NCBI GenBank assembly: GCA_014898415.1
Contig: RCTD01000012.1
Span: 1,054,001 to 1,118,000, forward strand
Source of the DNA: Stromatinia cepivora
Taxonomy: Eukaryota > Ascomycota > Leotiomycetes > Helotiales > Sclerotiniaceae
Length of the DNA: 64,000 bases
Direction: 5' to 3'
Shown here piece by piece: positions 1 to 64,000 of the stretch. The notes under the pieces were generated by a model that was given only the letters and a program-made list of their open reading frames with translations, made no database searches and was not told the origin of the DNA. A program made the translations under genes and the position numbers. The stretch's first letter is position 1. Every line of letters begins with the position of its first letter.

Positions 1-2
1 CG

Positions 3-907
3 TCTTATGTAACAAAGTTTCCCAAGACATCGAAGGAAACAAAAGCAAAGTTCCGCAAAAGAAAATTTACTGCATACGTAAATAGTGATGAATATCGAAA
101 GAAAAAATCAACTAGCGCAGGCATTATGGGTAGCACAATGGCCTCTATGCCAAAGCAAACGAGCGATGATGACGATTTGACGGATGTTGAATCTGGTATG
201 TTCAACACCTAATGAAAGAAGAATTATGAGAGCTTATAATGTATTCAATAGATATAGATATGTCGATGACGACGAGTCAAGGTGGCATGCATAGCCAGAA
301 GCAGAATGAAGCAAATTCGGGGCGTCAGCGTCAGCGTCAGCGTCAGCGTCATGCAAGAAAGAAGTAGGAAACCAGGTCTTCCCCCATCATGTTTTTTGTA
401 TTCGCTAACTAATTATAAAGTCCATCCCAAAGGGAAAGGCTTGCGAAGCGAGAGGCTAGAGAACTGGAAGTTCAAAGGCAAACGATGAGTAATACAGGTG
501 ATGGTGAAGAGTACCAAACTGGAGGAAAGCTTGTTGCCGAACCATTTGAAGTCGAAAGCCAGATGAAGAGCAATTCTAGTGATGATGAGGAGCTTGCAGA
601 TTACAAATCGGATGAGGAAATGCATATGAAGGTAGAAGGTGGCAGTAGATCACAAAGTATAGGTATGTTCTCCTCAGCTACTTCCTATCAGCCATGACTT
701 AGCGACACCACCACGAGAACCATATAATCTAACTTTATAACTGTAGGTATCTTCGGATCTCAACCACGAGTTCAATCCTTCATTGCAGATATTCCAACAC
801 CAGCTCAACACCAGGATACAGTCATGGAAGGAAACGGTCCCGAGACAGTTGTCGATTTGACAACTGGAAATGGTTGGGATACAGCGATTGATTTGACGTC
901 TGATTGA
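3..907 (+). CDS. 3' part of a charged nuclear-type protein with SUMO-interaction-like tail motifs (partial)
   Basis: The gene enters from the left edge. Inferred exons are 3-195, 258-363, 421-662 and 747-907, with introns 196-257 (GTATGT..TATAG), 364-420 (GTAGGA, CTAAC branch, AAAG) and 663-746 (GTATGT..TGTAG). Phases join without a stop. The visible tail is hydrophilic: basic stretches (KFRKRK), a hexanucleotide-encoded RQRQRQRQ run, an R/E/Q-rich helix, and acidic DDDDLTD, SSDDEELADYKSDEE. The last 40 residues hold VVDLTT and AIDLTSD, which resemble SUMO-interaction motifs (hydrophobic core beside an acidic/Thr patch). No enzymatic domain is visible, but the N-terminus is outside the window. 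A nuclear role is inferred from composition only. The exon structure is fairly secure; the function is unknown. Confidence 0.75.
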
Positions 908-1850
908 GGAAGGAAGTTGAAGTTGGCAGTTATTTGGGGACAAGGAGTTCGTTATAGTGGTTTCTTTGCCTGGATATCACGTTATTTGGCAGTCCAGTTA
1001 GTTAGCATGCATGGTATTAATATAAATGCTTCTGGTTATTCTAAATTCGAAGATTGCATTATTTTCTTGATGCTTAATATGAGCAGGGGTGATATATAAA
1101 TTTGGCCCCTTTAATTCTTTCTGCGAATCAGAAGAAAGCTTCAGAATCCCTTCTGCTGTTGAATCGGTTTATACTTACTTGATAGTACTACAATATGGCT
1201 ACAACTCCCTTGAAGATTTTGTATGTCCAAGCAGCCCACCATCCTTTTCTAGTGTATAGATAATCTAAATAAATAATACCATAAAGCAAAACAAATCACC
1301 TTTACCAGAATCCTCCATTGAAGTCAAACTATTCTTATCATGAACTCCCTATCCAAATTTGGACATCACAGACACAATTATTCACTATGGCATACCAATA
1401 CCCGTACTATCATCCGATAAAAGAAAATTTGCTGTAGCTCATTTAACACTTTAAGTAATTGTGCCGTATAGATAATCTGATATCAGAACATTTTCTTGCA
1501 ATCTCTCGAGCAACAAGACATAAATTTTACACTTACCTTCCGATTTTTCAACAACAACGTTTCTTCCAGATTTATCTTGAATTGTCTTGAAAAAATCCAA
1601 CATTCATCGATCTTGGGACGAGCATAACTATACATCAGAGAGACTGTTCTTATTGATTATTGGGGTTATGCTGATAACCTCGATACAAAATTCCGGCAAT
1701 AACTTTGTTGTTTACCTTCCTATCCTCTTCTTCATCTCAAAACTCAACTTTGAGAATTTATCACAACGCCATCTATTCATCTGAATCTGATCCCCTTTCT
1801 TCCTCAAGCAAATCATCTACACATATCTATACAAATACAACGCTGCAAAG
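908..1850. other. Intergenic region between two plus-strand genes
   Basis: No convincing gene on either strand. The sequence should hold the 3' end of the upstream gene and the promoter of the downstream one. Short frames near 917 and 1587 lack splice logic and look like chance. Confidence 0.6.
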
Positions 1851-3673
1851 ATGTGTAGAGAAACTCTCATCCATTACACTGTTTGCGGTTGTCATATTAT
1901 GGTTGAAACTATTTGTTTTGATTATATTCAACATACAATCAAGCAGAAAGATAGATTTCCCTGTGTTAAGATGAAGTCGGATACTTGTGCATTGAAGTTA
2001 GTATAATCCTCTATTCTTTATATTTGATCAGCGTGTATATTTTCATCTTGCGAATTTCTCCGTGCTGTTTCTATTGACACGTCGAGATCTTCAAATTACA
2101 CTTTCAAATTCTACATCAATTTCATCTCCATTCATCCCAAGCTCATAAACCTTAATCTTTTATCTCATCTTCCCCTTTCACCAGACAAAACTAACCATAC
2201 TTCTCCCCACAGAACCATCCACAACAACTGCTTCCTCAAACCAGGTCAACTGCTCGATGACGGCCGCATCTTTCGTCATGGCTCCTACCGCATACGTCCT
2301 ATCTATGAATTTGAGCGCGATCCCAACGGTACCAAAAAACGCTGGGAGCGATGGCAGAGCGATAATCGCAACAAGCCTCGTGAGAGAACTGATAGCATGG
2401 ATGTTAATATTAGTGCTGGCGAAGATAGGTATGTTTACATTTATACTGATTCCACTGTTAGCAAAACCGATTGTATAAGTTTTGACTGTGACTAATCAGC
2501 CGTGTAATAGAATGAAAATTGAAGCTGATAATGCTGATGTTGATGATAGTCATAAGGAACGAGGAACGAAGATTAGAGAGTGGCAGGAGAAGACTAAGAA
2601 AGAGAGACAACCGAGAATTAAGATTGAGAAACAGATCAAGAAAGAACAACCGGCGGTGGGAAGAAAGACGTTTAATAACGTTCTTAACGATCCATATGAT
2701 CCACGTAGCGACGATGAGATAAGTGATGATGACTGGAAGCCAGAGCCTAAGTATATTCCCCCCTTTCTCTATTGATATTATATTATATCCACAAACTAAC
2801 ATCAACTCAAGAGTAAAGATCGACCCCGGTGACACAGTTCCCTGGTCCGCAACCTCCTCTCGCTCTTTTTCCGACCCCACAATTGCAAATCCCAATAATA
2901 CACATCAAGCGACAGGTATCAACTCCCCCGAAAATGGAGGTTTATTCCAAGGTTACAGCTCCAACGCTCTAGGAGCCACCGATACCTACCGTCCCAGCAC
3001 CCCTCGCTCACGCTTTAACTTCAATCCACCAGCCGGAGGCACGCATACTAAATACATGACGGGCAAATCAGCCACACGCCATGGTTCCGGTTCTGCATAT
3101 ACAAGCGACGCCATGGATCTCGGATCTCCCAAGCCCAGGACTCGAGCTCAGGCTCTAGCTCAGGCTGAGATGCAGGCTTCGAATCCAAAGTTTGATGCAA
3201 GTCGATCTACATACCACGCTATGCCTGTTGACGTACACACGAGTTTCTGGGCCGGCCAGCTGAGCACATCTTTTGCGAATACAGACGCGGATATAGATAC
3301 AGATAATCCACCACCATATACCCCGATGTCACCCTCCTTTCCTCCAGTACACAGCGCATCTACAGATACTAATGCAGATGCAAATGCAAATACAAAGAAT
3401 TGTGTTGGATCATCCGGCCACGCGGGTATGGGCGATGTAAGTTCAGCGAGTGGATATATTGGATATAGTTCGACCTATGGAGAGAACCAGGGGGTTTTTG
3501 GTAATTATGCCAGTGCGGAGAGTGATGAGAGGGAGAGGAAGAAGGTACGGGTTGGGGAGGCTGAGGCTGAGACTAAGGCTGGTGATGAGAATAAGGATGA
3601 GAATGTGAATGTGAAGCAGATGGTGCATGACATGGATGGTGCTGAGGGTGATGTGAAGATGGGTGGGGAGTGA
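1851..3673 (+). CDS. Four-exon hypothetical protein, Cys-rich N-terminus and low-complexity C-terminus (487 aa)
   Basis: Inferred exons 1851-1996, 2213-2428, 2511-2750 and 2812-3673 give 488 codons including the stop, with all phases matching. Introns start GTTAGT, GTATGT and GTATAT and end AG. The first exon is long only if the ATG at 1851 is used rather than 1971; the frame is open and Cys-rich (MCRETLIHYTVCGC...), so 1851 is preferred. Residues 1-60 contain about eight cysteines, suggesting a metal-binding or disulfide segment. Next is a basic stretch (YEFERDPNGTKKRWERW), then a K/E-rich probable coiled coil around residues 130-175, then a Ser/Thr/Pro/Asn-rich tail to about 480. No named domain was recognised. 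Its fourth exon ends in a 22-bp tandem duplication that places the stop codon. Confidence 0.75.
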
Positions 3674-3692
3674 TGTGAAGATGGGTGGGGAG
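3649..3692. repeat. 22-bp perfect tandem duplication across a stop codon
   Basis: Two adjacent copies of a 22-bp unit beginning TGATGTGAAGATGGG span the end of the upstream coding sequence. The TGA stop at 3671-3673 is the first three bases of the second copy. Confidence 0.85.
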
Positions 3693-4966
3693 TGAGTGAG
3701 CGAGTGAGATTTGCGGTCTGAGTTAGGTGATCTGGGCTTGGGATACTTTGACTGATCGCTTGACATCATGGTTTTATGCATATGGTGCGATATGCTTCAT
3801 TCGCGCGAGAGTTTGCAGAGCAGATAGATACAGATACCTACTAGTAGTACCCATTCAATGCACGGAGGAGATTAAGTCCAATAAACAAACAATAAGTAAA
3901 CACAAATATCAAGATCTCAAACACAGCAAATGATTTTTTTTTTCCCCCAAAAAAATTGCATAATAAATAAACAAATATGAAAATATGATGGATTTTGACA
4001 TTAGACTTCTGATAGCATTCACATAATACAAATCAGCAGAACTAGTATCCAGTTTCCTCACCTAACTACCTACCTGTCTAGGAATTCGAAGAGCTAGCTA
4101 AGCATCTCATCATTGACTATATCTTAATCTTCGGAATCTGATCCTTTCTTATTTTTATAAATACCAACTACCTAGCACCCACATTACTTTGCATGAATTA
4201 GTGAAATATCCAAGACCTTTGCAAATATCGCCAAGTAGGAATTCTATCTCGTGATAACCATTCCTCGCCCGGTGAAGATAATAGAAAAAGGGAGAATGAG
4301 GAGATGTTTAATTTCTTCACGAATGTTTCGCTGTATCTAATATAAGAGCACTTACCTCTTCTACCGGCAGATACTGCATAAATCATCAATTATCTTCACC
4401 GTCATCCTTTAGCCTTCTCAATTATTGATATGTTTCTTCTAATTGTATTATTTCTTGTTGAATATTTCTGTATCTATACTTATTGATTTTGCAAAATAGT
4501 CTGTTGATGCTGGAGTCATCTCGCTCATCATAATTCATTCCTCTCCTCTCAGATCATTCAATTTCCTCAAGTGCACAGGAATATTCAACTTGACACCTGC
4601 AAGGGTCATCCAGCAACCGTCTACCATTTATCTTGCACGCCATGAAACGCCATCTGATTGCTCAGTTTATCTCGAGAGTCTTTGAAGTCTCAAAAGGAAA
4701 GAAGAAATGAAACGAAGATTTGCTCTGTCGAGGCTAGTATCATAATTCTAGTAATGCAGAAACGAAGCAAATTAATGCATGGAGCGTGAAAAGATAAAGT
4801 GTCGTAAAGTGTAAGCTTAAAGAAAAATTAATCAGGCTATTCATCATAAGATGTAATGGAAACAAGTTTATCAAAGCTCAAAGTGCCGCGTGATATCAAG
4901 CAGAAATGGAGAGACCATTGAATTTAATGACCGAGACAAGGAGCGTTACCCGAAATCCCCATTATC
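3693..4966. other. Convergent intergenic region
   Basis: This lies between the 3' ends of a plus-strand and a minus-strand gene. It contains homopolymer tracts near 3928-3955. A short minus-strand frame at 4198-4389 has a donor-like GTAAGT but no partner exon that I could find, so no gene is called. Confidence 0.55.
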
Positions 4967-6993
4967 CTATTGCCGAGAGAAAGTTTGGGGAGCCGATCTT
5001 GACGCCAATGCCTCCTTCAGCACTTTGTGTGCAAGCCCCACTTGCTCAGAATAATCTTTGATCCCTTTCAAATTATCAAGCATTAGACGGATCTTGGCGG
5101 TAGGAGCGCTGCAAGGACATAAAGGCACCAACTTTGACAAAGCAAAATTGCAGTTTGGGCAAAAGTGCACGTTAGGTCGGGAGGAACCTGAAGAGATCGG
5201 TGCCAGTGATGGGGAGGAAGTCAGCCGAGATGGCATGTATCCAGCAATAGTCGGTACTGGTGTCATGGAGGAATTTAAGGATGACGTGGATCCAGGAGGA
5301 CGACCTCGTTTGCGCTTCACTGGAATTTCTATGGCTGGAATGGATCGGATGACCGGACTTGATTTCTTTGATAAATTGGAATCTGAATCAATTTGAATGG
5401 GATCTCTTGCATGTTGTCCGGATCGTTCGCCGAACGGCATAGACATTTTAGAAGTTTCTTCGGGGAGAGGTGGCGGGAATCGTGGATCGCTGAGGGGCAG
5501 AGCCATCCTGTGAAGATGTTCTTTTAGAACTTTGGAAGGCGTTCCCTGAGGGAGGGGTTGCGCATATTCTGGTGCTATTTCTGGATATCCTGCCTTCTGG
5601 TGATTGCGCGCTAATCGAGCATGTTCCTCGACATATCTTAGTTGAATGGCATAGTACCTGGCTTGTTGCTGACGTTCCATGTTGTCTCGTAATTGTCGAT
5701 CGAGCTCTTGTATGCGTGGTGCGTGGTCCTCGATGGGGATATACTTCTCACCTGATTTTCTCTCGGCTATTTTGCGTTTCTTGTAAGCCAAATCATACCT
5801 GGCTCGCTCTGCATCACGCGGTCTTTGTACCCGGAATTGTTCATCAAAAGCATCTTCAAATTGCTTTGATTTTTGGACCCGCTTTCCTATTTGCCGCTCG
5901 TACTCTTCAAGTTGTTCGTAGTAGTGTTCATCGTTCTTGTTGACTGGGAGGACCAGTGGGTTGTTTGCCAGCCATTCAAAATACTCTTCGAGTTCTCTGA
6001 TTAGGGGGACTCCTGCTTGCACGAGCTGGTCTCTGAAAGAGCTGTCGACCGCTTGATTCTCGGCGGCTTTGCGTTTCTTGTAAGGTCCTCGCTTCCTCGT
6101 CCCGCCGTTGGTTCCTTGCTCTTGTTGCTGGATTCCAGAGTTTCCTAATTCTTCCTCCCAGCCAACCTTCTCTCGACCAAACAGGGAATTTTTGCTACCC
6201 GGATTCTTAACTGCATTGCTAACTATTAAGGGATTGGTTGTGCCTGTGCGTGGTTCTTGAGCCGCAGACATTCCCTCGGCCAGATATTGTTCTTGAATAT
6301 TTCGCTCTTCTCGACCATTGCCCCACGGATTGACCCCGCGTGGTCGAACCAACTCTTCCCGTATCTTCCGTTCACTATCACAAGCCTGTCGTAAACCTCG
6401 TACTTCGTTACGAAGCATCCTATATCGTGACTTTGGATCCTCTCGCCTTTCTACCTCTCGTTCGCAGAATTGTTTAAGTCGATTATGACCTTCGATCAGT
6501 TTGTCGCCCTGATCAAGCCACTCTTCAGACTGTTGCTCGTAATTATGTAGCTGCAATGAGTAGTCTGCGTCATGGTTACCCCATGGTCGGACCAATTGAT
6601 CTCTCGCTTGGACCCATTGTGCGGTATCTCGGTGCAGTTGATGTCTATCTTGTACCAATTGCGGGGTGACTGCCTGCCAAAACTCTTGAGGTTTTTGCTC
6701 TTCTTGATTATACCACCATTGTGGTTGATCAAGAACACCTCGTATACGTTCTTGCAAATACCTATATTGCCTCTCAACATCTGCTTGCATTTGATTCGGT
6801 TGTTCTAATTCTTGAACATGTCGAGTACAGTTTTCGAGGAGTTCGTGGCCTTGATCAAGCCACTCTTGTAGCTGCCGAGTACTTGGAAATACGCATTCGT
6901 TGTTAATGCTCACTTGCCGCCATTTTTCATAGTCTCTAAAAATCTTCTGGATTGCGACGGGTGGCCCTTGGCGATCTCCTGTAGAGTTGTCGA
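4967..6993 (-). CDS. Coiled-coil protein with AT-hook and Cys cluster (main exon)
   Basis: A long minus-strand frame of about 650 codons. The frame has no ATG at its 5' end (it first reads GTG at 6913) and stays open upstream to an AG acceptor at 6994-6995, preceded by a CACTAAC branch site, so a 5' exon must exist. The protein is rich in Gln/Glu/Arg. Two related segments near the N-terminus, starting QEWLDQGHELLE and EEWLDQGDKLIE, form a diverged internal repeat of about 50 residues. Mid-protein RKRGPYKKRK is strongly basic. Near residue 535 KRKRGRPPGS is a canonical AT-hook core. C585-x2-C588-x10-C599-x-C601 could bind zinc. DNA binding in the nucleus is inferred from the AT-hook. The neighbour is a Mit1-type remodeller, but a functional link is only a guess. 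No family name was recognised. Confidence 0.72.
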
Positions 6994-7071
6994 CTGTTTG
7001 TTGTTAGTGGATTGAAAAACGAACTTGCTACTAATTGCAAATGAACTACGAGCAGAAGTAGAAATAGAAGA

Positions 7072-7290
7072 TTACAAAGAATGGTTCGACGAATCCTGTT
7101 CCTTGACAGAATCCGAAGACAGCATTGCAGGAACACGAACACCGGCCGATGCAACATTCTGCTTTGGGCTAGAATGTGGCGACCTTTTGACGGACCTATC
7201 CGAAGCATCGGTTTGGCTGTTAGGTTTATTTAGAAACTTCTTTGCCAAAGCTTGCTTCTTAACGGTCTTTGAGTTCTGCGAATGCGCCAA
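7072..7290 (-). other. Candidate 5' exon of the AT-hook gene
   Basis: This minus-strand frame (AHSQNSKTVKKQALAKKF...) is Lys/Ser-rich and protein-like, but it begins without an ATG and ends at a TAA overlapping a possible donor (TT|GTAATC). The phase of that donor does not match the best acceptor of the downstream exon at 6994. Either another donor is used or the frame is not part of the mature mRNA. An internal ATG lies about 50 codons downstream. Confidence 0.4.
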
Positions 7291-7368
7291 TTCTTAACGA
7301 GCATTTATGGTGGGTAGGTCCAATGACGATTTAACGTCATTACTACGCTTTGTATCTTCACCACAAAA

Positions 7369-7543
7369 TTATTGCACGAGAAGATGCTTCTTGCCAGGTC
7401 TTGTTGGTTTCATCACAGAGCTATCTGGTTGATACTTAGAGCCTTGCAGCTGCTTACCAATTTTTCTAGGGGGTGGCAAAGTAAGAGTGAGCGATCCGAG
7501 GCGTGATTTATTACCGCCTGGAATGCCCATTTTGCGTTTTGAT
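7369..7543 (-). other. Out-of-frame C-terminal extension of the Mit1-like gene
   Basis: Past the in-frame stop at 7544, the +1 frame reads TRPSSNESKRKMGIPGG and continues, basic and Pro-rich, to a TAA at 7369-7371. It looks coding. The frames would join by loss of one base in the six-A run (six T on the plus strand, about 7572-7577), or by a weakly supported 52-nt intron with a GTCTTT donor and a TTCCAG acceptor. Confidence 0.5.
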
Positions 7544-10500
7544 TCATTGGAAGATGGACGTGTAAAGACGCTTTTTTGATTTCGTACCTTTCACTCTTGG
7601 CTGACCTGTTTCCAATTCTCGGGGATCGACGTCTTCATATGCGTCCGACTCCTCAGCTTCAGATTCCTTTGCACCATGACCAGCAAATTCATCATCGCTG
7701 TGAGATCTTCGAGTTCGTCGACCATCTCTTCGAGGCGAGCCATCAGGACCGTCCAGTTCCATTAGCTCAGGCTGTGACTTTTCGTAGTCAACGGTCTAAA
7801 TAATTAGTAAAGGACTATTACGTATTAGAATGAATTGTAATAGAACTGACCTGTCGAGCGCGCTTTCCACGACCAAATGTTTGCATGTTCTTAGCAGCTT
7901 CCAGAGCAGCATCAGTCGCACGTTGTTTCAAGATAGCATCCCATAGCAACGCTTTTGGCGCAGCTGGTTCAGCCTCAGTTTCACCAAAATCCTCTGACAG
8001 GTCTCCCTTGTCTTTGATCCATACACGAGCATGTGAGAATTGAGATTCTGCGGTTTCGTCATCATTAGTAGTATTTTCGACCTGAGAACGATCGAGAAGT
8101 TCATCAACTGATGCCGGATCGTAGTAAACATCTTTGCTATCGTCATCAAGAAGAACAGCTTCTGCCCCATGTCTAAGAATTGCCTCGAGATTGTCTCCTG
8201 CATCGTCCTTTACATCTATACTTTCGATAAGAGCTTGATCAAGAGCCATCTTTTTACGCCCGACTTGAACAATCTGCTCTTCCGCACTACCCTTAGTCAC
8301 AAGCTGAAATACAAGTACCTTTTTCTTTTGACCAATGCGATGAGCGCGAGAGAGAGCTTGAATATCTTGATGTGGGTTGAAATCAGGATCCATGATTATG
8401 ACGGTATCTGCAGTTGCCAAATTGATGCCGACACCACCAGCTCTGGTAGAGAGGAGAAATGCAAACAGTTTTGAGTTGGGTGCATTGAATGCATCGATCC
8501 TCTTTTGTTTTTCAAGTGTGCTAACGGTACCATCTAAACGTTGAAAAGGAAGCTCAAGACCATTCAAGAAGTCTTCGACAAGATCGAGTTGCTTCAAAAA
8601 TTGACTAAAGATAAGAACTCTATGTCCTCGAGCTTGCAACTTTGGAAGCATGATTTCCAGTAATTGAAACTTGGATGAGGCATCGATCAAATTTCGATGG
8701 AGAGCTTCATGGCTCAGTGAAGTCTCTTCGATAGCCGAACTATACAAGAAAGGATGACAAAGACATTTACGAAGTTGCATCAAAATGTTGTTCAAATTCC
8801 CTCGTTCTGTAGGGCGGAGAGCCTTGTTCGTTTTACCAATGATTGATTTGATCAATTCAGGGTTCTTTGCCAAGATTGACTTGTAGAGTTGTTTCTGTAC
8901 GACACTCATGGACACCGGTATGATGGTTTGTGACATAGGAGGCAAGAACTTCAACACTTGAAGCTTGGTGCGCCTGAGGAAGAAAGGTCGGATGAGCTCA
9001 TGAAGTTCTGGCAAGTTTTCTTTTGTTAGCTCAGCATATTTTTCGTCCAATTCTGCGGCATCGATAGAGTCATCTAAGAATTGAAGAAGGTTGAAGAGCT
9101 CTCGCTTGTTGTTCTGCAACGGTGTTCCCGAAAGAAGAACCTGGAATGGTATTTTCAAAGCTGTCAAGGCGCCATAGAGAAGATTGCCATCATTCTTCAG
9201 TCGTTGACCCTCATCAACAATCATGCCAGCCCATTTAACTTTCTTGAAGAAGGCCCTACTGGAGTCATCGACTGGTGCTTCATAGGATGTTACCACAATA
9301 TCAGCACGGAGGTCAGAGCAGCCATTGGGATACATTTCATAGTTCATGGCCATATCTCGAGCAGATTTGGCACCATAGTATGCAACAACACGGAGGCCAG
9401 GTGCCCATTTTTTGATCTCGCGACGCCAATTTGGACAAGTCGAGTTTGGTGTAACAACGAGAAAAGGGGAGCACTGAGGAGCTGTTAGTAGAGTTACTCG
9501 AGGATTTGTTCTGCACTTACCTTTGGTTTATCCTTCACAAGTGAGGCAATCAAGGCGATGACCTGAATCGTCTTGCCAAGACCCATCTCATCAGCCAGGA
9601 TAACGTTCTTTTGTCGATGAAAGTTGAACAGTAGCCAATTCAGACCTTCCATTTGGTGTTTCATCATCTCGCCACCAATCAACGAATCAGGCTGTTTCTT
9701 TAATACAACCTTCTTCTCGAAGTTCAGAGAACGAAATGCATCGATGCGCTCTTTTACAGCACTTGCAGGTGATTGCTTAAAGTACTTGCCCATGACGTAT
9801 TCATTGTAAGCTGAGACAAAGTCACTCCAGCGATCAGCTTCATTTGGGGATGGAGGTTCCTCCCAAACGGATTCATCATAGGTTAATCCTCTAAACTTGA
9901 CCAAAACCTGAACAACATCGTTGATATGAGCCTTGTCGTATTCTTCGGACTTTGGTTGGAAAGATTCATCATACTCGACATCAAAAATAATCTCCATTCG
10001 TAGGTATTCCTCAGAGATTGCCTCTTCTTTGGTCCATTTTGGAGACATATTGGCACCCTCGTCTCGACGAATGAAAGCTTTCCGCATAGAAGCTGCTGCA
10101 ACGCCCCAGACCCATGCGCCAGGCATCCAAGAGCATTGGAAATACGACTTATCATCCCATTTGACAAGATATTCCTTTTCATCCTCACGAAAAGTGTCAA
10201 AGTCGTCACCTTCATTGTAAGACTTGCGGTCTGATGGTCTCCATGCAACTAATGTCTGCAGTTTTGTGGTACTCTGGTAGCATTGCTTGCACTGCCAACT
10301 CTTAGTATATTCTTGGATTCTTTGAGAGCGTAGATCATCGGCATTCTGTGGGGTGGTTGATTTCTTAGAACGTGGTGGTAGATGTTCAAAATGAAACCCA
10401 CGCTGGCATCCTCGGCATCGAAATAGGACATTGTTTGGATTGTTGATAAGGTCATCGCGAACTCTAGTGATTGGGTCATCACCGTTGTTTTCTTCCCTCA

Positions 10501-12686
10501 GCTTCTCTTCCTGCTTCGCGGTTTTCTTTACGGAGAATGCAGCACAGGATGGTCCAGGCTCATTACAGCTACTACAAGCACCAAGACGTGGGGCGAGGGG
10601 ATCCTTCTTGGCGGCTAGGCCGATACAGCGTCGACACTGCATAACGAAATGTTCGTGGCCAACCTTGGTTACCATATGTTCCCGACCTGCTCGATATCCT
10701 AGGCAAAGTTTATGTATCGAAGAAGAGCATCCTTGACAGTAAACAAGATCACTTCTTCCTTTATTGGAATTCTTGCCTGTTCCACCGCAAACATCGCAGT
10801 CTTGATCATGAATTAAACCGAAGGGAGAATTCACGGATACCGGCTGGTATATTTCTCGTATGCTGATGACTTTAGGTGTGCTCTTTCCAGCTACTTCATC
10901 GGCATAAATTTCTTCATCAACGTCTCTTTCCTTCATGCTTTTGCCAGTTTTGTTTCCACGTCCAGATATGCGAGACGGACGCTCTCGTGACCACTCAGAA
11001 CTGTCATCAGACCGATTGCCTCGAGCTTGTGTTCGTCCACGTTTGTTGGGCTTTGAAGGAGCTGTACGAGCGTTGCTTGCGCGTCGTCTCTTTGGTTTAG
11101 CATAGGCTATGTCGCTACCTTCAGACTCGACTTGCAAATCACCAGCAAGCTCGTCTTCATCTTCTTCCACGTAGCTAGCGAGCGTATTTGCTTTCCTTGG
11201 AGCAGCAGATCTTGTTGCTGCACGTCCTGATCTTCGAGGCCGATCACCATTTGAACGAACAGTTCCCGATTGGGGGTCATTGACATCCTCGTCATCGTCA
11301 TCGTTATCGAAGATGGGTCGTGAAGGCTGCCGACTACCAAACCGAGTGCTTCGGCGTGCTTTTTCAATCTCAATAGTTGACATGTTGTTTACAAGACGTC
11401 GCTTCTTCTTTCCATTTTTTGTGGAACGGTCATCGTCAGAGCTTAGCTGAACATTGCTGATATCAACAAAGTTGTTGTTCGTCGGCTGTCGGCGAGGCCG
11501 TTTGCCAGCCCTGGAAGACATGCTCCGACTAGAATTTGATGGATTGTCAACCACAATTGAGTCCGAGTCTCTGTTGTTAAAAATATCCAATGCGTTGTTA
11601 CCGTTTGGAAGATGCAATAGCCTATTGAACGTGATCTGTAGTTTGCTTAAGTTAGAGATTCACTCTTCAAAGTAGTAATCTATGATGCGAAAACGTAAAG
11701 AGATGATATAAATTTAGTAAAGTGACAGAAGGAAGTATTCGTCAATATACATACGCGCAGTTTACTGCCGTCAACAAGGGAAGGAACTGATGGCTCCATG
11801 ACTACTAGAATGAGGAGGACTGAGATTTGGGTCAAGTAGGATGTGAGGAGGGGTGGGCAAGTGTCTGAGTGGACCGAGGTTGGTCTCTGGAAGGGTTTGG
11901 TCTTGGCAAGTTGGAGCTCAAAGACGATACGTCAGGTATGGCAGCAGACTCTTAACAACAAGGACTACCTTGTAATTTTTGCTGAGATATTGACCGTAAT
12001 AAGTAAGAGTGAATTCTTCAAACTCGCCGAGCTCCGTACCAAAATCAAAGTTAAACTCAACAATATAGAAGGCTGTAAGACAAGTAGAAAGGAAGCTAAG
12101 TAGCAAGAGTGGTAGCAAATATCAGCCCGCGTAAAGTTAGTCTTCTTTTAGAGGACGATCAAGCGCTCCATAGATGGACAGTCAATTTGAGGGCAAGAAT
12201 TGCACATGCTGAATACTTTGAGAGCTGCTTCAAGTACAACAGGGTGCATTACAGAAAAATCTCACTTACATTCTCTTCTCGCTCGTCTCCGTACTCAACT
12301 TTGTACAAAGTCTCGCCATCAGAACCAGTTAACTCTTCCAATACCGCATTTACTGTGTCATCCTCCTGATATGGCACATATTCTTCAGGGTTCTTAGGCC
12401 CCGGGACCATGACGACGATAGTGTTATCTGCATCTGCATCTGCCTCTTCATCTTCGTCTTCATCTGCCTCTTCAGGTTCGTCTTCATCTTCGTCAACTTG
12501 ATCATTTCCGTCATCATCTGCGTCCTCATCCATATTGCCGTTTGCTTCTCCATCTCGATGCGCCAAAACAGACTCGGGCTTTCGGTTGAGTTTTGTGACT
12601 GGTGTATCGAGGTTTTGAGCATTCAGTGACTCGCCTGGATCGCTTTCCGACTCATTGCTATCAGCAACACGGCCGAGTTGAGCCAT
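7544..12686 (-). CDS. mit1: Mit1/CHD-type chromatin remodelling ATPase with PHD finger and SNF2 helicase
   Basis: Inferred exons on the minus strand are 12270-12686, 9521-11635, 7851-9473 and 7544-7795, giving about 1,468 residues. The N-terminus is Asp/Glu-rich and ends in a chromo-like strand (ETLYKVEYGDEREEN) that continues in frame into ITFNRLLHLPNG. Next come a PHD finger (CDVCGG...C..C...HKLCL...C..C), a second Cys-rich block, and a chromo-like segment (YLVKWDDKSYFQCSW). The SNF2 ATPase follows: DEMGLGKT (motif I), DEGQRLKN (II), LSGTPLQNN (III), and SRAHRIGQ (VI) after GGVGINLATADTVI. In fission yeast Mit1 is the remodeller of the SHREC heterochromatin complex; orthology here is inferred from architecture. 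The 634-bp first intron is long for this genome and contains an alternative start. The 3' end may be frameshifted (see 7369-7543). Confidence 0.88.
11755..11799 (-). other. Possible alternative first coding exon of the Mit1-like gene
   Basis: Inside the 634-bp intron an ATG opens a 15-codon frame (MEPSVPSLVDGSKLR) ending at a strong GTATGT donor in phase 0. It would splice to the same acceptor (exon start 11635) as the upstream exon, giving about 1,344 residues without the acidic/chromo-like N-terminus. Confidence 0.45.
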
Positions 12687-13210
12687 ATTGCTGGTAGGAC
12701 TGTAGGACTGTAGGACTCGTTTGTTTGATTAAAATGGATCGTCGCACTCTTGAGTTTTGATTTTACAAGTACCTGAATTAAGATATTAGCATATAAAAGA
12801 TCACATAACTGAGTTTCATACTTATTATTAGAAGAAGTGAATAGAATATTGTGTGATCAAAGATTACTTGCGACTTTATTTCGAAAAATCCTTGTGAATT
12901 TTGGTACCCTTTAACCAAGTGTTGACGCGGTATGATCTAGTAACAAAGTTCGTTGATGGTGCAGAAAATAAAAGAAACACGGCTAATTCACAAAAAAAAA
13001 GAAATTTGCGTGAAAAAGAAAAGAAAAAATCAAGGTGCCTACGATCTAAAACATTTACTGAAGTTGATGAATCTTAAATTCGCGATGCAGTCAAATTGGT
13101 GAATTTGACAAACGCGTCCATGAACACCAAGGATTAATTCCCCGAGGTCGGTCTCGGTGATACTATATTCCGACTAGTAAAAACTCAATTTTCATCTTCG
13201 ATCAATATTG
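12687..13210. promoter_or_regulatory. Shared divergent promoter region, Mit1-like / MRM1
   Basis: About 520 bp separate the two start codons, which point away from each other. The stretch includes A-rich tracts near 12992-13030 on the plus strand. No specific factor site was recognised. Confidence 0.55.
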
Positions 13211-15187
13211 ATGTGTGAAAAATCTCATAATGGCACTATCAATGCAATGAGTACAATCCTTTTGAAAGGAGCGAAAGCTTCGAAAAGAGTCAGTTTCATT
13301 CTTCAACCTCTATATTCATCTTCTTGCTCTGTAAGATATGCTTCTATCAATTCTGGAATAAACCGTGGGCTTCGGAAGTCTAAAGGAGTTGGGTTTAGAG
13401 GGAAGGACAAAGGTCGCCCTAGTCGAGAGAATGATGGTGCTGCTCGAGGATTTCAGATTCCTAGATCAGATTCATATCCGAGAGCACGGCATGATAGGGG
13501 CTCTGTGGATGATCTAGGGAGCAAGAACAAGTCTATGCATACACGATTCAGAGGGAATGGCCGCGATGATGAATCGAAGCCAAAATATAAGACACCTTCT
13601 GCTTTTGAAGACCGTCAGGATAGAGAAAACCACCGGGAGGGGAAGTACGAAAATTCTAAGTGGCTTGGAGCCAGGGATTCCTATGGGAAAGAATCTTTTG
13701 ACACGTACAAGGAGCCTCGAAGCAGCAAGCCTGGTTACGAAAAGAAATCATATGGTTCTTATGGGTCTGGAGAGGAGACAGCTGGTTACCAAAAGAGATC
13801 CGCCAGCAGATCTCACGAATTTCCAGAGAAACGCCGTTCTGATGAGAAGGATTCTTTTAACAAGTCATTCGGGTTACCCCGTGATATCCGGAAGCATGAG
13901 CAGAAATCTTACTCAAACTTCGAAGAGGTAAAGAAGATATCCGGAATAGGATATGAAGGCGTCAGGAAGTGGGGTAAGGGTTTTACGTACCCTTCAAAAT
14001 ATCCTACACGCGAGGAACGACTAGCAGTCAAATCAGCTAGATCTGGATCATCATCAGAATCTCCTCGCTCATCTCCTCGGTCAGAACCTAGCTCAGAATC
14101 TTATTCCTCTGAATTTTCGCCGCCCAAAACCAGTTCCTCCTTCGCCAAAAAGATGCCAATTGCCATACCATACACCACATCAGCCTCGGAATTCCTGTAC
14201 GGCACCTCAGTTGTCGAAGCTGCCCTGAACACATGGCGAAGAAAGAGCAGAAAGCTCTACAAACTCTATATTCACAAGGGCGAAGACCGACATAACGGAG
14301 ACCGAGACGGAGTTCTAGCAAGATTAGCCCAGAGGAAAGGAGTTGAGGTAGCCATAGTAAAAGGACACGATTGGCTACGAACCCTCGACAAAATGAGTCA
14401 AGGTCGTCCACACAACGGATACATTCTCGAAGCATCCCCCCTTCCCCGTCTACCCGTTATAAGTCTCGGCTCGATAATCGACCAAGACGACAGTTTCGCC
14501 ATCAAACTCACACCCGACCACCAATCCCGCGAAGAACTTGAGGTCAACGGCAACGACACCATAATCAAAGTTCCCAAAGATTCCACTGGTCGCAAACCCC
14601 TTATTCTCTTCTTAGACAGCATAGAAGATCCGCAAAATCTGGGCGCCATCCTGCGTACAGCACTTTTCATGGGCGTAACAGCCGTCGCAATATCCACCCG
14701 CAACAGCGCCTCCTTCACCCCCATCGTCTTCAAAGCCTCCGCCGGCGCCGCCGAAACCATCGAGATATTCTCCGTCAACAAACCCGGAGGCTTCATCAAA
14801 GACTCCCAAGCTTCTGGCTGGAAAATCTACGCAGCAGTCGCACCACCTGCTCCTCGAAAAGCAGATTCGAGATACATGTGGCCCGCAACTTCTCAAGAAT
14901 TCGTCTGGTCCCACAAACTCCAAGATCCATTACAAGAAGATCCTTGTATATTAATGGTTGGAGGCGAAGGCGAAGGTTTGCGCAAAAGCTTGAGAGATCA
15001 TGCTGATGTGCAAATTTCAATCAAGGGTGCAGGTATGCGAGGTAAACTCGATAGTTTAAATGTTAGTGTAGCAACTGGCATGTTATGTGATGCTTTTATG
15101 AGACAGACGACAAGAAAGACTGTTGAGGAAGCAGTTAAGGAAGTTGAGGTGGAAACAGAAAAACTCAATGAGAATCAGGTTTTCTGA
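13211..15187 (+). CDS. MRM1: Mitochondrial rRNA 2'-O-ribose (guanosine) methyltransferase, SpoU family
   Basis: A single uninterrupted exon of about 658 codons. Two in-frame ATGs, 13211 and 13247, are possible; the second gives MSTILLKGAKASKRVSFILQ, a better mitochondrial presequence (basic, hydroxylated, no acids). Residues of about 50-290 are a long disordered R/S/G/K-rich stretch, common in fungal MRM1. The C-terminal part has a SpoU substrate-binding domain (ASEFLYGTSVVEAAL) and the knotted catalytic domain: motif 1 DSIEDPQNLGAILRTA, motif 2 LMVGGEGEGLR, motif 3 KLDSLNVSVATGML. MRM1 methylates a guanosine in the peptidyl-transferase region of large mitochondrial rRNA using SAM. It diverges from the remodeller gene and converges on arp1. 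Family assignment is strong; the start choice is open. Confidence 0.93.
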   Translation: MCEKSHNGTINAMSTILLKGAKASKRVSFILQPLYSSSCSVRYASINSGINRGLRKSKGVGFRGKDKGRPSRENDGAARGFQIPRSDSYPRARHDRGSVDDLGSKNKSMHTRFRGNGRDDESKPKYKTPSAFEDRQDRENHREGKYENSKWLGARDSYGKESFDTYKEPRSSKPGYEKKSYGSYGSGEETAGYQKRSASRSHEFPEKRRSDEKDSFNKSFGLPRDIRKHEQKSYSNFEEVKKISGIGYEGVRKWGKGFTYPSKYPTREERLAVKSARSGSSSESPRSSPRSEPSSESYSSEFSPPKTSSSFAKKMPIAIPYTTSASEFLYGTSVVEAALNTWRRKSRKLYKLYIHKGEDRHNGDRDGVLARLAQRKGVEVAIVKGHDWLRTLDKMSQGRPHNGYILEASPLPRLPVISLGSIIDQDDSFAIKLTPDHQSREELEVNGNDTIIKVPKDSTGRKPLILFLDSIEDPQNLGAILRTALFMGVTAVAISTRNSASFTPIVFKASAGAAETIEIFSVNKPGGFIKDSQASGWKIYAAVAPPAPRKADSRYMWPATSQEFVWSHKLQDPLQEDPCILMVGGEGEGLRKSLRDHADVQISIKGAGMRGKLDSLNVSVATGMLCDAFMRQTTRKTVEEAVKEVEVETEKLNENQVF

Positions 15188-15668
15188 TATGTATGATATG
15201 AACTCGCAACTAGTATAGGAATCTAAAACTTAACAGCTAGATCGAGTAATTTGAATGTCTAGATACCCCTAAACAATAATTGGTGCTGAATACGTCTTCA
15301 AATGATCACACTATCACATGCCACATAATAAATAACGCGAAACAAAACATATTAGCTCAGAAATGGGTATCTTGAATTTAGTTATTCTTTTTTCATAGCA
15401 TAGCTGTACATCCATAAATATATGCAGAGAGCATAAAAAGCATTCCAAGCTCCTGACCTGCCAACCAAATAGCCTGCGCCGCCAAATGCAGGGTAGGCCA
15501 TATGCAGATTAAACCGTGCTAAAGTTGAATATGTGGGAGAAGAGAATGCTGCGTGGAGTCTTGGACTCACAAGATGGATAGTTTGGCTCGAGTATTATTT
15601 GGATACAGAAAATGGATGGCTGGTGGATGGGGACGTGGATTGCCAAAACCGTTAGATTCAGGAGTTGA
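15188..15668. other. Convergent 3' intergenic region, MRM1 / arp1
   Basis: About 480 bp between two stop codons facing each other. It probably holds both 3' UTRs and polyadenylation signals. No further gene seen. Confidence 0.6.
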
Positions 15669-17008
15669 TTATGTAAATTTCGTATGAATGATATCGGGAT
15701 TCTCGTGCCAGTCGTCAATGCTCACCCACATCTGCAACATGAGTTAGCAATCTTCTCCAAGGAAATTCACGATTTAGAGCATACCTTTCTAAATGTACTC
15801 AGGCCAGCCAAGATACTACCACCAATCCAGGTTGAGTATTTTCTCTCTGGTGGAGCAAAGATCTTGATTCTCATATCCTTCACTGCCAATCTTTGCACTT
15901 CATGTAGTAATCTGTCTCCAAAACCCTTCGTTAAAGTACTTCCACCAGACAAAACAATATTGCCAAATAGGGACTTTCTGAGGTCCAGATCTGTGCGATT
16001 AATTGCGTCCACCACAATTTGATGGATACCTGGGTACTCCAACCCAATAATTTCGGGATCGAATAGAATTTCGGGTGCCCTGAATCGTTCTGCTCCAATC
16101 TGTGACATCGTCAGCCTTGCTACTGTGAATCAATCCCTTGTTCCTTACCTTGATCTTATTGCCATCCGGTAATGCGTATTCCACAACTTTTCCATCCCCT
16201 AACTTGGCACCCGACCAGTCCTTTTCTTCTTTTTTTGGATCCCCCGCCACATAGCTTACTTTCTCCTTGATCATCCTCACGACTTCTTTTTCTGCGCTGG
16301 TATGAAAAACGTATCCAGCCTTCCGTAATAAAGTTTGCATATATTCTGTAACATCTCGTCCAGCCACATCTATCCTTCGTATTGAACTCGGCATGGCGAA
16401 GCCTTCGTATACTGGAACTGCATGTGAAACTCCATCACCGGCATCGAGTACTATTCCAGTCGTACGCCCTGATGCGTATAGCGAAAGAACAGCTTGAATT
16501 GATGTGTATAGAGCGGGGACGTTGAAGGTTTCGAATAAAATTTGTGCAGCTGTATCTCGATTACTTCGAGGATTGAGAGGTGGTTCTGTTAATAAAACAG
16601 GATGCTGCATAAATAATATCAGCCATCTGCGATATTACTAGACTTGCCAGACAAGAAGAAATAGCAAACACCTCCACCTTAGATTTGGACCTAAGAACTC
16701 ACCTCTTCGCTCAAGGTCTTAAGGCCTTCTCCATAAACGTATTCCCATATCCTCTCCATATCATCCCAATCCGTGACTATGCCATGTTCCAGTGGGTATT
16801 TAATCTTTAAAAGTCCTCTTAATTCTTGCGCTCGTTGTCCAATAAACACATCTCCTTCCAACGCACCTGCCAGCACTCGCAAATGTTTCGGTCTTCCAAC
16901 AAATGAAGGAAAATAACATTTCGGTAGATCTTCACCGGCAAACCCAGCTCGAATTGTACCGGAACCATTATCTAGCACTATAGGAGCATTGTGAAGTGAG
17001 TCCGCCAT
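15669..17008 (-). CDS. arp1: Actin-related protein 1 (centractin), dynactin subunit
   Basis: Inferred exons 16703-17008, 16149-16604, 15785-16099 and 15669-15731 encode 379 residues, the usual Arp1 size. Introns start GTGAGT, GTAAGG and GTATGC. The start [17 protein letters not shown] matches the Arp1 N-terminus; frame sequence upstream of it has no ATG. Actin-fold nucleotide motifs are visible: [15 protein letters not shown] (phosphate 1), [12 protein letters not shown] (phosphate 2) and [14 protein letters not shown] (adenosine). The tail [19 protein letters not shown] is typical of centractin. Arp1 forms the short filament of dynactin, which links dynein to cargo. Neurospora ro-4 is the known orthologue and is needed for nuclear distribution in hyphae. 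Very secure. Confidence 0.96.
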
Positions 17009-17336
17009 ATTGATTGGGAGGGATGGCGGGATGGGATGGAGAAAAAATCCTGCAGACAACCTCGAATGTGGTTCTACGGTGCTAGATATTTGATTAAGGT
17101 ATTAATTTTCGAACTTTGAAATGGCGGAAAGTAAGCGGAGGTGGTGGTTATGGTGGTAAATTTGCTACTGCTGTATGGAGCATTGTCGCGTTGGACGCGA
17201 GCGCCAAGAAATCTTGACAGGGGTAAGCTGTTACTTCAGACTTACTTCGTTAACTTAATCTCAATCATGAATCCAACCTCACTTCATATATACAATCCAG
17301 ATCACGCTTATTTATGATAATACTCTGTTGTATATG
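17009..17336. promoter_or_regulatory. Upstream region of arp1
   Basis: A short intergenic stretch between the arp1 start and the 3' end of a minus-strand pseudogene. No specific motif recognised. Confidence 0.45.
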
Positions 17337-18934
17337 TCAAATTAAAATATTAAGGATTTTGATGACTTCAGATTTCTGGCGAAGTCTATCTAGCCCAGGA
17401 CGATGAGCTCCTTGACGACATCCTTCTTGTTGAAGGTATTCAATGGACCTCTTCATACGCTCATAGTAACCCTTATCCAATGATAAATCTTTTCCCCTCA
17501 CTCTTTGAAGTAGTGCCTTCAAGAAATCGTCTCCCAGAGGATCGAAATCCCTTTTGCAATAGAATGTGCTTTTACCCTCCCAATCATAGAGTGGACCTAG
17601 GCCTTCCATCTTTGTGTACGAACACTCCCCCAGAAAGAGCGTTTCAATAGCAGGGAATAACCCTCCCAGCTTCTACCGAGTTTCTTAATGTCATCGATGA
17701 ATCCGTGCATTTTTCTGCCAAGCAAGTCGGTGGTGGACCAGATCCATCTTTGACGAAAACTTTGAGCCTACGCTCAACAGCAGCATGATTATTTTCAATT
17801 TTTGCGTGTAGATCATCGTATTCCTGTTTTACATGGGATTTCCCACTTCTGGCACCCAAGATGAGAACAGCTCATATGATTGCAGAAAATATCCGAAGTG
17901 ACCAATAGTTTCAATCTCTTCGTGAAGCATGGCCGTGGCATCGACCGGTCTGAAAGTCGAGTCCTCCTCTTTGGCAGCTTTATCAATTTGGGGAAATAGA
18001 AGGTCAGCAGCTTCGTCGAACTCTTTGGTTCTTTTACGACCGGTAGGGTTTTTATACACTCAGCATATGAATATGGACATAATCAGCCAATATCCTGTGC
18101 AGCGGATGGTCCATCTACCCAGCTCACTAACAGGTCTCGAGATCGTGACAAGTGTGATATGAGCCCGTTATAGTCTACCTTGAAATGCTGCCGTTGGCCA
18201 TCCACGCGGGAAAGATGTACTGCAGGCCTAAAATCGGGATCTTCATTCTTCATCCGGAGACAAAGTTTGTGTACGAGCTTGTCACAAGCACCACAACTGG
18301 GTTTGATGGTACTCATTGTTATCTCGTAGTTATTGATTCATGTAGGGTGTTTCACATAGATAGAGGGCAAGCTCAATTTGCTCAAAAGCGATTGGAGGTC
18401 CTTGTGACACTCGCGAAAGCTGCTCAATATCTATAAAATATTTTTGGGTTCCTAAAAAATCGGTTCTAATGAAAGTTTACGATAACGTCGTTCATAAATA
18501 TCCTCTTGTTCTTCATCAATCCAGGCACACATGGATTTCTCATAGTAATCTCTTTGACGCAGAGTTCAGATTGATGAGTTTGAGAGGACCACCCGAAATT
18601 CTTCCCAGCGATGACCAGAGTGTGCAACAAGGCAGCATCTACACATATGGCCAATCATACGCTAACTGATAATGAACTTATAGAGGTCGGAAATGTGAGA
18701 TTTTATATTAAACTCCTCGTTTTTAAGGAGCGATTCTTCGGCTTTGACTGAGGCAGTTGCGGCATCTTCTCCAAGCTTGACGCGCTCGATACCTGCAACA
18801 TGATCAAGGTTTTCAAGCTTAATCGCTTTTCCTGAACTTGCCTCCAAAGTCTCATCATCAAGTTTGGCATTTTTCCTCTTGACAGGTGAGCTGACTGATA
18901 TCTCACTCTGTTTGATTTGCGGGGGATTTGTCAA
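17337..18934 (-). pseudogene. Decayed unknown protein gene with in-frame stops and frameshifts
   Basis: Starting at the ATG at 18934 the minus strand reads MTNPPQIKQSEISVSSPVKR and stays open for 90 codons. Beyond it, protein-like segments continue to 17337 but are broken. From about 18.63 to 18.08 kb one frame carries blocks such as RDYYEKSMCAWIDEEQED and PSCGACDKLVHKLCLRMK separated by TGA and TAG stops, most explainable by single C-to-T changes (CGA or CAG). Later blocks (TKEFDEAADLLFPQIDKAAK; EYDDLHAKIENNHAAVERR; GLGPLYDWEGKSTFYCKRDF) lie in other frames. No family was recognised. Some breaks could be undetected introns, but none of the stops I checked is removed by a good splice pair. 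Confidence 0.6.
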
Positions 18935-19666
18935 AGTGGAAGTGGGAGTGGAAGCTTAGGGGCAGACCACCTGCAAACCCGGCCCGCGTGAATTATGAAG
19001 TCACATCATCTCAATTTGTCGATCCTATAGGCAAATCTCGGGGGTGATCAATATCGTCATATATTGAATATAAAAAGCAGACTCTGAAATCCCATTTTCG
19101 GCATTGATAGACAGAATTATCTGGTGAACACAATATGTTTCCAATACGTGGCCTTTTCGCAGGCGAACTTTTTACAGAGTGTCAAACATTTCCGATAATC
19201 TATACCATCCTGGTTTAATAATTCGTTGCATAAACTAGCCTCCCTTACTTCCCTGTATCAGTCTTTCGAAAGTTCGACGGCGCAGTACCAAAGTGATAAT
19301 AAGGAAACGAGTTGATATAATGATAATAAGGAAACGTATTACTAGATCTTGCCGTCATACGGTTCGCCATATAGTAGATCACTGCCAATTCAGTATTATT
19401 GCTTTTATTATTTACTTTATTATTCGCTTTTAATTCTTTTTTTTTTTCATTCTTTTTTAACTTTTTTTATTATTTCGATTGTTTTTTGAAATTATATTAA
19501 ATATTAAATTAATTCTTGTGATATTTTATAATAATTGAATAATAATATATTAATTAATTATATTTCATAAAATAAAATCAAAATTCTCAATTAATTATTA
19601 TATCAAGAAAAAACTATTATATAAAATATTAAAATCTTTTAAATAATTTTCTAAAAGTTCTCAAAT
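18935..19666. other. Intergenic, becoming AT-rich
   Basis: No gene seen. From about 19390 base composition shifts sharply to A+T, with T-runs near 19438. Confidence 0.55.
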
Positions 19667-19731
19667 TATTCTTATTATTCTTATTATTCTTATTATTCTT
19701 ATTATTCTTATTATTCTTATTATTCTTATTG
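19667..19731. repeat. 9-bp tandem repeat (ATTCTTATT)n
   Basis: About seven near-perfect head-to-tail copies of ATTCTTATT. Confidence 0.85.
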
Positions 19732-19767
19732 TTATAATTTATATATATTAAAAGATTTATATTATAA

Positions 19768-20030
19768 ATTAAAAGATTTAAAAGATTTAAAAGATTTAAA
19801 AGATTTAAAAGATTTAAAAGATTTAAAAGATTTAAAAGATTTAAAAGATTTAAAAGATTTAAAAGATTTAAAAGATTTAAAAGATTTAAAAGATTTAAAA
19901 GATTTAAAAGATTTAAAAGATTTAAAAGATTTAAAAGATTTAAAAGATTTAAAAGATTTAAAAGATTTAAAAGATTTAAAAGATTTAAAAGATTTAAAAG
20001 ATTTAAAAGATTTAAAAGATTTAAAAGATT
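19768..20030. repeat. 9-bp satellite (AAAAGATTT)n
   Basis: About 29 almost perfect head-to-tail copies of AAAAGATTT. Confidence 0.95.
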
Positions 20031-20037
20031 TTTTTAT

Positions 20038-20097
20038 ATTAAAGTTTCATTAAAGTTTTATTAAAGTTTTATTAAAGTTTTATTAAAGTTTTATTAA
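20038..20097. repeat. 11-bp tandem repeat (TTAAAGTTTTA)n
   Basis: Five near-perfect copies of an 11-bp TTAAAGTTTTA unit directly follow the 9-bp satellite. Confidence 0.85.
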
Positions 20098-20488
20098 ATG
20101 ATTTATTAATATCATGATATATTTGATTAAATAATTCAAAATTATAAAATCTATAAAAACTATGAAAATTATGAAAACTGTGAAAGTTATAGAAGTTACA
20201 TGGCCGACCGTACCGTCACATGTGCCGCAACCTTTAACAGAGCTCAACTCGGCCCAGGGGTTTTTTCACAGTCAGTATCACCTCAAACTCTTTTCCTTGA
20301 TGGTTCGGGATTTAAATAGTAAGTGACATGAGAGTGCAAGAGCGTGCGTTATGTATAAATAGATACGCTATGCTTGTGTATATAATCGGTGGACGCTAGT
20401 TGGGGAGTATGTTAATTTTTATGTGTAAAGCTACAGATAATTACTCCACGACGCAGCCGTAGCCGTACATGGTAATAGTGATTTCAAA

Positions 20489-21511
20489 TCAAACAAACCT
20501 CAATACAGTAGGATAGCCCAATTTGTCTTGAAATTCACGCTGTGCATCATCCCAGACTTTGTTGCGATCTTTTTCCCAAGCTTCTTGTTGGAATTCATCC
20601 GGCCAACCATAGGTGCCTTCAAGGGTATGCTTGATTTTGCGTCGCTATAGGAGCAGTGACGGTGTTAGCTATGCGCCTACTACTTACACCATTTACATGA
20701 TCGTGGCTCATTGAGTCGGATCTATCACTTACCAACCATTCTTCCTCAAAAGATATAGATTCTCCCCAGGCCTGGGAATTCCCTACTGGAATCACATCCA
20801 GAGCTTTAATCTTATTCAGCTGCATGCGAAGAAAAGTCGGAGCGTGTCTGGGCCAAAAGTTTCGGTAGAAGAATGGGTCTCCAGGAACTTCAAGTGGTGT
20901 GCCTAGCGGATTCATGAAATCTGGTGATTCATCACCATCGGCAACTCGAATCGTATCTAAGTTTTGCTGTTAATTAGTACTTGGCAACACAGTATTGTCA
21001 CCATCAGCTATAAACTCCACTTACTCTCTATTGTGTCAAGAAATATAGAACTCGAATCTCTATCTCCAGCAGCTAATAGTACATCGTGTGGCAGTACCGA
21101 GCCCGGTCCGCCATGGGTCATTTCACTGATGGGAGCAATGCGACTACCGCGCAAGCCACCGTCATCAGTAACACGGAAGAGAGAGTTTGTGGCAAAAAGA
21201 CTTATACGACAATGTGATGTGCTTATCAGGGATGGCAAGCGCCGGATTAACGACCTAGCCGCGTCGGCGACATTCAACTCATCGCAGAGAGTTTCATTCA
21301 AAGAATGACCGCCTTCTGGAGGCCATAAAACATCAGTTTCAGGAACACCGGCAAGTTTGACAACATTTCGAACAATTTCATTCATAAGCTTGACTATTTT
21401 ATCCTCATTGTCTCGGGTTCTACGGTTGTAAAGTGGGAGCCAAGTTGTTTCCGGATCGTAGCCGTCGGGTACTGGGACGCCACAATCCTCACAGAACCTG
21501 AGATTTTCCAT
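20489..21511 (-). CDS. Three-exon hypothetical protein (288 aa)
   Basis: Inferred exons 21025-21511, 20733-20956 and 20489-20644 total 867 nt with matching phases. Donors are GTAAGTGG and GTAAGTGA; acceptors are CTTAG and CTATAG. The protein begins MENLRFCEDCGVPVPDGYDP, with a Cys pair that could be half a zinc site, then a helical middle (DNEDKIVKLMNEIVRNVVKLAG). The middle exon contains NFWPRHAPTFLRMQLNKIKAL, and the end is charged (EGTYGWPDEFQQEAWEKDRN). No signal peptide or membrane span was seen, and no family recognised. The clean splice joins argue for a working gene. It sits between AT satellites and a copia insertion whose LTR lies about 235 bp upstream of its start codon. Confidence 0.78.
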
Positions 21512-21745
21512 GGATGATGGTGATCGATGGGTGCCTTCAATTGGCTAGTAAGGCCATGCTCTGTCAGAGGTTGGTGTAATTGGAGAGGTGCGCAAATATA
21601 AGTATGAAATTGTAATTGCCAGTAGGCAATTCAGAACAATAGATAGACTAGTAGGATATTGTCTACCTCCGACCCGTAATATGAAGACCATTTTTCGGAA
21701 CAAATTTATGAAAAGAAGACTGCAAAGAAATGCAAAAAGAGGGGG

Positions 21746-22273
21746 GCTATAAGAATTTCTAATAAGTTTATTAAATCACTTAATAATATTAACCGAACCG
21801 ATGGTTATATGATCACGTGATATATTAATAATATAATTTAATATTATTAAATTTTATTATTATATGAAATCTCGATCATATATCATATTAGAATGATTTA
21901 TAATGGAATAGAATGTGATGGAAGTGTATAGAACTTTCTTATTTCTAAGGTTAAATATTATTGGTTACTATTTCATTTCATTATATAAAATGATTCTATA
22001 AGATTCGATTTAAATCGATCTTATTTATAATCATAGAATATTATAGAATTTCATAGAATCTTATCAAATACTATAAATAAGAAGATTTTCTTCAAAGAAT
22101 TCTTCTGAAAAACAAGCAAAATAAACTCAATATTCAATACACTTATATTTTGACTTCAACCATTATATATTCGATTACCCTTTTAAGCTATATAACTAAG
22201 TCTTCCACTATAATAATAGTGAATAGTATTATTATTATATTATTCATTATTATTAACCTATCAACCTCCTCCA
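21746..22273 (+). repeat. 5' LTR of copia element
   Basis: From 21748 the 526 bp show no difference that I could find from 25103-25628. The terminal TG seen in the right LTR reads GC here. Confidence 0.9.
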
Positions 22274-22276
22274 AGA

Positions 22277-22290
22277 GGTTATGAGCCCGG
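22277..22290 (+). promoter_or_regulatory. Primer-binding site matching the tRNA-iMet anticodon stem-loop
   Basis: GGTTATGAGCCCGG lies three bases after the LTR. Its complement CCGGGCTCATAACC has the form of the initiator tRNA anticodon arm with its CAU loop, as in Drosophila copia, which primes from a cleaved half-tRNA. Confidence 0.7.
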
Positions 22291-22754
22291 CTAGTTAAAT
22301 AACTAGCTTAAAAAGGGTATTGGCTTGATTTAAAGCTATAATATTATAGCTATTAAGCCGTCGAATATAATTATATCAATATAATATCGATATTATATTG
22401 AAATACCATCGAAAATAAACCCTGAGGCCTGCGTCCCTGAAGCTAAACCTAATTGAGCGAATAAAATTAGGTCCCTAGACGATATATTTAAGCTATACGC
22501 TACCCATAGCGGGTGATATATCAATTTCTTCATACCAAGGTGCCCTAGCTTGATTAGGCTTTATTTTATACAGTTTAAAATAAAGATCTAATTTAAGAGG
22601 TGGCTGGTTTATAATTTTTAATCGAATTAATTTCGATATCAATTCGAATCATAATCGAAATTCATTCAAAATTTTAATACTAAATTCATCAAAAATTAGT
22701 ATTAATTTTATATCAGATTAAAAGTCCATATAGCTTACATATAAAGGCTTAAAA

Positions 22755-24794
22755 ATGGCTTCCGGTATAAATTTTAAAGGAGAACCCTTGAAAGGGAGGT
22801 CCAATTATATTGAATGGATAAATAAGGCTAAATTATACCTTGAAATTAATGGTTTTATGCCTTATATCGATGGTTCCGAAACTCCTCCAAATAAATCATT
22901 ATATATTAATGAAAAAGGAGAACCTTATAGCCCTGAATTAGCTATTAGATTTAATGAAAGAACCTCTGAATATCTTCGAAATGAAAAGAGGGCTTTAGGA
23001 GCTATTAAATCTATAATTAGCTTCGAATTAGTCGAAAGATTTAAAGATAAAAATTCGGCTAAAACCCTTTGGGAATCTATTAATAAAATATTTGGAGAAT
23101 CATCCTTAGAATTAATGGGGAGATATCTAAATAAATTAATAGAATCTAATTATAATAGTTCTGATGGAATGGATGAATATACTAATTCTATCCAATCGTC
23201 ATATAACTATTTAAAATCGATGAAATACGAAATTCCGAAGGCCTTTATTGCATGGTTCCTTTTTAGAGGCCTACCTAGTTCATTCGATGGTTTTGCCTCT
23301 CGAAAATACGAAGAATTAGCTAAAGAATTAGCTAATAATAATAATATTGATTTAGATAATTTATTTTCTGAATTAATATCCGAAGAGGCTAGAATGAAAT
23401 CTAATATAGATCTCAACGCAAATAAGGCTAGTTTTAAAAATAATAAAACTCCTTATTGTAGTCATTGCCGGAAGAAGGGTCATTTAGAATCTAAATGCTT
23501 TATTAAATACCCTGAATTAAAGAATAATAAGGGTAATAATAATAAGCAATCCAATTCTGATTCGAATAATAATTCGAATAAAAAGAACCCTCTTTCAAAC
23601 AAGCAATTAATGACTGTAAATCATAATATTCGACTAGCTAATTCAGTCAATATTTCGAAATACAAATTCATATTAGATTCAGGAGCTACAGAACATTATT
23701 GCCCTAATAAGGAATGGTTTATTAATTATAAACCATTGAAAAATCAATATATCACTATAGCCAATGGTGAAAATACTTCAATCGAAGGAATAGGTGATAT
23801 TCCAATTATTATTAATAATAATTCAGAAGTTATTATTCAAGGGGTATATTATATACCAAAATTAGCTACAACTATAATTAGCTCAAATAAAATAGCTACT
23901 AAGGGCTGGGCTAGTCATATTATACCACCAGGAAATAAAATCAATCTAATCCATAAAAGGTATAATATTAAAACTACAGCTCCTTGGATCAATAATGCTT
24001 ATTATTTAGATTTTAAAATAAATTCTAAATATATCAAAAGCATTGAAAATAACTCTGAATCTGAAAAATCAGAGCTATTAGCCAATAAAATCGATTTAAA
24101 CCTAATGCACAAAAGATTAGGTCACATTAATAAGGATCGTTTAATTAAATCCTTGAATATTAAATCAGAAAATAATATATCTGATTTAAATATATGCGAA
24201 TCAGGCAAATTCGGCAAATTCCATCAAATAATAAGTCGAAAACCCTCTGATATTCCCGATATATCGAATAAATTCGAAAAATTCAGTCTAAATATTCAAG
24301 GGAATTTAAAATATTCCGATGAATATAAAAATCAGGATTTAAATATTTTGGAAGAAGAAAGCCCTGATTTCGAACCTATTAATACCATAAATGAAGAAGA
24401 AGAAAATTCAACTTCAATTATAGTACAAAACCCAATTCCCGAAGAGAGAATAGTCGAATCAGGACGCTCAAATAATGAAATCGAGGAAGGAACCCCTGAA
24501 AAACCTGAAATTCGAACCTCTAAACGAATTAGAGGGTTAAAACCTGAAAATAAAGGACTTTCATATGATCATAATGGAGTATCATATTATGGCCTAGCTC
24601 TTTCTGGGTATTTTAATTCGATTAATAAGGGGGTACAATTCGAAATCGACGATGAAAATTCGAAAAACCTTCAATTAACTTTCGATACTCAGCTTAAAAA
24701 TAATAATAAAATTATTATTAAAAAGCCTGATCATATATTAATCGAACCAAAATCCTATAAAGAAGCAATTAGCTCACCGGATAAAGAATATTGA
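22755..24794 (+). CDS. Copia Gag-protease polyprotein with deleted integrase (679 aa)
   Basis: One open frame begins MASGINFKGEPLKGRSNYIEW, typical of copia Gag. A CCHC zinc knuckle CSHCRKKGHLESKC lies at residues 235-248. The aspartic protease site DSGA is at about 308-311, followed by the pre-integrase region (MHKRLGHINKDRL, near 452). After FEKFSLNIQG the integrase catalytic core is absent and the frame runs directly into the linker normally found before reverse transcriptase. It stops at a TGA in SPDKEY-stop-LKAMDYE, where related elements usually have Trp, so one G-to-A change explains the stop. The frame remains open, so Gag and protease could still be made, but integration and reverse transcription would need another element. 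Confidence 0.9.
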   Translation: MASGINFKGEPLKGRSNYIEWINKAKLYLEINGFMPYIDGSETPPNKSLYINEKGEPYSPELAIRFNERTSEYLRNEKRALGAIKSIISFELVERFKDKNSAKTLWESINKIFGESSLELMGRYLNKLIESNYNSSDGMDEYTNSIQSSYNYLKSMKYEIPKAFIAWFLFRGLPSSFDGFASRKYEELAKELANNNNIDLDNLFSELISEEARMKSNIDLNANKASFKNNKTPYCSHCRKKGHLESKCFIKYPELKNNKGNNNKQSNSDSNNNSNKKNPLSNKQLMTVNHNIRLANSVNISKYKFILDSGATEHYCPNKEWFINYKPLKNQYITIANGENTSIEGIGDIPIIINNNSEVIIQGVYYIPKLATTIISSNKIATKGWASHIIPPGNKINLIHKRYNIKTTAPWINNAYYLDFKINSKYIKSIENNSESEKSELLANKIDLNLMHKRLGHINKDRLIKSLNIKSENNISDLNICESGKFGKFHQIISRKPSDIPDISNKFEKFSLNIQGNLKYSDEYKNQDLNILEEESPDFEPINTINEEEENSTSIIVQNPIPEERIVESGRSNNEIEEGTPEKPEIRTSKRIRGLKPENKGLSYDHNGVSYYGLALSGYFNSINKGVQFEIDDENSKNLQLTFDTQLKNNNKIIIKKPDHILIEPKSYKEAISSPDKEY

Positions 24795-25065
24795 TTAAAA
24801 GCTATGGATTATGAAATAAATACCCTTGAACTGAATAAAACCTGGGATATTATTAATAATCCTAATAATAATAAAACCCTCAAAACTAGATGGGTTTATA
24901 AAATAAAGGATTTAGGCGATTTTATTGAATTCAAAGCATATTATAAATTCAGACGATCTAAATCTGATTTATACATCAACTAATGATCAAGAAGCCGATG
25001 GCCTTACTAAGCCATTAGCTCGAATTAAATTAATCGAATTTTTAAAACAGATTAATTTATATTGA
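24795..25065 (+). pseudogene. Remnant of copia reverse transcriptase fused to RNase H end
   Basis: After the TGA the frame continues LKAMDYEINTLELNKTWDII...TRWVYKIKDLGDF, the start of copia reverse transcriptase. It then jumps, with a frame change, to DQEADGLTKPLARIKLIEFL, the RNase H C-terminus. The palm with its catalytic aspartates is missing. Confidence 0.85.
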
Positions 25066-25090
25066 TATTATTAAAATATTTAATATACTT

Positions 25091-25100
25091 ATTAAGGGGG
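25091..25100 (+). promoter_or_regulatory. Polypurine tract of copia element
   Basis: ATTAAGGGGG directly precedes the TGTATAAG start of the 3' LTR, the expected plus-strand priming position. Confidence 0.75.
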
Positions 25101-25628
25101 TGTATAAGAATTTCTAATAAGTTTATTAAATCACTTAATAATATTAACCGAACCGATGGTTATATGATCACGTGATATATTAATAATATAATTTAATATT
25201 ATTAAATTTTATTATTATATGAAATCTCGATCATATATCATATTAGAATGATTTATAATGGAATAGAATGTGATGGAAGTGTATAGAACTTTCTTATTTC
25301 TAAGGTTAAATATTATTGGTTACTATTTCATTTCATTATATAAAATGATTCTATAAGATTCGATTTAAATCGATCTTATTTATAATCATAGAATATTATA
25401 GAATTTCATAGAATCTTATCAAATACTATAAATAAGAAGATTTTCTTCAAAGAATTCTTCTGAAAAACAAGCAAAATAAACTCAATATTCAATACACTTA
25501 TATTTTGACTTCAACCATTATATATTCGATTACCCTTTTAAGCTATATAACTAAGTCTTCCACTATAATAATAGTGAATAGTATTATTATTATATTATTC
25601 ATTATTATTAACCTATCAACCTCCTCCA
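25101..25628 (+). repeat. 3' LTR of copia element
   Basis: Begins TGTATAAG and ends CCTCCA. From 25103 the 526 bp match the left LTR by eye with no indel. Confidence 0.92.
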
Positions 25629-26511
25629 AGAGGGGCAAATGGAAAACCTTTAAATGGAAAGATAACTTTCCTAACTAGGCATAGGAACATGGTTCTGCTA
25701 GGCAACAAGGATTTTTGTGGATCTTCTCATGTACGTGCACCTGGCTTCCGGCTGGATGGGTGTCAAGCTCATTCGACGACCAATACATGCAACTAACAAC
25801 CAACAAACATGCATACCTATTAAAGCTATAAATTTCCCTCGCGTTTGCACACCTGGAACTTATCCGAGATTGAGGGCCAAGAAACTACATCTTTCCGAAT
25901 ATTTTGACACAGATTCAGGCTTTTATGGCAAGTGTCTCTTCTCTCTAGCTACGATGCTATTTTAACATTTAGCTATATCTGTAGCACAGTGATATCAATA
26001 GCATGATTACCTATTTCATGATATGTCATTAGATAATTTTGGATAAATTTAGAACCTACGTGATCTCGGACTATTCATAATTAGTTGTTATGTATACGGA
26101 GAAACTTCAGTGTAATCTGGAACGTACATGCGAACGCAGAACTTTGAGTGTGAGGACTTTTCGGAGGACTTTCTTTGCAATTTTTGTTTCTTATTTTTTT
26201 AAAAAAAACGTGAGTTATATGTTAGGGTTAGATATCATGATCATATATAATCACCAACTTAACTCAACTCCTTCATTAAGCGAACAAAAATCTTCCAGAA
26301 GGTGCTCCTCTTCTGTAGAGATCCTCATCGAAACGCAACCTTAGCAAGCGAATACAATTTACAAAGACATTCCCGATTCCAATGTCAAGTTTCACTTTCA
26401 ATAAACTTTTTTTTCTTTCTTGAACTTCCGACTTCATCCATCTTCGACCTCATAAATGTGATACTTAACTTGACTTCCATGAATCCGCACATCTCCCTTC
26501 TAGTATCATCT

Positions 26512-26535
26512 ATCCATCCATCCATCCATCCATCC
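26512..26535. repeat. (ATCC)6 microsatellite
   Basis: Six perfect tetranucleotide copies. Confidence 0.9.
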
Positions 26536-26689
26536 ACTACCGATCATCTTACTATATAACGCACTTCTGCTCCACATCACCTCACAACAACCATCACAAA
26601 ACCCTCCATCTCATCTCATCTCTCAACACACCTTCCACACCACAGACTTTCTCCAAAATCCAGATCCAGATCCAAGTCCGAATCAATCC

Positions 26690-26736
26690 TCCAACCACAA
26701 CCACAACCACAACCACATCCACATCCACATCCACAA
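26690..26736. repeat. CCACAA/CCACAT hexanucleotide repeat
   Basis: About seven copies of CCACAA grading into CCACAT, upstream of the small gene at 26829. Confidence 0.85.
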
Positions 26737-26828
26737 TAACCAACCCAAACCCCACCCACCCAAGCACACCACCAGCTCTCAAACCATCATTTAACCCTCC
26801 TCCCCCTTCTCACAATTCTCCACCGACC

Positions 26829-27074
26829 ATGCCATATGTATATTACATCTTAGGTGGACGGGAAATATGCATATGGTCAAATGACTTGTACTCACCACCA
26901 ATACCTAGAACCTTTACATGTTTTAATCAATTACCGCCTGAATTGCGCGATATGGTTTGGGACTATGCGTTTCCGCAGACGAACGCGGAGAGGGGTGAGA
27001 GTGCGGATGGGAATGGGAATGGTAGCGGTGGCGGTAATAGTGGGAGTGGATCGGATGGGGGCGGGAGATCTTAG
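26829..27074 (+). CDS. Short 2EXR-type protein, possibly truncated
   Basis: An 81-codon frame. TFTCFNQLPPELRDMVWDYAFP matches the start of the fungal 2EXR family (pattern F..F..LP.ELR..IW..A), which is usually part of a 200-400 residue protein. After this motif the frame becomes Gly/Ser/Asn-rich and stops, so the rest of the domain is missing. A donor-like GTGAGA follows the motif, so splicing to a further exon is possible, but no downstream frame continues the family. The 2EXR function is unknown. The call is either a truncated paralogue or the first exon of an unresolved gene. Confidence 0.55.
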   Translation: MPYVYYILGGREICIWSNDLYSPPIPRTFTCFNQLPPELRDMVWDYAFPQTNAERGESADGNGNGSGGGNSGSGSDGGGRS

Positions 27075-27460
27075 GTCTTTATAGAGGAGTGGAGTTATCT
27101 GTGCTCAAATGCTTGTAGGCGTTGCTTGGAGAAAGGTGACCGCTTAGGTTGGGTTTGGAATGAGGGATTACTATGATGTACGTAGCAATCAACAGATTTA
27201 AGCTCCCAAAGCAGATCTCGGAAAGTAATAGATACACCATATTAATAGTCCTGAGATAATCTCATAATCGCCATGTGAGCCCGACAACCTGATCCAACAG
27301 TGAGCGAGTCTAATGAATTCACGTATTCAACATGCCTTCGTAACATCATCCTGAACGGCCTCCCGGGCGCGCTCGTAAAAACGCCATGCTATGCTATGTC
27401 ATGCCATTCCTTGCAAAACATTTGATATGATATATGCATCAGCTCTTCCATACCAGAATT
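27075..27460. other. Short convergent intergenic region
   Basis: No gene or clear signal seen between two 3' ends. Confidence 0.5.
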
Positions 27461-29182
27461 CTAAGCCCCTGTCCCACCTTCAGGTGCCCCTTTAACTTTA
27501 TCTCCGCGTTTCCATAACTTTTGTAGTCCCTTTTTGATTGAATTTGGCGTCTGTGGACTTTTCTCTGCCACGGGGGTAGGTACTTTGGTCTCGGGTGAAT
27601 TCAACCCTAGAATACTCAACATGCTTAACCTTCTCTGCTTTTTCTTGCCCGCGAGACTAGGTTCAGGGACAGATGAAGTAGGGGGCCATTCACCATCCCG
27701 CTTCCATCCGTGTACACAACTTTGTATGACATCGGATAGATTGATAGGACAACTAGGTGTCAATGACTGTATAATAACTTTGTCATATATGGTGCTATAA
27801 GCTTGGGGGTTAATGCTTGCTCTCATTGCATTGTCCGGTGGTAGAAGAGATTTAGCAATCGGCACCTCGGTGTCCCATCCTTCTGAATCCGAGAAATCAT
27901 CCACAGCTTTATGGGGGTTCCCATTTGTATGGACTGGTGTATTTTCGATGCCGCGTGGTTCTCGTCCGGTTGGTGGAGGGACACGTCGAGCACAAGTCCA
28001 TGCATCACGTCTTTCTACATAACAATGTACTCCAGTATTCCATTCCATTTCCGCAGCAAGCTTCTTTTTATGTCGGCGTCTTCGGGCGGCTTGTCTTTGT
28101 TTAACCAATTGACCTACACCATCAGGGCTGTCAAATCGAAAAAGGCTTTCCTTATCCGGAGAATTGATGTTAATGGGACCCTTAGGGGAAGTCGGATCCT
28201 CGCCCTCGCTCCCGCTAGGATCGCTTTCCCAGATATCTCTTTCTCGCCACTCCTCCTTATATGTAGGGCTATCCATACTAGTATTCTGGGCCTCGTCCAA
28301 AGAAGGGTTCTTGACTAATGCTTCCATTATATCGATAGGGTCACTTTCTTCTGCTGGCCAGACCCAATTCCAGTCCTGCTTCACGTTCTTCTCCAAGTAT
28401 TGCCGAACAGCTTCTTTTTGCGTCGCCCTGTCGTTACTTGTCAGCTCAGCCTCGTAAATTGTCAAGGCATTTGGATGTGCCTTGACCCGAGCCATCTTCC
28501 GACGAGTTGTTTTGCTTTTGACAACATTCATATCTTTATTTGAGATGCTGGCGGGATTCGCAATAGTGGTGTTGTCACTCGAGATTTGTGGATTTGTAAA
28601 AATAGAGGTTATTGATGGTTGACAATGTTGTTGAATACTAGGAGATATTGTAGTTTCTGTAGTGGTAGTGGTTGTATAAGGCTGGTTTTCTGTCGAGGGA
28701 TTTATATTTTCAAGTGGTCGTACGATAGACATTGGTGGTGCGACTATTTGAGAAGCAAGCATGATTAGAATATACCTTTCAAGAAGTATTCTCATGATGT
28801 AAAGGGTAAAGATTTAATGGTTCGTCCTACCTGAATTGGTATTTTCCGCATTTACTTTCCGTCCATCTCCACCTGTTGTTGCCGTATCAATAATCGATTT
28901 CGACTCATTACCAACATCGGAACTTTTGTGTAAGGCAGGGTCTGATTGTGAGGGATTATCCGGAGCTTTGAGCTCTTGTTGATTTGATGAAGATACAGAT
29001 AAATTATTCAATATTTGAGATGTCGATGATTCCAAATTCGTCTTAGCTGCAGTGACTTCTATGCCTTCTTTAGTATCAGTAGTGACTTCTAGTTCAGGAG
29101 TATCATGGCGAGGGTCGTATTTTGCTTCGTCCGATGTATTAACTGGATGATTTGCCATGCCGGCAGATGTATCTTGAGACAT
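27461..29182 (-). CDS. Conserved fungal protein resembling the DUF4050 / Gag1-clamp type (544 aa)
   Basis: Inferred exons 28831-29182 and 27461-28743 (intron 28744-28830, GTAGGA..AATAG) give 545 codons. Residues 1-150 are Ser/Thr/Asn-rich and disordered. The conserved part begins near residue 160 (RRKMARVKAHPNAL) and includes KQDWNWVWPAEESDPID, EEWRERDIWES, SLFRFDSPDGVG, an Arg/Lys helix (RQAARRRRHKKKLAAEMEW), CYVERRDAWTCARRVPP, and the block AYSTIYDKVIIQSLTPSCPI followed by NLSDVIQSCVHGWKRDGEWPP. The tail is basic (KKGLQKLWKRGDKVKG). From memory this pattern matches the fungal family once called DUF4050, now linked to Gag1-like clamp proteins; that assignment needs a profile search. No membrane span. 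Conserved composition and a clean intron support a real gene. Confidence 0.8.
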
Positions 29183-31017
29183 ATCGCATCATTTAATAAT
29201 GAATTTATAGGTATAACAAAAGCATTTTATATATTATTGGCTATTGTGGTCAAAGATGCAGATTTTGGAGGGGATAAAACAAGATGGAAGAACTTGTTTT
29301 TCATGACTAATACACCCACTAATAAATCGTCAAGTCGATCCCTGTGCCGATTTGCTTGGCATATCCGGGGAAGTTGTGAGGAAACTTTAAGAATGCTTAT
29401 CCTAACGTTCATCGAATATTGCAACATCTATGGTATTGTCATTGGAGAGATGTTCATAGATTTCGGGACTTCATGTTATTTTTGATGGGGGCGTATGGCG
29501 TGTGCGATATTATGAGAAACTTCTTGTGCATCATCCTCGTTCCATAAGTGGCGAAGAGCGAAAACACCTCGATGTCAATGCATTGTTTTTGGGTTTTGGG
29601 TTATCTTTGACATTTTTGTTTCTTCCTCAAAGAACTTACCTAACACTTCTATTTGGGGCGGTCGGCGGTGTGCGGTGTGCGACATTAAAGAAACTTTCAT
29701 ACATTCTCATTCCATATGGCGAAGAGCTTCAACACCAATGCATTGGCTATGGGACATCCTCAAGATTTCTTCTGTTTTCTTCACAAAACTTTACCTTTTT
29801 TTAGGGGCAGACAACGGTATGCGACAACGAGAAACTTCCGAACGTTCTCTCCCCATCGTGGCTAGAACCTAGCTTTGCTTAAGATACCTCATTACGATAT
29901 TCATCACTTCCTTCGAATTCATATCATAATATATTTCCAACAACTGCCCACAGGATCAATCACAAGTCATTTTCTGGTGGTAACTCGATGAGTTTATATG
30001 AGATAAGATGGCTATAAGGAAGCCCTTGATTATGAAGCCCCGTTATTCTAGCAGTGGAATTTCTCTGCTCCGTGTTATATAAGTCCAAAGTTATAAACCT
30101 GTGCTGCCCTCTGCCCCTCAACAGCCGGATGCATCTGTTAGCACATGATGCGAAATGTGTCTCTGTCACGTGACCAACACGCGTTTCCTTGCAAGGCTGT
30201 TGGTACTCCTATCTTTCGGGCCAACTACTAACTATAAAAAGGCCTGATGATTATCTCAATGGCGCTGAAGCTGCTTCTTTGAACATGACCAAGTACCTAC
30301 GTACGCCAAAAGTCTTTTTTGCTAGCTAGTCGTTCCTCGGTGACTAGCAACCCTCACTCCTTGTAAATTGGATTGATTTAACTAGAAATGGTAATGGTAC
30401 TTGGTAGATGACAGCTCTAGTCGTGGATAATGATAAAACATTCCTGTTCTCGTGACGAGGAAATCACATAATTCACCCGTCTACCATCCCAGCATTTAGC
30501 ACTCAGGTATTCGGTTTCGATTTTCTCTGATTCCGAAGATATAAAAAGGATCGTTTCGGACAAGAAACTTCGCACATATTCCCATAGCCGACATGCAAAT
30601 GGGAAGAATTATCATTCTGGATACTCTGGTCTAAAATATCTGTTAGCATTTCCAACACAAATCCTGTCTTTGTGCATATCATCAAGGTTACTACCAGCCC
30701 TTGTGGTTTGTGCTCACCAGCGGCTAGAACATGTACTTCAACAAGTTTCACTCCACAAGGGTACGTACAATGACCTCGATTCAGGCACTAACTATATTGC
30801 TGGCGCACATAAAGCAAAAATTCCTTCGACCTTCTCATGTAGACATATTGTAGTGTTAGATCTCCCATATAATGCTCTTTATCTACTCTATAAACTACTA
30901 ATGTGCCAGTTACCAATACTTAGGATTTCAACATCTTCTATCCGTCTAATCTCATCATCTATTTCCAATCTAAACAGTATATTTCATACCAGAATTATTA
31001 GTTTGCGCCCCTTGTAG
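29183..31017. other. Long intergenic region with degenerate tandem units
   Basis: No gene found. It contains three diverged units at 29486-29870. Further frames up to 31.0 kb look like chance, although an upstream exon of the next gene may lie near 30.9 kb. Confidence 0.5.
29486..29870. repeat. Three degenerate tandem units of about 160 bp
   Basis: Units begin near 29486, 29655 and 29813. Each has a G-rich start followed by TGCGA, GAAACTTC or GAAACTTTC, and the first two also share TTCCATA, GGCGAAGAGC and ATGCATTG in the same order. The third is cut short. Confidence 0.6.
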
Positions 31018-31477
31018 CAAACATGGCAAGGACTACTGGCGGACGTGATGATCGTGAAAACAAGCACAGAGAAGAGCGCAGAGTCACGAGCGGAAATGGA
31101 GGCTCTACGGGACGCAATAGCGAAAAAGACGATTATTGCAAGGAGATGTGCAGAAGAGAGGATAGGGAAAAGTCCACCTCCAACTCCAGTGGTAGAGGTA
31201 GTGGCAGCAGTAGAAATATCGACGCAAAGCCCATCCCAAAACCCAAACCACAGCAAAATTCCAAGAATGGCTCGAAAAAGAAGCTCGTCGTCGTGCTGGA
31301 GGGGCTCGAGATTTGATAGATAGTTGTGCGGATGATATAATTCACGAACAGTATAGGAATAAGCGGAAAGGTAGACCCTTGTGGAATTGGACGCGACAAG
31401 AGGTTAGAGATTGGTGTAGTAGGGAATCGGCGGGGGATTCTAATCTTGAGAGAAAACTTTGGGAGAGGTATAGATGA
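31018..31477 (+). pseudogene. 3' exon of an unknown basic protein, disrupted by one frameshift
   Basis: After an acceptor-like TTGTAG at 31012-31017 the plus strand opens as QTWQGLLADVMIVKTSTEKS and continues EMEALRDAIAKKTIIARRCA. Around 31257-31262 (GCAAAATTCC) the protein-like frame shifts by one base and continues KFQEWLEKEARRRAGGARDL to a well-formed end NLERKLWERYR and a TGA at 31475-31477. Removing one A from the AAAA run would join the two halves. No family recognised; the composition is charged and helical. A 5' exon must lie upstream. Alternatives are a recent pseudogene, a strain-specific lesion or an assembly error in a homopolymer. Confidence 0.55.
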
Positions 31478-32211
31478 GGGTGGTGTGGTATGTCAGTTTC
31501 ATATTTTGCGGGGGATGCATTTTGTTCGTTTCGTTGTGTAGTTTTATTTTTCGTTTTTTTTTTGCAGTTGGTGTAAGGTTGGGTGTACAGCGACTGCGGA
31601 TCGAGGCGCTAGACATTAATATAAGATTGAGAGTCAATATTGATATCTCGCTCAAACATATTCTTAAGCTGTCAGTTTTGTTCGCTTTGAATATATTTTG
31701 TATGATGATATATTTTTAAGTCAAAAACCGCCACGCTGTCTAAAGCGCTTCTTATAACATATATTATGTTAGACTATGAGGTTTAGAAATATAAAACAAG
31801 TATTCTGCCTTTAATTGATTGAGATTGATATGAAAATCGCTTCTCTTAAAAACGAATCGCTCTTCTTTCTTTGTATTATATATTGAAGCCATTGAGCTGC
31901 TAAAGGTGTAGACACTATGTTGTACAGCCTAGGAACCTAGCTTGCGAGTTCTTTCTCCTATTTCATAGAAAGTAGACAGCAAATTCATAAAATTCTCTCC
32001 TTGAAACCACTACACGGCTCTTCAAACTTCACTACTTAGTACACATCATCTTGCAACTCAGCGCGACACTAAAGAATTGCTTCCTTATGAGCAGAACAAA
32101 TAGAAAGAAATTACAGGCCATAGGACACCTGACTAGCATCATGTTTACATCCCAGATCTGGATTATGCATGATCCATACCACAACCCATACCCATAAGGT
32201 GTGAACATCAA
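31478..32211. other. Intergenic region before the motif array
   Basis: No gene seen. Short T-rich tracts occur near 31550. Confidence 0.5.
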
Positions 32212-32249
32212 TTTGTTGCACATCTCATTGAGGTCACCCACGGTCAGGC
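32212..32249 (+). repeat. Array motif copy 1
   Basis: Intact TGTTGCACATCTC; the arms are AGGTC and GGTC with a longer loop. Confidence 0.7.
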
Positions 32250-32350
32250 CATATTATCAAGCGGGGTGCTGCAGGCCAAGCAATAGATGCATTTTCCTAG
32301 TAATTAAATGCTATTGGGCGTCAAACCTAGAGTAAAGAGAGCATTTTTTC

Positions 32351-32375
32351 CACCCCGGCCCCCAATGCGACCTCC
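32351..32375 (+). repeat. Second short motif (…ATGCGACC), copy a
   Basis: A GGCC-rich lead-in followed by CAATGCGACCT. Related sites lie at 36643 and 37092, beside the motif array. Confidence 0.45.
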
Positions 32376-32453
32376 TGCAGATGACAGCGGTCTTCACAGA
32401 CTATTGAAAAACTCTGTCCTTGCAAGAAGATAACGAAAGTAGACGACATACAA

Positions 32454-32482
32454 TTGTTGCATATCTCAGATGGCCTTGACCC
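32454..32482 (+). repeat. Array motif copy 2
   Basis: TGTTGCATATCTC intact; the arms are decayed (TGGCC, TGACC). Confidence 0.75.
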
Positions 32483-32738
32483 AACCTTGCGCTGGCAAGA
32501 TGATTTCCTCAGCCAATGTATTGAGGAGATAAAGTTTGAAATTATGGTGCTTCGCAAGCAAAGGGGAACAAATATCCACAAATAGCAAACGGATAAGCAT
32601 AAATAATCTCATGGTCGCAGGAAAGGTCTCTTGATCATCCTCATCTCATTCCTTCTCCTCCATCCCTGGCACGATCGCAATTCATCACTCGATTAACGCC
32701 AGACTCAAACATTCCAATCAATACTCATCAAAAAGAAA

Positions 32739-32768
32739 TGTTGCACATCTCCAAAGGCCGCTGACCCC
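32739..32768 (+). repeat. Array motif copy 3
   Basis: TGTTGCACATCTC followed by AAAGGCCGCTGACCCC. Confidence 0.8.
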
Positions 32769-33455
32769 AATATTGTAAGATTCGTTAAAAAAAAAATGAC
32801 ACCAATAGTTCCACCTGACGGCCGGCTCGGAGGTCGCGGCAATTTGGGATCAATAGTAATCATTGGCTACTTCTGCTGATATGTCGCCTAATTAGGCTTA
32901 GGCGTTCAGTTGGCCTGTGGATTCTTCTAGCGTGGAGATACTTTCGCTTATGGTCGGGATTGAGGTCGTGATGATGTGGCAGCATTAAGAGCGCCTGCGA
33001 AAAGCAATGAAATTGGGTCTGAGAGGATGACAGCAGGTTTGAGGTAGTTGATTAAAGAGCGACGTCGATAATGTTTCGATGTTCTTTATGCAGCGTGTGT
33101 GGCTTGATTTTGGTGGCTGATAGGTTCACATAGGTTTTACACCGAAGAATGGCGGACCTGTCACTTCCTGAAGGCTGCAAAAGAGCGTTTGTTATTATGT
33201 ACTATCGAAGAACGCACAATAAAGGAGGATTCCTTCAAGAAGGAACACAACCAGAAACAGAGATTTCCATCGTGGAGTCTCATCCAATGATGCCGAAATT
33301 TACGTTGTCCATATCGGCGACCATTCAACCTTATTCCTTCGCTCCGGAGAAACTTCCGGAAAAAGCAAGGTCCGGGGATCAGCTGGATTTTTTGATTGCC
33401 CGAGACATCTTCTGTGAAGAAGTTTAACATTGATTGCTAGCAAGTAAGAATGGGA

Positions 33456-33486
33456 TTTGTTGCACGTCTGAAAAGGTCGGCGACCT
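33456..33486 (+). repeat. Array motif copy 4
   Basis: Box TGTTGCACGTCTG; perfect inverted repeat AGGTC-GGC-GACCT. Confidence 0.88.
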
Positions 33487-33646
33487 GGTGGTTCCTTGTA
33501 AAGGATTGATGTCGCCGATAAGGATAATCTTAGTAAGAAGTTTTATCGGGTTGAGTGAGATGGAACAGCGCCAGGTGGTAAGTGGGGGCGGGCTAGATGA
33601 AAATCGTCAGGGTCGACTTGAGCTCAATTGGATGAGAAGACAACGT

Positions 33647-33678
33647 TTTGTTGCAAACCAGAAAAGGTCGGCGACCTG
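33647..33678 (+). repeat. Array motif copy 5
   Basis: Box diverged after TGTTGCA; perfect inverted repeat AGGTC-GGC-GACCT. Confidence 0.85.
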
Positions 33679-33830
33679 GAAATTCCTCCTCTCCAAATTT
33701 ATATCTTAAAGGTCGCCGGGTATCCACTTGTCAAAATGAAAACTCATATTTTGGCTTCACCGTCAACCTCTCGAGTCATAATTCTTCTGGGCATGGAGAA
33801 TGAATGACGGAAAGCTGAATTGACAGAAGA

Positions 33831-33858
33831 TTTTGTTGCATTTCTTAATCGGCGATAT
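33831..33858 (+). repeat. Array motif copy 6
   Basis: TTTTGTTGCATTTCTTAATC then GGCGATA; most of the first arm is lost. Confidence 0.65.
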
Positions 33859-34013
33859 GATGTTTCTACATGCTGTGTCCGATCAGCAATAACCTTTGGA
33901 TGAATGTCCAAGGACAGTATCCAATGGTACGAAGTCGAATGAGATCGAGACCGAAGTGGAGCTATACTAGACTTTAAGGCAAATGATATTCACCCACTTC
34001 TCAACGAAAGAAC

Positions 34014-34041
34014 TTTTGTTGCATCTCTCAATCGGCGACCT
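34014..34041 (+). repeat. Array motif copy 7
   Basis: TTTTGTTGCATCTCTCAATC then GGCGACCT; first arm shortened. Confidence 0.75.
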
Positions 34042-34197
34042 GAAAGGAAAGAGGTGAGTGTCTCCACCTGGATCAAGTCCCTTTACGAGGGCAAAATTTC
34101 CCCAAGACAAGGTAGTGATCGAAGCAGGGACCAGGAAGAAAATATCACAGCAGAAGCCCTTACGGCTAAGGGAACAAATCAATAACAAGAGAATACA

Positions 34198-34229
34198 TTT
34201 TGTTGCATATTTTGAAAGGCCGGTGACCT
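34198..34229 (+). repeat. Array motif copy 8
   Basis: TGTTGCATATTTTGAAAGGC then CGGTGACCT; one arm mismatch. Confidence 0.8.
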
Positions 34230-34375
34230 CACCATGTCGACAAACTCGTCCTAAGGATCCACTTGGATGCTTCATCTCAAAATGATCGGGTCCGAATTAT
34301 GGTCACCGTGAAAAAGATGCCATGCTAAAATCCAGAAGCAAATTATCCTCCTTCATTACTGAAATATCACAAATC

Positions 34376-34404
34376 TGTTGCATATCTCAAAGGTCTCCGA
34401 CCTT
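34376..34404 (+). repeat. Array motif copy 9
   Basis: TGTTGCATATCTC then the perfect 6-bp arms AAGGTC-TCC-GACCTT. Confidence 0.88.
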
Positions 34405-34568
34405 CTGTCTCTGTCCATTTAATAATTGATTGGGCATGGAAAGTTCATGCTGTCTTTGCTAGTGGGGTTTTGTGGTTGTTGATGAGGTCTGCGTGGAGGC
34501 ATCATGAAATAGAGAAGAGCTTTTCCGAGTAGCACGCGGAGACCCGCCTAATTTTCCCAAAAACAAAT

Positions 34569-34597
34569 GGTTGCACATCTCAAAAGGCCTTCAGTCT
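34569..34597 (+). repeat. Array motif copy 10
   Basis: GGTTGCACATCTCAAAAGGC then CTTCAGTCTT; second arm decayed. Confidence 0.8.
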
Positions 34598-35226
34598 TCT
34601 CTACTTTTATTTTCAGACTTTTCTCTGCCATTTGTTTCATATTTATCTTCGAAGTTTAACGCAAAGGATTCATAATTGGGCCGGGTAGGTCTCCTCCGAG
34701 GCTATAATTCACAGTGAGAATGAAATGACAAGATTGTGTTTCATGGTATGAAGATCTCTTGTTTGTGGTGGCTTCGTTTTAAGGGCTTCGAGATAGGTGT
34801 GTGTCACCTGAAGAATCAGATCGCTATGATGTGGATTGAGCAAGGTGAGAACGAATGCGCGGCTATTCACTTGAGGAAATTCCAAGGCTTTTAGAGAAGA
34901 CAGGTATTCATGCTAATATCCCAGGCTCTTTAGCTTAGAGTTAGTTGATATTCTAAGTTAACTTCCGATTCCACAAAACTAATCCGAGGGAACCAGGTTC
35001 TGAGCAAGTGAGAGTCCAGAGAAGAAATTCTTCAACCGCTCTTACAATTCGTTGCCTTTCCAATCACATAGCTCATGGTCCAGTGCTGTGCATTTCTTTG
35101 AGGTCTTTGATAGTTAGGACACAAAGCAATTGATGTGGTTTGGAGCCAAAGAATGGAGATTTCAAAATGTTGAAAGACCGAAAGATGAAAAACCGTGTTC
35201 CCTTGTAATTGCAACAAAGGATTTAC

Positions 35227-35254
35227 TGTTGCACATCTCAAATGGCCTGGCCTT
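35227..35254 (+). repeat. Array motif copy 11
   Basis: TGTTGCACATCTCAAATGGC then CTGGCCTT. Confidence 0.8.
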
Positions 35255-35701
35255 CATACCAATTCCAATTCACCAATAGCGATTCCATCTGCGCTTCCCA
35301 CAGATTTTTCCAATGCCAGGCAATACTTCCCGTGCCACCCAATCGCGACCAGCTTCAGACATTTATTAACGATCTCTCAGCAAATAAAAATATTTTTATC
35401 ATTTTGCTGCTGGGATCCGAATGTTACTGGAAATCATATTTCTCGTACTTTGGAGCGTCGGTTATTGGAAATTGTTGCAGTAAGAAAATGTTTGCACGAC
35501 ATGAGCACCACTCATTTGATCAGCTCGAGACATTCCGGTGAAGTGACAGCCAGTGGATTTTATCGTTTTGACAGGCCGTTTGATGACCGACATATGCAGG
35601 CGAGAAAATTCAATCGGGGCCTCAATGAGGCTGTCAACCGGTCACTATGATTGAGCTAATTAATGATTCCAGGTTTAAGAAAGGAACTGTGGACATTTGA
35701 G

Positions 35702-35733
35702 AAGCTCAGCGGCCTTTTGAGATGTGCAACATT
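35702..35733 (-). repeat. Array motif copy 12, inverted
   Basis: On the minus strand TGTTGCACATCTCAAAAGGC then CGCTGAGCTT. Confidence 0.85.
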
Positions 35734-36072
35734 CGGAGATGATACCTATGAACGTTAATACAAGCCCGTAGAGTAGCGGAGACCGATGTGAATAGGGCCG
35801 GCAACTCTTTGGATGTAGCTCATCCTGGGTTTGTCGGTGGAGTATGGGTCAGGGACGGGCTGGTCAGAATGTGCACAATTCATCTTTCTATATTTCATTG
35901 GAGCACATGAAATGTATCCTGCCATTACACTCGACTAAGATCCCATCGATATACTTACTCAGAAACGTTGAAGGGATGCGCAAGATTGTACTGTGGTGTC
36001 TATATCAGGGCAATTTCTCTACCTCGTTGCTTCCTCGACCCCGAATAATCCAAGTGATTATAGGCAATACAA

Positions 36073-36101
36073 CGTTGCACGTCTCAAAGACCACTGACCT
36101 T
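36073..36101 (+). repeat. Array motif copy 13
   Basis: GTTGCACGTCTCAAAGACC then ACTGACCTT. Confidence 0.8.
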
Positions 36102-36245
36102 CATTGGCATGTCAGAACCGAACTTTTCTCACCACAGTACCTTTCTATTTCAAACTACATATTTCGCCTGACTTATAGCGACCATCTTACTACGATATAC
36201 AGCAGCTTCTTTCTTTTTTGAGCTAGTAAAGCTAAATCGAGTGAT

Positions 36246-36274
36246 TGTTGCATATTTCAAAAGTCCACCGACCG
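36246..36274 (+). repeat. Array motif copy 14
   Basis: TGTTGCATATTTCAAAAGTC then CACCGACCG. Confidence 0.75.
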
Positions 36275-36642
36275 ACTCTCATACCTTTTATTCGTACAAT
36301 AGTGTATTAATCAATAAAATTAATATATTTACATTTCAATTACCACGAAGGCCGTTAAAATAACCTTCTTTTGTGGCTGTGTCGGCTACTCCCACCAGTC
36401 AAACAGGTACCAAATTCCACATCACAAGAGACCCAGAGCATCTAATTTTATGAATTACTACCAGGGAACAAAAATTCTTCCAGTAGCGCTACATATGTTA
36501 TCGTGCTTGGGAACCACAAAATTTGTGATTAATTTTAGATGACCGCAATGTAATAAGCGCCGCTCCTCTTCGGCCAATTATGAGCCCGTAGTTTTTGACT
36601 TTGTGATCACACGGCCCGCTCGGAGACCGAAGGTGGGATTAT

Positions 36643-36667
36643 AGCCCAGACCTCCGATGCGACCTTT
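36643..36667 (+). repeat. Second short motif, copy b
   Basis: GACCTCCGATGCGACCTTTG. A companion ACGGCC-GCTCGGAG box lies about 30 bp upstream (36611), matching one at 32819. Confidence 0.45.
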
Positions 36668-37091
36668 GCCATTTTTAAATGTAAGATCTTACATTTTTGG
36701 ATCCCGCGTGTTTTTATTATGGGCTTATACGATGATTCATGATTCCGATGGCAAATTAGTTAGTAGTGGTTGAAAATTGGGGATACTAAGATCGCAACAT
36801 TGAGTCTCCAGGAGGTGGTTAGGCTTTTCGTATTAAGCTAATTGGTCTTGAGGCAGAGTCATGGAAGGATATGGTCACTAGGAGAAACTCCCCGGAAGCC
36901 GAACCAAACCCCAACAGAACCACCACTCCTATTCTCCAAACTCGTTTAACTCGTGCACACACTCTCTCTTTTCCTAAACTTTCGAGGCGAACATGACACA
37001 TACACGTCTGCAATCCCGAAACTTACAGGGTCATCAGAATTGCAAAGTTTGGCTCAGATGTCTGAGCAATTAGTCTAACTTTGCGACCATC

Positions 37092-37118
37092 GTCCAGACC
37101 GGCCGATGATGCGACCAT
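37092..37118 (+). repeat. Second short motif, copy c
   Basis: GACCGGCCGATGATGCGACC resembles copies a and b. Confidence 0.45.
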
Positions 37119-37229
37119 TGCTACTTTTATATCACTTCGTATTTATAGATCTTATCTTTTACGTTGTCAGATTAGATTACAGTAGCCGTATATCAGTAGA
37201 CTTTAGTATGATAGCCAAAGAATTCGAAG

Positions 37230-37259
37230 AGGTCCCAGCCTTTTGAGATGTGCAACATT
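37230..37259 (-). repeat. Array motif copy 15, inverted, distal
   Basis: On the minus strand TGTTGCACATCTCAAAAGGC then TGGGACCT. Confidence 0.85.
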
Positions 37260-39017
37260 TGAGCTTTGTAATTGCGTTCTTGAATACGATGGAAATTAGT
37301 GGAGTGTAGGCGGAAAGATGCCTATTCGACTGAAGGATCTAATGACATTTTGTAAAATCCCAATCTTTCCTTATTGCCTGCTCAGATACCGGCAGTGGCA
37401 CAGGTGTATCGTGAAAACTTCTCTCATGACAGCATTACTAGCACTGGGCCATCATCCCAGGTACCTATTTAGTCTACTTGCTTCCCATCTCCCACTCATC
37501 TCTCCTGGAAGTAATTTCTCTATTTTCGATTTTGGTTGTGGGATCTCCCTTTGATTTCGACCTTCATTCAATTCTAATTCCAATTATATCTTCTATTGTT
37601 TCGCACGTTTTCCACACGTTGCGGAAAGTAACCAAACTTATATTCGGTCTTTGTATCTTCATCTTCCGCTTTTCCATGACATACCGTTGTTTTATTTTTA
37701 TTCCACACATGCGGAGTCGATTAAATATAGATTCCGTCTTCTATTTTCAATTTTCCGTTACCAACCATTGTTATTTATTGTTTATTCACGGAAAAGATCC
37801 CTCTCGTTCCGTTCTACTATCTAATCCACTGCAATATTCGTTGTTGGTTCCATACTCACGAAGCCTCGAATTAGTTGCCAACTCTAAATTTATCTTCCTG
37901 TCAAAGTCCATCCTTACTTATCATCACCCTAGGTTTACATTCTAGTCGTTCACTAAATATACCCCGTTTTTCATCCGCATATAACTCACAATGTCTATTG
38001 TACGCTTCAAAACTGGCTTCCGCCCGCTTTCATCTTTCTTGTCCCAATTCACGAGATTTACCCTTTTATTGTTCCAAATTTAATCTCTTCTTTAGGCGGA
38101 GTCGGAATTCCTTCCGGGACGCCGAATAGTACTCATAATGTGCTCTTCTTGCCCATTTCCTTTGTCTCCTTCTTTCTTTATCAAATCAGCCTTGGCATTC
38201 ATTCCTTTCTCACTCAGTAATCATCTCCTCGGCCTCCTCAACTCCAATCACCTAATTCCGCAATCAACCCCTCAAGCTCTTGCACCACCGCATCTGTTAT
38301 TTCGTCACCAGCTCTCTAATTGGACTGCTTACGAGCTGGCACCACCAACCTCCTCATTAAAGCAGCAAATGCCTAAATCTTCTTTGTTCTCTTATTCCCG
38401 AACGTTCCTGATGACACTTTTAGCGCATGTAAAAGCAGCAAGTCCCTACTAGTTCTTTGTGTTCTTTGCAAGCTTAAGAAGCTAAACGTCAGACGAGGCA
38501 ATCAGGCGAGGTATACGGTCGAGGTTATTGGAACGTGATGAGGAACCAGGGGAAGGAGATTGGTTCTTTGTTGATGACAAGATTGGTTTAGATGAGATGA
38601 AGTTACGTAGATGCGGCTTTCAGGCAGATTACTTTGAGTGAGGAAGTCGGAGTTCGGGCGATGAGGCGGTGCAAGGTCGGGGTCATGTGGGATGGGAGAT
38701 AGTGGGATGAAAGTGGGGTGAGTGATGGGGCCTAGGTGATTAGTTGTTCTTTATTGACAAGGTGAGTGACGGAATCAAAGATGAGAAAGTTTTCGGAGTC
38801 CGGCTCGGTGGGATGAAAGTATGAAAGGATGAAATAATATACGGTGATTCGAGAGTGGATTAAACCAATTGACCATAGTCAAAGGTTTGAACAATTCACC
38901 AAAAGTGGTGAAAGTGATGATATTCACAAGCAGTAACAGAAAGACTATTTACATAAGATCAAAAGCAGGAGAAATCGTCCATAGATATAGTTCTTCATAG
39001 ATTTAGCTCATCATGGC
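37260..39017. other. Gene-poor region, pyrimidine-rich on the plus strand to about 38.45 kb
   Basis: Plus-strand frames at 37318-38452 are open mainly because the strand is T/C-rich; none has a recognisable domain or splice logic. Two stretches near 37.64 and 37.73 kb share words (GTCTT, TTTTCC, CCGTTG or CCATTG) and may be an old duplication. From 38.46 to 38.85 kb the strand turns G-rich with repeated GGTTCTTTGTTGA-like words. No gene is called. Confidence 0.4.
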
Positions 39018-39290
39018 TCAGACCTTGAAACACACCCATAGAGCTGTTTGCTTAGCTAATTCGCGTGCACAATCTCCATCTGCGAAGATATTCTCAAGCA
39101 TAGTACCTCTCGGGTGTATCGTACCATCCTCTGTTTTATCAACAATTTCTCCTCTAGATCCTTTCTGAAAAAAAAGTTATTGTACTCATTAAGATCGATA
39201 ATTATCTGCACGCGAAAAGAGGACTAATAGCGATGGTTTCTAGCTAGATCTTGAACATACCCCGATCTGTGTTGTGTCTTTCTGCAGCCC
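39018..39290 (-). pseudogene. Truncated 3' end of an unknown gene at the AT-rich boundary
   Basis: A minus-strand terminal exon (39018-39164) follows a strong TTTTTTTTCAG acceptor and reads KGSRGEIVDKTEDGTIHPRG, ending in ALWVCFKV. The intron 39165-39260 has a GTATGT donor. The preceding exon piece (39261 to about 39290) reads LQKDTTQIG in phase. Further upstream the sequence soon becomes transposon-like AT-rich DNA and no earlier exon was found. It is probably the surviving end of a gene cut by the adjoining block. No family recognised. Confidence 0.5.
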
Positions 39291-40018
39291 GGATTATCGG
39301 GATCCGCCTTACAGCCCTTAAGGGACCTTAAAATACTTCCTATACGGATTTCCAAATCTTTCCTAAAAGAATCCCAAATTTATATATCATATATATATAT
39401 ATATATTTGTTAAACAAAAGTCAAAAAACCAGACTCTTAATATTTGAAAAACAGTATACACAAAAAAAACATATATTTCGAATTCAACAAAAATAAAACT
39501 ATTGTTATTTCGAATTATAATCACAATTTATACAATCGATGACTAATCATTCATTTATTATTAACCTTATTTATTTTTTGAATTTTTTTTTATTCAAATC
39601 ATTCACTTTATTATTATACTACAAAAATTATATTTATAAAGAATACATTCATTTTCAAATATATATAGATTTGGTTTAAAACTAATAATTTTAGATTAAA
39701 ACTAGTGATTTTAATTTAAAATTAAAATCATTAATTCCATTTTAAAGAATTAAAGAGTATAACATTCTTTATAAATATATTAATTTTGAAAATCATTAAT
39801 TGAAGAATATAAAATTCATTTTGGATCCATTTATGCTTCCAATAGAATTATTATGATCTTCATTTTTACGAAAAATCATGAAAAGTGTGGAGGGGAAGTA
39901 TTTCTAGCTCCCTTAGAGAGCATGACTACATGAAACTTCCACGATACATGTGTTATTTACTGTAAAACCAATAATCAAATGTCCATTCATCGGTGTTGTA
40001 TTGTTTTCAGCAAGATGT

Positions 40019-41202
40019 AAATTTAAGGGCTGTTTCGGTAATCACAATCTATCGTTTTCTATCGAATATTTTGCTCTCTTTTTGTACAGCGGATTCCGCT
40101 TTTTCAGGAATCCTTCAAAATATCAACAGATTTTAATCCGCTCTATATACCCTTCAATAATGTAAGCTGTTATGAAATCCATCGAATTTGAAAAAGAAAT
40201 GGAGTATATAAATAATACATAAATCAGAAAATGAAATTTTAATTTTCTAAAACCTTGTTATTACAAACTGAATAATCAGATTTAAACGAAAATAGAAATA
40301 GCTTCAAATTAAACCTATTCATTTTTTGAACTTTATTTTTAAGTCTTATTTTACAATAAATCAAATCCCTATAATTTTAAAGCTTATCTATTAAAACTTC
40401 AAAATACGGTACTGGATGGATCACTTATATTAGCCGAAAGACCTTTTTACATCAAAACTCACTTACTTTAACAAATAATAATATTTATAAAAATAAAATA
40501 AAAATCTTTGAAATTTTCAATCTCGAGTATTTAGATCTAAAATAATAATTAAAATTTTGAAATTTATTTTAACGATTTTTGTAGGTTATATAATCAATAT
40601 AGAAAATTAGTGAAATAAATTTAAGATAATTTTTGCGGGGAAAGTTAAGAAAAATAAAAGTTCCAATTTTAAATCATTATAATTCGATGGATAAATTTTT
40701 CAAACTTTTGGAATTTATTATATATAATCTTTATATAAAAATGATTAATATTATAATAGGGTTTAATCATTGGAGTTTTTATTATATCAAAATATTTAAG
40801 TGAAAACTATGTATTTTGGTTGTTTTTGGTGTAAAATTGAGTATCGGCTAATATAAGTGGAGGGGTACTGTATATTCATTAATATTTTAAAGTTTAAAGT
40901 TTATAATAATCTATAAAAAAAACAGATTTTGATAAAAAAAACAAAAAAAAAACACATTTTTAATATCTATCGTTTTTAATCTATATTCTATTTTTCCTAT
41001 ACAAATTTCATTATTTAATAAATTAAAAAACAAATAATTTAGTATATTTCCAAACCTTATAAAATAATCCATTGAATTATAAAATATTATACAAAATCCG
41101 TTCTTTTCTTATCGAATATATTTAATAAAAAAAAGATTATTCGAAAGAAAAGAGGGGATTATTCGACAGATTGTGATTACCGAAATAGCCCTAAATATTA
41201 TG
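40019..41202. mobile_element. TIR-bounded DNA element (hAT-like ends), about 1.2 kb
   Basis: AGGGCTGTTTCGGTAATCAC near 40027 is matched in inverted orientation by GTGATTACCGAAATAGCCCT near 41175-41194, extending inward to give an arm of about 30 bp. The AGGGCTGTTTCGG-type end resembles hAT termini. Flanks are AT-rich and a clean 8-bp target duplication was not confirmed. No transposase frame is visible, so it is non-autonomous. It contains a second TIR element. Confidence 0.65.
40405..40872. mobile_element. MITE-like element nested inside the larger TIR element
   Basis: TACGGTAC..CACTTATATTAGCCGA at 40405-40437 is mirrored by TCGGCTAATATAAGTG..GTACTGTA at 40843-40872. TA ends and ACAGTA-type termini resemble Tc1/mariner (Fot1/Pogo) derivatives. 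About 468 bp, no coding capacity. Confidence 0.75.
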
Positions 41203-41216
41203 AAAGCTATATACAT

Positions 41217-41507
41217 TTAGATCAGTATTGTATACTCATTCAGTGGAAAGGATACCGTATGTATATATATGCATTCTGGATGCCACCTGCAGAGTCTACC
41301 ACTATTGTTTGACACATTGAACGTCTTTCCGCATGTTTCATGCTCACAAATCGCAAAACGGGGTACTAAAATGTTGCTCGCAGCTTCATCGATTGGGCTA
41401 AGATGGGATTCCGCAGCATTTTCGTCAAACTCGATCTCTTTTGATGAATGATTGGGCTGCGCAACGGTTACCTGCGGGGCGGATAATGGTTCTGATGGAT
41501 AATCCAT
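41217..41507 (-). CDS. Small gene fragment with possible zinc-binding Cys/His cluster
   Basis: Starts at an ATG (41507) and reads MDYPSEPLSAPQVTVAQPNH...; the last third holds CEHETCGKTFNVSNNSGRLC followed by RWHPEC. The C-x4-C...C-x2-H spacing with a conserved Asn pair resembles a small fungal zinc-binding motif. After WHPEC the frame reads IYIHTVSFPLNEYTILI and stops next to the TIR element, so the natural C-terminus may be lost. It is an island of ordinary composition inside AT-rich DNA. Whether it is expressed cannot be judged. Confidence 0.4.
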   Translation of the reverse strand: MDYPSEPLSAPQVTVAQPNHSSKEIEFDENAAESHLSPIDEAASNILVPRFAICEHETCGKTFNVSNNSGRLCRWHPECIYIHTVSFPLNEYTILI

Positions 41508-44500
41508 GAATAATCCATTGACGGGACTATAAATCTATAAATCCTTTATAAATCGATTAAATGAATATATAAAGTACAGCAATCTTTGTAATAATTAAAT
41601 TTCCTTTACAAAATACTTTGATTAATTATTCCAATATATATACTTCCTTTTGGAATATTGAAATTGATCAATTGAAATAATTTCTAAATCACTTTTATAT
41701 ATATTATAAAGAATATCAATAATACAATTAATAAACTTATACTTCATATTCTCTATATCAATATATTCAATAAAATCGGGATCTATATTATTATTACAAA
41801 TATTTCCTTAAACAATATCAATATCTTTACTTACAAAATATAATTATTTTTTAATAAAAAAATCGACTTCTTCAATTTCTTCAATAAAAAAATCGATCGA
41901 TATTTGTATATCTTTATTATATACCTTATCCTTATTATTTAAAGAATTAAATAGATTGAATAATCCTAAATCGATTTCTTTATTCCCATTATCATCCTTT
42001 AAATCTATATCTATTCCCAAAACCAATTTGTTTGTAAACAATAGATCTAAAATATACTTAATAAATAAATCAAAGACTTTTTAATTTATAAAAATAAGTA
42101 AATGAATAAAATCTTTATGATTATCCTTATTTTGAATAATCGTTCTATTCATTTCAATATAATCTTGTAAATCAAAAATTTTAACAAATTGTTTAAACTC
42201 TTTTGTAATATAAATATCGATTATTCGATTGATAAAGTTTATATAATAAATAAATTCCTTATTGAATATTATATTTCGAATAATAATAATTCTATCGAAC
42301 TTGGATATTCATATATAATAGATTAGTATGACTGGGATATAGTCTACTAAATACCTAATATATATTCAAGGATTGATTTTGTATTATTTCCTATTAATTC
42401 TAGTTTCTCTATTCTTATTCAAAAAGTAAATTTGATATCCATATTAATAGATTCTGTTTCAATTGAAATAAAGATCGTTAAATATTTTTTTTATAAATAA
42501 AGAATTATTTTTACAAAGATAGTTACAGAATTATATATTGAATATCTTATTGAATAATTTAAAGGATTTAATTTTAAAAGGATTTATATTATATAAATAA
42601 ATAGTAGTTTATATCATTTCTATTCACAATTTGTCCAATAAACCTATTATAATCCGTATTTTTATCTATTTTGTAATTATTTCTTATTCTATATATTCTA
42701 ATCCTTTATTAGATTTATATATATAAAACAAAAATAATTCGAATTCAATACCTTCTTATTTGATCCATTTCTCAAATAATATTACTTTTATAACTTCAAT
42801 AATAAATATATTATTATTCTACTTGATCATTATAATTATTAAACTATACTTATAATAAATTCAAGTTATAAAGCTTTGAATGATTACAAATACTTCATCA
42901 TATATTTTGCAATAGATTGAATATAAAAAGATCTTATCACAATATATTTCTTTGATCAATAAAAGTTATAATATATTATTATACCCTTTATCGAAATCAA
43001 AAAGATTCTATTGGATTTTATAAAAAGATCAAGATAACTAGCGATTACTTGAAATATAAGAAATGATTTGCTTTATATAAATACAAATATAATCGGTATA
43101 ATTGAAATGAATGATATCTTTTATTTTGATATTTTATATTACAAATATTAAATATTCAAGAGTTTTTTTCTCTAAATGCCTGAAATATTTATACTATATT
43201 TCATTTATATCTTTTCTTAAAAAAAATGGTTTACGAAAATAATAGAATACTTTGTTTATTTTTCTATTTATTGTTAAATATATTATAAAAAAATTGTTTA
43301 TAAAAATAAATAAAAAATATTTGAATAAATAAAAAATGATTTATATTCTAAGAATATAAGATTTTCAATATAAATATATTAAGCAATTATTATACTATTT
43401 GTATAATCTCCTTTACAAAAAGTATAATTATATTTTGAGAATTATAAGCCAGCTTTCTCTAATCGAGTTTTCGAAACGATATTAATATAAAAGCCAAAAA
43501 TGAATATTATATTATTCAAAATCAAATCACTATTAGAATAACCTTCTCTCTTAATAATCCCTTTGATAATACGAACCCTATATTTTAGGACTTAAAAACT
43601 GAAAGTGCCTGTTTCTATAAGATCATTAAAATCGAATAATCGATATCGATAATCATTTAATAGAAATATATCATTTACAATATATATAGCATTACAATTA
43701 TCGAGTAAAATATTATTAAACAGATAATATACTTTTATTATTGTAAAATATATCTTTGATTGATTGTATTGAATATCCAAGATAATAGTATTAATTGAAG
43801 ATCCTAAAGGATTAATAGAATTTTTCATTTATTTCCTTTTGATCTAATGAAAATAAAATTGCTTCCATGAATATGATTTTGCTCGATCCTTAATTACTTG
43901 TAGTTTATTTTTACTGAATACTCTTTTGAACAATAGATTGATCCTTTCGATAAATCTTAATTTTATAACTTTGTAATTATAAATAGTATAATTATAACCA
44001 ATTCCATTATTTAATTTAGATTTAATTTTACAAAAATATTCCTAAATCTTCTTAATCCTTTGATTATTTTTAGAATTAATACTCTTTTTATTCTTTTTAG
44101 ATTTTTTTATCATTTTAAGAAAAAATAAGTATAGAATATATTCCTCCTTTAGCTTTTAAAGAAATAGAATCCTAAAAAACTAATCCTTCAAAAACATTTC
44201 CGAATTGTTTAAATAAAAGATTGGATAATTCAAACTAATTATTTATTTCGATTTATATAATCATAATATTTATCCAAATTGAATGCATCCTAGTATCAAT
44301 AGTTTGTAGAAAAATGTTGATAACGATTTTATCCTGTATTTTAGTAATCTTATATACGAAAACTTTAATGTAGATTATAATCCAATCCTTATACCATTTG
44401 ACAGAATTGATTCTACTAAATAAGGTTTGTATTAAAACAGATCGATATTCTTGTAATATTGCAAACTTAATAGTAATTATTATAAATATAAGCTTCTTTT

Positions 44501-47325
44501 TGAATATATTGATGATTATCTTGAATAGAAGAATTGTAATACTTTGATTGAAAATGAATAACTTTATAAGATATATTTGATCAATTAATGATTCGATTTA
44601 TTTGTAAACATTCCAGAAAACTTTATAATTCTGTATATATTCTTGTTGTTGGTATCGATATTTCAATTGGAAAAAGGTAAGCTCGAAAAAGATTTCTTGA
44701 AAGATAATTGAGAATAAAGTAATAAATTTATTAGAAATAAATCCCGATATATTATTATCAAAATCTTTCATTTTTATATCTTCACTAATATCTTTTCTAA
44801 ATTGAATTATTATAAAATATTCCAAGAATTCTTTTTGATATTGAATTTGTTTCTTTTGATTATATTTGATTTAGAAATCGATAATAGAAAATAAAATAGA
44901 TGATTTGATTAAAAGCTAATCGATTTGAATACAGATAGATTTACTCATCAAATCGGAATTTGGAATGGATATTGTTGATATAAAAACAAACGGATTGTTC
45001 TCTAGATTGATTGAATCCTAGATTCCTTGAATTTGATATTTATTTTTCAAATATAAATATTATTCTGATTATTAAATATAAATTATAAAAAGAAGATCAT
45101 TTTGATCTTTTATTATATTAAATAAAAATAATTGAATTAATATAAATATTAAATTATAAATAAAATAGAAATAATATTTTAAAAATGATTCTTTAAGTAT
45201 TTAATAATTATTAGATAAAAAGTTATATAGATTTAAAGATTATTAGGTTTATAATTATCATGGGATAGTATAATTATAAAGTACTTTCAGAGATCAGAGA
45301 ATAGATGATACATATGATTAATAGAATAAAAAAATTGAATGATTTACCCTTGATTATATAAATCAAGAGCTGTATATATAGAACAAATAAATAATTATTT
45401 AGCCAATATACATCTTAATTAGATTAGATCTTTGTTTATTAGTATATCAGGATCATCTTATCAATTCGTAGATTGATAAGGGCTAGTAGATTCTTTATTC
45501 CAATTGGAAAGTATACGCTTTGATCCTTCATAAGATACAGGGGATCACAGGGCTTTCCGTGACATCTTTTGCTTTCGATTCTTCTTTTTTGGATCTTTCG
45601 ATTCTTATTTCAATGAATTCTCCTTTTTTTTAGGCAGATTCGGATATTGTTAATAGAATACCTTTAACTTTTCAGAGTAATTAAGATTTGTTTTTAATTC
45701 CTATGAATTTTCGGTATATAAATAATCTAATTATTTGATTAAATATTTGATTATATCTTTAATATATTTATAATTTAGTATTATTTCGATATTATATATA
45801 GTGTTCGAATTGATTAATTCGATTTCTGTTAATAGCATATTCAGCGTTTCTGATGATATTAATTCGAATAAGGATATATGGAATATTAGATGAATATTTA
45901 TTGTATCTAATAGGTTTAATTGATAATTAATGATTCCTATTATCTTATCAATTTTGAATAATCTTAATTTCTTGTAATTGAGTTTATTACTTGGTTTTTT
46001 GATTTCTATATTTTATTGTAATAAATAAACTTTATCCCTTTTTTTAAATATAGATTTTATATTATATTTTGTATTATAATAAACTATTATTCTGGATAAT
46101 ATAAATCTTAAATTAAAAGTAAATTGTTTTTGTAAATTCTTTAATTGTTCGATTTATATTATTATTGATTCAGTATTAACTTTTTGTAATATCGATATTT
46201 AATATATTTTAGGATTAAATCCAAAGTTAATATATATTAATATAATCTTTGTGATTTCTGTTTCTGATATATTATATATGAATTATATTATAAATAATAA
46301 TTCTATCTAATTGTTCTATTGATAATTTATATAGTATTTAAGATATACTTTTATTGTTTGATTGATTCTTTTGATTTATTTATCTATTTGTAAATAGAAG
46401 ATTATCAATAGCTTTCTTTTAATATCTATTAATATTAATAAAGTAATCTAGAATTTCGAGGTAAAGAATTTGTTTTTATTCGAGATTATCTTATCTGATA
46501 TTTTGTGAATATTTATTATAATCCTAAAGAATATATATATTAGCTGTTTAATAATCTATATTTCTTTGAATAATATTATATATACAAATTTTATTAATCT
46601 ATTTATTATATTGAATATTATATTATATTCAATTCCTATAATAGAGTCTTTCGAAAGTGGTAATTTAATTATAAACTTCTATAATTGAGAAAGTATATTT
46701 GAGATCTGGAGCTATTTATATAGAATATATCTAAAGGATTTATTCTATATATAAATATCATAATTTCTAACAATTCCTTTCATTATCATTTTTATTTATA
46801 AAAAATAATTGATTTTCTATATTCTTATAAATATTCTTATAATTCCTTGATATCTGTATAGAAGCAATCTATATTATTCCATTACAAATTCCTTAATTAT
46901 TCGATTAAGAATATATACTTTTTTATAAAAGTATATTATATTATTTTTTATTGTGAATTTTAGCTTTGTTACCTTAAATATATATATTGTTATAGTATCA
47001 TTACTATAATATAATTGAATTTAATTCTTTAAATGATTGTTTTTCAATATATAAATAATTGCAAATTATAATGTATTATAAATTAATAATTCATCTTCCT
47101 ATTTGAATATAATATATAATTTATATAACTTGTTTTCTTGATATTCCGGTTTTCGATTGAAAATATTAGTTTTAGTGTTTTCTGATCCTTTAATATATAA
47201 AATCTTAAAATTGTAATTAATTATAATTTCCAATTATTTAATTTATTATTTATTTAATTATTTTGTTATAATGAAATAAATCAAATTTTTATAATTTATA
47301 TATATCTATATTATATTAACTTTTG
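41508..47325 (-). mobile_element. Heavily mutated retrotransposon remnants, probably copia, minus strand
   Basis: Very AT-rich DNA with no long open frame. On the minus strand 43592-43828 reads LLDNCNAIYIVNDIFLLNDY, which resembles a decayed copia protease region (LLDxG...). Neighbouring minus-strand pieces near 43.85-43.9 kb resemble sequence at 63.5 kb in another copia copy. The part from 45.6 to 47.3 kb cannot be assigned. Confidence 0.45.
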
Positions 47326-48090
47326 GTGCAGGAAGTAGTAGTATTGTTGACTATATAAATTGAACTAAGAATCTGTTATTCTAATAAAAATAGAATTGAG
47401 ATTATTCCCAAATATAATCTGTATACCATTATAATTATATAATTTCAATTCTAATTCTATAATAATTTTATTTCCAATACTCTTTTATTGAGAATATCCT
47501 ATTCGATCTTCTTAGATTATTAATCCTAACATTTTCTTAAACTTTTCGAAAACAATCTTTATATAAGATTTCATCATTCCATCAACAATTATATTATATA
47601 TATTGATATAATTAATAACGATTTTCTCCTTTTTTATCAAATCCTTAATAAAATAATAATTGATATCTATATATTTAAATTATTTATATAAATATAGATT
47701 CTTGATTAAAACTAAAACATTTTAATTATTATTAAGTATCTAAATAATATCTCCATTCTTTTCAATATAATTTGATTTGAATAGATCTTTAAGTATTTAT
47801 ACAATCTATCTTTTTTATTTGATAAATATTGCTATTGTAATATATTCTGATTTTGTATTAAAGATAATTATAAATATTTGTTTCTTGTTAATTTATAATA
47901 TAGGGCTTTTATAGAATATCATAACTCCTTTTGAAATACTTTTTCGATTATATTTGTTATTAATCCAATCTATATTTGTATATATCTTTATTGTATTATC
48001 AAATATATTATATTCTTTATAAATATCAGATTATACTTCTTTTGATCCGAATTATAACTTTTATTTGATTGTTAATTATAAATATTATAT
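47326..48090 (-). mobile_element. Copia copy Y, 3' part (RNase H side)
   Basis: Starts TTAACTTTTGGTGCAGGAAG and aligns along its length with 60916-61690, differing mostly by C/T and G/A changes. It is interrupted at 48090 by the gypsy element and continues at 59308. Confidence 0.85.
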
Positions 48091-48381
48091 TGTGAGAGAG
48101 TTGGGGTATCAAGGCCTAACACGTAGCTAGTTCGTAGTCATATGGTCACATGACTCTTCGTAATTAGATATAAGAGAGGGCTCTGCTCCCCTTTTCTTGA
48201 AGGAAATCAATTGTTTTTTATTAATCTTTTTATATCCCATTTGTGTATAATCCAAACTATTGTCTAAATCTACTAGTTTTACTACTTGAAGTCTTTACAA
48301 TATAATCTGATCAGTTCCAATTCCTATTTTCCTTTGTAGTGTGCTATTGGGATGTATATATCTCGATCTATTTCTTTCATA
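48091..48381 (+). repeat. 5' LTR of gypsy element
   Basis: Begins TGTGAGAGAGTTGGGG and ends TTTCATA. The same positions in the 3' LTR begin TATAAAAAAATTGGGG (every early G changed to A) and end TTCACA. Confidence 0.9.
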
Positions 48382-48978
48382 ATAATAATTTACATAAAGA
48401 TTCGAATTATATGGTTTATATTATACAAATATATCTGCAAGGAAATTATAATTGAAAAGAAAGTAAAATTAGTAGTTTGTAAATAAAAGGAATGGGATTG
48501 ACCCTGAAAGGATAACCTTTTCAAAAATATGGGATTGTTAAGTTTTAAGTAAGAAAGTTTTGATTATCGAAGCTTCCTTACTTGTGTTCATCTATTATAT
48601 CGAAAACAAGTTATTTTTCAGCAAAATTATTATTCTATTTTCCATATTGAAAGGAATATATCGACGAAGATTTTATTCAGGAATGCAGCTAATAATGCTA
48701 AAAGTATATTAAAATTCCAAATATAGTGGAGTCTTCATTTGTAAATGAGTTATTTATCTTTGCGAGTAAGAAAACTCTAATCCCGAGGACAACCTTGATT
48801 GAATACGATTAATTATATTGAAGGATTTTGAATGTCTTATATACCTTTAGAGTTATTTGAATATCTAAATATATATTAAAGCAATAGAAAGGATTAAATA
48901 TAATATATTAAATTACCATTTTTAATATTAATAACCAAAAATTTAAGATATATTTTAAAAAACTTTTAGCTGAAGGGT

Positions 48979-51273
48979 TTGAGATTTATATATTTCTTTG
49001 GAAAAAGAAAAACTCTGGGAAGAATTATATATACTTTTCTCTTTCTTTTGGAGATTTATCAAAGAAAAATTATGAATACTGAAAGTTATCGAAAACCAAA
49101 CATTGAATTAGATTTTAATGAATCGAATATTTTTCAATCAAGTTATAATAATATAATGAATAACTTTGATCTATCTACAAAATTGAATCTTCTATAAAAT
49201 ACTCTTTAAAGATTAAAGAATAGTATTATTACTTCAATTATCGATCCTCTTAAATCCATCGAAGAATTCTTTATTAATAATAATGGAAATCCTATTAAAA
49301 AAGAAGAAAAAATAAAAAAAACTAAAAAAGAAAAAGAATTAAACTAATAACAACAAAACCTATCAAAAATTCCATTTACTATTTGCACTAAAGATTATAT
49401 ATATATATTCTCTATTATACTATATATTAGAAATATTGCTATCCCCATTTTCAACAGAATCGATATATTTGATTTCTTTACAATTTGGGATGCCTTATAA
49501 GTTGATTACGGTATATCCGATAAGGAAATACGAATTCGATTTCTTTGATACTACAATTATACCATTGTTATTCAAATCAAATTTATACCAGAATATAACT
49601 TTATTAGATACAATTAGAAAGGAGGATTGAAATCAATATTACTTCAATGTTTTTGCAATTATGATATTTAGTAAATAATAAATATTCGAGATTTTCTTGA
49701 TCAATTTGTTGATAATTAATGTAATAAGAATGAAGGGGATTATAATGTAAACCCAATAATAATGAAGGATTATATTGTTAAATTTGTATTTTCGGTTATT
49801 TAATTCATTGATAATTATATAATTATCAAATTCGAAGTTGGAAGGATGTTCCTGTATAACTTGTATATTCAAATGGGAAAGAAGATTGTTAGATAGTTTA
49901 AAGTTGATTTCGATAATCTTGTTTCTATGAATTTCAAGAGAATGATAAACGAAACTTACAAATAGTGCTTTTTTGAAGATTCTATCATCCGAATTTATGA
50001 AAGATCTAAGTTTCATTAGGTTATTGTTTCCCAGGTTGTATATGAATATATAAAAACCCTATTTATCTTCGATGCCAGTATAAAACCTTATTCTCAAGGA
50101 TAAAAGATAAAGGACGCTATAGATAAAATCATTAACCTTTTAGATAAATTCAGTATAAATCATTTAAGGACGAAAGTCAAAGGTACAAAGGACTCGAAGT
50201 TATTCTTCTTGCTATTACAATGTTAAACTATTTATCGAAAAAGTAATACAAGATACGATAACTATCCCATTCAGGATGAATAGAAGGGAATTCTTCTTAA
50301 TATAAATAGAACTTATAAGAAAGATTATCTCTATTACTATTACTTTGGAAGATTTCTTTATAATAATGATTATATTATGAAACAAAATTGCTCTAAAAAG
50401 ATCGATGATATTAATATTAGATTATATTATTATAACGAATATAGAGTCTTTATATTTAATCTTAAAGGATATTCCAATCCTTCCCCAATCTTCAAGTAAA
50501 AGGATTCTTTAAAGAATCATCAGATTGAAATACACACAAAAACTTATAAGCTTGACTAATAAGAGAAATGATTGAAGAAATTCAATATTGAAGATGATTT
50601 GCCGAATTTTGGAGTCTCTAATATTGAAATCGTAAAGGATATATTTGTAAATAATATCAACTATCGAGGAGAGGAAATTATCAATATCAATATAACTATC
50701 CAATTTAAAGAAGTTTTAAGGCTACAAAGTCGATTATCTAAAAAATCCAAATCGATAGGATAGAGTAAAATTGATAAGCCTTAAAAATCGTTAAATACTT
50801 TTTGAAAAATATTGCTCAAAACAATGGATCAAATTGAAAGGGAAAGGCTAAAGAAAGAATTCTCCAATAAAAATGAAATTATGAATATTAACGAAAACGA
50901 AAAAGACGAAGTAGAAGAATCTCAGGAAGGGGAGGGCCTTTCTGAACCCGATGAGAATGATATAATGTAAGAGGATAAAATATTCAACTTTTGTATTAGA
51001 TTTTCAAAAATAAAGAAGCAAACATTAATCATTGTTTATACCACAGAATCCCTAATAGAAATCTTGAAACGGATTTGCAAAATCGAAATCCCAATAACAA
51101 TTGGGATTGTCTTTATATATATACTAAATCTTTTTAAACAAATTTTCAAGAAAGTATTAATCGCAGATATCGAAGAACGAAGAGAGCTTTTCAGAAATTC
51201 AGAAATTCCTATCGAAAAAGTTGCAATAGTTTTAGTAATTATTAATCATTTAAATACTTTCTTTAGTTATTAA
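48979..51273 (+). pseudogene. Probable Gag region of gypsy element
   Basis: Broken plus-strand frames, for example 48979-49197, 50572-50763 and 51064-51273, lie between the LTR and protease where Gag belongs. No zinc knuckle survives that I could see. Assigned by position. Confidence 0.45.
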
Positions 51274-51315
51274 TCAAAAGAAATATACAATATATCTATT
51301 ATCATTGTAATCTTT

Positions 51316-51624
51316 GTGGGTAAGAATATCAAAATTAGTAGTATTATCGATTCGGGATCGATAATCAATATAATGAACTTGAAAGTTGCAAAAGAATTGG
51401 AATTTACAATATACGAATATAAAACGATAATAATTATTCTTGATAGAAGTACCATTATTTTGTATGGATTGATTGAAGATATAGAAATCAATTTTGGAAA
51501 AATTAAGAACATCATCGATATTTTCGTTTTGAATAATACTAAAGATTTATTGCTATTAGGGATGTTATATCTGTTTATAAGAAAGATCAATTTTGAATAC
51601 AAAAAAGATAAACAGATTGTATAG
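51316..51624 (+). pseudogene. Gypsy retropepsin domain remnant
   Basis: The frame includes IIDSGSIINIMNLKVAKELE and, downstream, LLLLGMLYLF, corresponding to the aspartic-protease DSG site and the later hydrophobic GxxWL-type segment of gypsy proteases. Confidence 0.75.
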
Positions 51625-52169
51625 ATTATTAATAATAATGATGTTAATAAGATTAATTATTGAATGATTGGATCAAAATGCAAAACAAATGTTATAAAAA
51701 CTGATCTTAAAAAACCGGGAAAAGAATAAACAATACAAATCCTAAGGATTATATTAATGATTTCCCAAAAATCCTAAATGCTATCAAAAGTGAAAAGAAA
51801 TTTGAAGAATTTGTTAAAAACTATTTCCCAGAATTCCTAATTGATATTCTAAATTTTAAGACGATCTTAAATTCTGTAAAATTTAACATAGATATCGTTT
51901 GAATTGATTTTGATTTTGATATTGAAGATATATTTAATAATATTAAAGATTCGGAATTAAAAGGATTTCAGGAATACTTTATTGTTAATAATATTCACTT
52001 CGATTTAGAAGAATTTAGGGCAGAAAATGATGTTTGGGAGAAACTAATCAATATCAAATCCGAAATTCTTGTTCCGGTCAATAGTATATATAAGAAAAAG
52101 AAGAACAAAATAAAACCTTTAAACGAAACAAAATATATTGATGAAGAAATCCCAGAAGATGATCTTAAT

Positions 52170-53640
52170 TGATTAAAATTGGAATATACAAAACATCCTA
52201 AATGTCAATTATCAGATCCCTTTTCGAAGTATTTGATATTATGTTTCAATATTAGATCTGAAGGTTTTCGATTGATATAAAAATGTTTAATATTGTTAGA
52301 TATTGAAGATATATTTTGGGAGTGTGAAAAGGAACTTTTCTTTATATTATTATAGAATCAAAAAACAATGTTAACTTTTGATTGGATAGAAACCAGTAAT
52401 ATCAAATCTTCAATTATTCTGCCATAAATTATCAAGACAATACTATATAAGGCCTGATAAGTTTTTGATTTTATACCCCTTAAAATCCTTTTATTAATAG
52501 TTATTAAAATAATAAAAGATTGTATTAAACAAGATATATTAAAGGAAGAAGAAGGATTATACCGAAACCTTTGGTATCTAATTAAAAAAAACAAGATTAG
52601 TAAATATTGTATTATTATTGTAATAACAAAAGCAAATATTATAATTCTATGAGATACAAATATATCTTCAAATTTAGAGGAATTTGTTGAACAAATAATT
52701 AAATGTTTATTAATATCCTTGATTGATTTCTTCTCTAGATATAATCAAATATCTTTAAATAAGAAGAGTAGAGATATTATTATTGTTATAATCCTTTTTG
52801 GTTTAATAAGGTTCATTATTTTATTATAAGGGGTTATTAATTTGATTGTTCAATTTGTAAGGATTATATTAAGGATATTGTGGGATATTATACTTGATAT
52901 TGTTATATTTTATTTGGATGATATTGAAGTTAAAAATTCTAGAATTCGATATAATGAAGTTGAAGTTGAATTTGGATTAAAGAAATTTGTTGTCGAGTAT
53001 CTGAAAAATCTGGATATTACAATGGAATATATTGAATATGTAGGATATATTATCAGTATCAAATCCAAATGGTATTATAATGGAATCCGAATTGTAGGTT
53101 ATTATATCAATTCTAAAGGAAAAAGTCCTGATATTACCAAAATTATTAAGATACTTGAATAACCACCTTGCTCGAACGATCATGAAGTTAAAATGTTCTT
53201 TGAAATATATGTTTTCTATCAATTTTGGGTAGAGAATTTCGTCATTATTACGGAGTCTTTTTATATATTATTGAAGAAAGATATAGAATTCATTTAGATC
53301 ATTAATCATAATGTTGTAATAACCTTGTTGAAAGATAAATTAACTTTAGTCCTAATCCTTCTTTTATTAACTTATTTATCTAAAACCGGAACCATTGTAT
53401 TCGCTATCGATGTTAGCTTGGTAGAATGGGGAGCTGTTCTAGGTTAAATGTATGATAATAAGTTTTGTACTGTTACTAGGTATGAAAGTGGTATATAGAA
53501 TTATACTGAATGGAATTATAATGCCATTAAAAGAAAATATAGAGAAGTATTCAAAGTTCTATAAAAATATAAAAGAGATCTTTATAATATTCATTTCCTT
53601 TTAAAAATTAATATAAATGTATTTGTAGTTTAATTAAATA
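52170..53640 (+). pseudogene. Gypsy reverse transcriptase / RNase H remnant
   Basis: The YLDDI catalytic motif is visible at about 52908-52922, followed by VGYYINSKGKSPDITKIIKI, the typical end of the palm/thumb. RNase H follows with VFAIDVSLVEWGAVLG and a Tyr/Glu-rich piece NYTEWNYNAIKREYREVFKV. Stops interrupt all parts. Confidence 0.8.
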
Positions 53641-53849
53641 AAGCAGTTATAGATTTATTTAATACTTTGGTTATAAGATGGATTATTTAAATCAAGCTTT
53701 TCGATTTTGATGTTAGATATATTCCTGGAAACAAAAATATTGTTATAAATACCCTGTTACAATAATTGCGAATTGCTTTAGATGATATTGATAAGGAATA
53801 TAAAGAAGATATTGATGATTTGATTATTGTAGATCTGAATTTATTGTGG

Positions 53850-54700
53850 ATAGATCTAATGGTAAGTATAAATGGCTCTAAAATTTTAAGATTATTTCAA
53901 ATTTTGGAAAGTGGAAATGAAAGAATACAAATGATCGTTTAGTATATTATTACATTATGGAAACCTAAAAATATGTCAACAAAGGATTGGCAAGTTTTCA
54001 AAAAGGAAACTTTCAATTTCTATGTAAGAGATTGTTGTTTATTCAGAATCCGGGGAGATGGATTACTTCCTATCTATATAATAGTAGATAATGATTTAGT
54101 CAAAAAGGCAAAAATTATGGTTCGAATATATGAAGAATTGGGTTATAAGGGTTTAAAATTATTATATACTAAAGTGCACAATTATTATTGATGGAATGGG
54201 ATATATAAGGATATAAAAAATTGGGTGACTTTTTGCTCTGTTTATTAATTCAGATTGTTCAAACAAATAAGTGAATTAATGATTATTATTTAAACTTTAG
54301 GTATTTAGCATAAAATTGGTATGGATATTACAAAAATACTTAATAATTATGGATTTAAATATTTTGTTATTTTATAAGAAAATTTGAATAATTGAATGGA
54401 AATTAAAGCCTTATGGAATGCTATCTCAGAAATAATTGCCAAATTCCTTTATGAAATAATCTATCGTTATGGTTTTTTTAGAAAAATTATTGTGGATAGA
54501 GGGTTTGAAAACAAAAACGTTATATTTGTTTATTGCAAAAAGTATGGAATTAATAAAATCAAGATATTAACCTATTATTTATAAACTAATAGAATGGTAG
54601 AAAGAGGTTATTATCTTATTGCGGAAGCATTTTCCCGTTTATTACAAGGAGGGTGTAGATAATTTGAATGATTAGAAATAGTATTATTCGTTGATTATAT
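53850..54700 (+). pseudogene. Gypsy integrase remnant
   Basis: An HHCC-like region (ELGYKGLKLLYTKVHNYY; the usual His now reads Tyr, a C-to-T change) is followed by the DDE core ALWNAISEIIAKFLYEIIYR and FFRKIIVDRGFENKN, ending KYGINKIKILTYYL. Confidence 0.8.
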
Positions 54701-55630
54701 TTTAATTCACAAATTAATAAATAAAATACTGTTTGAATTGATCTATAAACAGAAAACTGTATTGCCTTTTGAAATTACATATACGATTTAAAGGATCTTT
54801 GATTGGGAAAGTATATGAATCTGGAAAGATTTACTAATCATTAGAGTACAATAATTAAAAATGCTAGATGAAGATATTAAAGAAACAATCCTTTGCAAAC
54901 GGTGTTACAGGGAAGATAATAAATTTCGATATGATCTCGATTACAAAATATTGGATAAGAATATTCGAATTGGAGATATAGTTTTATATTACAATTTCTA
55001 ATCAAAAATCGATATATCTTGTAATACAAAATTTACTTTTAAGTGGTATGGATTTTATAAAGTGATAAAGAAGTTGAAGGGTCTTTCTATATACATTTTT
55101 GAAGAAATGGATGGTATTCTATTTGATGGAATTTATACAAATATCTATTTTAAGAAATATGTTTTATGTTTAGATCTTTTTATAGATAATAATTCTAAGG
55201 ATTTATATGAATAAATAGATCAAAAGAATCGAGTTTTTAAGTATTTATAGTTTTCTAAACAAAAGATAACAAATAATCAAGGATTATTTTTTGCCCAATT
55301 GTAAGATAATATAAAATCAGAAGGAAAAAAGCAAATGCAATAAGCTAAAAAGGAGTTATTGTTATAAGCTTTTGATCATCAATTAAGAAGTTCGATAAAG
55401 AAAGTTTTATAATCCTTGAAAAGGGAAGGATATTTGAATCCTTTTTGAAAAAACTTATTATACTATTGATTTTGCTTTTAAACAATTTATGAATAATTCC
55501 TGAATAATATTTGAATAGTTCAATATTTTCTTTTTAAATCTGCTTTTTTTAATAATTTAATTTGAAATTATTAATTCTTTATATATACTTATTTTATTAT
55601 TTATATAAATTTTTATTTAAATTTTAATAT

Positions 55631-58600
55631 AATGTTTAGAAAAGGATCTAATCAGGCTATAGCCTCCTGTTCTATTGATAATAACACCCCTTTTCTTATC
55701 CGATACAAGAATCATTTCTTCAGCAGTGAAATCGAAGTATTTGTATTCATTGAAACTCTTGAAGTTAAGGAAAAATATAATATTCTTGAGTAGTGATTCA
55801 ATTACTTTATGAGTATTGCTAACCTCATTAAAGATTTTGCGAGTAAAATAAAAGATCGGATTGAAGATCAGAAGTTTTATGAAATGATTGATTTCTCTAA
55901 AACCAATTATTTTGTTAAAAATAATGATACAATTTAATTTGTCGAATAATGTTATAATAAAATCAAAAAAGATCTTAAAAATCTCGAAAGAATTTGGATA
56001 ATTGTTCAAGGAAAAGCTTTTGTCTATTTCTAGTTGGAAGATATAAATTTAAATAATGTTTTAATAAAAACGGATATAGTTTATTATGCTTTTCACTTTA
56101 GCCCTTAAATCCTTATAAAGTTTCTGAACAGATATATAGTTGAATGTTTTATATGAAAGAAAGGTAAAGAAGCTAAAAAGTATAGCCCTGCAGATTTCTG
56201 TATTATATATAGATTCATTACAAAAGTTAATACAAAGAATAAAAAAGATTGAACATCTTTCCCTTACAACCTTATATAGAATCCTATCCTTAGAACCTGT
56301 AGATTTACTCTCGATAATTTCGAATTTTTAAAAAAATATTATAAAGACAAAAACCTTTCCGAAGTTTAATAAAGGGATAAATTTATCTGCGCAATGATTG
56401 TTGTAGAAATTACCCCGGTATCCTTCAACAATGATAATAATAAAGAGGAATCTAATACTAAAGAACAATTGGAAATAGTTGTTACACCAGATACTCCTTA
56501 TATATACTGATTTCTCCACTCCCAAACGATTATACCAATTTCGAAACCTATAATCGCGAATATCAATAAATAGGAAAAGAAAGGTTATCATTTTGATCTC
56601 TCGAAAAAAACCCTTTCTTATTTATCTATTCTAAACAAATTCGTACCTCATCATCGTACAATTAATTATAATACTGAGCTTGTTTCAAATGATAACAATT
56701 CAATCTCCAATAATTTTAAGATAATCTTAAATTCTTTATAGGAGCTGAAAAGTTGCTCTTACAATTTAGGTTACCAGTTTGAAGAGAAATGGTACTTTTT
56801 AATAGATAACGGATATATTGTCGATCAAGTAAGATAGAAAATTATTGTATTGCTGGGAGAGTAAATCATTGTGGATATTCTATGTATATACCATTTGCAT
56901 ACCCTGATAAAACTCCTTGATTTAAAATCGAAGTATATTTCGGTTAAGAAACTATAAAATAGATTGATTACTATTATTAGGAACTGAAAGTACATTAACG
57001 AAATAAGGTTGACAGGGGTATTTTACTTTTGGTTCCATTTGTATCAATTTTTGGCTTTGAAATGATCAAAGCAAATCCTCAGCCCTAATCGATTCGGCTT
57101 AATAAAGAACTTCTATTCCCCTGATTTTAATGAAATTTTCAAAGATAATTTTCTTCTACTAGAACTATCAAACGAAAAATCCTTTGAGAATCAATTTATT
57201 TTGTATATCCCTTCATTTCAATATATCTTTGAATAAAGAGATAAATTCGATTTGCGAAATGTTTACAAAGATATTTTCGTTATTTATGAATAGTATTTCT
57301 GCGGAATCTTTAAAGAAGACCCGTTTCCGAATTGCTACTTTTCGATTATTCAATTTCTTTTAAAATACAATCCTGTTTTATAGTATATTATTATCTATAT
57401 TCGAAAGAATAAAAAATTCTGTTTTATATTAATATCTTTATTTATATTACGTTTTCCTAATTGTAATAAGAAATTTAACCTTTGTTATTCCTTTTCTAAC
57501 CTTTTTCATTTAACTTTCAAGGGCAAACAAAAAGAAGCTTCAAAAAGAATAATTATTGTGATCGATCTTTTTAAACCAAAGGAATCGATTAAAAGCTCTT
57601 ATAAAGAGTATCAAATTCTTATTCTTTATAAACTGAATAGTAATAATAATTTAATTCAGGAATTCCTAAAGAAGTATTTTTTCATTTATCAATTATAATA
57701 TAATTTTGATTAAACAATAAAAAGGGAAGCTTTCTAGAAAACCAAATAAAAGAATCAATTTCGTTGGAGGATCCTAATTAGATTTGAATTCCGAACAATT
57801 GTAATTCGATTAAATATTATTTTGAAATATACCAGTTTTTCTAGATCCTATAAATCAATTTTGATATCGATCTCCTATCTAACTATAATTTCGAATAAAA
57901 AGAATATAAAGAATAATAGTTCTTATAAAAACTTTCAGAGATCTTTCTAAAATTAAATTATCCCTTTTGAATTAAACAAATTTAATGAAGAAGGTTTTTA
58001 TATTCCCCGATTCTTTTTTTTTAATATCAATTTTGTCCTATAAGATCATCTTTTTATAACCCTTTTAGGATATTTATTTTGGGATTTTAATATTATAAAA
58101 AAAATAGCAAATAGATTATTCGAAACCAATGATAATGAATTCGAACTTTGGTATAAACAATAACGTAATCTTGCAATAACGGATCTGGCCATCTAATTTG
58201 AAGTATTCCAAGATAAAGAAAAGCAATAAAGAGATCGATCATTATTTATAAATTATAATACATCTTTATAAAGATAAAAAGCTCTTTGTAATAAAGACCT
58301 TGAAGATAATAAATTCCCTGATAAAGAAAACACTAATAATTGGGAAATTGTAAATTTAGTTGATAGAAAGTTCCCTATTGAGAAACCTCAATCTATATTA
58401 AAGAAGCTTACTAGAAAAAGAAAAAAAGTTGCAAAACGAAAACCAATTCAGAATCAATTTGCAATGCTATTCAATCTATCCCCAATTGAACCTTCTAGAA
58501 TACAAAATACCGTTTCAATCCTTGATACAAATTGTAAATTAGATAAAGAATAAATAAATCGCCTTTTAGCAAAAAAGCCTTCTACAAGATTTAACAATAA

Positions 58601-58845
58601 AAGAAAGGATTATCTTTTCAATACTAAACAAAAACCTATAATACTAAAAATCCCTACTCATCATTTAAGTTGTATTCAGAAATCATCAAAAAATCCGATT
58701 ACAAATACAAAATCCATTACAAGATATCCAATTAAACATTTAAAAAAAACTAAAGATAAAAAAAACAATAAAAATACTTCTCAGGAATTTGAAATTTTTA
58801 TCGAATTTAATAGAAAAACAATAGAAGTAAATTTAGACCAATGAA
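55631..58845 (+). pseudogene. Extra long frame 3' of integrase in the gypsy element
   Basis: From the ATG at 55631 a plus-strand frame (MFRKGSNQAIASCSIDNNTP) stays protein-like well past 56.3 kb, interrupted mainly by TAG, TAA and TGA codons of the kind made from CAG, CAA and TGG. Near 58.35-58.85 kb it is again clearly coding-like, with a basic patch KRKKVAKRKPIQNQF and an end near 58845. No similarity to Gag or Pol was recognised. It could be an accessory or envelope-position gene, or a captured sequence. Frame continuity in the middle was not verified. Confidence 0.5.
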
Positions 58846-59016
58846 AATCTAAAATATACTGTTTTTTTAAAACAATTTTAAAAATTGTTTATCGCCCTAA
58901 TTTGTTGATACTCTAATTGGCTTTTTTTAATCTAATTGTTTTTTAATTTTTTTAGTTTTTACCTTTTATAATTATTTTAAAACCAAATAGAATACATATT
59001 CCAGAAAAAGGAAGGG

Positions 59017-59307
59017 TATAAAAAAATTGGGGTATCAAAGCCTAACATATAATTAATTCATAATCATATAGTTATATAATTCTTCGTAATTAAATATAAA
59101 AGAAAGCTCTGTTCCCCTCTTTTTGAAGAAAATCAATTGTTTTCTACTAATCTTTTTGTACCCCATTTGTGCACAACCCAAACCATTATCTAAACCTATT
59201 AGTTTTACTACTTGAAACCTTTACAATGTAATCTGATCAATTCCAATTCCCATTTCCCCTCGCAGCGTGCTATCGGGACGCATGTATCTCGACCTACCTC
59301 TTTCACA
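59017..59307 (+). repeat. 3' LTR of gypsy element
   Basis: Same length as the 5' LTR. G-to-A changes dominate its first 200 bp, while its last 100 bp are better preserved than the 5' copy. Confidence 0.9.
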
Positions 59308-60915
59308 ATATCAGATTTTTTAAAACTATAATATAATATTTTATTGGTTTTATTATAAATTGTAAAAATCTTTTAATCGAAAATATTATATCTGATCGAA
59401 TATATACTATTAAATAAATCATATTTTCTATTTGTTATTAATATTTATTTATATCTATTAATTCATTATTATTAATCATTAATCGGAGATAGATATAATC
59501 CATTATTAATAATTTCTTGATTTGATATTATCTATATATAATATTGTATTTGATTAATATAATATCAAAATATTCTTTTTAATCTATAATTAATATATAT
59601 ATTTTTCTATTACAAATAACCCTAATATCTAAGATCTTATTAATCTCCTTTAGATTTTTAATATTAAAACAAGTTAATAGCTTTTTATCGAATCAAATAA
59701 TTTGTAATAATGTATACGATATAATAATGATATTGTTAATATATATCAATAATATTATATCATAATCTTTGAATATATATAAATATAGATTTATCAAATT
59801 TTATACAAAGCTTATAATTAAAAGTTCTTTCTTCAATAATAAATTTTAATTTCTTTCAATTTGTTTCAAACTATATAGACTTTGTAGGGCTTGTAGTATA
59901 TATCCTTTTTCGATTTTAATATTTTGGAGTAATTCAAGATAAATCTTTTTTTTCAAATATAATTCAATAAAGATATTTTTGATATCGAAATATAAATATT
60001 CCAAATTTTCTTTTACAATAATAATTAAAAATAATCTAAATATATTTAGCTTTATTATTGATATAAACATTTCATTATAATCTTTTCCTAATACCTAATT
60101 AAATTTTCGAACCATTAATCTTGTTTTAAATCGTTCTCTTTTGTTATCCTTTATCTTAATTATAAATATTTATTTCGTCAAAATCAAATTACTTTTTTTA
60201 AGGAATATATATTCTTTTCAAATATTATTTTGAATCAAAGATATAATTTTTTCTTAAATAATTTCCTTCCATTTTTCAAAGTATTTTCAATCTGATATTG
60301 CTTTTTTATAAATTCTTAGTATTTTGATTCCCAGAATTTCTTCGATTGGATATATTATATTTTTTATATTATTTATATCTATCAATGAAATCATAAAATC
60401 TGAAACAATTTTGTTTTTGATATAAAAATCTATCTTGTAAATAATTAAAATTGTAATTATAATATATTCTATACTTTCTTGAATTTTAATTTATATAGAT
60501 ATTACAATCAATACTTTTATAATCTTGTTTTTCTATTCTTTTTCAGGATTTTGTTTTATATCTTTTTTTCGTTTTTGTATTAGATATTTTGGGGGTTCGT
60601 TTTTAAAATTCATTATATTCTTTTATTTGGTTTTAGATAATTGTAGATTTATTTTGCTTTTTGATTTTATTGAAATAAATTTATCAATAAAATTTAAAAT
60701 AATTTTAAATTTTGCTTTCGATCTAGATTCAGGGTTTGTAGAAGTTGATTTTTGGATTGGAATTTTTGGAATGATAAATTCAATATCTGAAATATCCTTG
60801 AAAGAAGATTCTTAATTTGTCTTTTGGATATTACTATTTTTATTTTCATTATATATTGATATTGATATATCTAATTTACCTGATTTCAATTTGATAATTG
60901 GAATACTTAATATTG
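59308..60915 (-). mobile_element. Copia copy Y, reverse-transcriptase side
   Basis: Continues copy Y beyond the gypsy element and aligns with 61687 to about 63300. On the minus strand 59846-60070 reads KENLEYLYFDIKNIFIELYL and LQALQSLYSLKQIER, the copia reverse-transcriptase block (…DVKTAFLNGxL…SLYGLKQ). It ends abruptly at 60915 where copy Z begins. Confidence 0.85.
60525..60815 (-). other. Best-preserved stretch of copy Y
   Basis: This region gives an open plus-strand frame of 96 codons, but it is antisense to the copia remnant and unlikely to be a gene. Confidence 0.4.
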
Positions 60916-63900
60916 TTAACTTTTGGTGCAGGAAGTAGTAGTATTGTTGACTATATAAGTTGAACTAAGGATCTATATTTCTAATAGAAGTAGAATTAAG
61001 GTTATCCCCAAATATGGTCTGTACACTATTGTGATTACATAATCTCAATTCTAATCCTATGATGGCCTCATTTCCAATACTCCCTTATTAAGGATATCCT
61101 ATTCGATCCTCCTAAACTATTAATCCTAATATTTTCTTGAATCTTTCGAAAGCAATCCTTATATAAAGCTTTATCATTCTATCAACAATTATATCATATA
61201 TATTGATATAACTAATGGCGATTTTCTCCTTTTCTATCAAATTCTTAATAAAATGATAACTGATATCTATATATTTGGATTGTTTATACAAATATAAATT
61301 CTTGATTAAAGCTAAAGCGCCCTAATTGTTATCAAATATTTAAACTATATCTTCATTCTTTTTAATATAATTTGATCTGAATAAGTCTTTGAGTATTTGT
61401 GTAATCTATCTTCTTTATTTGATGAACATTATTATTGTAATATATTTTGATTTTATACTAGAGGTAGTTATAGATATTTGTTTCTTATTAGTCTACAATA
61501 TAAAACCTTTATAGAATATTACAATTCCTTCTAAAACACTTTTCCGGTTATATTTGTTACTAATTTAATTTATATCTATATATACCTTTATTGTATTATC
61601 AGATATATTATATTCTTTACAGATATCAGATTATACTTCTTTTGATCCGAATTATAACTTTTATTTGATTGTTGATTATAGATATTACATCAGATTCTTC
61701 AAAACTATAATATAATGTTTTACTGGTTTTATTATAAATTGTGAAAATCTTCCAACTGAAAACACTATATCTAATCGAATATATACTATTAGATGAATCA
61801 TACTTTCTATTCGTTATTGATATTCGTTTATATCTACTAGTTCATTATTATCGATTATTGGCTGAAGATGAATATAATCCATTATTAATAATTTCTTGAT
61901 TTGATATTATCCATATATAATACCATATTTGATTAATATAATATCGAGATATTCTTTTTAGTTTATAATTAATATATATACTTTTCTATCACAAATAATC
62001 CTAATACCTAGGATTTTATTAATCTCCCTTAGATTCTTGATATTAAAACAAATTGATAGCTTTTTATCGAATCAAATGATTTATAATAATATATATAATA
62101 CAATAACGATATCGTTGATATATATCAATAATATTATATCATAGTTTTTAAATATATATAAATATAAATCTATCAAATTTTATACAAAGTTTATATTTAA
62201 AAATTCTTTCTTCAATAATAAATTTTAATCCCTTTCAGTTTGCTTCAAATTATATAAACTTTATAAAGTTTATAATATATATCCCTTTTCGATTTTGATA
62301 TTTTAAAATAATTCAAAATAGATTTTTTCCTTTAAATATAATTCAATAAAAGTATTTTTGATATCGAAATATAAGTATTCCAAATTTTCTTTTACAACAA
62401 TAATTAGGAATAATCTGAATATATCTAATCTCATTATTGACACAAACATTTTATTATAATCTTTTTCTAGTATTTAATTGAACTTTCGAATTATTAATCT
62501 TGCTTTAAATTGTTCTATTTTGTTATCCTTGGTTTTAATTATAAATATTTATTTCGTTGAAATCAGATTATTTCTTTTAAAGAGTATATATTCTTTCTAA
62601 ATATTATTTTGAATTAAAGATATGATTTTCTTTTAAATAACTTCCTTTTATTTTTTAGAATGTTTTCAATTCGATATTATTTTCTTATAAATTCTTAATA
62701 TTTTAATTTCTAGAATTTCTTCGATCAGATATATTATACCTTTTATATTATTTATATCTATCAATGAAATCATGAAATCTGAAACGATCTTATCTTTGAT
62801 ATAAAGATCTATTTTGTAAATAATTAAAATTATAATTATAATATATTCTATATTTTCTTGAATTTTAACTTATATAGATATTACAATTAATATCTTTATA
62901 ATCTTACTTTCCCGTTTTCCTTTAGGATTTTGTTTTATATCTCTTTTCCATTTTCATATTAGATATCTTAAAGATTCGTTTTCAAGATCTATTATATCCT
63001 TTTGTTCGATTTCAAATGATTATAGATTTACTTTGCTTTTTGATTCTATTGAAATAAACTTATCAATAAAATTTAAGACAATCTTAAATTTTGTTTTCGG
63101 TATAGATTCAGGATCTACAGAAATTAACTCTTAAACTGAAACCTTTGGAATAATGAATTCGATATCTGAAGTATCCTTGGAAAAAGATTTTTGATTTATC
63201 TTTTGGATATTACTATCTTCATCTTCATCGTATATTAATATTAATATATTTAATTTATTTGATTTCAATTTAATAATTAAAATACTTAATATAATCATTA
63301 AACTCAATATAATATCTATTAAAGAGAATATTTGGAACAAAAATAATATAGATATCACATTTAGTATTGAAAATAAAGAAAATACTTTGTTTACTATTAA
63401 TCTACTACAAAATCTTCGATCTGATTTTATATTCTTTGTTCTTTATAGATTTAATTTACAATTTCTTAATTTAAAATCCAAATCTCTTTCTCGATGAAAT
63501 TCATTTATAATTATTTTGCTTGATCGAAATATATAATTTAACTTTGAAGAATATACTTTGATATATTTATTCATAACTTTTGAATATCCTAAAAATACAT
63601 CGATTCTCGAAGTATTCTATAATTTATTGTATCTTTACCTTTTCGAAATAATCTTGAGATTGATATAAATATAACATTTGCTCCCCTAAACTTTGTATAT
63701 CTTTATATTTGATATTATATTTATAAAAACTTCTATAAAAAATTAATCTATTCTATTTATATCAAAATTAATACTAATACGATTTCTGATATAAACATCA
63801 TACTCTACAATTTCGTTCCAAAACTCTAATAATAATCTAATTTTTTTTAATATTACTTTTATATTTACTTTTGCAATCCTTATATTCTATTTTGCAGATT

Positions 63901-64000
63901 TATTTTGATATAAAGAAGCAATTATTATAACTTCAGATTATATACTTAATGATTATTCATAAATAGCTTATAGAAATTCCGATATATTATCAATCCTAAT
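60916..64000 (-). mobile_element. Copia copy Z (runs off the window)
   Basis: Begins TTAACTTTTGGTGCAGGAAG like copy Y. On the minus strand the RNase H segment (KQSKYIDISYHFIKNLIEKE) lies at about 61.2-61.3 kb and the reverse-transcriptase block at 62.2-62.46 kb; upstream pol sequence continues to the window end. It is less mutated than copy Y at many C/T sites but still full of stops. It preserves the uninterrupted sequence at the gypsy insertion point. Confidence 0.85.

Follow-up and report, generated by a model that had tools for sequence, protein, structure and literature searches.

The array at positions 32214–37257 of the window (the whole 64-kb stretch of DNA analysed) is one of many clusters in this genome with a common 12-base signal, and we believe that these clusters most likely serve as landing sites for gene-control proteins. 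We assign a probability of roughly 55% to the reading that the window array consists of composite protein-binding sites clustered in intergenic DNA. The 12-base signal, hereafter the anchor, is enriched and clustered across the genome with an orientation bias, it is associated and phased with CCAAT boxes, and many clusters carry a word of their own 3' of it.

The anchor was scored with a PWM built from genomic instances (the selection that also gave the 201 profiled instances). At a score of at least 9, the 64-kb window had 16 matches and the reversed window had 0; the reversed window had 2 matches at a score of at least 8. Fifteen of the 16 matches lay within 32214–37257, the window anchors scored at least 11.6, and the remaining match was a weak site at 17326. 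The initial annotation had counted about fifteen copies, and indeed 15 units of (TTT)TGTTGCAYATCT(nAAA) were found, 13 forward and 2 inverted. The units located with the PWM were as follows:

32214–32241, forward: unit 1, anchor and second word (GAGGTCACC)
32455–32482, forward: unit 2, anchor and GGCCTTGACC
32739–32766, forward: unit 3, anchor and GGCCGCTGACC
33458–33485, forward: unit 4, anchor and GGTCGGCGACC, perfect arms
33649–33676, forward: unit 5, decayed anchor and GGTCGGCGACC, perfect arms
33834–33861, forward: unit 6, anchor and degenerate word (TCGGCGATATG)
34017–34044, forward: unit 7, anchor and TCGGCGACC
34201–34228, forward: unit 8, anchor and GGCCGGTGACC
34376–34403, forward: unit 9, anchor and AAGGTCTCCGACCTT, perfect arms
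34569–34596, forward: unit 10, anchor and GGCCTTCAGTC
35227–35254, forward: unit 11, anchor and GGCCTGGCC
35704–35731, reverse: unit 12, inverted, anchor and GGCCGCTGAGC
36073–36100, forward: unit 13, anchor and GACCACTGACC
36246–36273, forward: unit 14, anchor and GTCCACCGACC
37230–37257, reverse: unit 15, inverted, anchor and GGCTGGGACC

The successive gaps between 33458 and 34569, described earlier as 175–193 bp in one orientation, measured 191, 185, 183, 184, 175, and 193 bp, all forward, and the remaining gaps were irregular (241, 284, 719, 658, 504, 342, 173, and 1011 bp). Both inverted copies lie toward the right end, as reported, with their starts at 35731 and 37257. No convincing gene was found inside the array, in agreement with the initial annotation, although a 153-aa stop-to-stop ORF at 35189–35647 spans the copy at 35227. 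No paralogue of the window array was found in this genome.

Across the whole genome, exact 12-mers numbered 495, compared with 3 for the reversed controls, so the profile does not occur at the background rate. This total was made up of 322 for TGTTGCATATCT (1 reversed) and 173 for TGTTGCACATCT (2 reversed), and TGTTGCAYATCTSAAA with at most one mismatch gave 221 matches against 1 for the control. Among the matches listed, anchors were on at least 31 of the 48 contigs. Spacing and orientation were measured on contig 1, where 43% of the 86 TTGCAYATCT sites had a neighbour within 500 bp, compared with 1.8% for random sites, and adjacent pairs within 1.5 kb were in the same orientation 25 times and in opposite orientation 6 times; isolated single anchors also occur there. 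In loci L009–L033 (the window left out), only 2 of 125 anchors fell in ORFs of at least 150 aa, which cover 25.5% of the sequence. The working set for the cluster analyses was 208 anchors in 46 clusters, taken from loci picked by motif matches, with L001–L008 and sites without flanks omitted; 205 of these were used for the pairing test, 199 for composition oscillation, and 204 for flank skew and T runs.

The second line of evidence is the CCAAT box. Genome-wide, CCAAT stood upstream of the anchor on the same strand, with 15–45 nucleotides between them, at 88 of the 495 sites, whereas the inverted ATTGG did so at 22 (p = 1.6e-10), and 39 of the 88 boxes read CCAATCA. The distances peaked near 25, 35, and 46 bp, in steps of roughly one turn of the helix, with 66 of 88 at 24–27, 34–37, or 44–48 bp (ranges named post hoc), and the inverted control was flat. 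The best period was approximately 11 (p ≤ 0.0005, and p = 0.002 when each 5-kb cluster contributed a single distance, n = 69). A composite module is expected to hold CCAAT near its partner in a set orientation above chance and at a constrained, helically phased spacing, and both features were found. Because the boxes stand at whole helical turns, the anchor protein probably shares a DNA face with the CCAAT-binding complex and contacts it there, and this phasing points to a transcription-type complex. Caution is needed, since PMC3267773 reports that activators on opposite faces can work better; same-face phasing is thus not proof of activation. Of the 15 window anchors, a single one had a CCAAT in the 60 bp before it, so the CCAAT rule derives from sites elsewhere:

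32714–32718, forward: CCAAT box, 25 bp upstream of unit 3, the sole one among the 15 anchors

The third element is the second word. In the window it reads RGGYC-nnn-GACCY, with conserved arms and a variable centre, and GGYC..ACC occurred in 8 of 15 units compared with 0.3% of randomly chosen positions (P = 1e-16; the pattern was picked post hoc). In many clusters, although not all, the second word is cluster-specific, often a dyad, and 3' of the anchor. Over 20 clusters with at least 4 sites, the mean excess similarity within clusters was highest just 3' of the anchor (1.18 at +16 and 1.27 at +28, compared with 0.27–0.29 at -30/-24); it was also raised further upstream (0.79 at -60 and 0.58 at -75), which partly reflects neighbouring units in short-period arrays. 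When the best word was sought in the 15 clusters with at least 5 sites, a 9-mer common to at least half of the members was found in 8, and the best one in the window cluster was in 5 of 13 members; 3' words were poor in C29:452-457k, C37, and C4:2026k. Three further arrays, picked for CCAAT boxes or many anchors and fetched in pieces, had 9-mer words in 3/3, 3/5, and 3/5 members. Fuller dyads were read by eye in C13 (GGrTGyATCC) and C10 (TCCGA-TCGGA). In array C1:1.94M the word lies at a variable distance of 17–71 bp from the anchor; its helical phasing gave p = 0.004 over all 11 distances and p = 0.18 over the 6 distinct distance classes, and therefore we do not claim it. Private words stood free of anchors in only 2 of the 11 arrays tested, namely the window and C1:1.94M. 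In the window region there were nine anchor-free GCGACC words against 0.49 expected, under a 75-bp linkage rule with palindromic words counted once per strand. The GCGACC words outside the units were:

32367–32372, forward: GCGACC word
32613–32618, reverse: GCGACC word
32832–32837, reverse: GCGACC word
33317–33322, forward: GCGACC word
33711–33716, reverse: GCGACC word 62 bp downstream of anchor 5, anchor-linked under the 75-bp rule
35345–35350, forward: GCGACC word
36178–36183, forward: GCGACC word
36659–36664, forward: GCGACC word
37083–37088, forward: GCGACC word
37111–37116, forward: GCGACC word

This word had been described as a hairpin motif. The three copies said to have perfect arms do have them (with loop GGC in the copies at 33458 and 33649 and TCC in that at 34376), but they are 3 of 15, and many left arms read GGCC, so that they cannot pair fully with GACC; it is therefore an asymmetric dyad-like word and not a conserved hairpin. 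We give very little credence to the idea that the array functions through pairing of the AGGTC/GACCT arms, as hairpin RNA or DNA. Palindromes were slightly longer just 3' of the anchors (mean arm 3.94, compared with 3.60–3.89 elsewhere), as such an array would have it. In the pairing test, however, complementarity scores of at least 9 were seen in 3.9% of own units, 2.8% of same-cluster swaps, and 1.1% of other-cluster swaps, with means of 5.91, 5.82, and 5.70, respectively; a rule that window words pair with a downstream complement in their own unit was not supported by the swap control. RNAalifold predicted zero pairs and no consensus structure for nine C1:1.94M units, and neither compensatory change nor clear unit-specific pairing was found. 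Of the earlier suggestion that pairing or dyad symmetry matters, the dyad symmetry fits dimer binding, and a key role of pairing was not supported.

Could the arrays be repeats or mobile elements? TRF found no long-period tandem array within 31500–38000, the window units did not align along their length, and the window spacers did not align with each other, with an excess similarity of about 0 outside the anchor and 3' word (13 of 15 copies used), as the claim of unrelated spacers had it. The layout was rightly called CRISPR-like in layout only: the copies are diverged (most are 64–87% alike to one reference copy), the spacers are uneven (about 145 to about 980 bp), and the surrounding genes are eukaryotic. 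It is improbable, in our opinion, that these are old tandem repeats keeping a replication- or recombination-prone seed, with the near-anchor similarity left by residual ancestry or short-patch gene conversion. The array-specific periods (about 63, 74, 86, 185, and 192 bp), the co-orientation, and the C1:1.94M units, which still align partly along their length, fit such a history, whereas the window word arms conserved around a variable centre, the stronger similarity 3' of the anchor, and the CCAAT phasing together with isolated single anchors suggest selection. The AT-rich blocks of the genome suggest repeat-induced mutation.

We rate it very unlikely that the anchor is the remnant terminal inverted repeat of a MITE or another very short mobile element. 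In a few cases two anchors face each other approximately 90–170 bp apart (e.g., C25:685k and C7:1.79M), and longer flanks are common to a few locus pairs (L042/L043, L049/L054, and L032/L051). Against this, adjacent pairs mostly share one direction as counted above, the conserved flank of the whole anchor set ends at about -3/+16 with nothing common beyond approximately 20 bp, and true MITEs nearby show clear ends and 8-bp duplications. The facing pairs inspected by eye had no target duplications, so terminal inverted repeats with target-site duplication were not found, and the suggestion of mobile-element scars was not borne out.

The genes around the arrays had little in common. The anchors are intergenic, yet the flanking genes point both ways and the anchors are not confined to gene 5' flanks; about 19 of the gene ends facing them were 3' ends and about 10 were 5' ends (counted by eye on crude gene calls). 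Pfam matches were obtained for 12 of 28 flanking ORFs, with 2EXR twice and the others all different, including a proteasome subunit, MutS, DRE2, and an amino-acid permease. A common gene family beside the arrays was sought by blastp among 1030 ORFs between different loci (E ≤ 1e-6, pairs at least 95% identical left out), with zero matches. The flanking genes did not support autoregulated transcription-factor genes, though one HMF-type and one PAP1-type gene are present.

It could also be speculated, in line with the small-RNA option of the initial annotation, that the arrays are strings of small non-coding RNA genes, with CCAAT plus anchor acting as a directional promoter and each short transcript beginning at the second word, similar to nematode piRNA clusters; we regard this as rather unlikely. 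The fixed orientation, with CCAAT upstream and the word downstream in co-oriented arrays, agrees with it, as do the intergenic position, a C-rich upstream flank (skew -0.076, cluster bootstrap -0.138 to -0.026, 204 anchors), and a weak rise of six-T runs, which could be terminators, at +120 to +149 (11 of 204 sites, compared with 1–6 in other bins). The variable word distance in some arrays such as C1:1.94M, the anchor-free words, and the lack of conserved structure argue against it. As described in PMC6436959, the nematode piRNA (21U-RNA) loci likewise have a short constant motif (the Ruby motif), many clustered loci, and varying downstream sequence, and their upstream motif derives from snRNA promoters; here, the downstream words are common within a cluster and no kinship with snRNA promoters was seen. 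A snRNA-type (PSE) or Ruby-like promoter was rejected, as the anchor was in 0 of 6 snRNA upstream regions (three U1, below Rfam's cut-off, two U2, and one U4; best PWM score 4.2). Rfam had 0 matches in the window and, in 38 further fetched loci, one tRNA only, approximately 0.8 kb from an anchor.

Arrays for chromosome architecture or locus address (boundary, pairing, or nuclear organisation), with a zinc-finger-type constant site and local identity words, are in our judgement unlikely. The 12-bp asymmetric core, the gene-poor DNA, the orientation bias, and a second word that differs per array speak for them, while the helical phasing with CCAAT favours a transcription-type complex and the sites are not limited to one region per chromosome. 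The C. elegans pairing-centre motifs bound by HIM-8/ZIM are of the 12-bp class and clustered in non-coding DNA, but the anchors here are spread over many contigs and phased with CCAAT. Satellite DNAs sharing only the CENP-B box have a constant protein-binding box in unrelated units of about nucleosome length; in contrast, these are small dispersed arrays and single sites, and the window spacers are not repeats. The MHC class II SXY is a vertebrate module with an inverted CCAAT and is single rather than arrayed, and GTTGC may partly resemble an RFX half-site. As set out in PMC7866136, the SXY module (RFX-CREB-NF-Y) likewise has a fixed order, orientation, and spacing of several sites that include a CCAAT (Y) box. 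Composite sites of the fungal CCAAT-binding complex (NF-Y/Hap), such as Yap5-Hap5 of Candida glabrata, are similarly cooperative promoter-type modules with CCAAT and a partner at constrained distance; in PMC5471220, the spacing to the YRE is 10–14 bp, whereas the 12-bp anchor here stands roughly 25, 35, or 46 bp from CCAAT and recurs in arrays together with a cluster-specific word as the third element. A literature text search for the 12-mer gave, among the matches listed, five papers, on cucumber, endothelial cells, cricket, planarian, and cordgrass, and among the matches listed by concept searches none was recognised as a description of such anchor arrays.

Returning to composite protein-binding sites, we propose that the anchor is bound by one putative sequence-specific protein used genome-wide, and the 3' word probably by a second, local, dimeric factor, with the CCAAT-binding complex joining at some sites. 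The repetition of about 185 bp would then provide several platforms about one nucleosome apart, which together would exert strong control over a gene or domain close by. The initial annotation had proposed a protein-binding or boundary array phased to nucleosomes; protein binding fits best, with sites that are enriched, ORF-avoiding, and CCAAT-phased, and no nucleosome-scale composition oscillation was seen around 199 anchors. The proteins, the nucleosome placement, the regulated genes, and activation or repression are what we infer from this pattern.

More tentatively, and with less than even odds, the arrays may constitute a modular addressing code in intergenic fungal DNA, with a constant anchor at roughly 500 sites or more, partly coupled helically to CCAAT, and a swappable second word. 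Because members of an array agree in this word and most arrays differ in it, each array would have its own identity, as a nucleosome-spaced platform read by the common anchor protein and a local dimeric factor. If the arrays are composite protein-binding sites as proposed, the fungus would have a major DNA-binding factor, undescribed in the literature searched, that partners the CCAAT-binding complex in constant helical register, as well as regulatory arrays that combine an invariant part with a changeable one. Such a system would lend itself to tests of enhancer grammar, of nucleosome phasing, and of how regulatory repeats persist in a genome with such AT-rich blocks.

Within the 5-kb stretch of the window, a motif that reads (TTT)TGTTGCAYATCT(nAAA) across the genome was present in 15 copies, and the 12-bp core together with its T and A flanks was defined as the anchor. 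In the profile of 201 instances, the 12 core positions were sharp, T at -3 to -1 and A out to about +16 were weaker, and almost no signal was left past there. Elsewhere in the 64-kb window the PWM threshold was reached by one weak site alone, and the reversed window gave zero matches at the same threshold. Re-checking the copies against the sequence confirmed the initial annotation on their coordinates and gaps, on their orientations and on the three copies with perfect arms. ORF inspection, with gene calls that were crude throughout, found no convincing gene inside the array, and no Rfam family was matched anywhere in the window. Besides a Copia piece, the window carries genes with MIT1 chromo/PHD, Gag1-like clamp and SpoU domains, a content that suggests a filamentous ascomycete. 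The nearest Pfam-matched gene left of the array is the Gag1-like one (ORF 27461-28795, minus strand), and to the right an AT-rich block starts at about 39.4 kb. By eye, window 37480-38900 consists of about 0.9 kb that is strongly C+T-rich and then about 0.4 kb that is G+A-rich, with a strand-composition switch near 38450 and no clear gene.

The genome of 55.7 Mb in 48 contigs was searched, the window being contig 12, 1054001-1118000. The forms TGTTGCATATCT and TGTTGCACATCT occurred 322 and 173 times, against 1 and 2 for their reversed controls, respectively, and at ≤1 mismatch TGTTGCAYATCTSAAA and TTTTGTTGCATATCTGAAA gave 221 and 73 matches, against 1 and 0. The shorter TTGCAYATCT matched 866 times (control, 163). 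Among its 86 sites on contig 1, 43% lay no more than 500 bp from another such site (random, 1.8%), and 25 of 31 neighbour pairs ≤1.5 kb apart had the same orientation. In loci L009-L033 fetched from the genome, window excluded, 2 of 125 anchors lay inside ORFs of at least 150 aa, which cover 25.5% of these loci; in the window the count was 1 of 13.

Some mobile elements were observed in the same regions. A hAT-type MITE of roughly 0.5-0.6 kb, with ends TAGGCTGCGCA / TTGCGCAGCCTA and, by eye, 8-bp duplications such as TTACTATG, was found in seven fetched loci (L014 3780-4374, L021 3088-3561, L048 818-1368, L018, L025, L039 and L045), with fragments in L028 and at window 41449-41527; the copies in L014, L021 and L048 are separated from an anchor by about 20-45 bp. 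Two 440-bp copies (L022 4272-4711 and L028 942-1381), 95% identical and with 34-bp terminal inverted repeats, are by their sequence a young MITE. Within the 719-bp gap of the window array, the 59-bp stretch at 32871-32929 has 20 other full or partial genome matches, including three inverted pairs, and looks like the lone end of another MITE.

Exact anchors with a same-strand CCAAT 15-45 bp upstream numbered 88, compared with 22 for inverted ATTGG. The distance from the first C to the anchor was trimodal, with 16, 29 and 21 sites at 24-27, 34-37 and 44-48, respectively (66 of the 88). Over periods 9-12.4, the best fit in a Rayleigh-type test was at about 11 bp (p≤0.0005; this and all other tests count related units as independent, unless one per cluster is specified). 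When each 5-kb cluster contributed a single site (69 sites), p was 0.002. The distances of the ATTGG control had no periodicity in this test. The form CCAATCA, which NF-Y prefers, made up 39 of the 88 boxes. Such helical-turn phasing would mean that proteins on CCAAT and anchor face each other on duplex DNA, and in our view no other evidence speaks more strongly for the anchor as a probable DNA-bound regulatory site instead of an RNA hairpin or transposon scar. Only one of the 15 window units (32714) has such a box, and therefore the CCAAT evidence concerns the anchor family, not the window array itself. Fungal CCAAT composites with a YRE site at 10-14 bp spacing are known (PMC5471220), and the order and spacing of the vertebrate SXY module are fixed (PMC7866136). 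No description of the anchor or of such arrays was found in the open-access literature searched.

Beyond the anchor, clusters have little in common, and the sequence directly 3' is common within a cluster. Over 20 clusters, the mean excess local similarity was 1.18 at +16 and 1.27 at +28, compared with 0.27-0.29 at -30/-24; it was 0.79 at -60, partly because the previous unit sits there in short-period arrays. Pairs scoring ≥11 within and between clusters made up 8.5% and 0.1%, respectively, on the 3' side and 4.4% and 0.1% on the 5' side; when the 3' side was compared with its own reverse complement, the values were 5.3% and 0.3%.

Cluster-specific words 3' of the anchor (C, contig of the same genome)
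C1:1.94 Mb, word AGTACTTTT, 10 of 12 members at ≤1 mismatch
C25:934 kb, word GAGGGGTAA, 6 of 8 members
C28:590 kb, word ATTCACCTA, 6 of 9 members
C1:208 kb, word CGAACCATA, 4 of 5 members
C19:423-427 kb, word GATCTGCAT, 8 of 21 members, all 8 from one 9-site sub-array

Among clusters with at least five sites, 8 of 15 had a 9-mer present in at least half of the members; by this strict measure the window cluster reached 5 of 13, and the 9-mer search gave poor words at C29:452 kb, C37 and C4:2026 kb. The common word of the C4 array, CATGTGA, stands upstream of the anchor rather than 3'. In three further arrays, 3' words were common to 3/3, 3/5 and 3/5 members. A few words were found again at two loci, so that the label "private" is not absolute. 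The C4 array (C4:2026210-2031059; L010, L011) lies within a long stretch poor in genes, and an HMF-type (NF-Y-like) gene is about 11 kb away; in this array 6 of 10 anchors are preceded by CCAAT-n-CATGTGAT, an E-box-like fourth site. Two single anchors on different contigs (L042 1499-1556 and L043 1464-1521) have 58-59 bp in common at 88%, mostly upstream of the anchor; L042 also contains an RPC31 gene.

In the window, 8 of 15 units carried GGYC..ACC at +16 to +22, whereas 0.3% of spots drawn at random from this region did so (P=1e-16, for a pattern picked once the units had been viewed). The arms are constant and the centre is variable, as would be expected of a dimer site. The initial annotation had suggested that either pairing of the arms or dyad symmetry is important. 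Pairing was not supported: unit-specific pairing was little better than swapped pairing, there was no covariation, and in the window word the left arm is frequently GGCC, which spoils pairing. The array region holds 13 GCGACC words, and 9 of them lie outside -5 to +75 bp of every anchor (0.5 expected). The word of the C1:1.94 Mb array was also seen anchor-free (5 vs 0.5, both strands counted); nine other arrays tested had no such excess.

It is possible that the anchor is part of a directional promoter for short transcripts, as the order of CCAAT, anchor and word is fixed, the flank upstream is rich in C, and runs of six T become slightly more frequent between +120 and +149. However, the anchor was absent from six pieces taken upstream of U1/U2/U4, each about 0.2-0.35 kb long, the three U1 matches falling under Rfam's cut-off. 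Another element (about ATTTGCACCAACTGGCC, by eye) is common to five of these pieces (L064, L065, L075, L076 and L078; not L077), four of them with TATATAAR, and one U2 copy apparently contains a small intron.

For the anchor as a DNA-bound site, we propose that a putative factor would bind it and that, at some sites, the CCAAT-binding complex would assist from any of three spacings one helical turn apart; a local factor would bind the word 3' of the anchor. Repetition at about 185 bp would put one platform in each linker, and thus the array would work as a multi-site control element. The motif, clustering, phasing and words are the observed steps of this mechanism. From these we infer the proteins, the chromatin, the targets and the sign of the effect. 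Because unrelated spacers would offer no long homology, such arrays may persist amid AT-rich, seemingly repeat-mutated blocks.
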